The notes below the pieces were generated by a model. That model was not told the origin of the DNA. It was given only the letters and a program-made list of their open reading frames with translations, and searched no databases. DNA of 52,810 bases, from NCBI GenBank assembly GCA_020426485.1, contig JAGQPY010000003.1:4069-56878 (forward strand), given 5' to 3'. Source of the DNA: Planctomycetaceae bacterium (GTDB lineage Bacteria; Planctomycetota; Planctomycetia; Planctomycetales; Planctomycetaceae). The position numbers were made by a program, and so were the translations under genes. This document shows, in pieces, positions 1 to 52,810 of the stretch (its first letter is position 1; each line of letters opens with the position of its first letter).

Positions 1-1479
1 ATCAGTAGCTCTGTTCGAGGTCAGCATCGAACCGGAGCAGGGTACAGGAATGACAATGTGCATCAGCACTCTGGTCACGGACTAACCATTCCCCATGCCG
101 TTGGAGGCGGAGCGAATTCTCATCGCGGGGTCACCGTGCCGGGTCACCGAACTGTGTTTTTCCCGGCTCAGACAGGTGCAGGAATCAGTCAGCGAACTTC
201 TCCGTATCGACAGGCGCCTTCATCGGGAACGTATCGCATTTATCGTCCGGACGGATTTGCGGGGCACTCTCATTCGTACTCAACGCCGCCGGAGTTACGA
301 CAGTACTCAGCAGGATCGCGCTCGCACGTTTACCACGATCATTATTCGTCGTATCCGTCATATCTGCCGAATTACGGGCTCGGATTTGCGTTTCCATACA
401 GCGCCGGTTACGCCTACGGCTACGACGGAATTATCGCTCCGCCGATCACGTTGCCGTACGGCGCAGGTGGTGTTGCTGTGCCAGTCGGTCCGGTTCCGTT
501 TGTGCTGAATGATTTCGGAACGTCATTGCCGGCGATGTCGTCCGGATCACCCTTTCCGGCACCGCCGACGTCAGCAGCGGAGATGTCGTCAGGAGTTCCA
601 GCCTTCAGTTCCTCGGGCGGTGTCGAATCCGAAGTGACGATTGTGAACGAGTACGGGGCGGACGAAAATGCGGCTCCGATGCCCTCCGGAACCGTGCAGC
701 GACTTCAGAGTTTGAGATACCAGACATCTGCAGACGACTTCTTTCGGCAGCGGGAATACAGTCAGGCTGAGGCATTGTACCGGACCGCCGCCGACACAGC
801 TCCGGATCGGCGAGCACCGTGGTTTCGACTGGCGTGGGTCCGAGTCGCTCAACAGAACTTCCCTGATGCGGTGCGCGCGCTGCGACAGGGTTTGATTCTG
901 AAAGACGATCCGACGTCGGCATGGATCACTGGGGAGGAACTCTACGGTGCGAATCTGCCGTCGGAGTTCGCGGTCCAGAACGATCGTCTGTGGAATTGGC
1001 TGATGGAAAAACCGCAATCCACCGATCGTCTGCTTTTGGTCAGCGCCTTCCAGCAGCTGAAAGGCTACACGGGGGTTTCTCGCGAATTGCTGCAAGCTGC
1101 CGACAATCATGGGTTGCCCGGCCATCTCAGTGAGTCGCTGTCTCAGGTTGTACAGCATCAGGCGCAGATGGCTGCTGAGAAAGAGGCCGCCATGAAGGAA
1201 GCTGAACGGAGCGGGGCATCGGCCACAAACGGGCCGGTGGGAGAGAGTGGCGCTGGTTCTCAGGCAATGGATGCTCCCCAAGCAGACGGCATTCGACTAA
1301 AGGGACGGGACATCCTTCCACCAGATTCTCCGCCGGGTGTGCTGGACCTGCCGGTGCCAGTGCCGGTGCCTGCGAACGATTCGATCCGGTCAGAGACGCC
1401 GCCGAAGCAGTTGCACCCCGAACCTGTCCCGTTGAATCCCGCCGATTTGAGTATTCCTTCGCCAACCGTACCCCGGTAG
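1..1479 (+). CDS. Secreted-type low-complexity protein with TPR-like region, 5' end outside window
   Basis: The frame is open from base 1 with no stop before the first possible start (GTG at 58), so the gene very probably begins upstream and only its C-terminal ~490 residues are here. The first half is rich in Gly, Ser, Tyr, Pro and His (repeated HS, SYP and YGYDG-type segments), as in exported or surface planctomycete proteins. A helical region at about nt 715-920 (ADDFFRQREYSQAEALYRTA and the following ~45 residues) reads like one or two tetratricopeptide repeats. The tail is Pro/Val-rich with a PVPVPVP run. No catalytic motif is visible. A protein-protein interaction or envelope role is inference. 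Confidence 0.7.
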   Translation: MSSSVRGQHRTGAGYRNDNVHQHSGHGLTIPHAVGGGANSHRGVTVPGHRTVFFPAQTGAGISQRTSPYRQAPSSGTYRIYRPDGFAGHSHSYSTPPELRQYSAGSRSHVYHDHYSSYPSYLPNYGLGFAFPYSAGYAYGYDGIIAPPITLPYGAGGVAVPVGPVPFVLNDFGTSLPAMSSGSPFPAPPTSAAEMSSGVPAFSSSGGVESEVTIVNEYGADENAAPMPSGTVQRLQSLRYQTSADDFFRQREYSQAEALYRTAADTAPDRRAPWFRLAWVRVAQQNFPDAVRALRQGLILKDDPTSAWITGEELYGANLPSEFAVQNDRLWNWLMEKPQSTDRLLLVSAFQQLKGYTGVSRELLQAADNHGLPGHLSESLSQVVQHQAQMAAEKEAAMKEAERSGASATNGPVGESGAGSQAMDAPQADGIRLKGRDILPPDSPPGVLDLPVPVPVPANDSIRSETPPKQLHPEPVPLNPADLSIPSPTVPR

Positions 1480-1740
1480 TCCGGTTGAACGATCGAAGAG
1501 CGGTTCGGTCCGTTTTGCAGGCCGGCTTTCGAAATCTTCGAATAGGTGTCTTCGCGGACTGGCTCCGGAAAATGTTGATCGGCTGACTGGGGCTGGACGT
1601 CGTCAGGGCTTCCGGCAAAGATAACAGAGTCGGAAGTTCGATGTCAGACAATCTGATCGTGTGCTCCGATGGCATTGCCGTTGAGCGTGCCTGATGCCTC
1701 ATTTTCTGATTCGTTGGTGCGAGAGCCGGAAGGTTGTCCG

Positions 1741-2778
1741 ATGCGGTCCTGGTTAGTTGATGTAAATGGTTTGATTTTGATTCCGTTTGTTTGTTCTTTA
1801 GCTCAGGCTCAGACAGCGGGTCCCGGACTTGGTGGCTCCAGCGTCGCACAAAGCCAGACCGACGGACCGCAATCCGGTTCAGAGGCGAACGATCCGTCTT
1901 CGGCCGAAGATTCCGATAACGAGCGAGAGTACGTGCGAATTCGCCGTAATGATCGGCGACTGGCTGTTGCTCTTGAAACCAGCATCATCCGCTTTGCAGA
2001 TTCGAAAAAGTATCCGGGGACAACCGTGGATCTGGTTGGTGCGATTCATCTTGGTGAAACGCAGTACTACGATCAGCTGAATGAAATTTTTAAGCAATAT
2101 GATCGGTTGTTGTTTGAAGCTGTGATGCCGGAGCAGGCAGTTCGTCTGGGAATGCGCCCCGGGATCGGCAGGAAGGGCCGAAACAGACTGTCGGACGAAG
2201 ATGAATGGACGGAGGCGAAGGTTGGTCTTCAGGCAATTTCTGTTTTACAGCTCGGGATGAAAGACGCGCTGGGGCTGGATTTTCAGCTCAGTGCAATCGA
2301 CTACGGCGGATCAAATTTTGTTCATGCCGACATGACGCAGGAAGAATTTGAACGTTCGATGGCGAGACGCGGTGAGACGTTCTCTCAGATTCTGGCTCGT
2401 GAAATGGGCAAAGCCGCCATGCAGCAACAGAAGGTCAACCCGCTGGCTCAGCAGCTTGATCTTGTGATGTCACTGCTGGCTTCCGATCGCGTCTATCGGG
2501 TTCGACGCATCGCCGCTGCTGAGCTTTCGAAGGCGAATGCCGGAGATGCATTTGCGGGATACGACGGTGCATCCACAATCATCACAGAACGTAACCAAAA
2601 GGTCATGGAGGTACTTCGACGCGAACTGGGACAGAAATACAAAAAGATCGGCATCTTTTACGGCGCGGGACATTTTCCCCACATGGAGCCACTGATCGTC
2701 GACGAATTTGGCTACAAGCGGGAGTCCGAGCAGTGGCTGACCGCATGGAAACTACGTGAATCTGTTGCAGGAAACTGA
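1741..2778 (+). CDS. TraB/GumN-family secreted protein
   Basis: 345 residues. I chose the ATG at 1741 over an in-frame ATG 24 codons upstream because it has a GGAAGG ribosome site 7 nt away and begins a signal peptide (hydrophobic GLILIPFVCSLAQAQ, cleavage near residue 24). The mature protein has the two TraB/PrgY/GumN hallmarks: an N-terminal VDLVGAIHLGE followed by a YDRLLFE strand, and a C-terminal FYGAGHFPHMEPL box. The family's conserved Glu and two GxxH-type motifs suggest a metal-dependent hydrolase like the Tiki proteases, but no substrate is known for bacterial members. It is probably periplasmic or anchored outside. It stands alone, with a decayed region downstream. Confidence 0.8.
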   Translation: MRSWLVDVNGLILIPFVCSLAQAQTAGPGLGGSSVAQSQTDGPQSGSEANDPSSAEDSDNEREYVRIRRNDRRLAVALETSIIRFADSKKYPGTTVDLVGAIHLGETQYYDQLNEIFKQYDRLLFEAVMPEQAVRLGMRPGIGRKGRNRLSDEDEWTEAKVGLQAISVLQLGMKDALGLDFQLSAIDYGGSNFVHADMTQEEFERSMARRGETFSQILAREMGKAAMQQQKVNPLAQQLDLVMSLLASDRVYRVRRIAAAELSKANAGDAFAGYDGASTIITERNQKVMEVLRRELGQKYKKIGIFYGAGHFPHMEPLIVDEFGYKRESEQWLTAWKLRESVAGN

Positions 2779-3247
2779 TGCCATGTGGAGCGTCCGCCGA
2801 GGCCCCTGGAGTTGACGTTGTTCCAGGTTTGAACAGAACCTCGGCCCGAGGGTTCACTACCTGTCCCGGTATTGTTACGCGGATTCCTGTCGGTTCGACC
2901 CCGGTAAATCTAATGAGGATATTCCCGCCGGGCTGAGTGTTCCGGAAAGGCCTGTGGCTCCTTCAATTGCTGGCAGGTTTTTGGGAACGGTCAAGTCAGG
3001 TGCCCTGCGTGTTGTTGGTGAGACGTCCGGGTTCCATTCGTGACCATGTTCCTTTCCGACCATGTCACTCCGGAGCAACAGAAGGTCCTTCAAAAGAATC
3101 TGTGGATGGTGTTTGTGCGACTTGTGGGACTGGAAGCGCAGAAATCGTTGCTGGGGTTCATGGAGATTCCGGAGTCAGAGCGAACGTCCTTCGGCGTGGG
3201 GGCGGTTTCAGATGTAGGTCAGACCGGGGACACAGGCCAGGCGGAGG
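2779..3247. other. Degenerate intergenic stretch with coding-like fragments
   Basis: No intact gene. On the plus strand an open frame from about 2815 to a TGA at 3042 ends in a segment that reads like protein (EDIPAGLSVPERPVAPSI...), but it has no ATG or GTG start. A second segment starts at ATG 3046 with a plausible helical sequence (SDHVTPEQQKVLQKNLWMVF) and runs into a repetitive Gly/Gln/Glu tract and then noncoding-like sequence. Both look like remnants of genes decayed by frameshift. I cannot assign a family to either. Confidence 0.35.
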
Positions 3248-3600
3248 GTGAAAGCCAGGCGGGGGCTTCAAACAAAGCCATCAGATTCGGTCTCCGGAGG
3301 CTGGACCGGCTGGCATGGTCCCCATCGCAATGGTCGTGTTCTGCAGCTGCCTGGCATGTTTACCGTCGAGCCCGATCGAGTTTGGGAACAGCCGTTCTTT
3401 CATTCTGGCCTGAGTGGAATTGCCGCCACCTCCGAATACGTCGTTTTGGAGATCGTAATCCGGAAGACTGTGTGGCAGTGGTTGTGTCTGAGGACCGTCT
3501 GCTGGCTGTTGGAAACGGTACACTGTTTTTGTTCCGGACAGACGGCCGTCCGCATGTCGCCTCCCGCCAGAAGGTCTTCGAGAGTAGTCTTCCTGTGCGC
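3248..3600 (+). pseudogene. Broken PQQ-like beta-propeller protein (BamB-type), frameshifted remnant
   Basis: One plus-strand frame encodes GWTGWHGPHRNGRVLQLPGM, then VWEQPFFHSGLSGIAATSEYVV. This is the usual opening of planctomycete PQQ-like/BamB-type beta-propellers (W-x-x-W-x-G-P-x-x-x-G, then VWE...GLSGIAV...VV). After about nt 3440 the similarity leaves this frame: GDRNPEDCVAVV continues in a second frame, and WKRYTVFVP in a third (nt ~3508-3535), where W-K-x-Y is typical after a GRLLW turn. A stop then follows in that frame near 3583. Intact relatives are 400 or more residues; here only about the first blade remains, spread over three frames, so the gene is dead. The match rests on motif reading, not a search. 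Confidence 0.55.
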
Positions 3601-4016
3601 AGCCGTCCCACCATCGTTGAACGTTCAGATATATCTGAGCGTTGAACACTGCATCGTCTGGATTTTGTCTCGACAGCCTTTGATTTCCGGTGACGTCCGT
3701 TTCACCGGCGTGATTCCTTCGTTGGGGTTTCAGTTCACATGACTTGGGTTTCCCGTCCGCCCATTGAGAATCTTGATCGCTGCAAGGGGCCGACAAGGGT
3801 GCAGTCCGAGTCCATTGACGGAAGTGTACAAATCGATTGCCTGTCGGCCTGCGCGTTTTGTGACGAATGATCTGCTGTGGACGGAACCTCTGAAAGGGGA
3901 GCGAATCGGATAATCCGTCGTGATTTGCCGGGAAGACATCGCTAGGATCTGTTGGAAAAATTGTTTACCTCAGAACGTTCTGATTGGCGTTCACCACCGC
4001 AGATTCGGGAAAAACA
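3601..4016. other. Gene-free spacer before the DUF1552 gene
   Basis: Apart from the palindrome at 3620-3643, I see no supportable coding frame, tRNA or terminator. Long open frames on both strands here have unlikely compositions. The segment probably holds the promoter of the DUF1552 gene, but no clear -35/-10 pair stands out. Confidence 0.4.
3620..3643. repeat. 24-bp near-perfect palindrome
   Basis: TCAGATATATCTGA at 3625-3638 is a perfect 14-bp palindrome. It is extended by AACG/CGTT on both sides with one mismatched pair. CGTTGAAC also occurs as a direct repeat on both flanks (3615-3622 and 3640-3647). No T-tract follows. It could be an operator or simply part of the decayed region. No gene starts within 370 bases downstream. 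Confidence 0.5.
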
Positions 4017-5309
4017 ATGCATCACAAAACAGGACGGCGATCGGCTCTGAATGCAGCAGGAGTATGTCTGGCCCTTCCGATGCTGGAATCTCTTCCTTTG
4101 TTCAGTGCCGCCGATGGATCGGAACGCGGCACGGTGTCGGCTCCACGACGGATGGTGTGCGTGGGGAATGAATTCGGGATGTATCCAGGCGCATTCTGGC
4201 CGAAATCGTTCGGTTCCGATTACGAAATGACCGAGTTGCTGCAACCTCTGGAGCCTCACCGAGGCGACTTCACTCTGTTTTCGCACCTTGACCATGGTTT
4301 GAAGGGTGGGCACTTTGCTGTTCATACGTTTCTGACCGGAGTCAATGCGGCCGACGCAAAAGGAATGGCCGAAGGTGGGATCAGCCTCGACCAGCGAGCG
4401 GCAGAACATGTCGGGGCGGCCACTCGCTTCCCATCGCTCGCTGTTGGCTCTGACGACGGTCTGCACGGCGGCTGTCAGATGAGTTGGACACGAACCGGCA
4501 CTCGCGTTCCGCCCGTCCCGGGGCCTCGTGAACTGTTTCGGTTGCTGTTTGTTGCTGACGATGCTTCAGCGAAGCGGAAAGCCGAAGAACGCATTCAGCT
4601 GCAATCCTCAATTCTGGATGCAGTTCTGGGCCATGCGGAGTCTCTGAAACGCCGGCTGAGCCATGCTGATCAACAAAAGCTGGACGAGTACTTCGCGTCC
4701 ATCAGAGATGTGGAGGTCAAGCTGGCTCTGGATCGACAATGGCAGAACGTCGCCAAGCCACAACCTCCCGTTGATGAGCCTCAGAATCAGGGATTAACCA
4801 GGGATCTTCCCGCGATTTATGATCTGATTGCGTTGGCACTTCAGACGGATTCCACTCGAGTGGCGACGCTGGAGATTGGCGGCACATTCCTCGCTTCGGA
4901 TCTGGGAGTGCGGCAGGGGTATCATTCGCTGTCACACCACGGTCAGGATACTCAGAACATCAAACTACTGGTTCAGCTGGAGAAATATCAAACGGAGCAG
5001 CTTTCCCGGTTTCTTGGGAGGTTGAAAGAGATTCGAGAGCCCGGAGCCGACGGGACACTTCTGGATCGCACCATGGTTCTCATGGGCAGCGGGATGGGTA
5101 ATGCAAATTCGCATACGAATACGGATTTGCCCGTCATACTTGCAGGCGGCGGCTTCCGGCATGGCTCTTATCTGGAGTCCCCCGCAGAAAATCGTCAGAG
5201 AGTTCCTCTCAGTAATCTCTTCCTGTCCATGCTGCAGCAGTTCGGCGTGGAGACAGAATTCTTCAGCATGAGTACCGGAACACTGACGGGTCTGGAGACG
5301 ATCGGCTGA
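4017..5309 (+). CDS. DUF1552 domain-containing exported protein
   Basis: 430 residues. The start is the ATG at 4017 rather than the in-frame TTG at 3984, because it begins with a twin-arginine-like leader (GRRSALNAAGVCLALPMLES), as is usual in this family. The body is DUF1552 throughout: RRMVCVGNEFGMYPGAFWP, HLDHGLKGGH, SWTRTGTRVPP, a GYHSLSHHG segment and VLMGSGMGNANSHTN near the C-terminus. The resemblance to alkaline phosphatase-like/DUF1501 folds is known for the family, but the activity is not established. DUF1552 genes are normally paired with a DUF1592-type cytochrome protein, and one lies 200 bases downstream, so the two probably form a unit in the periplasm. Confidence 0.9.
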   Translation: MHHKTGRRSALNAAGVCLALPMLESLPLFSAADGSERGTVSAPRRMVCVGNEFGMYPGAFWPKSFGSDYEMTELLQPLEPHRGDFTLFSHLDHGLKGGHFAVHTFLTGVNAADAKGMAEGGISLDQRAAEHVGAATRFPSLAVGSDDGLHGGCQMSWTRTGTRVPPVPGPRELFRLLFVADDASAKRKAEERIQLQSSILDAVLGHAESLKRRLSHADQQKLDEYFASIRDVEVKLALDRQWQNVAKPQPPVDEPQNQGLTRDLPAIYDLIALALQTDSTRVATLEIGGTFLASDLGVRQGYHSLSHHGQDTQNIKLLVQLEKYQTEQLSRFLGRLKEIREPGADGTLLDRTMVLMGSGMGNANSHTNTDLPVILAGGGFRHGSYLESPAENRQRVPLSNLFLSMLQQFGVETEFFSMSTGTLTGLETIG

Positions 5310-5508
5310 TCCGTTACGACTTCACCGATCGGGGGAATCCGTTTTCCGTGCAGGCCGTTCAAGGCAGTCTCCGGATTGCGACAGCCGGTAAACATTGCCC
5401 TGTCAGGCGCAGAGACCATTCCTTCCGTTCCGCTGGCTGTGACCGTTATTCGTATCCACCTGCCGGAAGCACGATCAGGTTCGATACTCATCACGAAGAC
5501 TTCAATAA

Positions 5509-8046
5509 ATGGCCCATTACCAACAGCATTCTGACCTGATTGATTTTGTCCTCCGTACAGGAGTCAGCTTCGCTCGCTTATCTGTCGTGGCGGTCCTGAT
5601 CTTCGTCTCGGACGTGCATGCTGTTTCGGATGAAGGATTTGACGCGGTTCTTAGGCCGTTCCTTGAGACATACTGCATTCGCTGTCACGGAGAGACCGCG
5701 CAAAAAGGTGAACGACGTTTTGATCGATTTTCGGGTGAGGTTCGCGGCGAAACAGACCTGATTGCTTTTCAGGAGGTGCTGGACCAGCTGGATCTTCATG
5801 AAATGCCGCCTCAGGATGCGCCCCAGCCAGCGGTTGATGAGCGCGGGCGAATCGTTCAATGGCTGAAAAAGCAGTTGGCTGTTTCTCATGGCCAGTTCAG
5901 TCGTGAGCAACAGGGCACCGTGCTGAGACGACTGAATGCTCGAGAATACGAAAACACGGTTCGGGATCTGCTGCAGCTGGAAATGACGATGTTCCATCCT
6001 TCGGCGACGTTTCCTCGAGATCAGATCACCGGACATCTGGATAACGTTGGCAGCGAACTTGCGATGTCCGGTTACCTGCTGCAGAAATACCTGAGTGCGG
6101 CCGAGGATGTGATTGATCGAGCAGCATTGCCACTGCAACAGCCATCTGTTCAGACGTGGAAATTTACGGACGATTTTCGTCAGCAGCCTGAGGTGGATCA
6201 GGTGCATCGTCGGAGCAATGAATTCCGATTCATGACGTTGTATGAGGTGACCGGGGCCGATAAGCATGAAGGAGCCTACGGACCGATCCATGCATTCGCC
6301 TCAGGAGTTCCCTGCAACGGCAAATATGAGATTCGGTTGCGAGCGGAAGCTGTTAATCGGCAGCATCCGTACGATCCCGATTTTTACGGTACGGACCCGA
6401 ATGAGCCGCTTCGGCTGGGAATTGTTCCCGGTGATCGTACCGTCGGTCAGCTGCACAAGCCTCAACCTGTCGAACCGTTACTGGCGGACATACAGCTTGA
6501 CGATGAATTGAGATGGTATTCTGTGGTTGTGCCACTCGATGCCGGTTATACGCCCCGATTCACCTATCGCAATGGGCCCATCGACATGCGGAACATGTAC
6601 GCGAAGGTTCTGCGGAAGTATCCGGAGATGTTTCCGGAGCTGAAAAGTCGTGGCATCGTTGAGGCTCGGTATACGGCGATCGTGCATGGCAGGTTGCCTC
6701 AGATCCGAATTCATGAAATTGAAATTCGCGGGCCATTGTATGAAGAATGGCCAACGGCGTCTCAGAGAAGGATTTGGTCTGGAGACTGGGATGCATTTGC
6801 TGCTGATCGCCTGAGTGAAAGTGATATTCGAGCCGAACTGAGTCGTTTTGCCGGTATGGCGTTTCGTCGTCCGGCGACTGCTGAAGAAGTGGATCGGCTG
6901 ATGAGGCTTGTGGTGTCCCGGTACCAGTCCGGTCGATCGCTGCGAGATGCATACTGCGACGGTCTGAAAGCAGTGCTCTGTTCGCCCGAGTTTCTTTACA
7001 TCGACACTGCCGCTGAGCAACTCACAGCGGAAGCGTTGGCGTCGCGGCTTTCCTACTTTCTGTGGTCGTCGATGCCGGACGCCGAACTCCTTCAGGCAGC
7101 TCAGGACGGCAGCCTGACTCGAACCGACGTCCTGCAGCAACACACGGAGCGGATGCTTGCTGATCCTCGATCCGATTCGTTTGTTGACGGCTTCCTGAAC
7201 AGCTGGCTTACATTACGAGATCTGGGGACGTCGCCTCCGGATCGGTCAACCTTCGTCGACTACTATCACTATGATCTGGGCTCAGCAATGCGAGAAGAAA
7301 CACGACGGTTCTTCCGACATTTGCTGGATCACGATCTGAGTATCGGCAACTTTCTGGATTCAGACTTTACTTTCGTGAATCGGTCTTTAGCCAGACACTA
7401 CGGGCTGGAGCTTTCGGATGCGTCAGGAAATGCGTTAACTGACGAAAGCTTTCACAAAGTGGTTTTGAAGAATCACCAGCGTGGTGGCCTGTTGGGGCAA
7501 GCCAGTGTACAAACGGTGACGGCAAATGGAATCGACACTTCGCCTGTTGTGCGTGGTGTTTGGATTCTGGAGAATATTCTCGGGACACCGCCGTCACCTC
7601 CTCCGGCTGATGTTGAACCATTGGACCCGGATATCCGAGGTGCCAGGTCGATTCGCGAGCAGCTGGAAAAGCATCGCAATGTTGCTGCCTGCTTTGAGTG
7701 TCATCGAAGCATCGATCCGCTCGGGTTTGCTCTGGAAAACTTTGACGCGATTGGTGGATGGCGTGAAAAGTACCCTCGCAGTGAACGGATCGACTCATCC
7801 GGAGAACTGCCCAACGGACAGAAGTTTCAGGGGTTTCAGGATTTCAGAAAAGTCCTGCTGAGACAGCAGGCGTTGTTTCGTCGGGCTCTGACCACGAAGC
7901 TTCTGTCTTACGCAACGGGACGGGAAATGACAATTGGCGATCGGCCGGAAATTGACGCCATCAATGGCCAGATGGCGGAAGGTTCAGATGGACTTCGAAA
8001 TCTTGTCGTCCAGATCGTTCTCAGCAAACCGTTTCGTTCGCCGTAG
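5509..8046 (+). CDS. DUF1592 family cytochrome-domain protein (DUF1587/1595/1592/1588/1585)
   Basis: 845 residues with an N-terminal signal segment (ending near residue 39). Domains in order: a planctomycete cytochrome c-type motif CIRCH at 56-60, DUF1587 around RRLNAREYENTVRDLL (140-156), a long middle region, DUF1595-like FRRPATAEEVDRL near 450, DUF1592 (SRLSYFLWSSMPDAELL, about 500-640), DUF1588 (RGGLLGQASVQTVTANGIDT from ~656) with a second haem-type motif CFECH at 728-732, and DUF1585 at the C-terminus (TKLLSYATGREM). The set and order match the family exactly. Such proteins are abundant in planctomycetes and are thought to be exported, haem-binding and possibly involved in carbohydrate or electron metabolism, but this is unproven. 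Here it follows its DUF1552 partner; the reverse order is more usual. Confidence 0.92.
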   Translation: MAHYQQHSDLIDFVLRTGVSFARLSVVAVLIFVSDVHAVSDEGFDAVLRPFLETYCIRCHGETAQKGERRFDRFSGEVRGETDLIAFQEVLDQLDLHEMPPQDAPQPAVDERGRIVQWLKKQLAVSHGQFSREQQGTVLRRLNAREYENTVRDLLQLEMTMFHPSATFPRDQITGHLDNVGSELAMSGYLLQKYLSAAEDVIDRAALPLQQPSVQTWKFTDDFRQQPEVDQVHRRSNEFRFMTLYEVTGADKHEGAYGPIHAFASGVPCNGKYEIRLRAEAVNRQHPYDPDFYGTDPNEPLRLGIVPGDRTVGQLHKPQPVEPLLADIQLDDELRWYSVVVPLDAGYTPRFTYRNGPIDMRNMYAKVLRKYPEMFPELKSRGIVEARYTAIVHGRLPQIRIHEIEIRGPLYEEWPTASQRRIWSGDWDAFAADRLSESDIRAELSRFAGMAFRRPATAEEVDRLMRLVVSRYQSGRSLRDAYCDGLKAVLCSPEFLYIDTAAEQLTAEALASRLSYFLWSSMPDAELLQAAQDGSLTRTDVLQQHTERMLADPRSDSFVDGFLNSWLTLRDLGTSPPDRSTFVDYYHYDLGSAMREETRRFFRHLLDHDLSIGNFLDSDFTFVNRSLARHYGLELSDASGNALTDESFHKVVLKNHQRGGLLGQASVQTVTANGIDTSPVVRGVWILENILGTPPSPPPADVEPLDPDIRGARSIREQLEKHRNVAACFECHRSIDPLGFALENFDAIGGWREKYPRSERIDSSGELPNGQKFQGFQDFRKVLLRQQALFRRALTTKLLSYATGREMTIGDRPEIDAINGQMAEGSDGLRNLVVQIVLSKPFRSP

Positions 8047-8142
8047 CCACATCTTTTCGGCGCGATTTGTCCTGGGCCTCAACTGCCTGTTTCGAATCAA
8101 TCCGTGAGCAATTTCCGGCCGACTGACACTAACGACGATTGC

Positions 8143-8688
8143 TTAAATCGGAGCGACAATTGTCATCTGGGCGACTCCCACGATAATTGCCCCAAACAGC
8201 AGAAGACCGATCAGCAGGCCGACGCCGTAAACCGTTCGGATGCCATCGTCAGGAATGTCGTCCTGGCCGAGCACTCGCTTGCTCAGCACGCTGCACACCC
8301 ATGTCCAGTGAAGCATGACATGCACCAGCACTCCCACACCGAGCAGTGAAATCAGTGTGAACTCGATACTGCACCACTGAGCAAAGCTCATTCCCCACAG
8401 CGTCCACCCTTTGGTTGCCGGGCCCGGCGGGAATACGAACTGAACGATCACAGCCGCAGTACTCAGCAGAACAAAGACGGCACCCAGAGCGACGTCCAGC
8501 CAGAAATTCACCAATGTCCGTGAGACACGACCCGGCTTGGGAGGCGACGCCGCCGTGTGCGGGTGGTCGTGCATATCATCGTGCAGAATAGCTGCCCGGA
8601 TCTTCTTTGGATCTATAGATGGTGAGGGTGTGCTGCTGGAGATTTTTGTCTGGTCGTCCACGTCGAGGTCTGCTTCAAGGGTAGTCAT
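8143..8688 (-). CDS. DUF4405-like membrane protein at the end of the cbb3 cluster
   Basis: 181 residues from the ATG at 8688; an upstream in-frame GTG at 8721 would add 11 residues but is less likely. The first ~65 residues are hydrophilic and rich in Asp, His and Pro. Three hydrophobic segments follow (LDVALGAVFVLLSTAAVIVQ, the LISLLGVGVLVHVMLHWTWV region, and YGVGLLIGLLLFGAIIVGVA). The His pair in VHVMLHW and the layout resemble DUF4405/cytochrome b561-type membrane proteins, where such histidines can bind haem. It lies 173 bases after the TauE/SafE-like gene on the same strand, so it may belong to the oxidase transcript. A role in electron transfer is inference. Confidence 0.7.
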   Translation of the reverse strand: MTTLEADLDVDDQTKISSSTPSPSIDPKKIRAAILHDDMHDHPHTAASPPKPGRVSRTLVNFWLDVALGAVFVLLSTAAVIVQFVFPPGPATKGWTLWGMSFAQWCSIEFTLISLLGVGVLVHVMLHWTWVCSVLSKRVLGQDDIPDDGIRTVYGVGLLIGLLLFGAIIVGVAQMTIVAPI

Positions 8689-8861
8689 GGGAACATGTGT
8701 CTTTCCGGATACCTGACACACTGATCGTTTGATTTTTCGGCCGCTTCATGAGAAAGCCACAACCAGAATGTCAGCCAGCGTAAAGGTCCGAACCATAGGT
8801 TGCGATGAAGCACCCCTGCGAACCTGAGTAATCGATGGATTCGGTCAGGCCTTGCTCTTTG

Positions 8862-9605
8862 TTATTCGGTTTCTTTTTCCACGCACAGAGGGCATTTCGG
8901 TGGCTGGTCCGATTTCTCATATGACGAAGCAAATGCTATTCCGCGACTGACGGTCAGAAGGCCTGTGACAAGGACACAAATGGCGGCCAGCTTCATGAGT
9001 TGGCGTCTGGCCTGAAGAGTGGTCATCGTCAAACCGGTTCCGGTCAGCAACATGACCGGAACCGTACCCAGACCGAACGTCACCATGATCAGCAGTCCCT
9101 GCCAAATGCTGGTGCTGGCCACCGCAAGTGCAAGGAAGGAATAGACAAGACCGCACGGCAGGAAGCCCGTCAATATTCCGGCGATGAACACTCCAACAGC
9201 AGAACCGCCTCGAAGAAACCCGGCAAAGATCGATGCTGTCACGCACGGACTTCCGGATTTTGACCGGCGGCGGGGAAACCAACCGGCAGCCAGCAGTCCC
9301 TGTACCATCAACAGAAGACCGGCCAGCACGGCAAAGGCGGCCTGCACATATAAGAGATTTGCCTGCGACTGTACGAACTGAGTGCGGCTGAGCTTCGATC
9401 CTGCGACTCCGGCTGCAAGTCCCAGGAACCCGTACGTGAAGATCCGTCCGGCGCTCCACAGCAGTTGTCTTCCCAGCGCGCTTCGGATGGTTGTAGTTCC
9501 GAGATTCATTGTGGCGCAGATTGCACCACACATTCCAATACAGTGGGCTGATCCCAGAACGCCACTGACGAAGACCAACGGTAACTCATAGGCATTTGCT
9601 GTCAT
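8862..9605 (-). CDS. Sulfite exporter TauE/SafE-like membrane protein (UreH/DsbD_2 type) of the cbb3 cluster
   Basis: 247 residues and about six membrane segments. It opens with FVSGVLGSAHCIGMCGAICA, the HCxGMCG signature of the DsbD_2/UreH-like group that is regularly found after ccoI/ccoS in cbb3 oxidase loci. Other conserved pieces are GRIFTYGFLGLAAG and GFLPCGLVYSFLALA, with the second membrane Cys pair partner. The start ATG (9605) overlaps the stop of the P-type ATPase gene as ATGA, so the two are translationally coupled. Related proteins act in metal (copper or nickel) handling or cytochrome maturation. A role in supplying copper to the oxidase is inference from context. Confidence 0.82.
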   Translation of the reverse strand: MTANAYELPLVFVSGVLGSAHCIGMCGAICATMNLGTTTIRSALGRQLLWSAGRIFTYGFLGLAAGVAGSKLSRTQFVQSQANLLYVQAAFAVLAGLLLMVQGLLAAGWFPRRRSKSGSPCVTASIFAGFLRGGSAVGVFIAGILTGFLPCGLVYSFLALAVASTSIWQGLLIMVTFGLGTVPVMLLTGTGLTMTTLQARRQLMKLAAICVLVTGLLTVSRGIAFASSYEKSDQPPKCPLCVEKETE

Positions 9606-12046
9606 GCCGGAACCTCATCTTTGTCTCTTTGATCGTACGTCAGATGTTCAGGAGCATTGGGCGTGCCTAAAGCAGCCACTGATTCGGACTGCGTTGCGAC
9701 AGGTGAGGGTCGCGACAATATTCCCGGCGAATCATCTCCATTCACTGGAAACGTGCGGGTCTCCGGGATTTCCGGTGAATCAGCGAGCAGTCTCAGTGAA
9801 TTTGAGATGACCAGCAGACTGCTGACAATCATCAGTCCGGCGGCAATGGCAGGATTCAGGAATCCACATGCTGCCACAACAATGCCTGCAGAATTGTAAC
9901 CGAAGGCCCAAATGAGGTTCTGTCGGATCACTGTTCTGGTTCGCCTGGCCAGACGGATTGCCCACGGGATTCGAGTTAAATCATTGCCGAGCAGACAGAC
10001 CTGTGCAGAATCGCGAGACACATCTGCACCACAACCCATCGCGATGCCGACATCGCTCATCGCCAGGGCGGGTGCGTCGTTAATTCCATCCCCGACCATG
10101 ACGATTCGATCTCTGCTGCGTTTGAGCTCCTCAATGTACCGAACCTTGGCGCTGGGCGTCAGACCACACGCGATCCGGACGTCGGCATTGACGGTCGGAT
10201 CTTCCGATCCTTTCCCCTGAAGCTGTCGCTCCAGAAACTTTGCCTTCGCCGGGCGGTCGCCCGAGAGCACGTGAAGTGAACAACCGAGACGGGAAAGCAT
10301 GTCAATCGCCGTGCAGGCCTCCGCTCGCATTGTCTCGGAGACCAGAAAACCAAGACGTGGTATACGATCCACGGAGAGCAGCACGATTGAAGCGGCATTG
10401 TGGTCAGCAGACATTCGGAACCGGTCCAGCTGAAGGCGAAGATTCAGTGGCAGTGAATCCCGGCAGCCGACGCAGAGTTCGGGCGGTGCAATGCCTGCAG
10501 AGCCCTGATCGGGGCGATGAAATTCACAGCAGGCGAATTCGGGACTGCCCAGTCTGATCAGGGTTCCTGTGTCTGTTGTCCCCTGAATGCCTCCGCCTGG
10601 TACTGTGACAAGATTCGTGATTGACCCGGTCAGGTCCGAACGGGACAGAGTTTCCGGTGATCGAATCCCTATGTACTGACGAACTGCCAGAGAGAACGGA
10701 TGGTGACTTGCGAATGACAGGTGGGCGGCCAGGGCCAGAAAATCATTGACGTCGCCCTGGCCAAAGTCAGCCATCTGCGAGACCTGAGGAGCGCCGGTTG
10801 TCAGGGTTCCTGTTTTGTCGAAACAAACTGTGGTTGCTTCGGCCAGGCGTTCGATGGCTTCACCACTGCGAAATAATACCTGATGCCGGACGGCAGTGCT
10901 GAGTGCTGTCCAGACAGCCAGTGGTGTTGCCAGTCCCAGAGCACAGGGGCACGCAATCAGTAATACAGACATTGTCGTCTGGATGGCCTGCCCGATTCCT
11001 GCCGGATAATGCCAGATGAATGCAGCGAAGGCGACTGCGGTAACAACCGGGAAAAACCACGCGGCGATTTTCTCCGTCATTCGTTGATAATAACCACGCG
11101 CGGTTCTGGCATCCTGCATCAGCCTGAGCAGTCGCCCAAAGGAACCCTGGCGAAACTCTGCTTCCGCTTGGATGACGACATCGCCATCGAGGTTGACGGT
11201 TCCTGCGAGGACCGAGTCCCCGGTGGAGCGGGGTTCAGGGGTGCTTTCACCTGAAAACACCTGCTCATCGACCGTTGTGCTGCCTCTGAAAATGATTCCA
11301 TCCGTTGGAAATCGTTCCCCTGCTCGAATTCGAAGCAGGTCGTCCTTTCGGATGAGTGCGGAAGGGATGGGTTCCTCATCAAAGCCATTCCGGACCGCGG
11401 TGACTCGAGTGACTTTATCCGGCAGGAGTGTCAGCAGTTGATCGAGGGTTTCAGTGGCCTTGTGCTTTCCGGTGGCTTCAATCCAGCGCCCCAATGTCAT
11501 CATGACAAGTACGGAAGCACCGACTTCAAAATACACACTGCCTTCGCCACGGAGCACGTTGACAAGAGATGTCAGGTAAGCGGCCAGCACAGCGACGCCG
11601 ACCAGAAGGTCAGTCGAGGACTGTCGTTGTCGAAGGCTGTCCAGGCCGTTTCGGATGATAGGCAGTCCCAGCAGGATCAGCACCGGGAACGCAAGCACCA
11701 TACTCAGCCAGCGAAACACTTCGAACAATGTCTGCTGGAATGGATCAGGCTTGACATCGTAGACGTCCAGTGACCACATGGTCATGGTGAATGCCATGAG
11801 GTTCATTGTGAAGAAAATGGACAGTCCAAGCTTAACAACTGTCCATCGGATCTCACCTTCCGCCTGGTTTTCACGGACGATGCTGTGGGCAAAACGACAG
11901 CCGTAGCAGCAGTATGTGTCTTCCGCTGGCTGTGGTGAAGCAGCGAGAACGGGAAGACCACAGTAAATGCAGTGAGCCTTGCCGTCGCGACATGTGGGCA
12001 TCGTCGACGCAGGGCTGGTTTCCGGCTGATGGACTGCGGCGCTCAC
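9602..12046 (-). CDS. ccoI: Copper-type P1B ATPase of cbb3 oxidase assembly (CcoI/FixI)
   Basis: 814 residues, GTG start at 12046 (no better ATG upstream, no strong ribosome site). The N-terminus has a Cys-rich metal-binding module typical of CcoI (CIYCGLPV then CCYGC). Membrane helices follow almost directly, so the usual heavy-metal-associated (HMA) domain seems to be missing. The catalytic set is complete: GEST-type actuator (FSGES), CPCALGLATP in the transport helix near 365, DKTGTLT near 407 (phosphorylated Asp), SHHPFSLAV and GDGINDAPALA near 650. The last ~60 residues are a hydrophilic Pro/Ser/Glu tail not needed for transport. CcoI pumps Cu(I) to the periplasmic face to load the oxidase. 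Its place between oxidase genes supports this over general copper export. Confidence 0.88.
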   Translation of the reverse strand: MSAAVHQPETSPASTMPTCRDGKAHCIYCGLPVLAASPQPAEDTYCCYGCRFAHSIVRENQAEGEIRWTVVKLGLSIFFTMNLMAFTMTMWSLDVYDVKPDPFQQTLFEVFRWLSMVLAFPVLILLGLPIIRNGLDSLRQRQSSTDLLVGVAVLAAYLTSLVNVLRGEGSVYFEVGASVLVMMTLGRWIEATGKHKATETLDQLLTLLPDKVTRVTAVRNGFDEEPIPSALIRKDDLLRIRAGERFPTDGIIFRGSTTVDEQVFSGESTPEPRSTGDSVLAGTVNLDGDVVIQAEAEFRQGSFGRLLRLMQDARTARGYYQRMTEKIAAWFFPVVTAVAFAAFIWHYPAGIGQAIQTTMSVLLIACPCALGLATPLAVWTALSTAVRHQVLFRSGEAIERLAEATTVCFDKTGTLTTGAPQVSQMADFGQGDVNDFLALAAHLSFASHHPFSLAVRQYIGIRSPETLSRSDLTGSITNLVTVPGGGIQGTTDTGTLIRLGSPEFACCEFHRPDQGSAGIAPPELCVGCRDSLPLNLRLQLDRFRMSADHNAASIVLLSVDRIPRLGFLVSETMRAEACTAIDMLSRLGCSLHVLSGDRPAKAKFLERQLQGKGSEDPTVNADVRIACGLTPSAKVRYIEELKRSRDRIVMVGDGINDAPALAMSDVGIAMGCGADVSRDSAQVCLLGNDLTRIPWAIRLARRTRTVIRQNLIWAFGYNSAGIVVAACGFLNPAIAAGLMIVSSLLVISNSLRLLADSPEIPETRTFPVNGDDSPGILSRPSPVATQSESVAALGTPNAPEHLTYDQRDKDEVPA

Positions 12047-12395
12047 GGAAATGCACTTGTCAGGATCTTCTTTGTGCGGAAAACTCTGCGGGCGATGGCT
12101 CCCCTCCCAGTCTGTACTGCGATGTCCGGCCTTACAATTTCTGCTGGAATACGGTCAAGAACGAATCTCAGCAGTGCGATGTGCACAGACAGAGGCAATC
12201 CACCGGATCATCGTGACAGTCAGTCAGGAGTTCTTTTCATGAACTGGTGGTATTTTTGAGGCAGCGATTCCTGCGCTGTGCGATTCTATGGGGTAAGTGA
12301 ACAGACTTTAAAATCCGGCAGAAGAAATGTTCAAATCAGAAAGACCTGATGGACCCGGTGGTTGCGTGGAAAGGAGCGAGCTGAAGTCAGATCCA
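12047..12395. other. Gap inside the cbb3 cluster, no gene seen
   Basis: This 349-base gap is unusually wide for the cluster, whose other junctions mostly overlap or are under 120 bases. The reading frame of the ATPase stays open upstream of its GTG start to about 12157, but without a start codon and with unlikely composition. I see no clear FNR-type box, terminator or small gene. It may hold an internal promoter, which I cannot place. Confidence 0.4.
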
Positions 12396-12584
12396 CTACG
12401 GAGGAGAAATCAATTCGACCTGCATTGCAGGAAAAAAGTACTTGATCATGTAGTAAACGGTTCCAATCCAGAATCCAACCCAAATCAACCGCACATACCA
12501 CGGAATCACATTGCCGCGGTAATGATGGTAGGTGTGTTCCTGTTCCGGACTTGGCTGCTCGACATGGGGTGCGGTATTCGACAT
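12396..12584 (-). CDS. Small single-span protein resembling the N-terminal anchor of CcoP (FixP_N-like)
   Basis: 62 residues, ATG at 12584 (a TTG two codons upstream is less likely). After a short polar N-terminus with several His (EHTYHHYRGN), it has IPWYVRLIWVGFWIGTVYYM and then a YFFP turn. That pattern (Tyr, N-x-x-P-x-W, one membrane helix, Y-x-x-Y-x-P) is the same as the membrane anchor at the start of CcoP/FixP, where it precedes the two cytochrome c domains. Here the protein ends right after the helix. I infer a free-standing anchor subunit, with the haem domains supplied by the dihaem lipoprotein at the head of the cluster. It lies 92 bases after the CcoS-like gene on the same strand. 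The assignment rests on a short motif. Confidence 0.65.
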   Translation of the reverse strand: MSNTAPHVEQPSPEQEHTYHHYRGNVIPWYVRLIWVGFWIGTVYYMIKYFFPAMQVELISPP

Positions 12585-12676
12585 GTTCAATAACCTATTT
12601 GATTCGGCACTGGAACTGGTCCACCGTGCTGTTTGTGGGTTTGCGGGGAGGGGCAGAAGTCCGATCCCCGGAATCT

Positions 12677-13018
12677 TTAGTGGTTCAGTTTGCTGTCCAG
12701 GATCGCTTCGTTTTCCAGCATCCGGTACTTCGGCTCTTCAATGTCATTGAACATGCCATTGTAGGCCGCAGAAAGCAGAAGGAAGAAAAAGCCAAGACTG
12801 GCAAACAGGTAATTGATCACGGGAGTGATCGCAAATCCACCATCAGCCTCTCCCTGCGTGAGGTTAACGAGTTCCATGAACTTCATCACAAACCCAAGCA
12901 TGCTGGGGATCAGAATCAACACGGCAAAAAGGATTGTCACAATCCACGCCCAGTTTCTTCCCGGTCTTCGCTTCGCTGATGATGATGTTTCGACTTGAGA
13001 GGATAAATTAGTGGTCAT
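12677..13018 (-). CDS. CcoS-like (FixS) cbb3 oxidase maturation protein with extra N-terminal helix
   Basis: 113 residues. An N-terminal polar stretch is followed by one helix (WAWIVTILFAVLILIPSMLG) and a second (INYLFASLGFFFLLLSAAYN). The second helix ends in NGMFNDIEEPKYRMLENE, which matches the CcoS consensus (G-x-F-D-D-L-E-x-P-x-x-R-I-L, usually followed by acidic residues). Classical CcoS is about 50-60 residues with a single helix, so this one has an extra N-terminal domain. CcoS is needed to insert haem and copper into the catalytic subunit. The ATG overlaps the ccoO stop (ATGA), so it is coupled to ccoO. Confidence 0.7.
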   Translation of the reverse strand: MTTNLSSQVETSSSAKRRPGRNWAWIVTILFAVLILIPSMLGFVMKFMELVNLTQGEADGGFAITPVINYLFASLGFFFLLLSAAYNGMFNDIEEPKYRMLENEAILDSKLNH

Positions 13019-13719
13019 TCGTCTGCCTCCGGGTCAGTATCTTCGTCTTCCTTTGGTGGCAACGACGAAACGTAGTCTTCGTAGTACGGGTAGCTTTCGA
13101 GCCAGGAGCCAAGCCATTGAACATAGACCATCATGGCTAAGCCACGAGCGTTTGGCTTATCGGATGCACCGTCGAAAAACCAGGGATATTCCGGCATAGG
13201 CGAGCCTGCTGAAAGGTCGAGCGGTCGGAAGAAATGGACGGCATGCCAGTCATTGCTGCGGCGTCCCCCCTCACGACTCAGGTCCGGACCGACTCGTCGG
13301 GTACCGAACATAACGGGACGATTCAGTTCGTTTTGATATTCCCATGATCGGGCCACGGGACCCCAGCGTTCTTCTTCGTTGGAGACGGGGCGGACGAATT
13401 GACTGTGACAATGCCAACAGCCTTCACCCACGTAAAGTTTATGACCATACCGAAGAGCCTCAGCGCATTTTTCGTTCCACCATGCGTCGTGTTCCGGGTC
13501 ACCACCAGGCGGCTTGCCATAAGCCGCCTCGAATGACTCCGGGTAACGCCGGGCCAGATCCTCAAACTGATAACGAAGATTGCTGTTGATCAGCTCTTCC
13601 ACAGTCTTTTCAGGGATGTTTTCGTACATCAGAGCCGGGACAACGGCATTCGACACAAACGCCAGGATGAAAAAGCCGATTCCCGCGATGTAGAGAATAC
13701 CTGCTTTGCTTTCAAACAT
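13015..13719 (-). CDS. ccoO: cbb3-type cytochrome c oxidase subunit II (CcoO), monohaem
   Basis: 234 residues: one N-terminal membrane helix (ILYIAGIGFFILAFVSNAVV) and a periplasmic cytochrome c domain with the haem-binding CWHCH at 101-105 in the context GEGCWHCHSQFVRPV, as in CcoO. A likely Met axial ligand lies in AGSPMPEYPWFF. The C-terminus is very acidic. CcoO passes electrons from the dihaem cytochrome to CcoN. It is 66 bases downstream of ccoN and its stop overlaps the CcoS-like gene. Confidence 0.93.
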   Translation of the reverse strand: MFESKAGILYIAGIGFFILAFVSNAVVPALMYENIPEKTVEELINSNLRYQFEDLARRYPESFEAAYGKPPGGDPEHDAWWNEKCAEALRYGHKLYVGEGCWHCHSQFVRPVSNEEERWGPVARSWEYQNELNRPVMFGTRRVGPDLSREGGRRSNDWHAVHFFRPLDLSAGSPMPEYPWFFDGASDKPNARGLAMMVYVQWLGSWLESYPYYEDYVSSLPPKEDEDTDPEADE

Positions 13720-13785
13720 GATTCAAGTCTCAGAAAAGTTGAGATTACGATCAGCCAGTGAACGACCAGCAATTTTCAAACACAA

Positions 13786-15192
13786 CTACGTCGCTGCCAC
13801 CACCGCTCGCGGAGCGCTGGTCCATGTCTTGTAGATGTTCCAGACGAACACGCCAACGCCGCCAAACATTGCTAATCCGGCGATGACACGCAGGACCCAG
13901 AATGGATAAGAGAAGTCAACGGAAGCATCCCATGGCTCAAGTGCGGCCCACGACCACCCCTGGAAGAGTCCCAGAAGAATCAGGTCAGACGCCATCACCA
14001 GAATACCGATTGTTGAAAGCCAGTAGTGCCACTCACACGCTTTGACACTGTGCCACGGGCGATTGAGCAGTCGAGGGAAGAGATAAGTCATCACTCCCAT
14101 AATCCACATTGTGAAGACGCCGAACATCACCAGATGTGCGTGGCCGACGACCCAGTCACTGAAGTGAATGATCTTCTGGAACGTGAGCGTGACCTGAAAC
14201 GAACATTGCAGACAGGTGAGGAAGTAAAAGACCATTCCCGTGTAGAACCATCGGATCGGAAGATTGGTCTTCACCATACCTCCGGAGCCCCAAATGGTCC
14301 CGAAGAAATTGATGACCACTGTCGTCACGACCAGTTCCACGGCAATCGTCGAAACGACGGCTCCGTATTGCAGAAACATCGGAATTGGTGTGTAAAGGAA
14401 GTGGTGAATCCCCTGGAGCGGATAGAAAAACGCCAGACCCCAAAATCCAACCAGAGACAACCCGTGGCTCCAGATCGGCTTCTTCAGCAGAATGGGGACG
14501 AAGTAGTACATCATTCCCCAGCCAAGTGGAGTCACAAACAATCCGACAAGGTCGTGAATGAACAGGCCGCCGACAGCACCGGCACTGGTACCTGTCACAA
14601 AATATTCCGGAACGAAATTCCCCATGGCGTAGGTCAGAAACGTCCACACGAACATGGCCATAAAGTACCAGAGCGTGACGTAAATCGGACCTTTCATCTG
14701 AGCGATGGGAGGCATGAAGTTGATAGCCAGCAGCAGGAGGCCCAGCTGGGCAACAGGGTCAATCCATACCGGGGTTTCACCCCATTCTAACCCCTGAGCT
14801 TCTCCAAGCAGCAAACCAACAGCGGTTGCCAGCACCACGCCCTGCCAGGCGAAGTAAATCAGCCAGGACAGCTGACGATTCAGAACAGGCCTCAGCGTCA
14901 GTCTTGGAACGATCCAATGGAGGACGCCGAGAAACCCGTTGGCCAGAAAGCCATAGGCGACGGCATTGGTGTGCACCATTCGCCAGCGTCCCGGCGAAAA
15001 GAGTTCGATTCCTGCGAGCGGATTATGGCGGATCAACTGCATCGCCATGAGAAGACCGCCCAGCATCGATACGATCAGGAACACCAGTGCCGTGACAAAA
15101 TACAGCTTGACCAGCGGTTCGTCGACCAGTGGTGTATTGTCCGCAGACGTTTGTGCGTTTAAAGAATCATCAGTCATGCTGGATTCAGACAT
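13786..15192 (-). CDS. ccoN: cbb3-type cytochrome c oxidase catalytic subunit I (CcoN)
   Basis: 468 residues, about 12 membrane helices. Ligand motifs are visible in order: HTNAVAYGFLANGFLG (low-spin haem His), FIHDLVGLFVTPLG (first CuB His), FFYPLQGIHHFLYTP (two more CuB His, with Tyr six residues before the pair where C-family oxidases have their cross-linked Tyr), and DWVVGHAHLVMFG (haem b3 and haem b His). The Tyr argues for an oxygen reductase rather than a nitric oxide reductase. The enzyme reduces O2 to water with high affinity and pumps protons. The first GHNAV of classical CcoN is IHDLV here, so it is a divergent branch. Start ATG at 15192; a second ATG lies five codons in. Confidence 0.93.
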   Translation of the reverse strand: MSESSMTDDSLNAQTSADNTPLVDEPLVKLYFVTALVFLIVSMLGGLLMAMQLIRHNPLAGIELFSPGRWRMVHTNAVAYGFLANGFLGVLHWIVPRLTLRPVLNRQLSWLIYFAWQGVVLATAVGLLLGEAQGLEWGETPVWIDPVAQLGLLLLAINFMPPIAQMKGPIYVTLWYFMAMFVWTFLTYAMGNFVPEYFVTGTSAGAVGGLFIHDLVGLFVTPLGWGMMYYFVPILLKKPIWSHGLSLVGFWGLAFFYPLQGIHHFLYTPIPMFLQYGAVVSTIAVELVVTTVVINFFGTIWGSGGMVKTNLPIRWFYTGMVFYFLTCLQCSFQVTLTFQKIIHFSDWVVGHAHLVMFGVFTMWIMGVMTYLFPRLLNRPWHSVKACEWHYWLSTIGILVMASDLILLGLFQGWSWAALEPWDASVDFSYPFWVLRVIAGLAMFGGVGVFVWNIYKTWTSAPRAVVAAT

Positions 15193-15307
15193 TTGTTCTG
15201 CTCAGCTTTGCATTGAATAAAGAAATTGATCTTCGAAACACTTCGTTTGTAACCGTCCCGGGCAACAACGACCGGCGTTAGTGAGTCACACGATTCTGCT
15301 TTTCAAC

Positions 15308-15958
15308 CTATTCGGTTGGGCGTTTGTACAATTCGAACGCACCAAATGGTGCCATAACGGCCATTGTCCAGCCGAAGACAAGATGAGTCGACAGGGCGAC
15401 CCACCATGGGAGGATGCTGTTGTCTGTGATCCAGTTACCTTTGAATAAGGCTGGCTGCAGCCACGAAAGGATTCCGTAGAAATTGACCAGCCAAACGACT
15501 ACTGCCAATACCGTTCCGAGTAACAGTCGAGCCGTCAGTGGTTTGTTCAGTGCGAAACGGCAGATGACCCAATGGAACAGGACTCCCAGAACCATTCCGG
15601 TTCCCACGTAAAGGCAGCAGCCCAGAGCCAGAATCATGCCGTCGCTGATGACATGTTGATTTCCCGTCTCTGTGGTCAGCCCTAACGCTCGTTCACCAAG
15701 TGGAAAAGTCAGGTAGACCCGGATAATTTCCAATGGGTTTTTGCCGGCAATTGGAGCACAGATGACGTTGAACAAAAGGCTTGCCATTGCAGCAATGCCA
15801 CCGTAGACAAACCCGACAGTACCGTAATAGGTTCCGTAGAACTTATCATGATCCCACTGGTCGTCTGTTCGGCTTGAGGAGATCTGTGATTCCAGCTCAG
15901 CAACCTTCTGTTTCAGTTCTGCGAGTTCGTGTTGCTTCTGTTCAATGTCTGAAGTCAT
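15308..15958 (-). CDS. Unknown membrane protein with N-terminal coiled coil in the cbb3 cluster
   Basis: 216 residues. Residues ~4-30 form a heptad-rich coiled coil (EQKQHELAELKQKVAELESQ). Four or so membrane helices follow, one in YGGIAAMASLLFNVICAPIA and others around LALGCCLYVGTGMVLGVLF and LLGTVLAVVVWLVNF. His and Trp residues sit near the membrane (LFHWVICRF, STHLVFGWTMAV). No family is recognised with certainty. It lies between the dihaem cytochrome and ccoN, 115 bases upstream of ccoN, so a structural or assembly role in the oxidase is likely by position only. Confidence 0.72.
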   Translation of the reverse strand: MTSDIEQKQHELAELKQKVAELESQISSSRTDDQWDHDKFYGTYYGTVGFVYGGIAAMASLLFNVICAPIAGKNPLEIIRVYLTFPLGERALGLTTETGNQHVISDGMILALGCCLYVGTGMVLGVLFHWVICRFALNKPLTARLLLGTVLAVVVWLVNFYGILSWLQPALFKGNWITDNSILPWWVALSTHLVFGWTMAVMAPFGAFELYKRPTE

Positions 15959-15959
15959 A

Positions 15960-16087
15960 GGGGAAATCTCTTACTGATTCTGAATGTCGCCGAAAGGTGT
16001 GTATTTCAGGGAGCCGAAACCAAAAGGCCCGGCCAGCGGTAAGCCACGGAGGATTTCCATGACATCCGCGGGAAGGCAGACCGGCCA
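15960..16087 (-). other. Short open frame (29 codons) directly after the dihaem cytochrome gene
   Basis: An ATG-started frame of 29 codons ends at a TAA close to the start of the 216-residue membrane protein gene (reads MEILRGLPLAGPFGFGSLKY, then TPFGDIQNQ). The same frame runs without a break back to the TAA stop of the cytochrome gene, so reading through that stop would add 41 residues. No good ribosome site precedes the ATG. It could be a real small protein, a former C-terminus of the cytochrome, or chance. It fills almost the whole gap between two operon genes. Confidence 0.3.
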
Positions 16088-17155
16088 TTACTCTTCCGCA
16101 GCCGCCGGAGTTGAATTCTGTGCTGCACTTTCAGTAGTGCCATACGGTTTCACCAGTCCTGCCGGGATCGGTTTTCCAAGGCGTCGCTGATTGGAGATTT
16201 CCTGAACGTAGGCGACAAGGTCCCAGATGACGTCCGGCTCTCCTGCCAGCGCGACTTTGTGGCTTGGCATCGGAGTGCCATTGATTCCGTTCAGGATTCG
16301 ACGATAGATATCGATGGGCTCCTGTCCGCCTCTCAGCATTCCGGACGTGAGGTCGGCCGCAAACGTTGGGTAACCCCAGGAGTCCGGCGGGAAAGCAAAG
16401 TTCGTTTGTCCCCGACCGTCGTCGCCATGGCACTTGCTGCAACCTTTGCTCAGGAAGGCTTCTCGTCCCTTCTTCGCACGGTCTTCGGTGAGTTCCGGCT
16501 GGGGTGTCAGTGGCTGAGTCAAACTGGTTTTGGCGACCTTCCAGCGATTGATGACGTCATCAATGAACTCCGGGACAAAATCCGGATCCAGTTCCTCAGA
16601 GGCCTCCGCTTCCTGTGAGAGCATCAGCTCCAGCTCTCCTCGCTGCGAAAGGACGATGACGTAGTCGACGACTGCTTCAAGGTCCTTCCTGGGCAGCAGG
16701 TCAAACTTTGGCATGGACGTGCCATTAATTCCGCGGTTCAAGGTGTCGATCAGATCTTCGCGTCTGGGTTTGATTCCGTACGGCGTGGACGTGAACTTGA
16801 ACATCCCCTTTGTATAGTCTCGCGGGCGGGGATACAGGTGACTGGCTGCCGGTCCGTTGCCGTCTCCGTTAACGCCATGGCACTGAACGCAGCGATGCAT
16901 GTAGACCGCCTGGCCGTGCAGGAGATGTTGCGAGAAGTCAAAATCCGGCTTCTTGTCGCTGACAAGTTTCGGGGCGGCCGCGGTGCCCGAATTCTCTTTC
17001 ACGATCTTCTGGATCTCCGCAACCAACTGGCCTTCAAGCTGCGTTACCGCTTTGCTTGACGTCCATTCGATCGGTTCTGCTCGCTCACATCCTGAGATCA
17101 CTGCCATTGCAAGGAGACTCAGAATTACACTTTGACGATAACAGGAAAGGGGCAT
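16088..17155 (-). CDS. Dihaem cytochrome c lipoprotein, probable functional CcoP
   Basis: 355 residues from the ATG at 17155; an in-frame upstream start would put 23 odd residues before a good signal. Residues 1-23 form a lipoprotein signal with lipobox VISGC (Cys23 lipidated). Two cytochrome c domains follow: CVQCH at 89-93 in a GDGNGPAA context, with Met in GTSMP near 148, and CSKCH at 239-243 in GDDGRGQ, with Met in GTPMP. A hydrophilic linker of about 60 acidic residues separates them. The domain pair and position at the head of the cluster fit the electron-entry subunit CcoP, but the usual CcoP membrane helix is replaced by a lipid anchor. It is the first gene of the cluster; its promoter must lie in 17156-17260. 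Confidence 0.88.
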   Translation of the reverse strand: MPLSCYRQSVILSLLAMAVISGCERAEPIEWTSSKAVTQLEGQLVAEIQKIVKENSGTAAAPKLVSDKKPDFDFSQHLLHGQAVYMHRCVQCHGVNGDGNGPAASHLYPRPRDYTKGMFKFTSTPYGIKPRREDLIDTLNRGINGTSMPKFDLLPRKDLEAVVDYVIVLSQRGELELMLSQEAEASEELDPDFVPEFIDDVINRWKVAKTSLTQPLTPQPELTEDRAKKGREAFLSKGCSKCHGDDGRGQTNFAFPPDSWGYPTFAADLTSGMLRGGQEPIDIYRRILNGINGTPMPSHKVALAGEPDVIWDLVAYVQEISNQRRLGKPIPAGLVKPYGTTESAAQNSTPAAAEE

Positions 17156-17264
17156 GAAGAGTAGCCTTGAATGTTCACAGTACGTCGATGTCGAAAACTT
17201 CACTTGATAGCACGCCCAGACCAAATTCGGGCGGCTGACAGTGAACGTTTATGGGTAGGAGGTT

Positions 17265-17351
17265 CTGACAAAACCGGGACAGGCACCCATCCCGGCATGA
17301 TCTTCACTGGAGTTTCAACCCCGTGTGGGGAGCCAATTCCGGTTTTGTCAG
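17265..17351. repeat. Palindromic three-hairpin element (REP/MITE-like)
   Basis: CTGACAAAACCGG at 17265-17277 is the exact inverse of CCGGTTTTGTCAG at 17339-17351 (13 of 13 pairs), enclosing 61 bases. Inside are CCGGGA/TCCCGG (17274-17279 with 17290-17295), which competes with the outer stem, and CCCC-GTGT-GGGG (17319-17330). The whole can fold as a stem with inner hairpins. It sits between two unrelated transcription units. This is the form of REP or short non-autonomous transposon-like elements mobilised by tyrosine (Y1) transposases; none is encoded here. Confidence 0.65.
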
Positions 17352-17852
17352 CGGTGCTGAGTTCTGCTCCGTCACATACGCGGGAGCCACAAAGAATTCA
17401 TTGACTGGAGATGGTCAACGGACAGGTCAGGTTTGAAACTTTCCTGTGAGAATTCGTCATGCTCGTTGGGTGAACATTCCAGTCTGGTGATCTTCGTTTC
17501 AGGGGCATCTTTGAAGCAGTCTGTGTGCCAACTCTGATTCAAAGAGTGAAGTGATTGACAACCACTGGATTCGTTCGAGACCAACTTGCTGCGAGCCGAG
17601 AATGTAGAGCGTCCACTGCGTGTGCAAAAGGGTGAAAGTGTGTTTGTCAACAGAAACTTTCGGAGTTGGGAATGTTGTCTCGTTTCGCTCACCGTGGTTC
17701 GGCGGGTGTGCGACTTGTCGCGCTTGTGGTGGAACTGTGCTGTGATGACACATGGGTGGCACAGCCTGGCACATATGTGAGTCGATTCATGGAGCATCAG
17801 TTGCCAGCTTAAAACTCGAAGTCGTTGGGTTTCGCTGTGAGGGGAGAGCTTA
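17352..17852. other. Gene-free spacer
   Basis: Between the palindromic element and the next gene I see no supportable gene. The minus-strand open frame over most of this stretch has no ribosome site, an unlikely composition, and overlaps the start of the next real gene. The last 60 bases should hold the promoter and leader of the small membrane protein, whose ribosome site GAGGGGAGAG is clear. Confidence 0.4.
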
Positions 17853-18254
17853 ATGCCTTTGGAAAATCCGTACGCAACTGCTGAGTCGTCGGAAGAGCAC
17901 AACCCGCTGTCGGCAGCTTCTGTGACTCTTGCGCAAACTGCCCGGCAGATTTTTCTGGCATGGGAACGGCAGCGTCCTGTCTACAACGGCGTCGTCGCGA
18001 CGGTCGTGTGCACAATGTCGTTGCTGGATCTGCATCGCACGGTGGCATCGGTCCGGTTCTGGGTGTCCGTCATCATTGGTGGGGTGTTCGCGAACATCTG
18101 CTACCTCGCTGCGCCATTGCTGGAAACGTATGCGACGTGGCTTGGATATCGCGGATCGTTGTTGCGGACGGTTCTGTTCATCCTTGGAACACTACTGACT
18201 CTGGTGCTGGCGATGGCTGTCGTTGCGGCTCACATGCTGCCCGGCATGGACTAA
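17853..18254 (+). CDS. Hypothetical membrane protein, about three spans
   Basis: 133 residues. The ATG at 17853 is preceded by a strong ribosome site (GGGGAGAG, 6-7 nt away). The first ~45 residues are polar (ENPYATAESSEEHNPLS). Then come hydrophobic segments FWVSVIIGGVFANICYLAAP and LLRTVLFILGTLLTLVLAMA, and a weaker one around NGVVATVVCTMSLLDL. I do not recognise a family; small proteins starting NPYA(T/S) and ending in membrane helices are common in planctomycetes. It stands alone. Confidence 0.72.
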   Translation: MPLENPYATAESSEEHNPLSAASVTLAQTARQIFLAWERQRPVYNGVVATVVCTMSLLDLHRTVASVRFWVSVIIGGVFANICYLAAPLLETYATWLGYRGSLLRTVLFILGTLLTLVLAMAVVAAHMLPGMD

Positions 18255-18467
18255 ACTTCTGCGGTTCCCTCCGACTGGTGTAGTGTCGTGTCGCCAAGAT
18301 GTCAGGTGCTGTGAATGCGGAACCCATTCGTTTCGGATTGCAAGGTTGCCGCGAGAAGTCCTGTCCTCTGTGCCCCGGCCCGGAGTGAAGCGAGCGGTGG
18401 TCAGGGTGGCAGCGTCTGGTCGCGCGGGGCCGAAGGGGGAAGTGGATCGCCGGACTGATTTCTGCGA

Positions 18468-19502
18468 CTACAGCCTTCGGAGGCCATCTTCCGTCATCGG
18501 AGTGGGAATCTGTCGATCGACTGCATCAATGCGACTTATGGTTTCATCATCAAGGATCAGATCGCGAGCGGCTAGGCTTTCCTGAAGCTGCTTTACCGAT
18601 GTTGCTCCAATGATCGTGCTGGCGACAAAGTCATGCTGGCGACTCCACGCAATTGCAAGAGCTGTGATTGAGACTCCGATGTCGGTTGCAATGGGGATCA
18701 GCTGTTCCACCGTTGCACGACTGCGATCGTTCAGAAACCGTTCCGACATTTTCTGTTGTCGTTCTCCCGCGTTGCGATACGCGGTGAAGCGTGCTCCTTC
18801 AGGAAAGCCGTTGTTGTATTTTCCCGTCAGGACTCCTCCGCCCAGCGGAGAGTAGGGCAACAGACTAACCTGTTCGCGACGACAGACCTGTGCCAGTTCG
18901 CTTTCGCATCGTCTGTTGATCAGGCTGAAATTGTTTTGCACCGTGTCGTAGCGACAGAGGTTTCTTTTTTCTGCTTCCCAAAGGCTTTTCATGACGCCCC
19001 AGCAGGTTTCGTTACTGCAGCCGATCGCTCGAACCTTGCCCTGCCTGATCAGAATTGTCAGTGCATCCAGCGTGTCTTCGTAGCGACCAAAGTGGTCGGG
19101 CCAGTGAGTTTGATAGAGATCGATGTAGTCAGTCTGGAGTCTCTTCAGGCTGCCTTCCACCGCCTTAATGATCTGCAGGCGATCAAGAGCTGTACGCCCA
19201 TAGCGAACCGGAGGTGTGAACCAACCGTGGCCGGGCCCCGTGACTTTTGTCGCAATGATGACAGCGTCGCGCGGCTTGGTCTTCAGCCATCGGCCGACGA
19301 TTTCTTCCGTCAGACCAAACTTCTCGGCGCTGGGCGGCACGGGATAGAGTTCTGCGGCGTCGTAGAAATCGATTCCGGCATCGAATGCGCAGTCCATGAT
19401 TCGGAACGCTTCGGCTTCGTCGCACTGGGTGCCGAATGTCATCGTGCCCATGCAGATGTCGGTTACCGAGATTCCACTTCCGCCGAGTCGTCGACGCTGC
19501 AT
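18468..19502 (-). CDS. Aldo/keto reductase
   Basis: 344 residues from ATG at 19502, which has AAGGA 10 nt upstream; an earlier in-frame start would add 10 residues. It is a single-domain NADPH-dependent oxidoreductase with an (alpha/beta)8 barrel: [20 protein letters not shown] at the N-terminus, the active-site region [14 protein letters not shown] (catalytic Asp and Tyr), [11 protein letters not shown] (Lys/His side of the site) and a C-terminal cofactor loop [12 protein letters not shown]. It resembles the YghZ/Tas/potassium-channel beta subunit group. The substrate is unknown. It stands alone on the minus strand. Confidence 0.9.
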
Positions 19503-20143
19503 GATGAGTTGTTCCTTATTGCGGTTCAGCAACGACCGCCATTCTGAATTTGGAAGAGGTTAACCAAAGACCGCTCAAACACTCTCCGACTGGTGCGCGT
19601 CGCAATGTTGTGGGGCAAAAATCGAAATGTTGTCAGGTTGAGCGTCAGGGAGTTTCGTTGCGGATGTGATTGAGCTGTACTGCGAGCAGAAAGGGTATTT
19701 CTCTTTGACCGTGTCGCCGGTACTCCGGTTGGCCGGTCGAAAGATTAGCAAAGAAACCGTGTTGACCGAACCCAATGCTCATTGTGAGGAAAACTGTTTG
19801 GGTATTTGTGAGGTTGTTGGCAGTGGTTGGGGCTCATTCGTGAATGTTGGCAGCGGCTGAGTTCATCGTTCAAAGGCGTCGAGACCGGCAGGATCTGTCT
19901 GAGTGCGCAGGCCGGGCATCAGATTCTGGACACGGAGATGTCAGGTTGATGACAGATTCGCTTCATGTGAATCGGGGGGAAATACGAGCGATCTGCGGTG
20001 GAGCTGGTCATTTACCGGACTTTTGACTTTCCTGGCCGATTTGGCACGCAGTTGGCGAAGGTCGAGATTCAACCGCGAAGAGTTCACAACGACGTGAATC
20101 CTTCCGAATTCTCTCACTCTCTCAACCCTCCGGAGACAGAACC
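19503..20143. other. Gene-free spacer between divergent genes
   Basis: About 640 bases between the divergent aldo/keto reductase and secreted-protein genes. Open frames present are short and without ribosome sites. The only regulatory-looking signal is a possible sigma-54 motif at 20042-20056. No RNA gene or clear repeat was seen. Confidence 0.4.
20042..20056 (+). promoter_or_regulatory. Possible sigma-54 promoter
   Basis: TTGGCACGCAGTTGGC starting at 20041 has the GG-N10-GC core of -24/-12 promoters and a full TTGGCACG -24 half, but the -12 half is TGGC instead of TTGC. It lies about 90 bases before the secreted protein gene at 20144. This is motif reading only, and such matches arise by chance. 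Confidence 0.25.
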
Positions 20144-20785
20144 ATGATGATTCAGCGAACACTCCTGCTTGGCCTGGCGAGCTTCATGACAATTCACACT
20201 GCGAACGCTCAATGCAGTCGTTCAGCGCGGACCGTGACTTTGCGACCGCAGCATGGGCATTCGGTGGCCTATCCGGACCCCGTGTATCCGATCACGGCCA
20301 GTACCTGTCCTCTGGCCGGGACCAGGCATACGGTCGAGCTGCCGCCGGAGCCCGCTGCTGTTGTTCCCGGAAGCTATGGGCATGTTGACGAACTGGCTCA
20401 GCGACTTGAGATCCTGATGAACGAAGTCTGTCTGGATATGTATTACAACTATTCACACAATCCGGAGTTTCGGGAGACGTACAGTGAGGCATACAGCCTG
20501 TTCCTGACGGCGCAATATATCCACGCGATGGAGCACCATTATGATCGTGCTGCGATTCAGCGCCAGCTGGGCGGTGCGGATGCACTCTTTCACCACGTCG
20601 AAGACGACGTTGCCGGCTGGACCAGAATTCCCCGTCGTCAGATCGGAACGTTGGGGCTGCGAACGAAGATGAAACTGGCCGAAGAGACTCTGCACCATCT
20701 GATGGAATATGTCGGTGTGTCCGCAACGGCGGCTGTTGCTCAACCGCCTGCTCCCGGAGCAATCGCCTTCGCACCAGCACCATAG
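20144..20785 (+). CDS. Secreted hypothetical protein
   Basis: 213 residues, ATG at 20144 with GGAG about 10 nt upstream. A signal peptide (QRTLLLGLASFMTIHTANAQ) is followed by a Pro/His-rich linker. A helical domain of ~110 residues comes next, with HVDELAQRLEILMNEVCLDM, a YYNYSHNPEFRETY segment and a His-rich AMEHHYDRAAI. The C-terminus is Ala/Pro-rich. I recognise no family. The spacing of His and Tyr along helices could bind a metal or cofactor, but this is speculation. Similar small exported helical proteins are frequent in planctomycetes. A strong terminator follows. Confidence 0.75.
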   Translation: MMIQRTLLLGLASFMTIHTANAQCSRSARTVTLRPQHGHSVAYPDPVYPITASTCPLAGTRHTVELPPEPAAVVPGSYGHVDELAQRLEILMNEVCLDMYYNYSHNPEFRETYSEAYSLFLTAQYIHAMEHHYDRAAIQRQLGGADALFHHVEDDVAGWTRIPRRQIGTLGLRTKMKLAEETLHHLMEYVGVSATAAVAQPPAPGAIAFAPAP

Positions 20786-20856
20786 AGCGACCGTCCGGCA
20801 GACCTTCGGCCTTCAAGCCGGCGGGGTGTCTGTTTCATGCCATGACCGAAATGATG

Positions 20857-20891
20857 AAAAGCCCGGGCGCTGTCTACGTCCCGGGCTTTTT
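20857..20891. terminator. Bidirectional intrinsic terminator
   Basis: GCCCGGG (20861-20867) pairs with CCCGGGC (20880-20886) around a 12-base loop. It is flanked by AAAA on the left and TTTTT on the right. It lies between two converging genes (ending at 20785 and 20924) and can stop transcription from both sides. Confidence 0.85.
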
Positions 20892-20923
20892 GCAGAGAAT
20901 GTCGTGTCTGCTGAATGGCGAAC

Positions 20924-21256
20924 TCAGGATCGCGACTGTTCAATGATTCTTCGAACCGGTCCGGAGAATCGACTGAGTTCATCGTCGTCGACGCTGGTGT
21001 TGCCTCCAATCACCAGTTGAGCCAGAAGACTGTCCGGCAATCGATCGCGTTCAGCGCGTGAAAGTTTAATATGAGACCCAATCGCCAGGTTCGCCAACAG
21101 GCTTGCGGGCATCATTTGTCGTTCATGGTCGGTCAGGGTGAGATAGCCACCGATGGCCAGCTGTGACAACAACGCTGGTGTCAGGTAGGACCGCTCGACA
21201 TCTGTGAGCTTCTCACCGTCCAGGGCTTTCATGGCGATCAGATTTGGATTTGTCAT
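20924..21256 (-). CDS. Small protein made of three 24-residue repeats, unknown function
   Basis: 110 residues. Residues 17-40, 41-64 and 65-88 are three equal 24-residue units following the pattern L-(T/S)-x-x-E-R-x-x-(L/M)-x-(P)-x-x-L-L-(A/S)-x-L-x-I-G-(G/S). Examples are ERSYLTPALLSQLAIGG, ERQMMPASLLANLAIGS and ERDRLPDSLLAQLVIGG. A partial unit follows (89-106). Each unit should form two short helices, so the whole is probably a small alpha solenoid. There is no signal peptide or membrane segment, so it is likely cytoplasmic. I know of no named family that matches; it may be confined to planctomycetes. It shares the strand of the RNA methyltransferase gene, 252 bases away, but is not tightly linked. 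Confidence 0.75.
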   Translation of the reverse strand: MTNPNLIAMKALDGEKLTDVERSYLTPALLSQLAIGGYLTLTDHERQMMPASLLANLAIGSHIKLSRAERDRLPDSLLAQLVIGGNTSVDDDELSRFSGPVRRIIEQSRS

Positions 21257-21508
21257 TCTTAAAAATTCCGGACGTCAGTGTCTGGCAGATGGTTCGGTTG
21301 TGGCGGTTGAGATAACTGTCTGGGAACAGGTCGCGGTTCCACCCGAAGGATACGGCTTTGGGCAGACGCCAACTTGGGGAAAACCTGACATCTTTTTGAG
21401 TTTTCTGAGAAAACTCGAAATTGAATGGCATGGGTTATGTACTCGGAGGGAGCACAGCGCCGACCGTTGACCCCTTTCCCGCAAAGGCCGACGTCTTGCC
21501 GGTGAATG

Positions 21509-22870
21509 TTAAGATTTGGATTTCCCGGACGTCTTTGTGGTGTCTTTCAGTGACGGAGTGACATCCACCATTAACCGATCCTGAACGACCGCACAGTCTG
21601 CGACGAAGGTTGCGAAGGGATCCGATGGGATAAGTGTCGGCGCGGAGTCCGTTCGGGCTTCAGTTTCGGCCACCGAGACTTCCTGTTTCGGTGATTCCGC
21701 CTCGCTTTGTGTCTGCGGGGAATTCGGATCAGATTGATCGACAGGAGGCCGTGGCCCGGGATACTGATAGAACTGGCATTCCAGGCGCCCGTTGTAAAGT
21801 TTGCGTCGTCGGAGTGCCTTCTGGCCGTAATTTCGTTCGAAGCCGCGATGAGACGTCAGGACATAGACGCCCCAACTGTCCAGTCGTGCAAACACGCTTC
21901 CCATAACGCGATAGACGGCTTTGACTTCTTCGTCCGTGCCTAATCGTTCTCCGTAAGGAGGATTTGTGATGACGCAGCCATATTTTAAGTTGGATCTCAG
22001 TTCGCTGACTTCCTGACAGGAGAAGCGAATACTTCCGGCGACACCGGCATCGGTTGCTCCTCGTTGAGCGAGCCGAATGGCTTGCGGGTCATGATCAGAG
22101 GCCAGAATCGGGCCCGTCATATCTCGCTTCCGAAGGTCTCGGGCTTCCGTGCGGACATCTTTCCAGATGCTTCGATCGAACCAGTTCCAGTCTTCGGCGG
22201 CAAATGATCGACTTAAACCCGGAGCGATGTTCCTGCCAATCAGCGCCGCTTCAATGGGGATGGTTCCACTGCCGCAGAAGGGATCAAGCAGCGGGCGATC
22301 CGGATTCCAGTAGCTAAGCTGGATCAGCCCGGCCGCCATTGTTTCTCGAAGCGGAGCCGCGCCGACGACTTCGCGGTAGCCTCGCTTGTGGAGCCCGACG
22401 CCGGTCGTATCCATCGTGATGGTGGCGATGTCGCGATTCAACGACACATCGATCGCGAACTCCGCACCGGATTCATCGAATCGGAATCGGTTGTGAGTCT
22501 TTTTCAGGGCCTCGACGATGGCTTTCTTGGAGACCGCCTGAACTCTTGGGACGGCATGAAGTCGTGAGCGAAGGCTTCGGCCGGTCACCGGGAATTTTGC
22601 GTCAACGGGCAATAATTCCGACCAGGGGAGCAGTGCGATCTGGTCAAACAGGGCTCCGAAATCCGGGGCAGGGAATTCCCCAACACGAATCAGGATGCGA
22701 TCTGCTGTCCTCAGCCAGAGGTTGCTCCGGGCAATGTCCCGCACATCGCCGGAAAAATGCACACGACCGTCAAGAACTCGGCAATCCTGATAGCCCAGAG
22801 CCTGAAGTTCTCGCGCGACGACGTTTTCGAGGCCGAATGTTGAGGTGGCTATCAGGTCGAAGCGCCGCAT
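21509..22870 (-). CDS. THUMP-domain class I RNA methyltransferase (RlmL/RlmK N-half type)
   Basis: 453 residues from ATG at 22870; the open frame extends 70 codons upstream but those residues are unlike the family. MRRFDLIATSTFGLENVVAR opens the THUMP RNA-binding region (about 1-160). The methyltransferase domain then has LLDPFCGSGTIPIEAAL (SAM site), ASDHDPQAIRLA and the N-P-P-Y catalytic motif in VITNPPYGERLG. This matches the 23S rRNA G2445 methyltransferase RlmL / YpsC group, which methylates N2 of guanine. The RlmK half present in E. coli is absent. The last ~80 residues are a Ser/Pro/Glu-rich tail of unknown role. Confidence 0.88.
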   Translation of the reverse strand: MRRFDLIATSTFGLENVVARELQALGYQDCRVLDGRVHFSGDVRDIARSNLWLRTADRILIRVGEFPAPDFGALFDQIALLPWSELLPVDAKFPVTGRSLRSRLHAVPRVQAVSKKAIVEALKKTHNRFRFDESGAEFAIDVSLNRDIATITMDTTGVGLHKRGYREVVGAAPLRETMAAGLIQLSYWNPDRPLLDPFCGSGTIPIEAALIGRNIAPGLSRSFAAEDWNWFDRSIWKDVRTEARDLRKRDMTGPILASDHDPQAIRLAQRGATDAGVAGSIRFSCQEVSELRSNLKYGCVITNPPYGERLGTDEEVKAVYRVMGSVFARLDSWGVYVLTSHRGFERNYGQKALRRRKLYNGRLECQFYQYPGPRPPVDQSDPNSPQTQSEAESPKQEVSVAETEARTDSAPTLIPSDPFATFVADCAVVQDRLMVDVTPSLKDTTKTSGKSKS

Positions 22871-23296
22871 GGATGGTCGTGTTCCGTCGGTCAGTCCCTG
22901 ACAGTGAAGGTTGCCGGGGACAGGAAATGGCTGAAAAATGCCGCGAAGTCTGAACGCATTGAGTGAAAACGGAGGCCGGTGAAATCCTGGTTCAGTTACT
23001 GGTGATCCATCTGGATGGGGTTCTGTGCCTAACCACGGCAGGCTACCCATGTCGCAGATAACGGGCAACTGCCAAATCACTTTTACAGAATGTCACGGGC
23101 AGATCAGGTTCTTTCGTGAAGGAACGAGTCAGCCGCGCTTTCTTTCGGATCGGGGGGCCAGTAAGATTTTCCCGGGATTATCCTTTGTTGTGCAAAACAT
23201 TCCTGCTGGTTTCTGTCGAATCTCCATTCCGGCGATCCAATCCAGCACAATTGATATCGCTCTTGGTCGGTTTGCCTTCTGAAAGGTCATTAAAGT

Positions 23297-23665
23297 ATGC
23301 AGGTTGCGATTACCTGCCGTCACGGCAGTATTAGTCAGGAATTGCGTGAGTACATCACACGGAAGTCCGAAAAGGTCGTCCGATATCTGGGGGAAGTGAG
23401 CGAAATCGACGTCACGATTGAGTTCGAAGGCGAACGAGCGACGGTCGAAATGCTGGTGGAGATTGAAGGATATCACACCATTGTGGCCCACGTCGAAGGC
23501 GAGGATGCCGGAGCAACTTTCGACCGAACGCTGGCGAAAATGGAGCATCAGGTTCATCGATATAAAGAGAAGAAGCGGGATCACCGACGTGATAAAGGCG
23601 TCGGCGAAATTGCTCGAATGGCAGAAGAAAGTGCCGAGAACGCTGCTGAAACATCAGAAGAATAG
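23297..23665 (+). CDS. hpf: Ribosome hibernation promoting factor (short HPF/RaiA, S30AE domain)
   Basis: 122 residues. MQVAITCRHGSISQELREYI begins the S30AE fold, followed by GEVSEIDVTIEFEG and EDAGATFDRTLAKMEHQVHR, with basic residues that bind 16S rRNA. It stops after a charged tail, so it is the short form without the dimerising C-terminal domain of long HPF. It binds the decoding centre of idle ribosomes and stabilises them in stationary phase. It sits just upstream of ptsN, HPr and ptsI, an arrangement like that around rpoN in proteobacteria. Confidence 0.92.
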   Translation: MQVAITCRHGSISQELREYITRKSEKVVRYLGEVSEIDVTIEFEGERATVEMLVEIEGYHTIVAHVEGEDAGATFDRTLAKMEHQVHRYKEKKRDHRRDKGVGEIARMAEESAENAAETSEE

Positions 23666-23786
23666 CTGCTCCTGACAAATCGCAGGTCATGATGGCCTGA
23701 TCGCCGCCTCGTGAATCGGGCGTTTATGTTCTTCGCCCGAAAGCTCCGAAAACACTGGTTGAAAACATCTGTAAGGCAATAGAACG

Positions 23787-24263
23787 ATGAAGTTGACTGA
23801 TTTTGTTGTGAAGCAGGCCATCATTCCTGACCTGAAAGCAACGACCAAAGAGACCGTCATTCGAGAGATGGTCAGCAGTCTGAAAAACTCGGGTAATATC
23901 AAAGCGGAAGACGAAGATGCGGTCGTAGCCGCAATTCTGAAGCGGGAAGAACTTGGGTCGACAGGCATTGGCAACGGTGTGGCGGTACCTCATACGAAGC
24001 ATCCGTCGGTTGAGGAGTTGATTGCAACGGTTGCGATTTCACGCGGAGGGGTTGATTTCGCAAGCCTCGACGGCGAGGACGTGTTTATTTTGTTTCTGCT
24101 TGTGTCGCCTCCGGATCGGCCGGGTGACCATCTGCGGGGGCTGGAGAATATCTCGCGACACCTGCGCAGTCAGGACTTCTGCAACTTTCTCAAACAGTCC
24201 ACAACGGAAAAAGATATCTGGGAACTGCTGTCGGAAGCCGACAGCAGTGAAGATGAGGCATAG
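23787..24263 (+). CDS. ptsN: PTS EIIA domain protein (PtsN, EIIA-Ntr type)
   Basis: 158 residues covering one EIIA domain of the fructose/mannitol class. The phosphorylated His is His69 in [11 protein letters not shown], with the standard GIGNG before it. A later [20 protein letters not shown] loop carries the second active-site His. It accepts phosphate from HPr. The absence of EIIB and EIIC genes nearby favours a regulatory rather than transport role, as for PtsN of proteobacteria, which links nitrogen and potassium status. It lies 121 bases after hpf and 155 before HPr. The C-terminus is acidic. Confidence 0.9.
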
Positions 24264-24418
24264 TCGCAGGCCGCTGATGTCTCCGGTGGATGCAATCTGT
24301 CTGTGACGGCCATCGTCCTCTGCAGATCGGGCATCAGGAAGAGGCAACGGGTGAATGAATTCTCCCAAGGCGGTTGAGTCGTTCGACATCGGAAGTTCCG
24401 TTCTTCGGGAGTGTCGGC

Positions 24419-24709
24419 ATGGGTGATGATTCAAGTTTCAATGGCGACTCCGTGCGAAGATCCGTTCGGCTGGAATGCGCCAATGGACTGCATTTGACAC
24501 CCATTACGGCCCTTGTGAAGAAAGCCTCCGAATTCGGGGCCGACATCCGGATTCGCTTCGACGGAAAAATGGCCAATGCCAAGTCGGCCATGGACCTGAT
24601 GCTGCTCGGAGCTACGTTCGGTGCCGAACTGGATGTCGAGGTGACCGGCGATGACGCTCTGCCTGCCATGGAGGCCATTGCATCCGTTCTTGCTGAAAAG
24701 CGAGATTGA
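24419..24709 (+). CDS. HPr-family phosphocarrier with altered active-site motif
   Basis: 96 residues from ATG at 24419, chosen because GGGAG lies 8 nt upstream; an in-frame TTG at 24374 is less likely. The HPr fold is clear: NGLHLTPITALVKKASEF, then ADIRIRFDGKMANAKSAMDL and GAELDVEVTGDDA. His25 is the phosphorylation site. In most HPr the site reads GLHARP or GLHTRP; here Arg is replaced by Thr27 (GLHLTP), so the residue that normally steadies the phosphohistidine is missing. The Ser56 site in AKSAMDL, the place phosphorylated by HprK in other bacteria, is kept. It should carry phosphate between EI (downstream) and PtsN (upstream). Confidence 0.88.
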   Translation: MGDDSSFNGDSVRRSVRLECANGLHLTPITALVKKASEFGADIRIRFDGKMANAKSAMDLMLLGATFGAELDVEVTGDDALPAMEAIASVLAEKRD

Positions 24710-24744
24710 ACGGCCGCTCTTCAGGGGCTTGCGACGTTCAATCC
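24705..24744 (+). other. Hairpin spanning the HPr stop codon
   Basis: GATTGAACG (24705-24713) and CGTTCAATC (24736-24744) are exact inverse repeats separated by 22 bases. The left arm includes the HPr stop codon. No T-run follows, so it is not a standard terminator. It could protect the message end or weaken reading into ptsI. Confidence 0.4.
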
Positions 24745-24997
24745 GCCGCAGCCCGGCCTGATTCTCTGATCGCCCGGCGATTGTGGTGTCTGAGGCTCAT
24801 TTGACCGCTTGGTCGACATTTGCGGTGTTCGGTGGGTACACTTCCGGACCATGGATCTACGGTGAGGCCCCGGCGAAGGCAACGATTTTCTGACAAAGTT
24901 GGATTGTCGTGCCTTGTTATCAGATGACATCGCGTCCGGTTGATTCGTGCGTCACGCGAGAGTTCGTTCGCAAAAGAAAGCTGGTTAGTCAAAGGAT

Positions 24998-26746
24998 ATG
25001 CAGGTTCGAAGTGGAATAGCAGTCTCTCCAGGAGTCGTCGTGGGGCAGGCTTTGGTGCTTGGCTCCGAAAACTTCCGCATTCCCCGAAAATTCGTCGGGC
25101 GTGATGCGGTAGAGGCCGAAGTTCACCGTTTCCGCACGTCACTTGATCGTGTTTGCAGAGATATCGAAAATCACGAAATCCTTGTCGGCGAGCAGCTGGG
25201 CGAACAATACGCGGCGATCTTTTCGGCACACCTGCAGCTTGCTCGAGACCCGCGGCTTGTCGGCGAAGTGGAAACGCTGATTACGCGAGACGCCTACTCT
25301 CCCGAGTATGCGGTCAGCCGGACTCTGCGGCGGTTTGCGGAACAGATGCAGAATCTGGGAGACAAGTATCTGGCCGAACGTGCGCTGGATATCTTCGATC
25401 TGGAGAAGCGGCTGTTGCGCGAGCTTCTGGGACAGAGTCGAGAGGAGCTCAACAACCTGACTGCTCCCGTCATTGTTCTTGCGCATGATCTGACGCCCGG
25501 TGAGACCGCGATGCTCAACACAGATTTTGTGCTTGGGTTTGCCACCGAGGTCGGTGGGCATACCAGTCACACTGCCATCCTGGCGGGTGCTCTGGAGATT
25601 CCTGCGGTCGTGGGGCTTGGTCGATGTCTGGCTGGTGTTGCCGGTGGTGAAACTGTGATTCTGGACGGCGACCACGGGCAGGTGCTGATCGATCCCGATG
25701 AGGCCACGTTGGAGCGTTATCGGGATTCGCAGGCCAGAAACCTGCGGGTCAGCGAACGTCTGGAGTCACTGGAAACTCTGGAGTCGAAGACGCTGGATGG
25801 TCAGCGGGTTCATATCTTCGGAAACATTGAATTTCCCGAAGAGGTTCAGCACTGCATCAAGCGAGGCGCTGATGGCGTTGGTCTTTACCGAACGGAGTTT
25901 CTTTATCTGGGCGGCAATCAGGAACCGTCTGAGGAAGATCACTACCAGGCGTACTGTCAGGTGCTGCAGGCGTGTGGAGAACGTCCGGTTGTAATTCGCA
26001 CGCTGGATATCGGTGCGGACAAGATTCCGGCCAGAATTCGCGATCGTTTTGCGGACAGTCAGAATCCGATGCTGGGGTTAAGAAGCATCCGGTTGAGCCT
26101 TCAGAGCACTCCGCTCTTCAAGGTTCAGTTACGGGCGATTCTGCGAGCGGCTGTCTACGGGAATGCCCGAGTGATGTTTCCGCTGGTGTCGTCCCTGCTT
26201 GAATTCCGTCAGGCAAAAATGATCCTGATGGATGTCATGGAAGATCTTGAAGACGCCGGAGTTGAATTTAAGCGAGATCTTCCGGTGGGAATGATGGTAG
26301 AGGTTCCGTCTGCCGTGATTCTGGCGGAAGAATTTGCGAGAGAAGTCGACTTCTTCTCGATTGGTACGAACGACCTGATCCAATACACTCTGGCATGCGA
26401 CAGGTCAGACCCTTCGGTGGCAAATCTGTATCGTTCCGGGGATCCGGCCATACTGCGAATGATACAGACCGTCCTGAAGGCGGCGGAAAAGTATGGGAAG
26501 CCAGTGACGGTTTGCGGACAGATGAGCTCCGATCCCCGCTTTGTCGCGTTATTGCTTGGATTGGGGCTTCGACAATTGAGTGCCACGCCGCATTCCATTC
26601 CGCGACTGAAGGAAGTTGTCCGCAATCTGTCGATTCCGGAAGCGGAACGGATTGCCCGCCACGCGGCTTCACTCGATCTCGCTCGCGACGTTGAACACTA
26701 TCTCCTCGGTGAACTTGGCAGAATCTGCCCGGATCTCGTGGTTTGA
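24998..26746 (+). CDS. ptsI: PTS enzyme I (phosphoenolpyruvate-protein phosphotransferase)
   Basis: 582 residues, the usual enzyme I length, without the GAF domain of PtsP. The N-terminal half has the HPr-binding helices and the phosphorylated His191 in [14 protein letters not shown]. The C-terminal barrel has [51 protein letters not shown] and the acid-base Cys506 in VCGQMSSDP. It transfers phosphate from phosphoenolpyruvate to HPr in the cytoplasm. With HPr and PtsN upstream it completes a relay that has no permease in this window. An intrinsic terminator lies about 85 bases after the stop. Confidence 0.95.
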
Positions 26747-26765
26747 ACGAACATAAAGATTTGCT

Positions 26766-26804
26766 TTCACAATCAACCTCCCAGTTGGCGCTGTTGACTG
26801 TGAA
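26766..26804. other. Imperfect hairpin after ptsI
   Basis: TTCACAATCAAC (26766-26777) pairs with GTTGACTGTGAA (26793-26804) at 11 of 12 positions, with a 15-base loop. It comes just before the terminator at 26831 and may be part of the transcript's 3' end structure. Confidence 0.45.
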
Positions 26805-26830
26805 GCGAAAAAGAAACACATAAACAGTTG

Positions 26831-26856
26831 GTCACGTTAAATCGTGACGGTTTTTT
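26831..26856 (+). terminator. Intrinsic terminator after ptsI
   Basis: GTCACG (26831-26836) pairs with CGTGAC (26843-26848) around a 6-base loop, followed after GG by TTTTTT (26851-26856). The stem is short but the U-run is long. It probably ends the hpf-ptsN-HPr-ptsI transcript. Confidence 0.6.
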
Positions 26857-27172
26857 GAAACAAGAACGAACATAACGGACGGCACATTTCGTGATCCCGG
26901 CGTTCATCGCAAAGGGATTTCCAGAATGTGCTGACCGGCTCGCTGGTTTAATCCGGCACTGAATCTGATGAATGCTGAGAAGGCGGTGATCGATACTGTT
27001 TCCTCAGTCAATGGTGATCGACAGGCTGTCGTCCGGCCTTCGCCGACGACCTCCCGTGTCGTGTTGCTCCGGAGGATCTGGTAGACAGATCACCTCAGGT
27101 GACGTCAGTTTCTCGTGCGTCGGTTTTCTCAGGCGAGCGCAGTGGTTCGTTCAATCGAACGAAAGCAATGCG
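26857..27172. other. Leader region before RNase E/G
   Basis: No gene supported. The RNase E/G frame stays open upstream to 27011, but those residues do not look like the family's N-terminus. RNase E genes often have long regulated 5' leaders; I see no defined structure here. Confidence 0.35.
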
Positions 27173-28765
27173 ATGAAAAAGGAAATGCTGATCAATGTTC
27201 TGCAGCCGGAAGAAAGCCGGATTGCAATTGTTGAAGACGGAATCCTTGAAGAACTCTACGTTGAACGAAGCAGTGCAGAGAACTTTGTCGGCAACATCTA
27301 CAAAGGCAAAGTCGTCAATATCGAACCCAGCATTCAGGCGGCCTTTGTCGACTTCGGAGTGGGGCGAAATGGATTTCTTCACGTCAGTGATGTTGAGTAT
27401 CAGTACTACAAACACCTTGTTCAGGGAAAAGGTTCCGAAGGTCAGGACGAGGAAGATGAAGACGATGATCGGCCTCGGCGCGGCAGCGGCGGACGACCTC
27501 CAAAGCATCTGAACGAAAGAAACGCTCGAAACAAACCGCCGATTCAGGAGATTTTTCAGCGGGGCAGCGAGGTTCTGGTTCAGGTCATCAAAGAAGGAAT
27601 CGGTAACAAAGGCCCGACTCTCTCGACTTATATTTCCATCCCTGGTCGATATCTGGTGCTGATGCCGGGACTTCAGCGGGTCGGGATCAGCCGTAAGATT
27701 TCCGATGACCGAGCACGTCGGCAGTTGCGAGATGCAATGAAGAACATCCAGCCGCCGCCAGGGCTGGGTTTCATCGTGCGGACCGCAGGGATTGACCGGG
27801 AAGAAGCCGATCTGAAGCGAGACCTGAAGTATCTCCTGCGTTTGTGGGAGACAATCGTCAGTGAGATCAAACGCAAACCGGGGCCGGTCGACATCTATCG
27901 CGAAAGCGACATGATGATTCGGACCATGCGTGACATTTACACGGGGGAAATTGATTCCGTGTGGATTGATGAGGACGCGGCCTACGAACGTGCTCGTGAC
28001 TTCATGCGAATTGTGATGCCCAAGCATGTCAACCGAGTTAAACGTTACACAAACCCTGAACCACTGTTCAGTTATTACGGTATCGAGGATGAGATCGCTC
28101 GTATTCAGGACCGTCATGTTCCACTGGAAGGCGGCGGGTCACTGGTGATTGACCAGACCGAGGCTCTTGTTGCGATTGACGTCAACAGTGGTAATTTTCG
28201 CGTCGACAATGATGCAGAAGAGACTGCGTATCGCATGAACCTTCGTGCGGCGGATGCAATTGCACGGCAGATCAGACTCCGGGATCTGGGTGGAGTGATT
28301 GTTAACGACTTCATTGATATGCGCGATGAACGTCATCGTCGAGGCGTTGAACGAGCATTACGAAACGCCGTCAAGCGGGATCGAGCGAGAACAAGGGTAC
28401 TGCGCATCAGCCCGTTTGGTCTGATCGAAATGACGCGTCAGCGAATTCGACCTTCTCTGCGGCGCAGCATCTATCAGGATTGTCCGTGCTGCAACGGAGT
28501 GGGACAGGTCAAGACTCCGGAAAGCCTGACCATCGAAGTCATGCGTTTGGTCATGTCTGCGGCCAGTTCAGATGAGGTCGCCCGAATTGTGATTGAAACT
28601 CACGATCGTGTTGCCAACGATCTGAACAACCGAAAGCGCAAGGCGCTCACTCGGCTGGAAGATGAGCAGGAAGTGAAGATTACAATTGTTGCGAGATCGG
28701 ACGTGAAGCCGGAACATCTGTCGATCCGCTGCGAAGACGATGGCGGCCGGGAAGTAGCGCTTTGA
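27173..28765 (+). CDS. rng: Ribonuclease E/G
   Basis: 530 residues from ATG at 27173 (KKEMLINVLQPEESRIAIVE is the normal family start). This is close to RNase G length, well short of E. coli RNase E. Domains: S1 RNA-binding domain (about 35-130) interrupted by an acidic-then-basic insert (EDEEDEDDDRPRR-like, near 88-115), a 5'-sensor region, and the DNase I-like catalytic domain with Asp336 (AIDVNSGNF) and Asp379 (VNDFIDM) as the expected magnesium ligands. The zinc-link motif is CPCC (437-440). It cuts single-stranded AU-rich RNA and takes part in mRNA decay and rRNA maturation. The large scaffold tail of RNase E is absent. rplU follows, a common neighbour. Confidence 0.92.
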   Translation: MKKEMLINVLQPEESRIAIVEDGILEELYVERSSAENFVGNIYKGKVVNIEPSIQAAFVDFGVGRNGFLHVSDVEYQYYKHLVQGKGSEGQDEEDEDDDRPRRGSGGRPPKHLNERNARNKPPIQEIFQRGSEVLVQVIKEGIGNKGPTLSTYISIPGRYLVLMPGLQRVGISRKISDDRARRQLRDAMKNIQPPPGLGFIVRTAGIDREEADLKRDLKYLLRLWETIVSEIKRKPGPVDIYRESDMMIRTMRDIYTGEIDSVWIDEDAAYERARDFMRIVMPKHVNRVKRYTNPEPLFSYYGIEDEIARIQDRHVPLEGGGSLVIDQTEALVAIDVNSGNFRVDNDAEETAYRMNLRAADAIARQIRLRDLGGVIVNDFIDMRDERHRRGVERALRNAVKRDRARTRVLRISPFGLIEMTRQRIRPSLRRSIYQDCPCCNGVGQVKTPESLTIEVMRLVMSAASSDEVARIVIETHDRVANDLNNRKRKALTRLEDEQEVKITIVARSDVKPEHLSIRCEDDGGREVAL

Positions 28766-28791
28766 AAATCTGCTGTGATCGCCTGATGTGA

Positions 28792-28810
28792 CGGAAATCG
28801 GCGATTTCCG
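28792..28810. other. Short perfect inverted repeat after rng
   Basis: CGGAAATCG (28792-28800) and CGATTTCCG (28802-28810) are exact inverse copies one base apart. No T-run follows. It may be a protein-binding site or the tip of an mRNA hairpin; no function is shown. Confidence 0.4.
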
Positions 28811-29134
28811 ATGAGCAAAGCAGGGAACTCCCGGACAAACATTCCGGTGCTTTTCCGTTGCCGTCCGACGGCGATCTGTTCAGGAATTTCGCGGCTTTTT
28901 GGGTTTCATAGGGCGGAATGCGTGATTCTGAGGGTGGAGTCCCGAGCCGAAGGAATCTGTTCGGAAAGTGTCTGAGAACTGAAAATCGACTGTATTTCCG
29001 GCTCGATCTGCCCGAATGTGTCGCTATACTCCGCGATTCGCAAATCTGCGGCGGTGTGCTCCCCCCGATTTTGACGTTATTCCGGGTGAGCAGGAAGTGT
29101 TGGATTGCGGCGTTGCCGCAAAGGAATTTGAGCC
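28811..29134. other. Spacer and probable L21 leader
   Basis: No gene supported. TATACT at 29025-29030 is a fair -10 box for a plus-strand promoter of rplU, but no good -35 lies 16-18 bases upstream. A start near 29037 would give a leader of about 100 bases, which could hold a ribosomal-protein control structure. None could be defined by eye. Confidence 0.35.
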
Positions 29135-29506
29135 ATGTTTGCTGTGATTGAAGACGGTAGCCGTCAGCATCGAGTTCAGGAAGGTGATCTTCTGTCCGTT
29201 GATTATCGTGATGATGCTCAGGTCGGCGGAAAGCTTACTTTTGATCGCGTTCTGATTGCAAATGGCGGTGGTGCCAGTGTCATTGGTACGCCCGTGATCG
29301 ATGGTGCCTCGGTGGAAGCAGAGGTGGTTATCGACGAGGAGAAGGGCGAAAAGCTGGAGATCCAGAAGCTCCGTCGTCGCAAGAACAGTCGCCGTCATAC
29401 TGGACATCGACAGAAGTACACACGTGTTCGAATTACTTCGATCACAGTTCCCAATCTGGAGATCGTAAAGAAGGAAACCAAAGAAGCAGCTCCGGCCACG
29501 GCCTGA
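29135..29506 (+). CDS. rplU: 50S ribosomal protein L21
   Basis: 123 residues, ATG at 29135 with AAGGAA 9 nt upstream. The family pattern is complete: MFAVIEDGSRQHRVQEGDLL at the start, VDYRDDAQVGGKLTFDRVLI, then the basic RRRKNSRRHTGHRQKYTRVR and ITSITV. It binds 23S rRNA domain in the large subunit. The C-terminal ~15 residues (KKETKEAAPATA) are an extension. The usual partner rpmA (L27) does not follow; a terminator and an unrelated aminotransferase do. Confidence 0.95.
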   Translation: MFAVIEDGSRQHRVQEGDLLSVDYRDDAQVGGKLTFDRVLIANGGGASVIGTPVIDGASVEAEVVIDEEKGEKLEIQKLRRRKNSRRHTGHRQKYTRVRITSITVPNLEIVKKETKEAAPATA

Positions 29507-29534
29507 GGTTGTCGTTCGACGGTTAGAATCATGG

Positions 29535-29572
29535 CGGCAGTTCGTGCACTTCTGTACGGACTGCCGTTTTCG
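29535..29572 (+). terminator. Intrinsic terminator after rplU
   Basis: CGGCAGT (29535-29541) pairs with ACTGCCG (29560-29566). After one mismatch the stem continues with CGTGCA/TGTACG around a CTTC loop, and TTTTCGTT follows. This gives a 13-bp stem with a U-rich end. Confidence 0.8.
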
Positions 29573-29606
29573 TTGCGCTGTATTCAAGTGATGGGAAGCT
29601 GAATTG

Positions 29607-30893
29607 ATGGCCGCAGATCAGTGTGATTTTCCGTGCTCCTGGCCGGTTGCTGAAATCCGAAGCCGCTTTCCGGCGTTGAAACGTCAAATTGGTGGTCTCC
29701 CCGTATGTTATTTTGACGGGCCGGCCGGAAGTCAGGTGTCGCAGAGTGTTGCTGACGCCGTTGCCGATTATCTGATTCGCTGCAATTCCAATCGTGGCTC
29801 CGCAAACGCCACTGCCATTGAATCGGACCATCTGATTGACGCGGCTCATCAGGCAGTTGCTGATTTTTTGAACGCGCCCGACCCGGCCACTGTTTGCTTC
29901 GGCGCGAATATGACAACGATCACGCTGTCCGTCAGTCGTGCGCTGTCGCGAACATGGTCGCCGGGTGATGAGATTATCGTGACGCGACTTGATCACGATG
30001 CGAATGTGTCTCCCTGGGTTCTGGCTGCTCGCGACGCGGGGGCGAAAGTTCATCATGTCGACCTGAATCCCGATGACTGGACACTGAATCTGGATGACTT
30101 TCGGTCCCGGCTGTCTGACCGAACTCGTCTGGTGGCTGCAGGATTAGCGTCCAACGCGACAGGTACAATCAACCCCATCGAACAGATAGCGGAAGAATCC
30201 CACTCCGCTGGCGCGCTGGTGTATGTGGATGCGGTTCATGCAGCACCTCACCGCAGAATCGACGTCCGGAAGCTCAACTGCGACTTCCTGGTCTGCTCTG
30301 CGTACAAGTTCTTTGGGCCCCACGTCGGCATTCTGTATGGGCGTGAAGATCTGCTGACAGAAATCGAGCCCTATAAGCTGCGGCCGGCACCGAATTCCAT
30401 TCCAGGTCGCTGGATGACTGGTACTCAGAATCATGAGGGTATTGTCGGTACGAAGGCGTGTATCGACTATTTGGTGTCCCTGAACCAGGACGACTGTGAC
30501 AATCGGAGATGCTCTGAGGGCAATGACAGGATTGAGAGGCTGAACCGAGTCTTCTGTCAGATCGACCAGTACGAACAGCAGTTGTCTCTTCGATTTCTGC
30601 AGGGCATTGCAGAGATTCATGATCTGTCGGTCGTGGGGATCTCGAATCAAAACATGGTTCAGCACCGCGTTCCCACGTTCTCGCTGATCAGTCGTCGCCA
30701 CCTGCCACAGACTCTGGCGACCCGTCTGGCACAACGGGGAATCTTCGCCTGGGCTGGAAACCATTATGCTTTGCCGTTTACGGAAGCCGCTGATCTGGAA
30801 CCTCACGGCACACTGCGAATCGGCGCACTACACTACAATACGATTCAGGAAATTGATCGAGTCATTGGTACGCTGGCGGAGCTGGTTTCCTGA
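29607..30893 (+). CDS. Cysteine desulfurase-like aminotransferase class V protein
   Basis: 428 residues from the ATG at 29607 (the TTG directly before it is less likely), with GGGAAG 8 nt upstream. It is a fold-type I PLP enzyme: FPALKRQIGGLPVCYFDGPA opening, FGANMTTITLSVSRAL, LDHDANVSPW, VYVDAVHAAPH and the PLP lysine in CSAYKFFGPHVGILYGR. It belongs to the cysteine desulfurase-like subgroup (TIGR01976 type), whose true substrate is not settled. The NRGSANATAIESD stretch is typical. No Fe-S assembly genes are nearby, so a role in sulfur transfer is uncertain. Confidence 0.87.
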   Translation: MAADQCDFPCSWPVAEIRSRFPALKRQIGGLPVCYFDGPAGSQVSQSVADAVADYLIRCNSNRGSANATAIESDHLIDAAHQAVADFLNAPDPATVCFGANMTTITLSVSRALSRTWSPGDEIIVTRLDHDANVSPWVLAARDAGAKVHHVDLNPDDWTLNLDDFRSRLSDRTRLVAAGLASNATGTINPIEQIAEESHSAGALVYVDAVHAAPHRRIDVRKLNCDFLVCSAYKFFGPHVGILYGREDLLTEIEPYKLRPAPNSIPGRWMTGTQNHEGIVGTKACIDYLVSLNQDDCDNRRCSEGNDRIERLNRVFCQIDQYEQQLSLRFLQGIAEIHDLSVVGISNQNMVQHRVPTFSLISRRHLPQTLATRLAQRGIFAWAGNHYALPFTEAADLEPHGTLRIGALHYNTIQEIDRVIGTLAELVS

Positions 30894-31090
30894 ACCGGCC
30901 CGCTTCGAATGGCTGAGTTTCCTGGTTTTTCTTTCCAGCCGATGCAGGTTCGTACAGAGTTTTCTGCCATGAAAACATGGTCTGTGAATGCATTTCGGTC
31001 TCAACGAGGCGATGTTCCTGCGGTTTGGTCAGGCGTGAACTGAGATCCGGTTTGCATCTCTTTGACGGTCAGCAATGGAAATCGACGACT

Positions 31091-31861
31091 ATGGCCAACT
31101 CTGAGTCACCCAGAATTATTGCCGTGATGCCGGCCTATAACGCCGCAGCAACGCTGGAAAAGACTTTGCGGGATATTCCGGACGGAAGTGTTCATGAGGT
31201 CATCCTTGTTGATGACTGCAGCCGGGACAATACGGTGGAAGTGGCAAAGTCACTGGGGATTACGGTCATCCAGCATGAGAAGAATACTGGTTACGGTGGA
31301 AACCAGAAAACCTGCTATACGCGGGCTCTGGAGCAGGGTGCGGACATTGTGGTGATGATTCATCCGGATTATCAGTACGACAGTCGAGTCATCCCGGTGG
31401 CTGCAGAGCTGATACGACTGGACAACTGTGATGTGATTCTCGGCTCTCGAATTCGTACGCGGGCGGAAGCGCTGTCCGGCGGGATGCCGACATGGAAGTA
31501 CGTCGCCAATCGCTTTCTGACGATCACCGAGAATATCGCTCTGGGGCAGAACCTGGGCGATTTTCACAGTGGTTTTCGAGCTTATCGTCGGGAGGTTCTC
31601 GAGAAAATCGCCTGGCAGAATAACTCCGACGACTTTGTATTCGACACTCAGTTTCTGGCTCAGTGTGTCACGAGCGGGTTTCGCCTGGCAGATATTCCGG
31701 TTCCGGTTCGCTATTTCGCAGAGGCTTCCAGCATCAACTTCCGTCGAAGTACTCGCTACGGACTGCTTACACTTTGGATTATGGTTTTGTTTTGGCTGAA
31801 CAAGCTGGGCATCTATCGTTCGAAAATTTTTCGGCCGGTGACCACCTCTGTCAGCAGTTGA
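31091..31861 (+). CDS. Family 2 glycosyltransferase (DPM/DPG synthase-like)
   Basis: 256 residues from ATG at 31091; the frame is open further upstream but the family start fits here ([20 protein letters not shown]). GT-A fold features: [16 protein letters not shown] (nucleotide-binding Asp), [24 protein letters not shown] (D-x-D-like site) and [15 protein letters not shown]. The C-terminus has one hydrophobic stretch ([20 protein letters not shown]) that may touch the membrane. It probably adds a sugar to a lipid carrier or envelope polymer. It is not linked to other glycan genes here. Confidence 0.87.
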
Positions 31862-31896
31862 TGCGTCTTTCCACGCAACGTCGTGACTTGGTGCGT

Positions 31897-34329
31897 TCAG
31901 TGTTGAAACAGAAACTCTTTGCTGTTGACGACAGCCCAGGTAATGTCTTCCAGTGACTGTGTGCGATCTTTGTTCGACGCAATGTGCTTCAATGCGATCT
32001 GCAGTTCATTGGCATTCGGCTGGCGGCTCAGCCCTGCCTGATACAGCAGACGGACAATTTCCTCATTCGATCGGCCATCCCGAATCCACTGATGCAGACG
32101 ACCCTGCTCGTTGCGGATTTTATCATGGATCACCGGGCCATTGATCAGCTGAAGCGCCTGGCTGAGGTTGCTGTCTGTGGAGCGTTCACATTCGCAGGGG
32201 AGTTCTCGTTGTGGCTGCCCGAAAACCTGCAGAAATCGGTGCTCTTTGGGGGGATCAACCAGGTCGATCGCTCGTGTCGACGAAGGCAGTCCGGGATATT
32301 CTTCCATCACTCCTGTTAGCTGGCAGACGCTGTCCAGCAGTTGTTCTGCGGTGAGCATCCGGGTAGCCGCATGCGAGAAATATCTGTCGTCATCTGCATT
32401 GAATTCATTTTGCTGAGTACTGCGCTGATATGCCTGACTGTTGAGAATGATTCTGATCAGGTGTCGTGCGGAAAAACCATTGTCCGACAGTTCGTTTGTC
32501 AGATAGTCCAGCAGCGCAGCATTCGAGGGGGGATTGGAATCACGAAAGTCGTCGACAGGTTCCACGATACCGCGCCCCATCAGATGACCCCAGATGCGAT
32601 TTGCCAGTGATCGGGCGAAAAACGGATTCGTCTTTTTTGTCAGCCAGTCAGCAAAGACACGGCGTCGGTCCTGATCGTCGGGGACAGTCACGCTTTCCTG
32701 CAGCAGCAGTCGCACCTGCATCACTTCACCGGTGCGAGGTTGTTTTACATTTCCGCTGCGTCTGACGTAGATCAGTTCATGGTCCGGAAGATCATCCGGT
32801 TTGCGTCCTACCCGATTAAACGCCGCAGCCACGCCGTAGTAGTCGTCCTGCGTCCACTTTTCAAATGGATGATTGTGACATTTCGCGCACTGGATGCGGA
32901 TGCCCAGAAACAGCTGAGCCGTCGTTTCTACGGCATCGATCTCATCACGACTTGCTCGCCAGTAGTTGGCTGCGGGATTGAATTGAGTACTGCCGGTTGC
33001 GGTCAGAAGTTCATGCGTGAACTGATCCAGCGGCATATCTCTGTTTACGGCGTCGAACAGCCAGCGGCGAAACTTGTGTGCTCCGGAATCAGTCAGGCGT
33101 CGACTGTTGCAGCGCAGAACGTCACCCCACTTCATCGACCAGAATGAAGCGTAGTCTTCACTGTTCAGCAGGCGATCGATGAGGTGACTCCGTTTGTCGG
33201 CGGAGCGGTCTTCGTTGAATTGCTGCAGCTCCTGAAGCGTCGGCAGTCGGCCCGCCAGATCCAGCGTAACCCGACGGATGAAGTCACTGTCCGTGCAGCG
33301 CTGAGATGGCAGGATCTGAAGCTGCTTCAGCTTGTCGTAGACAAGCGAGTCGATCGTGTTGGTTACCCTGGGGTTCGGCCAGATAAATCCTGCCCGATCA
33401 TTGAGAAACGTGAATCGTGATGTCGCCATTCGGTCAAGCACGCGACCCAGAATGGTGACTTCCCCCCGACCTTCTTTCAGCACGACGCCGGAGTCTGTGA
33501 TCGTTGCGACGCTTTCGTCGGAGGAGTCGAAGGCCGTCAGATCTGTGAGGTCTCGCTTTGAACCATCGCTGAAGCAGCCCATGACGATAAGTTGCTGGCG
33601 TGTGCCACGGTCGAGAAACACGCGTTCTGCCGGCAGAATCTCAATCCGATCAAGATGCGGCGTGTGATCGGGTTCAATCGTCATTCCATCGGCGATCCAG
33701 TCTCGCAGAATTCGGTAGGTGCTGGTTTCTTTTCGGAGACGCTGCCCACCGCCATGAGCAACTTCCATCGTGGGCTTCTGAAGCAACAGGCTCTCTTCGG
33801 GAGACAGGACGTTTCCTCTTCGTCCATAGAATTCTCCGCGAAGAGTCAGCAGATCCAGCGGAGGATCGTAGCCTCGCAGAGACAAACGGAATCCTCCTTT
33901 TCCCGATGGTGAACCGTGACAGGCTCCCATGTTGCATCCGGCCTTGGTGAGCGCTGACAGTACTTCTGTGTGGAAGGTCACGGGAGACGGCTGGCCTGTT
34001 CCCTGAACGCTCACGTCGATTTCCCGGGACGCATCTTCAACCCGAACGGTCACCGTTGTCCGGCCATCGCCGACTGGTTTGACGATTCCTTCTTCCACGA
34101 TCGCGATTCGGGGATCCGCGGAAATAAAGGTGGCATCTTCTGTCACGTCCACTACCTGCGCTGTTCCCGAATTGGCAGAGACGGCCAGCTGCTGGCGGGA
34201 TCGTGGTCCCACCAGCGACACAGCATCCGGAGTTACCGTCAGCGTCTGCACGGAATTGCCATCCGCTGCATCAGCAGACGCCGAAATGTAAGGGCAGGTG
34301 AGTGCAAGAATAGACCAGTATTTCAGCAT
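31897..34329 (-). CDS. DUF1549/DUF1553 protein with Big_2-like domain
   Basis: 810 residues with an N-terminal signal (LKYWSILALTCPYISASADA). Order: a bacterial Ig-like (Big_2) domain (about 28-105, VVDVTEDATFISADPRIAIV), a CX4CH motif in AGCNMGACHGSPSGKGGF, a second Ig-like segment near 240-300 (RQQLIVMGCFSDGSKRDLTD), DUF1549 (TIDSLVYDKLKQL... and RRVTLDLAGRLPT), a CAKCH motif in CAKCHNHPFEKWTQ, and DUF1553 at the C-terminus (FARSLANRIWGHLMGRGIVE, SQAYQRS). The CX4CH form is normal in these proteins. They are exported and abundant in planctomycetes; function unknown. It is co-oriented with the PPC-domain gene upstream and probably forms a transcript with it. Confidence 0.92.
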   Translation of the reverse strand: MLKYWSILALTCPYISASADAADGNSVQTLTVTPDAVSLVGPRSRQQLAVSANSGTAQVVDVTEDATFISADPRIAIVEEGIVKPVGDGRTTVTVRVEDASREIDVSVQGTGQPSPVTFHTEVLSALTKAGCNMGACHGSPSGKGGFRLSLRGYDPPLDLLTLRGEFYGRRGNVLSPEESLLLQKPTMEVAHGGGQRLRKETSTYRILRDWIADGMTIEPDHTPHLDRIEILPAERVFLDRGTRQQLIVMGCFSDGSKRDLTDLTAFDSSDESVATITDSGVVLKEGRGEVTILGRVLDRMATSRFTFLNDRAGFIWPNPRVTNTIDSLVYDKLKQLQILPSQRCTDSDFIRRVTLDLAGRLPTLQELQQFNEDRSADKRSHLIDRLLNSEDYASFWSMKWGDVLRCNSRRLTDSGAHKFRRWLFDAVNRDMPLDQFTHELLTATGSTQFNPAANYWRASRDEIDAVETTAQLFLGIRIQCAKCHNHPFEKWTQDDYYGVAAAFNRVGRKPDDLPDHELIYVRRSGNVKQPRTGEVMQVRLLLQESVTVPDDQDRRRVFADWLTKKTNPFFARSLANRIWGHLMGRGIVEPVDDFRDSNPPSNAALLDYLTNELSDNGFSARHLIRIILNSQAYQRSTQQNEFNADDDRYFSHAATRMLTAEQLLDSVCQLTGVMEEYPGLPSSTRAIDLVDPPKEHRFLQVFGQPQRELPCECERSTDSNLSQALQLINGPVIHDKIRNEQGRLHQWIRDGRSNEEIVRLLYQAGLSRQPNANELQIALKHIASNKDRTQSLEDITWAVVNSKEFLFQH

Positions 34330-34395
34330 GGGAGGCGGTCTTCAGTGGTCTGAATCTGTGGAGGGGAAAGATATCAGGCCCGCGGCAATCCGGGG

Positions 34396-36366
34396 CTATG
34401 GATTCATGATTTCCAGCATGATCGTGGGTACAGGTTGAGTTTCAGAATCTTTGTCGCGTTTGCGTGTGCCGACGAGATTAAGAGCAAAAACTCCCGGTCG
34501 AGCTGCTTCCGCAGCAGTAATTGTGAGTTCGCCGGTGCCGTTTGTGATGGCCAGTTTGTCAATGCTGACACCGGGGGGCAATGCGTTCTTCAGATCGGCC
34601 ACAGTGATTTCGATGGGACTCGGTGCGGCAGCATTCGTGGTTACAGTAAACCTGATGACAGCGGTAGACTGAAGTGAAACCTTCACCAGTTCTGAATCAG
34701 GTCGAATTGAAAACGGGGCTGGCGATGTCGTTAGTGCGAACAGGTTTGTCGCAATCTCCGGGCACCGAAACGGCCCCGGCGATTTCTTATCCACAGGACG
34801 ACGAACCGTGACCTGAATCGGTGATGTCTTCCGGTTGTCGGTTGTGTCGACGCAGGAAACAGAGAGTTCGGCAAAGCTGTCGATTTCACTTTCTGCCGTC
34901 AGCGTCAGAAAAGCGGTCGATTGATATTCGCTGATGATCAGTGGCTGAGCGCGAATACCGTCCGGTAGTCCTTCAACGTTTACCTTCAATGGCGCCTTTA
35001 TTCCGATTCTCTTGACCGTTAACGGAATCGAAGCTGTGCCTCCCTTTGGGATCAGAACGGTGTCGATTGTTGTGAAGACTTCGGCTCGTCCGTCTCGATC
35101 AATCAGCAGGTCGTAGGTCCAGTCGATTCCGGATTGGCCGCTGAGTTCCGAAACGGAGAGGAAATAATCACCGGGCTGGCTGACGGCAGCAACCAGCTGA
35201 GCATCGGTATTGCCGTTGTCATCTGATTCGAAGAGTTTTTTCCCTTCGTCGTTCCAAAGTTGAAGGACGACGTCTGCCGGAGATCCGAGTTCTCTGGTCA
35301 GTGCAGTGACCACCAGTGTTCCTTTGGAGGCTGATACTCGGTACCAGTCAACATCCGTCGGTGACTGAAACTGTCCTGCGATATGTCTGACGGTTGGGGC
35401 GATTGTGTTGCCGGATGCCGAGGTGTCGTTCGGCTCTGCCTCGCGAAAGGTCGATTCCTCGACTTCATAAATGCTGGTGAGTCCGGAATATTCTGCATCG
35501 GGGGCTGAGACTGCGACGTTGAACCCACGACCGGAAGATGCACGAAGCAAAGTCCCGGGATCCGTTGCTTCGCCAAGGATCGCGACTTCGTTGGTATCCG
35601 CAGCGCGAGGGAAAGTGCCTCGGATGAGCGGAAACGTTCCGACGCGCAGGTGGAAGAAGTGCGATGGCCCGCCGCTGTGCTTCACGTCTCGCAGTTCAAG
35701 CAAATATGGCCCGGGCTCGTTGGCGATCACTCTGATCTGAGCATCTCCGAACAGTCCTGGAGTGTCGTCGCAGTAGGCGATCTCATGTCCATCGGGGTTC
35801 AGCACTCGGAGAACCGGGTCGATTTCTGAATCGATTCGCCTTGCAAACACTTCAGCGGCGATTGATGCTCCGGCTTCCAGATCCAGCCTGAAGAAACGGG
35901 GCTTTGCTGTGTTGAGATGGCCATCAATGCAGACGTTTGGGGGAATCCTGGGTGCTGAACGCTGATCTTCTGTTGTGTCGGCGAGTCCGTGTGAAGGTAG
36001 GTCGTCCACGACGAACTTCTGTTCTGACGATGTCGATGTCGAATTCAGAACTCGATAACGCCAGACTCCGGGAACGACTGTTTGAGGGATGTTTCCGGTA
36101 AAGGTGATTTTGGTATCAGCCGACTGCGTCCCTTCGCCATCTCTGACGGCTCGCTGCAGTTCACCAAACGGGGTCCACAGATGCATCGCTTCGCTGAGAC
36201 CCGAGCCATGAATTCGGACTGTGGCGACTTTTCCCGGAGCCAGCCCCAAAGATTCCGAGCGATGCACCGTTTGTCCGTGAGCTGAATTCAGAATCAGGAC
36301 CACTACTGTCGCAGACAGGCAAGAGAGGATCGAGAGAATTCGAGAGGGGCTGCGCAGCGGAATCAT
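34396..36366 (-). CDS. Secreted protein with pre-peptidase C-terminal (PPC) domains
   Basis: 656 residues, signal peptide ending near residue 32 (SATVVVLILNSAHGQ). At least two PPC-type beta-sandwich domains are seen: one around CIDGHLNTAKPRFFRLDLEA...DPVLRVLNPDG (about 145-240) and one around EAEPNDTSASGNTIAP...DVDWYRVSASKGTL...DVVLQLWNDEG (about 305-420). The rest is beta-rich with Ig-like features. No protease catalytic motif is visible, so this is not itself a peptidase. PPC proteins are typically paired with DUF1549/DUF1553 genes in planctomycetes, as here (66 bases apart). A surface or periplasmic substrate-binding role is inference. Confidence 0.85.
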   Translation of the reverse strand: MIPLRSPSRILSILSCLSATVVVLILNSAHGQTVHRSESLGLAPGKVATVRIHGSGLSEAMHLWTPFGELQRAVRDGEGTQSADTKITFTGNIPQTVVPGVWRYRVLNSTSTSSEQKFVVDDLPSHGLADTTEDQRSAPRIPPNVCIDGHLNTAKPRFFRLDLEAGASIAAEVFARRIDSEIDPVLRVLNPDGHEIAYCDDTPGLFGDAQIRVIANEPGPYLLELRDVKHSGGPSHFFHLRVGTFPLIRGTFPRAADTNEVAILGEATDPGTLLRASSGRGFNVAVSAPDAEYSGLTSIYEVEESTFREAEPNDTSASGNTIAPTVRHIAGQFQSPTDVDWYRVSASKGTLVVTALTRELGSPADVVLQLWNDEGKKLFESDDNGNTDAQLVAAVSQPGDYFLSVSELSGQSGIDWTYDLLIDRDGRAEVFTTIDTVLIPKGGTASIPLTVKRIGIKAPLKVNVEGLPDGIRAQPLIISEYQSTAFLTLTAESEIDSFAELSVSCVDTTDNRKTSPIQVTVRRPVDKKSPGPFRCPEIATNLFALTTSPAPFSIRPDSELVKVSLQSTAVIRFTVTTNAAAPSPIEITVADLKNALPPGVSIDKLAITNGTGELTITAAEAARPGVFALNLVGTRKRDKDSETQPVPTIMLEIMNP

Positions 36367-37310
36367 GGTGAGCGTTTCTGTGCAGAGACGTGAACGTAGA
36401 CTGCGGCGGGAGATTCAGAGTCTACGGCCAATTCCGGATCGTCGCCAGTACGCAGCGTGGATTGCAGACGGTTGGTGTCATCAAATCCGGATGCAGCCGT
36501 GCGGTGCCCTGTCGGTGAGGCATGAGGCGGCAGCTCTGAATGGGCCGGTTTCAGAACGCACCCGTGGAAAGCTCATCGGGGGGGATGCTCATTTCCGGAA
36601 TCGCTGATTCGCGGGACGGCGCGCACCGGTCGACTGACGTTTGCAGGCAGTTTGCGTCACCGAGTGCTCGCAGGTCGTCGATTTCATGGGGGCAGATCCC
36701 TTCGTGGCGTGGATCGGTGTGAGAACACCAGTTTTTCGCCATTGGTCCTTTCGAGTTGCGGGGGTTGCCAGACGCCGTGAAGAGTCTTGACGCGGGAAAA
36801 CGCCGTTTGTTTCGACCGATGTCTCAGGTAGGGATACGTGGAAACCGGTGCGGCCTGTCGGGCCACGAATTGAGGGAAGAAAGACTCTTCAGAGTGTTGG
36901 GGCGGACCCTCGTTCATTCGACCGTCCGCCCACCTCGACGGAATTGCTGCGAAAAAGTGTACAATGCTGCGAGGGGGGGACGCGGATGATTTTTCCACAG
37001 ATACTCCGGGCTGTTCGCGGTTTGGTTCGGGGCTGTCGTGGTCTTTGCCGCACTTCGGGCTTAAAATCGAGGGAAAACTCCCTGTTCCAACGGCTTTTGT
37101 CGTCGACAGATTCCGAAACAGGTTTGTGTTGCCGCTGGGAAAAGTCCGATTACAATACGCGACTTCGAAATTCCCCGCTGGCACTTCGTTGTCGGTCCCG
37201 ATGGGCGATCGGCCTCGACGATCAACGTCGAATCGGTCGGTTTTTACGGGGAGAACAGCCCGTTCGTCACATTTTGCAGAACCCCGAGTTTCGGGGGCGG
37301 TTAAGAATCC
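36367..37310. other. Long gene-free region upstream of rpsR
   Basis: This 944-base divergent spacer carries the start side of the PPC gene and the leader of rpsR. Open frames on both strands lack ribosome sites and have unlikely compositions (many Arg/Ser/Cys). The only strong signal is the promoter at 37129-37156. No tRNA, repeat array or known riboswitch was recognised. Confidence 0.45.
37129..37156 (+). promoter_or_regulatory. Probable sigma-70 type promoter of rpsR
   Basis: TTGCCG (37129-37134) and TACAAT (37151-37156) are separated by 16 bases. Transcription from near 37163 would give a leader of about 150 bases before the S18 start, long enough for control by structure. Confidence 0.5.
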
Positions 37311-37592
37311 ATGCCAACGATTTCCAAAACAGATCTTAAGAAGCTTCGAAAACGTCGTGCTCGTCTGAAAAAGAAGAAGATGACGTGTCCGTTCACAGCC
37401 GGAGGCGTCGTGCCTCGACCGGTTTATGTGGACTACAAAGATCTGAAAACTCTGAAAAACCTGATCGACCGCGAAGGTCGAATTCTGCCTCGGCGTCGCA
37501 CCGGAACATCGGCTCTGTACCAGCGTGCCGTTCGTACTGCGATTCTGCGGGCTCGCTTTATTGGACTGCTGCCATATGTTTCAGAAGAGTAG
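37311..37592 (+). CDS. rpsR: 30S ribosomal protein S18
   Basis: 93 residues. After a basic N-terminus ([14 protein letters not shown]) come [40 protein letters not shown] and [11 protein letters not shown], the full S18 pattern. In zinc-type S18 the first block has CxxC and the second TGTCxxH; here they read CPFT and TGTSALY. So only one of the four ligand positions remains and the protein should be zinc-free. It stands alone rather than in the common rpsF-rpsR-rplI order. A terminator follows. Confidence 0.95.
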
Positions 37593-37622
37593 TCAGATGG
37601 CTTGAATCGGATTTGATTTCCG

Positions 37623-37654
37623 CCGGAGCTTCTCAATCAGAGCTCCGGTTTTTT
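37623..37654 (+). terminator. Intrinsic terminator after rpsR
   Basis: CCGGAGCT (37623-37630) pairs with AGCTCCGG (37641-37648) around a 10-base loop, followed directly by TTTTTT. This is a textbook 8-bp GC-rich stem. Confidence 0.9.
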
Positions 37655-37678
37655 ATTGCGCGATGAGTTGGGTTGAGA

Positions 37679-38722
37679 ATGATGATGACGGGGATCCGAT
37701 CCGCGGTTTTGAGTTTTTGCTGGCTGTTCTTCGCCGCTTCGACATGTGCGTCGTCGCCTGTTCGAGTCATCTTCGATACGGATATCACAGGAGATGTTGA
37801 TGACGTGCTGGCGTTGGCAATGCTTCACGCGCTGCAGGATCGAGGTCATTGCGAACTGTTGGCGGTGACGGTGTCAAAGGTTAATCCTCTGACCGGGCCG
37901 TTTGTGGATGCCGTCAATACATTCTACGGACGTCCCGAAATCCCGATTGGCATCACACGACAGGCTCAGGTCAGAGACAGCCGGTACCTGAACCTGGTCA
38001 ACCACAAGACGGGAGTTGATTCGACTGCATATCGGTACCCGCACGATTTGCTCAGCAACGAAGATGCTCCGGCCGCAGTCGCACTCCTGCGAAAGGTGTT
38101 GTCACAGCAGCCGGACCACTCGGTCGTCATCGTGCAGGTAGGATTGGCGGTGAATATTGCTCGCTTGCTGCAAAGTCGTCCGGATGAGTGGTCTTCTCTG
38201 GACGGTGTTTCGCTGGTCCGTCAGAAGGTAAAGTTGCTGTCCGTGATGGCTGGAGCCTTCACGGCCATCAATGGTGATCTTCGATATCACGAGGCGAATG
38301 TCCGGAATGACATCCCATCGATGCAGCAGCTGGCGAATTTGTGGCCGGACGATGTTCCTGTGATCTGGTCCGGATTTGAAATCGGAATTGCCGCTCCCTA
38401 TCCGCGGCGGAGCATTGCAAATGACTTTTCCTACGTTCCCGGACACATTGTTCGCGAGGCTTATTTGTTGCACAGCGGTCCGGAGCATGATCGACCGACG
38501 TGGGACCTGACGAGCGTTCTGTATGCGGTCTTTCCGGATCGGGGATACTTTGGTGTCTCCGAGGCCGGTCGGGTGACGGTTGATGACGACAGCTTCACGG
38601 CTTTTCAGGTCGGTGCAGGGCACCGCGATCGATTTCTGACGATGGATCAGACTCAGTCTGTTCGCGTGAAAGAGGCTTTGGTTCAGCTTGTGAGTCAGCC
38701 GCCGGTCTTGATGGGAAAGTGA
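37679..38722 (+). CDS. Secreted nucleoside hydrolase (inosine-uridine type)
   Basis: 347 residues from the first of three adjacent ATGs (37679). The signal peptide (VLSFCWLFFAASTCASS) shows it is exported. The calcium-binding N-terminal motif FDTDITGDVDDVLALAM follows the family's DTDxxxDxDD pattern, with later GPFVDAVNTFYGR, VVIVQVGLAVNIARLL, VMAGAF and a C-terminal TWDLTSVLYAVFPD that holds the last calcium Asp. It should split nucleosides to ribose and base in the periplasm, for scavenging. Cytoplasmic homologues are more usual; export is common in planctomycetes. Confidence 0.88.
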   Translation: MMMTGIRSAVLSFCWLFFAASTCASSPVRVIFDTDITGDVDDVLALAMLHALQDRGHCELLAVTVSKVNPLTGPFVDAVNTFYGRPEIPIGITRQAQVRDSRYLNLVNHKTGVDSTAYRYPHDLLSNEDAPAAVALLRKVLSQQPDHSVVIVQVGLAVNIARLLQSRPDEWSSLDGVSLVRQKVKLLSVMAGAFTAINGDLRYHEANVRNDIPSMQQLANLWPDDVPVIWSGFEIGIAAPYPRRSIANDFSYVPGHIVREAYLLHSGPEHDRPTWDLTSVLYAVFPDRGYFGVSEAGRVTVDDDSFTAFQVGAGHRDRFLTMDQTQSVRVKEALVQLVSQPPVLMGK

Positions 38723-38744
38723 TTCGTCCCGTCGCGTGGATCTG

Positions 38745-39278
38745 TCACTTCTTTGGTCGGAACGTGACGAAGCGAGAATCGTTTGTTTCCAGAAACGGGC
38801 CTCCAATCAGGTCAATGCAGTATGGGATGGCCGGAAAGACGGCGTCCAGGCATTGAGCGATCGCCTTTGGCTGGCCCGGAAGATTGACGATCAGGCACTT
38901 TCCTCGAATACCAGCCGTCTGCCGCGACAGGATTGCTGTCGGAACGTAGTTCAGTGAGACCGATCGCATCTGTTCGCCGAATCCAGGCAGCATCTTCTCA
39001 CATACGGCTTCCGTGGCCTCCGGAGTGACATCCCGCAGTGCCGGGCCGGTGCCACCGGTTGTGATGATCAGGCTGCAGCTTTCTTCCACCGCCAGCCGAA
39101 TCAGCGCGTCGCGAATGTTAGAAACATCGTCACTGACGGTCTCCGGCTTGGGTACCCAATCCGAAGTCAGGACTTCCTGCAGGTAGGACTGAATCGCGGG
39201 GCCACCCCGGTCTTCATATTCTCCCCGACTCGCTCGATCCGATACCGTGAGAATGCCGATATTCGCAGGACTCGCCAT
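38745..39278 (-). CDS. Molybdopterin adenylyltransferase-type protein (MogA/MoaB family)
   Basis: 177 residues from ATG at 39278, with GGGAAGG 6 nt upstream; five more residues are possible from an earlier start. ILTVSDRASRGEYEDRGGPA, LIITTGGTGPALRDVTPEAT (molybdopterin-binding loop) and LIVNLPGQPKAIAQCLDAVF are the family signatures. It adds AMP to molybdopterin before metal insertion, or acts as MoaB-like protein of less clear activity. No other Mo-cofactor genes lie here. It converges on the nucleoside hydrolase gene. Confidence 0.88.
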   Translation of the reverse strand: MASPANIGILTVSDRASRGEYEDRGGPAIQSYLQEVLTSDWVPKPETVSDDVSNIRDALIRLAVEESCSLIITTGGTGPALRDVTPEATEAVCEKMLPGFGEQMRSVSLNYVPTAILSRQTAGIRGKCLIVNLPGQPKAIAQCLDAVFPAIPYCIDLIGGPFLETNDSRFVTFRPKK

Positions 39279-39451
39279 CACAAACCTTCCCATTTAAGGA
39301 TGCCGGTCTAAGATACGAGACACGGCGAGATTGATGAAAGTGCTGGACAGTTTGAGACGGTCGATTCCCGTTTTTTGATGAACGTCAAGCTTCCCTCATT
39401 CGGTGGTGAGCCGATTTTTCTGACTAACTGAGACCCATACCTGGTCAATTC

Positions 39452-42352
39452 ATGGCAGCCCCATCGCAACCGGCCGCAGCTCCCCAGTTTCTGGACAGTC
39501 CGCCTCCTTCCGCCGTCAGTTCACGTCGTTCCGTGGCCCAGATCAGTGCGCAGAGTCTGGCGTTCATTGAACATCAGTATGCAGCCTATCTGCACGATCG
39601 GAATTCGGTTTCGCCCGACTGGCGAGGCTATTTCGACGAGATCCATTCCGGTAACGAAGAGATGACGGCATCGGTGCTGGAGGCCGCCCCGTTTCAGCAG
39701 AAAAGCATCTTCCACCGGAACGCGCCGATGCCGACTCATGCATCGCGACCTCCGGAAGCTCCGATTGCTGCGAACGCACCGGAGAATGTGATCCTGCAGG
39801 AGCGGCTTGACCAGCTGATTCGAAATTACCGGGTCCGTGGTCACATTGTTGCTCAGATCGATCCTCTGCATGCCAAACGTCCGTCGCCTCCTGAACTGGA
39901 TCCGGCTTTTTACGGTTTCACCCAGGAACACATGCAGATGGAGTTTTCCACGCAATGGTTCGGAGGTGCTGAGTGCCGAACGTTGCAGGATATGTTGTCC
40001 TGGCTGGAAATGACTTACTGTCGTTCTATCGGCGTGCAGTTCATGCATATCGACAGCCTGCAGGTTCGATCCTGGCTGCGTGACCGAATGGAACGTTCGG
40101 GTAATCGCATCAAGTTGTCGCGGGATGAGCAGGTCCGCATTCTGACCAGGCTCAGCGATGCGGTCATGTTCGAGGAGTTTGTTCAGAAGAAGTACGTCGG
40201 TGCCAAAAGCTTTTCCCTTGAAGGTGCGGAAAGTCTGATTCCACTGCTGGATCTGGCCATCGAACGCGCCGGTGCGCAGGGCATTGATCTGATTGTGATG
40301 GGAATGGCTCATCGCGGTCGGCTGAATGTTCTGGCCAACATCATGGGAAAACGCCCTGGAAAGATCTTTCGGGAGTTCGAAGACCGCGACCCGGAACAGC
40401 ACATGGGGCGTGGCGATGTGAAATACCACCTTGGATACAGTTCTGACTGGAAAACCATGTCCGGTCAGGAAGTTCACCTGACGTTGTGCTTCAATCCCAG
40501 CCATCTGGAATTCGTGAATCCGGTGGTGCTTGGAAGACTGCGCAGCAAGCAGGATGATCGAGGCGACTACGACCGAACTCGAAGCATGGGCATTATCATT
40601 CACGGCGATGCCGCTTTCGCTGGTGAAGGCGTCGTGCAGGAGACTCTCAATTTAAGCGAACTGGCCGGATATCAAACGGGCGGCACGCTGCACATCATCG
40701 TGAACAATCAGGTCGGCTTCACGACGTCTCCTTCAGAAGGTCGTTCGTGTACCTATGCAACTGATGTAGCCAGAATGCTGCAAAGCCCCATCTTTCACGT
40801 TAATGGTGAAGATCCGGAAGCGGTGGCTCAGGTGGTTCATCTGGCGATGGACTTCCGTCAGAAGTTTCGTCGGGATGTGATCATCGATATGTACTGCTTC
40901 CGCCGTCGTGGGCACAACGAAGGAGATGAACCAGCGTTCACACAGCCCACGATGTATCAGATGATTCGTCAGCGGAAGTCCGTTTTCGAAAGTTATCTGG
41001 ATAGCCTGCTGAAGTTTAACGAGCTGACTCGCCAGGAGGCCGAGCAGATTGTGGAGCGACGGGCGAAGGTGCTGGAAGACGAACTTGCAGAAGCAAGGAA
41101 GGACCAGTTTTCGTCGCTGACCGACAGTGGCGGCGGAGTCTGGAAGGGATACTTCGGCGGTCCGGCCTCTAATGCCGACCGAGTTGAGACGTCTGTTGCT
41201 GCCGATGAACTCCAGCGTCTGGGGCAGATCCTCTCGACACCGCCCACAGATTTTACTCCACATCCGCGCCTGAAGCGAATTCTGGAACAGCGGCTTCAAA
41301 TGGCGGCGGGTGATGTTCCGCTGGATTGGGGTATGGCGGAAATTCTTGCTTTGGGATCTCTGGTCAGCGAGGGGCGACAACTGCGATTCAGCGGTCAGGA
41401 TGTTCGGCGAGGAACATTCAGTCATCGGCACGCGGCTTTGCATGATGCGAACGATGGACGGATCTGGATTGGTCTGAAGGAACTGGCCACGCGTCGCGAG
41501 CAGGTGGAAATCTATAACAGCCCGCTTTCTGAAATCGGTGTGCTGGGTTTCGAATACGGATACAGTCTGGACTACCCCGGCGCGCTGACGATTTGGGAAG
41601 CTCAGTTCGGCGACTTTGTCAACGTGGCACAGGTGATCATCGATCAGTTCATCTGCAGTGCCGAAGATAAATGGAATCGACTCAGCGGACTGGTCATGCT
41701 GCTGCCTCATGGTTTCGAGGGTCAGGGGCCGGAACATTCCAGCGCGCGGCTGGAACGATTTCTGATGCTGGCGGCGGAAGACAACATGCAGGTCGTGGTG
41801 CCGACCACTCCGGCTCAGCACTTTCATCTTCTGCGGCGTCAAACACTGCGGATGTGGAAGAAGCCGCTGGTGGTGATGACGCCCAAGAGTCTGCTGCGTC
41901 ACAAAGACGCCGTTTCTCCTCTGGCCGATCTCACATCCGGCCGGTTCCATGAAGTTCTCGCGGATCATCAGCTATCAGAGCCATCGCAGGTACAACGCAT
42001 TCTTTTGTGTTCCGGCAAGATCTACTACGAACTCGAAAGTTTGCGACGGGAAATGAATTGTCAGCACACCGCTCTGATTCGGCTGGAGCAGCTGTATCCG
42101 TTTCCTGAAGCGGAATTGGCTCAGGCCCTGGCTCCGTTCGGAGCGGACGTTCCGGTATTCTGGGTTCAGGAAGAGCCACGAAACATGGGGGCGTGGCCGT
42201 TTATGAGAATCAGGTTCGGAGACCGACTTGGTGAGTCTCACCCGTTTGCCGGGATCACACGACGTGAATCGGCAAGTCCGGCAACCGGCTCCGGAACCAG
42301 TCACAGAATTGAACAACAGGCCATCCTGAAAGAGGCATTTGAAATCACATGA
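39452..42352 (+). CDS. sucA: 2-oxoglutarate dehydrogenase E1 component
   Basis: 966 residues, a normal length for OdhA/SucA. The N-terminal ~45 residues (low complexity, then [20 protein letters not shown]) carry the E2-binding helix, followed by [20 protein letters not shown]. The thiamine diphosphate domain has [46 protein letters not shown] and [16 protein letters not shown]. The transketolase-like domain has [30 protein letters not shown] and [20 protein letters not shown]. It decarboxylates 2-oxoglutarate in the citric acid cycle. It is the first gene of a complete three-gene operon; the E2 start overlaps its stop. Confidence 0.96.
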
Positions 42353-43518
42353 GCAGCGAAGAAGTTGAGATCCGAGTTCCGTCTGTGGGTGAATCCATTT
42401 CCGAAGTTTTCATCGGTGAATGGTATGTTGACGAAGGCGGTTCCGTTGCAGCCGACGACAACGTTGTCGGATTGGAGACCGACAAGGCGACATTTGAAGT
42501 GCCTGCTCCCGTCAGCGGCAAGGTCACACGAATTCTGAAGGCCGCCGGCGAAACGGCCGAAGTCGGCGAGGTCATTGCCTACATGGCCGAAGGTGCTGCT
42601 CCAAAGTCGGCTCCTTCTGAGGGGGCTTCGAAGTCTGGTGCGGCGCCAACGAAGAATCCGCCCTCCGGTGGGCACGTCATGCCGGCGGCTGAGCGATTGA
42701 TGGACGAAAACAAAGTTCCTCCGAACGCTGTCGCGGGCAGCGGTCCGGGAGGCCGGGTTCTGAAAGAAGATGTTGCTCGCTACGTCGCAGCGGGAACTTC
42801 AAAAAACAGTGGCGGGCTTCGCGAAACAAAGACCGTTCCACTCAGTCCCATTCGGCAAACAATTGCTCAGCGTCTGGTTTCGGCCCAGCAAAACGCTGCT
42901 CTGCTGACAACGTTCAATGAAATCGACATGCTGGCCGTTAAAACTCTGCGGCAGAATTATGGAGAAGCATTCGAGAAAAAGTACGGCATCAAACTGGGAT
43001 TTATGTCGTTCTTTGTGCGGGCTGTCGTGGACGCGTCACAGCAGTTTCCTGCGATCAATGCTCAGATGGACGGCAACAAACTGATCTACCACAACTACTG
43101 CGATATCGGGATTGCCGTGGGCGGCGGGAAGGGGCTTGTCGTGCCGGTTCTTCGCAATGCGGAAAGTCTCAGCTTTGCAGAGATCGAACACCGGATCATT
43201 GATTTTGCAGTGCGAGCAAAGAAGAACCAGATCGGCCTGGAAGAACTGGAAGGGGGCACCTTCACGATTACGAACGGCGGTGTGTATGGATCGCTGTTGT
43301 CCACTCCAATTGTGAACCCACCTCAAAGTGGTGTTCTGGGGATGCATGGGATTGTAGATCGCCCGGTTGCGGTTAACGGTCAGGTGGTCATCCGTCCCAT
43401 GATGTACGTCGCGCTGACCTACGATCATCGCGTTGTGGATGGGCGTGAAGCGGTGTCGTTCCTGAAGCGTGTGAAAGACGTCATCGAAGATCCTTCTCGA
43501 CTGTTCCTTGAAGTCTGA
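42349..43518 (+). CDS. sucB: Dihydrolipoamide succinyltransferase (E2 of 2-oxoglutarate dehydrogenase)
   Basis: 389 residues. Lipoyl domain with Lys46 in [15 protein letters not shown], then an Ala/Ser/Pro linker, a peripheral-subunit binding domain (about 110-145, [20 protein letters not shown]), and the catalytic domain: [56 protein letters not shown] and the active site [12 protein letters not shown] near residue 360. One lipoyl domain, as usual. The ATGA overlap with sucA couples translation. It passes the succinyl group to CoA and forms the complex core. Confidence 0.96.
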
Positions 43519-43540
43519 ATCGAGAGAACTGCAGTTCGAC

Positions 43541-44929
43541 ATGTCTGAATCATATGATCTGATTGTGATTGGTGCCGGTCCCGGAGGCTATGTGGCCGCC
43601 ATCCGTGCTGCCCAGTTGGGAATGAAGGCGGCCGTTGTGGAGCGGGATGCAAAACTCGGCGGAACGTGCCTGCGCGTTGGTTGTATTCCCAGCAAAGCTC
43701 TGTTGGAGGCCACAGAGTTGTATGAGCAGTCAACCACAACTTTTGCCGATCGTGGCATCGTTGTGGACCGAGTATCCGTTGATCTGCCCAAACTGATGGG
43801 TTATCGGGAAGAGGTGGTCTCGACTCTGGCGACCGGCATTCAGGGGCTGCTGAAGAAGAATCGAGTGGACCGATTGACGGGGCATGCCTGTCTGCTGGGC
43901 GACGGTCAGGTGTCCGTTCAGAGTGGCGACCAAAGAAGCACGTATTCCGCAAAGCGAATCCTGCTGGCCACCGGAAGTGCATCCAGTTCATTTCCCGGCA
44001 TGGAGCCTGATGGCGACCGCATTGGTACCAGCACTGAAGCGCTGACGTGGCCGGAAGTGCCGGATCGTCTGGTCGTGATTGGGGCCGGTGTGATTGGGCT
44101 TGAGCTGGGGACAGTCTGGAGACGGCTGGGTTCAAAAGTTACCGTCCTGGAGTATTTGCCTCGGATTTTGCCGGGACTGGATTCGCAGCTGGCGAAAGAA
44201 GCGCAGAAGATCCTGCAGCATCAGGGAATGGAATTTCGATTGGGCACAAAGGTCCGGTCCGTCACATCTGATGGTTCCGGCTGTCTGATTGAGATCGAAG
44301 GGGCGGATTCGATTTCCTGTGACCGTGTCCTGATTTCCGTGGGGCGCCGTCCCTACACGGAAGGGCTGGGACTGGAAGCGGCAGGTGTGAAAACGGATCG
44401 CCGCGGATTTGTACAGGTCGATTCCCGGTATCAAACCACCGCGTCGGGTGTCTTTGCCGTCGGGGATGTGATTGGTGGTGCGATGCTGGCTCACAAGGCC
44501 GAAGAAGAAGGCATTGCCTGTGTCGAAAAGATGGTCACAGGTCACGGGCATGTGAACTACGGCACAATTCCGGGCGTGATTTATACGTCGCCGGAAATTG
44601 CCTCCGTGGGAGAGACCGAAGACGCTCTGAAAGAGCAGGGCGTTGCTTACCGTGTTGGTCGCTTTGCTTTTGCCGCCAACGGTCGAGCGCGCGCCTCCGG
44701 CCATACCGAGGGGTTCGTGAAGGTGCTGGCGGATGCTCAGACGGATCGTGTTTTAGGTGTCCACGTCATTGGCCAGCATGCAGGCGAGTTGATCGCGGAA
44801 GCCGCCGTGGCGATGGAGTTTGGTGCAAGCAGCGAAGATATTGCTCGATGCTGCCATGCGCATCCGACTTTATCCGAAGCCATCAAAGAGGCCGCACTGG
44901 CTGTCGACAGGCGAGCCATACATTCCTGA
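43541..44929 (+). CDS. lpdA: Dihydrolipoyl dehydrogenase (E3)
   Basis: 462 residues from ATG at 43541; an in-frame TTG at 43508 is less likely. FAD site VIGAGPGGYVAAIRAAQLGM, redox Cys43 and Cys48 in GGTCLRVGCIPSKALL, NAD site VVIGAGVIGLELGTVW, FAD-contact GVFAVGDVIGGAMLAHKAEE and the C-terminal His/Glu pair in HAHPTLSEAIKEA. It reoxidises the lipoyl group and makes NADH. It lies 22 bases after sucB, so the complex is encoded in one transcript; it may also serve other 2-oxoacid complexes or the glycine cleavage system. Confidence 0.96.
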   Translation: MSESYDLIVIGAGPGGYVAAIRAAQLGMKAAVVERDAKLGGTCLRVGCIPSKALLEATELYEQSTTTFADRGIVVDRVSVDLPKLMGYREEVVSTLATGIQGLLKKNRVDRLTGHACLLGDGQVSVQSGDQRSTYSAKRILLATGSASSSFPGMEPDGDRIGTSTEALTWPEVPDRLVVIGAGVIGLELGTVWRRLGSKVTVLEYLPRILPGLDSQLAKEAQKILQHQGMEFRLGTKVRSVTSDGSGCLIEIEGADSISCDRVLISVGRRPYTEGLGLEAAGVKTDRRGFVQVDSRYQTTASGVFAVGDVIGGAMLAHKAEEEGIACVEKMVTGHGHVNYGTIPGVIYTSPEIASVGETEDALKEQGVAYRVGRFAFAANGRARASGHTEGFVKVLADAQTDRVLGVHVIGQHAGELIAEAAVAMEFGASSEDIARCCHAHPTLSEAIKEAALAVDRRAIHS

Positions 44930-45004
44930 TCGGTCGTGGTTTTCTCCTCAGCAGACTGTTGACGCAATGGGTGCGCTCGCTCAGCAGCCTGGCGGCACCG
45001 ATCT

Positions 45005-46999
45005 TCAGGCGGCTTTGCTGACCGTGACATCCGGCTGAACCAGTCGGCTGTATTCGGGACACGTTCGAATGAGTTCCGCGTGAGTTCCATTGGCCACGAT
45101 CTGGCCTCGTTCGAGAACTACGATGCGATCCACAAGGTCCAGAAAACGCTGGCCAATCACGTGCGAGATGATGAAGACTGTTCGATCGCGGGCGAATTCA
45201 TCCATCACTTCATAGATGATGGCCTCACTTTCGGCATCGATGGCAGACGTGGCTTCATCCATGATCAGAATGGATGGGTTTCGAACGATTGCTCTGGCCA
45301 GTGAGATGCGCTGCTTCTGTCCACCGGACAGCTTTTGCCCCTTTGCGCCGATCCGGGTGCTCAGTCCCTGTGGCAGCAGCGAAATAAAGTCTGCCGCATG
45401 CGCCCGACGAATCGCGGCTTCGACTTCTTCCGGCGTTGCATCCGGATTGCCGTACAGAACATTATTATAGATCGTGTCGTCAAACAGCATCGTGTCCTGC
45501 GTGACCAGTCCAATCTGACTTCGCAGCTGCCGGAACGACATATTTCTGATGTCGACATCATCAATACGAACACACCCCTGATCGGGGTCAATCAGTCGCG
45601 GCAGCAGACTGATCAGCGTCGATTTTCCGGAACCGTTGCCGCCGACAATGGCTACAACTTCGCCGAAGGGTATCTTCAGGTCGATTGAGTTCAGGGTCCA
45701 TTGCCCTGAAGGTGCGTTTGAGGCTTCCGAATGATATCGATACGAAATGTTCCGGAACTCAATGCTGCGACAATGAGGATTCACATTCACGGGGCTGGCT
45801 GTTTCCGGTACGCGAGACTTCTGGTCCGTCACCGAAAAAACCCGTTCCGCCGCAGCGAATGAACGTTTTAGCACCGGGAAGACTCCCGACAGCTTTCGAA
45901 TGGGGTCCAGAGATCCCGCCATCAGAACGTAGAGCGTCGTGAGTTCTGCAATGCCCAATGGTCCCGATGCGAGTTTGACGCCCGCGATTTCATCAGTGTT
46001 GTTCAGTACGAGATAAGCGCCGGGTATGAGGACCAGTGTGAAGGCCACAATGCCCAGCAATTCAGTCACAGGGCGAATCATGGCACTGACACGAATCATC
46101 TTCATGGAATTCGTGTAGTACTCGGTGTTTGCAGCCTCCATCTGCTTTCGGTGGTGGTCGACTCCGTCAAAGGCAATGACCACGCGCGTCGAGTCCAGCG
46201 TTTCGGAAACCGTGTGATAGATACTTCCCATGGTTTCCATGGTGCTCTTTGCCGCTCGGCGCATCGTGCGGCCGGAGCGATAGAAAAGATATCCGATGGC
46301 AGGCATGACAAGAATCGAGATGCAGGTCAGCCGCCAGTTAAACATCAGCGCAGCGACGATGCAGCCGATGGCCTTCAACGGTTCTCGAATCAGCTGAGCA
46401 CCAAACATATGCAGCCCCGCGCTCATTTCCGTGACATCATTCGTCAGTCGCGATGTCAGTTTTGCGGTGCCAAGTTCATGGACGGACTGGTAGTCCAGTC
46501 GCATGATGTTTTCGAACGTGTGACGCCGGATGTCGTTGGCAGTGGCCTGCACGAGGCCTCCGACCAGCAGTTCCTGAAGATAGACGATCACGCCTTTCAG
46601 AGTGCTGGCGAAGATCACCAGGCAAAGGATGCACAGGATGGTTCGAAACTTGTCTTCCGGAACGTAGGGCAGTACGGACGACCGGATCCATTTATTCAGA
46701 ACCAGACTCTGCGTTGCTGACGTTAGTTTTCGCTGCATTCGAGCGCGCGGTTCAATCTGTTCCTCGGTCATCTGATCGAGATTTGCCGTGTACGTGGCGA
46801 TTTGCTGATTCGCACTGTCGATTTCCTTATCGACATACGAATGAAGACTGTCGTTCTCAAAGAGCACACGTACGATCGGGAACGTGATGGACAGATTCAA
46901 CGACCAGAGAAACGAAATCAGCAGCGCAAACACCACGGACAGGAATAGCCGTCGCCGATAGGGCCAAAGATAAGATCCCAGACGAATCATCTGATCCAT
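45005..46999 (-). CDS. MsbA-like ABC exporter (fused permease and ATPase)
   Basis: 664 residues: an N-terminal six-helix ABC exporter domain, then an ATPase with Walker A VGGNGSGKSTL, Q-loop VTQDTMLFDDTIYNN, signature LSGGQKQRISLARAI, Walker B ILIMDEATSAID and H-loop ISHVIGQR. Between the first and second helices is an extra hydrophilic insert of about 65 residues with coiled-coil character (DKEIDSANQQIATYTANLDQ), lacking in E. coli MsbA. It would face the periplasm. A homodimer exporting lipid or a lipid-linked glycan is likely. It lies 196 bases downstream of the aminotransferase gene on the same strand, so it may export a product related to that cluster. Confidence 0.9.
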   Translation of the reverse strand: MDQMIRLGSYLWPYRRRLFLSVVFALLISFLWSLNLSITFPIVRVLFENDSLHSYVDKEIDSANQQIATYTANLDQMTEEQIEPRARMQRKLTSATQSLVLNKWIRSSVLPYVPEDKFRTILCILCLVIFASTLKGVIVYLQELLVGGLVQATANDIRRHTFENIMRLDYQSVHELGTAKLTSRLTNDVTEMSAGLHMFGAQLIREPLKAIGCIVAALMFNWRLTCISILVMPAIGYLFYRSGRTMRRAAKSTMETMGSIYHTVSETLDSTRVVIAFDGVDHHRKQMEAANTEYYTNSMKMIRVSAMIRPVTELLGIVAFTLVLIPGAYLVLNNTDEIAGVKLASGPLGIAELTTLYVLMAGSLDPIRKLSGVFPVLKRSFAAAERVFSVTDQKSRVPETASPVNVNPHCRSIEFRNISYRYHSEASNAPSGQWTLNSIDLKIPFGEVVAIVGGNGSGKSTLISLLPRLIDPDQGCVRIDDVDIRNMSFRQLRSQIGLVTQDTMLFDDTIYNNVLYGNPDATPEEVEAAIRRAHAADFISLLPQGLSTRIGAKGQKLSGGQKQRISLARAIVRNPSILIMDEATSAIDAESEAIIYEVMDEFARDRTVFIISHVIGQRFLDLVDRIVVLERGQIVANGTHAELIRTCPEYSRLVQPDVTVSKAA

Positions 47000-47195
47000 G
47001 GATACGTACCATTAACTGAAGAATTCGAAACCGTGCGCCGCTGCGGTGTCAGTCTCAGGATGCTCCGCTGTTTTCGGCTATGTTCAATCGAACGACAGCG
47101 CTGCCTGTGCGCAGGAGGCACGGAAATGTGGCACAATCTGCCATTTTCCACAACAGCGAATTTGGGCGATCGCCGGGAGTGTCCGGCCGCTGCTG

Positions 47196-48419
47196 TCAGG
47201 CGGCTCTTCTTGACCCGGACATTGCCGAAATCAGGGAACGCGTCGTCTGGCAGACGCGCCGCTGGTCTGTTTCGGTGAGTGAAGTGGACGATGGGAAACT
47301 CAGACAGTTTTCCGTGATGCGATCCGCAACTCCCGTCAGAACTGACGCTGCCTGTGCATACGGAGGGTTCGTGTGCATGGGACGCCATAGTCGGCGTGTC
47401 TGAATTCTGTGATCCTGCAGTTTCCGGCGAAGTTCAACTGCAGTGATTCCGGTCACGGCTGGATCAATGAATGCAGTCGACAGCCAGCAGGTTGAGAATG
47501 CATGGGGAGATTCCTGGAACCAGTGAATTCCTGGTTGCTTCAGCTGTTCTGCATATCGCTGAGCAATCTGTCGTTTGATGGACACCATGTCGTCAAGTTG
47601 CTCCAGTTGAGCCAGTCCCATGGCGGCCAGAACATTGCACATTCGATAGTTGTAGCCGACTTCATTGTGAACGTACTCGACGGCGTCGTCTTTGGCCTGA
47701 GTGGTCAGATACCTTGCTTTCTCTGCCATCTGTTGGCAGTTGGTGACGATCATTCCTCCCGCACCGGAAGTGATTGTCTTGTTGCCGTTGAAGCTGAAGC
47801 AGACGACATCGCTGTGTGAGCCGACTTTTCTGCCTTGATAGCTCGCGCCCAGTGCTTCGGCGGCATCCTCTACAACCTTCAGGCCGAAGCGTGCGGCAAT
47901 CTCACCGATCACATCGATCCGGACAGGATGTCCCAGAATGTGAACGGGGACAATCGCTCGAACTCGACGCCCCGTCTGTCGATTGAAGACCTGGCCGTTT
48001 CGGCAAACGCACTGTTCGGTCAGAAACGATTCCACAAGATTGGGATCCATCTGCCAGTATCGTGGTTCGGCGTCGATCAGAACGGGATGAGCGCCGATGT
48101 ACCGGATTGCGTTGACGGATGCGATGAACGTCAGGGTCGAGACCAGAACCTCGTCCTCCGGCTCAACTCCGGCGACCAGCAATGCCGTGTGCAGTGCCGA
48201 TGTGCCGTTGACTGTGGCCACCGCATAGTCGACGCCAACATACCTCGCCGTTTCCTCTTCAAACCGGTTCACGAAAGAACCGACTGATGAGACCCAGCCG
48301 GAATTCAGGCATTCCTGAACATACTTCCACTCATTGCCCCGGAGACTTGGTTCGCACAGCGGAATGAATGTCGCTGGTTCTGCGGCTGGTGTTGGCGGAT
48401 TTTCAGACGTTGTAGACAT
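47196..48419 (-). CDS. DegT/DnrJ-family sugar aminotransferase, LegC type
   Basis: 407 residues. A PLP-dependent sugar aminotransferase: IPLCEPSLRGNEWKYVQECL at the start, TSALHTALLVAGVEPEDEVL, the VEDAAEALGASYQG motif and the PLP lysine in SFNGNKTITSGAGGMIVT, the NGNK form typical of LegC/PglE-like enzymes. It would put an amino group on C4 of a 4-keto-6-deoxy-GlcNAc nucleotide, the product of the LegB-like dehydratase encoded just upstream, with which its start overlaps by 17 bases. The C-terminal region (DHRIQTRRLWRPMHTNP) fits the family. Confidence 0.87.
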   Translation of the reverse strand: MSTTSENPPTPAAEPATFIPLCEPSLRGNEWKYVQECLNSGWVSSVGSFVNRFEEETARYVGVDYAVATVNGTSALHTALLVAGVEPEDEVLVSTLTFIASVNAIRYIGAHPVLIDAEPRYWQMDPNLVESFLTEQCVCRNGQVFNRQTGRRVRAIVPVHILGHPVRIDVIGEIAARFGLKVVEDAAEALGASYQGRKVGSHSDVVCFSFNGNKTITSGAGGMIVTNCQQMAEKARYLTTQAKDDAVEYVHNEVGYNYRMCNVLAAMGLAQLEQLDDMVSIKRQIAQRYAEQLKQPGIHWFQESPHAFSTCWLSTAFIDPAVTGITAVELRRKLQDHRIQTRRLWRPMHTNPPYAQAASVLTGVADRITENCLSFPSSTSLTETDQRRVCQTTRSLISAMSGSRRAA

Positions 48420-49395
48420 CGTGTCGATATCCTGAGAGGTTCTTCCTGAACCATTCGATGGTCCTGCTGAGTCCGTCTTCCAGCGAAACGGCAGGTTCCC
48501 AGCCTGTCAGGCTTCTGGCCAGAGAATTGTCTGCCAGCAGTCGTTCCACTTCGCTGCGGCCCGGTCGCATTCGCTGTTCGTCGCATTCCACCTGAATATC
48601 TTCTCGGCCAACAAGTCTGGCGATGGTGTTAGCCAGGTCTCCCACGCTGATTTCACGGCCCGATCCAAAGTTCAGTGTGCGGCCGATTACGTTCGGATGA
48701 TGGCCGGCTGTCATAAATCCATTCACGGTATTGGCAACGTAATTCAAATCACGAGTTGGGGTGAGGCTTCCCAGTTTGATGGAATGAACATTCGGTTGCA
48801 GGCACTGCGTGATAATGGTCGGCAGAACGGCCCTGGCCGATTGCCGCGGGCCGAAAGTGTTGAACGGTCGAACGGTCACAACCGGAGTTTCGAAGGAGCA
48901 GAAGTACGATTCCACCAGCTTGTCTGCACCGATTTTGCTGGCAGAGTAGGGCGACTGTCCCTGCAGGGGATGAGTTTCCGCAATCGGAACCGTGATGGCG
49001 GTACCGTAAACCTCGCTGGTTGATGTGTGAACGACTCGCTCAGTGCCCAGGATTCTGGCTGCTTCCAGAACGTTCAGTGTGCCCACGATGTTGGTCTGAA
49101 CGTAGGACGATGGAGCCACATAGGAATACGGAATTGCAATCAGTGCTGCCAGGTGAAAGACGACTTCGCAGTCACTCATCGCGGAATGAACGAAGCTTCT
49201 GTCTGTAATATCGCCGGAGATGATTTCCATTTCGCTTTGTTGAGGCGAATCATCGAGCCAGCCTTGTCGTCCAGCTCCGTTGTAGTGAACCATGGCTCGC
49301 ACGGACGCTCCGGCTGTAGTCAGCGCTTCCGCCAGATGGCTGCCGATGAATCCACCCGCTCCGGTGACCAGGACCTTCTTCCCCGACCAGTTCAT
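48403..49395 (-). CDS. NAD-dependent sugar-nucleotide 4,6-dehydratase, LegB type
   Basis: 330 residues from ATG at 49395, with AGGTGG 6 nt upstream; an in-frame GTG adds three residues. Extended SDR fold: VLVTGAGGFIGSHLAEAL (NAD site), HLAALIAIPYSYVAPSSYVQ, the catalytic TSTSEVYGTA and YSASKIGADKL (Tyr-x-x-x-Lys), VRPFNTFGPRQSARAV. It matches LegB, which makes the 4-keto-6-deoxy form of GDP-GlcNAc in legionaminic acid synthesis (UDP in related routes). The ATG overlaps the stop of the nucleotidyltransferase gene (ATGA). The substrate nucleotide is inferred from that neighbour. Confidence 0.88.
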   Translation of the reverse strand: MNWSGKKVLVTGAGGFIGSHLAEALTTAGASVRAMVHYNGAGRQGWLDDSPQQSEMEIISGDITDRSFVHSAMSDCEVVFHLAALIAIPYSYVAPSSYVQTNIVGTLNVLEAARILGTERVVHTSTSEVYGTAITVPIAETHPLQGQSPYSASKIGADKLVESYFCSFETPVVTVRPFNTFGPRQSARAVLPTIITQCLQPNVHSIKLGSLTPTRDLNYVANTVNGFMTAGHHPNVIGRTLNFGSGREISVGDLANTIARLVGREDIQVECDEQRMRPGRSEVERLLADNSLARSLTGWEPAVSLEDGLSRTIEWFRKNLSGYRHDVYNV

Positions 49396-50447
49396 GCCGC
49401 CCACCTGCGCTGATTGATGTCGTCCTGAGCCTTCTGAAAATCGTCGTGCTTTCCGATATCCAGCCAGTATTCCATGATTGGAAACCCGACCACGGTTTCA
49501 CCGTTCTCCAGAAGAGTATTGATCAGGTCTGTCATGTCGTAACGAGTGCCTTCCGGGATGTACCTTCGCACTCCGGGTTCGAGCAGGTAGATGCCGGCAT
49601 TGACAAGAAAGTTCACCGTGGGCTTTTCCCGCAGACGTGTGACGATTCCCTGCCGGGCGTCGATGACTCCGTAGGGAACCTGAAAATCGTATTGCCGCAC
49701 AGCCACCGTCAGAGCGGCTTTGTGTTCCTGATGGAACTTCACCAGCGAACGAAAGTCGACGTCCGTCAGGATGTCCCCGTTGATCACCAGCATCGGTTCG
49801 TCGACATCTGTGATCAGTCCCAGCGCGCCGGCGGTGCCCAGCGGCTGGTCTTCAGAGACATAGTTCATTTCCACGCCGAAACGCTGCCCGGAGCCGAAGT
49901 ATCGCGTGATTTTTTCCGGCAGATAGTGCGTTGTGACGTTGATGCGGTGAATGCCCGCTCGCTGAAAGTTCTCGATGGTCCGTTCCATCAGCGGCTTGCC
50001 TCCGATGGAAAGCATGGGTTTTGGTGTGTCGTCCGTCAGCGGTCGAAGTCGAGTACCAAAACCACCTGCCATGATGACGGCCTGCAGCGGCATCGGTTGA
50101 GGCACAAACTCCTCGCTCATTGCCAGCTGGGCGACCGTCTGGTCTGCATTCAGCAACGGAAGGTGCCGAATATTCGCGTTCAGCATCAGTTCCAGCTGTT
50201 CTTCACGTGTGATGCCGACAGGGGCAGTGATCGAGGGCTTGTCGCGTTTCAGTTCGCTGACAGGAGTTCCCAGAGCAAAACCATTCAGGATGGCTCGACG
50301 CAGGTCGCCGTCTGTAATGGTGCGCAGAAAGCGTTGCTGGTCGTCCAGCACCAATGCGATGCCAATCGAACCGCGGTCGATCGCTTCCATCACCTGCCGA
50401 ATGGTGGAGCTTTCCTGAACACCGATGATGGACAGATCAACTTTCAT
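49392..50447 (-). CDS. CBS-domain sugar-phosphate nucleotidyltransferase (PtmE-like)
   Basis: 351 residues. A pair of CBS motifs fills the first ~115 residues (IDRGSIGIALVLDDQQRFLR, TDGDLRRAILNG, NIRHLPLLNADQTV). The nucleotidyltransferase domain follows: AVIMAGGFGTRLRPLTDDTP, KPMLSIGGKPL, then LVINGDILTDVDF (metal Asp) and NAGIYLLEP. This two-part layout is that of PtmE of Campylobacter, which makes GDP-glucosamine for legionaminic acid. CBS domains may sense adenosine nucleotides. It overlaps its upstream neighbour by 11 bases and the downstream dehydratase by 4. Confidence 0.88.
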   Translation of the reverse strand: MKVDLSIIGVQESSTIRQVMEAIDRGSIGIALVLDDQQRFLRTITDGDLRRAILNGFALGTPVSELKRDKPSITAPVGITREEQLELMLNANIRHLPLLNADQTVAQLAMSEEFVPQPMPLQAVIMAGGFGTRLRPLTDDTPKPMLSIGGKPLMERTIENFQRAGIHRINVTTHYLPEKITRYFGSGQRFGVEMNYVSEDQPLGTAGALGLITDVDEPMLVINGDILTDVDFRSLVKFHQEHKAALTVAVRQYDFQVPYGVIDARQGIVTRLREKPTVNFLVNAGIYLLEPGVRRYIPEGTRYDMTDLINTLLENGETVVGFPIMEYWLDIGKHDDFQKAQDDINQRRWAA

Positions 50448-51093
50448 GGTTCTGACTCTTCAGGAGTTTCGCAGGCACTCCGGCGACAACTGCTCCAGCA
50501 GGAACATCTCGAATGACGACCGCACCTGCCCCAACGATTGCTCCAGCCCCAACGCTAAGGTTTTCTCGAATCACAGCTCCAGCGCCGATATGACATTGCT
50601 CAGCAATGTGGACGCCCCCCAGCAGGCAGGCTCGGGGGGCGATATGAGAATGTGATTCCACGACGCTGTCATGTTCGACAATCGCTCCGGTGTTGATGAT
50701 GACGTTTTCATGAATGGTGGTACATGGTCCCATAACCGACTGCGCGAATATCTGCACGCCAGCTGACACCGCTGCATGTCTGGAAACACACGCCGTCGGA
50801 TGCTGTACAGTCAAAGGTGACAGGCCGGAGGCGCTTAATTGCTCAAAGAGTTTTTTTCTCAGGCCTGAACGGCCCACCCCTCCCATTGCAATCAGAAAAT
50901 GAGTCGCTCCCTGATCAATTGCAGCTGAAAGTTCTCGTTCGTCTCCAGCAACACGAGTTCCCAATACCTCGGTTCCCCACAGATTCTGATCTCGATCAAG
51001 AACGCAGTGAGCCCGCACTCCTTCGAGTAACCGAAGGACATCCAGGAGGCACCGGGAGTGACCTCCGGCTCCAATTAACACAACACATTTCAT
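50437..51093 (-). CDS. NeuD/PglD-family sugar acyltransferase (LegH-like)
   Basis: 218 residues from ATG at 51093. An N-terminal Rossmann-like domain (VVLIGAGGHSRCLLDVLRLL) is followed by a left-handed beta-helix of hexapeptide repeats (about 95-210: IIN-TGA-IVE-HDS, HIAPRACLLG, HIGAGAVIRENL, IVGAGAVVIRDV) ending in VVAGVPAKLLKS. In PglD and LegH the catalytic His lies in the segment matching NTGAIVEHDS here. It would acetylate the C4 amino group made by the LegC-like enzyme. First gene of the four-gene operon. Confidence 0.87.
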   Translation of the reverse strand: MKCVVLIGAGGHSRCLLDVLRLLEGVRAHCVLDRDQNLWGTEVLGTRVAGDERELSAAIDQGATHFLIAMGGVGRSGLRKKLFEQLSASGLSPLTVQHPTACVSRHAAVSAGVQIFAQSVMGPCTTIHENVIINTGAIVEHDSVVESHSHIAPRACLLGGVHIAEQCHIGAGAVIRENLSVGAGAIVGAGAVVIRDVPAGAVVAGVPAKLLKSQNHES

Positions 51094-51545
51094 CAAAGTG
51101 AGCTGCAACTCAACGCCTCGACACCTCGTTCAGGGGTAATACAAGGCGTGAACATGTGGCGGCCGGATCACGACGCTCCTGGAGGGGGCAGACTTTTTCC
51201 GCCCCGCCGGGACTTCACGCGTCATAGCGAAAGACGAAGGATGGAGGCAATAGGAAAAGCGATGGAAGGCTGAACCTGAACTATGGAAGTTCATGGCGAA
51301 TGACCTGAGCCGGAAATGGCTTTAACAGAAACAGAGTTCAGTTACGCTGGGAAATCGGTTCTGCGTTCGTGGTTGGGTAAGGCAGGACTGATGGAATTGC
51401 CGATACAACCAGTAAACTCACCGCGGAGTCACCGACAAACACCGGTGATTTTTGCCGGTCTGGTGTTTCGAATTGCTATTGCTGCGTTTTTCGGCCTGCT
51501 CTTATGCTGTCCACCGTTTCGTAAAAATGACCGCGAGTCCGCGCT
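51094..51545. other. Divergent intergenic region
   Basis: It separates the acyltransferase operon from the sulfotransferase gene and should hold promoters for both. GGGGC...GCCCC near 51185-51205 is a weak inverted repeat. An open frame at 51316-51549 overlaps the next start as ATGA but has no convincing coding character. No RNA gene seen. Confidence 0.4.
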
Positions 51546-52220
51546 ATGATTCTCTCATATCAGAAGAACTTCCTGTTCATTCACGTCCCCAAGACGGCGG
51601 GAACCAGCATCCGCGCGGCTTTGATGCCGTACAGTGAGCGGCCGGATCTGTTGTGGGAGAACAAGCTGCTTTCACGCATCGGCATCAATGTTAATCACAT
51701 TGGTCCGTACCGCCGCCGTCGTTTTCGAGGTCACTCCCGGGCAGTGGATCTTCAGAAGAACCTGCCCGCGTCGGTGTATGACGGTCTGTTCAAGTTTGCT
51801 TTCGTACGCAATCCATGGGACCTGCTGGTTTCGCTGTACAGCTACATTCCATCACGTCCGCGGCACCGAATGGCGTCTCGCGTTGCGGCGATGACCTTTG
51901 ACGAATTTGCCAGAGAGTGGTCTCAGCGTCCGGAGTTATCCCAGCGGTCATTTCTCTACGACACCGACGGCCGGTGCCTGATGAATTATGTCGGGCACTT
52001 TGAAACTCTGCGATCTGACTTTGAAGACGTCTGTCGGCACATCGGAATTACAGCCGACCTTGGTCACGCCAACGGTTCACGGCGTGGCGATTATCGAGAA
52101 ATGTACAGCCCGGAGTTGATGCGACTGGTTGGCGATCGGCTTGCCGATGACATTGAGACGTTTGGTTACGACTTTGATGAAGGTGTCAAATCCCGGGGAT
52201 CGGTTCGCCGTGCGGCCTGA
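51546..52220 (+). CDS. Sulfotransferase family 2 domain protein
   Basis: 224 residues. NFLFIHVPKTAGTSIRAALM is the 5'-phosphosulfate-binding loop, with a Lys in the PKTAGTS motif. FAFVRNPWDLLVSLYSYI is the 3'-phosphate-binding R-x-P-x-x-x-x-x-S region. Together they define the carbohydrate sulfotransferase group using PAPS. The later part has GHFETLRSDFEDVC and YREMYSPELMRLV, seen in bacterial members. It would sulfate a sugar, here probably a surface glycan given the divergent sugar-nucleotide operon. No signal peptide; cytoplasmic. Its methyltransferase neighbour lies 139 bases downstream. Confidence 0.85.
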   Translation: MILSYQKNFLFIHVPKTAGTSIRAALMPYSERPDLLWENKLLSRIGINVNHIGPYRRRRFRGHSRAVDLQKNLPASVYDGLFKFAFVRNPWDLLVSLYSYIPSRPRHRMASRVAAMTFDEFAREWSQRPELSQRSFLYDTDGRCLMNYVGHFETLRSDFEDVCRHIGITADLGHANGSRRGDYREMYSPELMRLVGDRLADDIETFGYDFDEGVKSRGSVRRAA

Positions 52221-52359
52221 TTGGTGCCGAATTCTGCTTCAGGTCCAGCCTGTGTCGGCGTGAGGAAATCTTTTGCCGTGTCGGGCAAATGTGTCCATCG
52301 ACGATCTGCTTTCACTTCTAAGTTTGTAGACATCATTTTCAGACGACAGGAATCTTCGC

Positions 52360-52810
52360 ATGCATCCAAGGGAGTGGAAGGCGGCCTACGATCGAGGCGA
52401 AAACATCACGGAACTGCTTCGCCAGGAAACTTCGTCTCGAGTGAATACAGAAGAAATCATCGAGACGGCTTATGACCTTCAGGCCGGGGCCTACGTCAAT
52501 TCTCTCCGTGATGCGGCGTTTCGGCAGTACAAAGTAGATTATGGAGATGCCATTGCTGAGACGCTTCATCGATTGATTCCTGAAGGTGGCAGTATCCTGG
52601 AACCCGGTGTCGGGGAAGGCACAACACTGTCTTTCGTTTCAAACTCCTTTGCTCGAAGGGCCGCATGCAGGTTCCACGGGTTCGATCTCTCGTGGTCAAG
52701 AGTAGCAATGTGCCGCCAGTGGTTGAACAGTCAGAATGCGAACGGTGTGTTTCTTTCTGTGGCCAGTATCTTCCATGCGCCGTACGCTGACAGTTCATTT
52801 GATGTCGTCT
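52360..52810 (+). CDS. SAM-dependent methyltransferase, 3' end outside window
   Basis: The frame opens at ATG 52360 (AGGAA 8 nt upstream) and runs to the last base without a stop: 150 residues are visible. The N-terminus (HPREWKAAYDRGENITELLR) resembles a group of methyltransferases found in polysaccharide clusters, and the SAM-binding glycine loop is ILEPGVGEGTTLSFV, with an acidic residue at the next strand end (FHGFDLSWSRVAM). The frame ends in ADSSFDVV, the usual start of strand 4. The target is unknown; sugar methylation is inference from the neighbouring sulfotransferase. Confidence 0.82.
   Translation, partial: MHPREWKAAYDRGENITELLRQETSSRVNTEEIIETAYDLQAGAYVNSLRDAAFRQYKVDYGDAIAETLHRLIPEGGSILEPGVGEGTTLSFVSNSFARRAACRFHGFDLSWSRVAMCRQWLNSQNANGVFLSVASIFHAPYADSSFDVV

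Follow-up and report, generated by a model that had tools for sequence, protein, structure and literature searches.

A planctomycete cbb3-like oxidase cluster with a small, haem-free CcoP-like anchor and a dihaem cytochrome in separate genes of probably different origin

The cbb3-type oxidases have three core subunits, and CcoP is counted among them. For the canonical enzyme (CcoNOQP/FixNOQP), examples of solved structures are those of Pseudomonas stutzeri (3mk7) and Rhodobacter capsulatus (6xkw). The structure of the bc1-cbb3 supercomplex places the CcoP helix at the interface, together with helices 8 and 9 of CcoN (PMC7876108). Deviations from the pattern of separate genes for CcoN, CcoO and CcoP are known, such as the cbb3 of Nitrospina gracilis with subunits I-III fused to one protein of 954 aa (PMC3578206) and the CcoO/CcoP fusions collected by NCBI as NF011054. 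The literature searched here described fused cbb3 subunits and no stand-alone anchor; the study of cbb3 diversity by Ducluzeau (2008) was outside the coverage of this search. In Kuenenia, the dihaem protein Kustc0457 is paired not with an oxidase but with the octahaem, HAO-like Kustc0458; 6h5l chain B comes from this complex (PMC8862662).

In this study, we analyzed a stretch of 52,810 nucleotides (the window) from the metagenome-assembled genome (MAG) of a Planctomycetaceae bacterium (GCA_020426485.1, contig JAGQPY010000003.1, positions 4,069 to 56,878). As in canonical cbb3 loci, its CcoN has the haem and CuB ligands and the active-site tyrosine, its CcoO is monohaem, and CcoI and a CcoS-like protein are encoded in the same cluster. 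A CcoP is missing, however, and the anchor and the dihaem cytochrome each have a gene of their own (Table 1). Like the N. gracilis and NF011054 fusions, the locus departs from separate CcoNOP genes, yet by separation instead of fusion. We propose, with a probability of about 0.6, that in this C-family, cbb3-like high-affinity oxidase of Planctomycetota the two jobs of CcoP are carried out by the products of two genes of different origin.

Table 1. Genes of the oxidase cluster in the order of transcription, with positions in the window
Product	Position	Strand	Features
Dihaem c-type cytochrome lipoprotein, 355 aa	16088..17155	-	lipobox VISGC, CVQCH, CSKCH
M216, 216-aa membrane protein	15308..15958	-	N-terminal coiled coil and ~4 helices
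CcoN-like catalytic subunit	13786..15192	-	cbb3 active-site His/Tyr kept
CcoO-like monohaem subunit	13015..13719	-	CWHCH, one N-terminal helix
M113, 113-aa two-helix protein	12677..13018	-	CcoS/FixS-like C-terminal half
S62, 62-aa single-helix protein, haem-free	12396..12584	-	ATG start, FixP_N-like
CcoI/FixI-like copper P-type ATPase	9602..12046	-	follows S62, also in relatives
DsbD_2 (TauE/SafE-type) membrane protein	8862..9605	-	last conserved cluster member

Transcription runs from the dihaem lipoprotein via M216, CcoN, CcoO, M113 and S62 to CcoI and the DsbD_2/SafE-type protein, and the start of M113 overlaps the stop of ccoO. The first-pass annotation of this DNA had delimited the cluster as 12396-17155; its genes were found at the places given, but the true extent is longer and includes CcoI and the DsbD_2/SafE-type protein. 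It had also described the cluster as lacking CcoP, and in fact none of the genes has FixP_N joined to haem domains. The CcoP expected in the C family, with one to three haem c domains attached to a FixP_N helix, was not found in the cluster.

By alignment to solved CcoN chains, residues H74, H213, Y257, H263, H264, H351 and H353 were found to be kept in CcoN, and the haem and CuB histidines together with the helix-VII tyrosine are invariant in 15 members. Because the active-site residues are kept and invariant, this sequence is most naturally read as that of an oxygen reductase and not of an NO reductase. At the same time, this CcoN differs from canonical ones: it forms a deep branch of its own, has Gln in place of the canonical Glu in helix VIII, and lies far under the cut-off of the ccoN equivalog TIGR00780 (195 bits, cut-off 583), with the COX1 model also matching. 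CcoO belongs with CcoO proteins by its matches to FixO (E=7e-31) and 3mk7_B (E=2e-29) and its kept haem motif, and its score is below the curated ccoO cut-off. M113 reached 15.9 bits with Pfam FixS, under the cut-off of 23.1, while in hhalign its C-terminal half scored 42.8 against CcoS (maximum of 54 null comparisons, 18.0). Judged by this similarity, M113 is CcoS-like, with an extra N-terminal helix ahead of the CcoS-like half.

The lipoprotein at the head of the cluster carries the lipobox VISG-C23 and the haem motifs CVQCH (89-93) and CSKCH (239-243), the motifs being as previously claimed. The first-pass annotation had taken it for the haem-bearing part of a split CcoP, and this was not supported. 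In a profile search the nearest protein was 6h5l_B (E=3e-49), while CcoP chains followed at E 6e-11 or weaker. The predicted structure also matched 6h5l_B (E 3e-11, TM-score 0.72 by target length), which was the sole match below E 0.001 in the fold search. Both CxxCH domains match the two 6h5l_B domains in sequence and fold, and Kustc0457 is thus the closest relative of the lipoprotein, although the solved chain lacks the long N-terminal part and is shorter. Since the protein is nearest to 6h5l_B by sequence and by fold, it is not CcoP's own haem half. An ancestral CcoP that broke up into one gene for the anchor and one for the haems, with the lipoprotein descending from the haem part, would agree with the FixP_N-like character of S62, with the matches of both haem domains to generic cytochrome c/CBB3 models and with a weak match to the ccoP model TIGR00782 (55.8 bits, cut-off 180), but the far greater closeness to Kustc0457 and the exclusive fold match make such a true split quite improbable.

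An electron-entry subunit held by lipid had also been suggested. A lipobox is indeed present in the window, but it is not general, as dihaem proteins of distant clusters lack it and carry a signal-like helix at the N-terminus instead. With a widened lipobox pattern, 63 of 67 dihaem proteins passed; the other four comprise one fragment and borderline cases, and three of the four still show G-C after a hydrophobic stretch.

S62 was correctly described as a 62-aa anchor-like protein at its place in the cluster, but its motif reads N25-x-x-P28-W29-Y30, with Y45-x3-Y49-x2-P52 at the helix end, and not N-x-x-P-x-W. The profile check against FixP_N (PF14715) that had been proposed for it gave a divided answer. 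As a single sequence, S62 had no match in Pfam or NCBIfam scans, and searching the PDB with profiles of S62, M113 and M216 returned nothing meaningful. A local FixP_N model, built from 20 CcoP sequences and run over 651 small membrane ORFs, gave its top scores to a true CcoP fragment and one stand-alone FixP_N protein, followed by remote members of the S62 family or their equivalents from other CcoN types; the window's own S62 scored at background. The profile of the close S62 family, however, aligned to FixP_N with an hhalign score of 25.9, above the maxima of 57 helix windows (18.3) and of 200 column shuffles (24.4), pairing H-x-Y-x-G and N-x-x-P with five residues missing. In addition, another planctomycete (L174) has a stand-alone, haem-free protein of 55 aa which passes the FixP_N cut-off (30.3 bits) and adjoins CcoN and a CcoO-dihaem fusion. 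Because the window's S62 has no Pfam match and a background score, the case for homology is built on family profiles, and these cover a short helix; the score over the controls, the ranking and the L174 protein together indicate, at the level of the family, that S62 is most likely a remote FixP_N anchor.

Small single-helix proteins are frequent in cbb3 operons, and S62, lacking a Pfam or NCBIfam match, could in principle be unrelated to CcoP and serve stability or assembly, comparable to the small CcoQ or CcoM. We consider this unlikely in view of the family profile, which resembles FixP_N above all controls, the bridging sequences between S62 and FixP_N, and the mutually exclusive occurrence of S62 and FixP_N proteins across genomes.

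This exclusion becomes apparent when genomes are sorted by CcoN type, type A being that of the window. The possibility that a full-length ccoP elsewhere in the genome serves the oxidase had been named as a point against the first reading. In the own MAG (86% complete) FixP_N gave nothing above the cut-off, the weak matches having E values of 0.08 and 0.29, and it was likewise above the cut-off in none of 24 type-A relatives, several of which are complete or near-complete and several assembled in one or two contigs. Within a set of 40 relatives, FixP_N passed in five, all with another CcoN type in which a fused CcoN-CcoO stands beside a normal CcoP, and in none of the 11 with type-A CcoN. Phylum-wide, it passed in 15 of 119 genomes, none with type-A CcoN, giving in combination 20 genomes with FixP_N above the cut-off and not one of type A. 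The distribution of S62 is the reverse: it is present in 11 of the 40 relatives, exactly those with type-A CcoN, and among the 119 genomes its profile matched exactly the 14 with full-length type-A CcoN. A fifteenth genome with a truncated type-A CcoN has an S62-like ORF in the right place that the profile missed.

S62 is 44-65% identical in the 11 relatives, and the gene order is fixed in 10. A public scan yielded 416 related stretches, of which the best 80 were studied. All of these 80 carry planctomycete names, except one titled only 'bacterium'; the isolates Bythopirellula polymerisocia and Aquisphaera insulae are among them. The whole gene order was found in 52 of the 80 loci, and many others end at contig borders. 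Both the S62 identity in the relatives and the recurrent gene order argue that the cluster is not due to chance. The survey of planctomycete genomes for both halves, as proposed earlier, confirmed their co-occurrence among these best 80 of 416: S62 was found in 64 of 66 loci with 2 kb downstream and the dihaem gene in 67 of 69 with 2.2 kb upstream, and a recognisable S62 or dihaem gene, respectively, was missing in the remaining two. In one relative (L068) of the same class and with S62, no dihaem gene was seen at the cluster head. M216 occurs in most of the best 80 of 416 loci and is conserved mainly in the window's class; sequence scans and the PDB profile search gave no known family for it, and its AlphaFold2 model (pLDDT 81) no fold match in the PDB.

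Beside the observed gene content, co-occurrence, family assignments and absence of FixP_N and CcoP, we infer a physical complex, a position for the S62 helix and an electron path. CcoN with haem b and haem b3/CuB and CcoO with its single haem c would form the core, and the haem-free S62 would replace the CcoP helix beside CcoN. The Kustc0457-type dihaem cytochrome would take electrons from the periplasmic pool and pass them to the CcoO haem, thereby standing in for the haem domains of CcoP, and from there they would reach haem b and the b3/CuB centre. A lipid would anchor this cytochrome here; in distant relatives it would be tethered by an N-terminal helix, or released once its signal is cleaved. 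M113 and CcoI would serve maturation and copper supply.

A different assignment would make the dihaem lipoprotein a dedicated mobile or membrane-tethered donor and not a subunit, leaving CcoN, CcoO and S62 as the oxidase proper. The protein is a separate gene with its own signal, distant members have a simple signal or anchor helix, and a precedent exists in cytochrome cy, the membrane-anchored donor known from the bc1-cbb3 supercomplex (PMC7876108). This cytochrome feeds cbb3 in R. capsulatus, as proposed here for the lipoprotein, but it is anchored by an N-terminal helix instead of lipid and works beside a normal CcoP (PMC7876108). The conserved first place of the dihaem gene in the cluster and the fusion of the dihaem domain to CcoO in L170-L172, which points to stable association, make the pure donor role rather unlikely, and we favor the cytochrome as part of the enzyme. 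Read in this way, the sequences show a widespread planctomycete group that apparently keeps the CcoP helix alone and haem-free, with a dihaem cytochrome of another family. As the helix exists apart from the haems, its structural role would be separable from electron entry, and these clusters offer a natural test of helix function. Also, annotation can be corrected, with small proteins that have no Pfam name and an enzyme under the curated ccoN and ccoO cut-offs.

For the origin of this arrangement, CcoN trees were calculated. The type-A clade had support of 100/99, and canonical cbb3 (Rhizobium, Neisseria, Sphingobium, Hymenobacter) together with the CcoP-bearing planctomycete type formed a separate, long-branched clade. 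In a second tree, with NorB added as outgroup and two very long branches (L177 and L080) excluded, fused CcoP was one clade (86/91) and stand-alone anchors occurred on both sides of the root. This root separates the type A side from that of the canonical and type C enzymes; as the NorB branch is extremely long (6.45), the root was not relied on and is a mere hint that the anchor was separate first. Several deep CcoN lineages have stand-alone anchors, and the fused CcoPs possibly form a single clade, which further speaks against a cut CcoP; parts that were never fused fit at least as well as a split. The 'split' of the first-pass annotation is therefore not established, and the arrangement is better called unfused. 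Fusions like those of N. gracilis and NF011054 occur in planctomycete types B and A2 as well, and a domain related to the dihaem protein is fused to CcoO in other CcoN types. In type A2 the CcoO-dihaem fusion and an S62-like anchor are present together, and near type B loci no S62-like anchor was seen. Tentatively, and with doubts prevailing, a separate anchor and dihaem protein could be the original C-family state, with CcoP arising later by fusion, before the canonical and type C lineages diverged, and with the donor freely replaced (lipoprotein, CcoO fusion, multihaem) while the haem-free helix stayed.

Ten relatives that were checked carry further haem-copper oxidases, including proteins that score much higher with COX1, as aa3 type oxidases should. 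With such aa3-like oxidases in the same organisms, the S62-type enzyme is probably the low-oxygen one.

In canonical CcoN proteins a glutamate is found in helix VIII, whereas in the alignment this position is occupied by Gln329 in CcoN of the window, a residue that was invariant in the 15 members compared. In the taxonomic class of the window's organism, the 216-residue protein M216 is nearly always encoded between the dihaem gene and ccoN, and comparison with known families and folds gave no match. The palindromic element next to the cluster, with 39 matches in the own genome (diverged copies for the most part), is REP- or MITE-like.

Features of the window and of related loci
Feature	Location	Description
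CcoN	window 13786-15192	
M216	window 15308-15958	conserved; coiled coil and four helices
Palindromic element	window 17265-17351	31-nt arms, 25-nt spacer; adjoins cluster upstream
Divergent COX1 protein with flanking dihaem proteins	L080:5659-12319	COX1 protein of 611 aa; dihaem protein on each side
Head-gene cytochrome	L175:3715-5457	seven CxxCH motifs
Head-gene cytochrome	L168:6582-8255	four CxxCH motifs

At the related loci L070, L071 and L180, CcoN, CcoO and the dihaem domain are fused into a single protein of ~900 aa, similar to the Nitrospina fusion (PMC3578206). No stand-alone anchor helix was evident at these three loci, and a CcoS-like small protein accompanies the fusion in L071 and L180. 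Both dihaem proteins at L080 are relatives of the dihaem lipoprotein of the window. In two other planctomycete clusters (L175 and L168), the dihaem protein is replaced by the multihaem-motif cytochromes listed. A planctomycetacean-type cluster as in the window is also contained in three public MAGs (L189, L202, L251) titled Candidatus Kuenenia stuttgartiensis, titles which are probably wrong.
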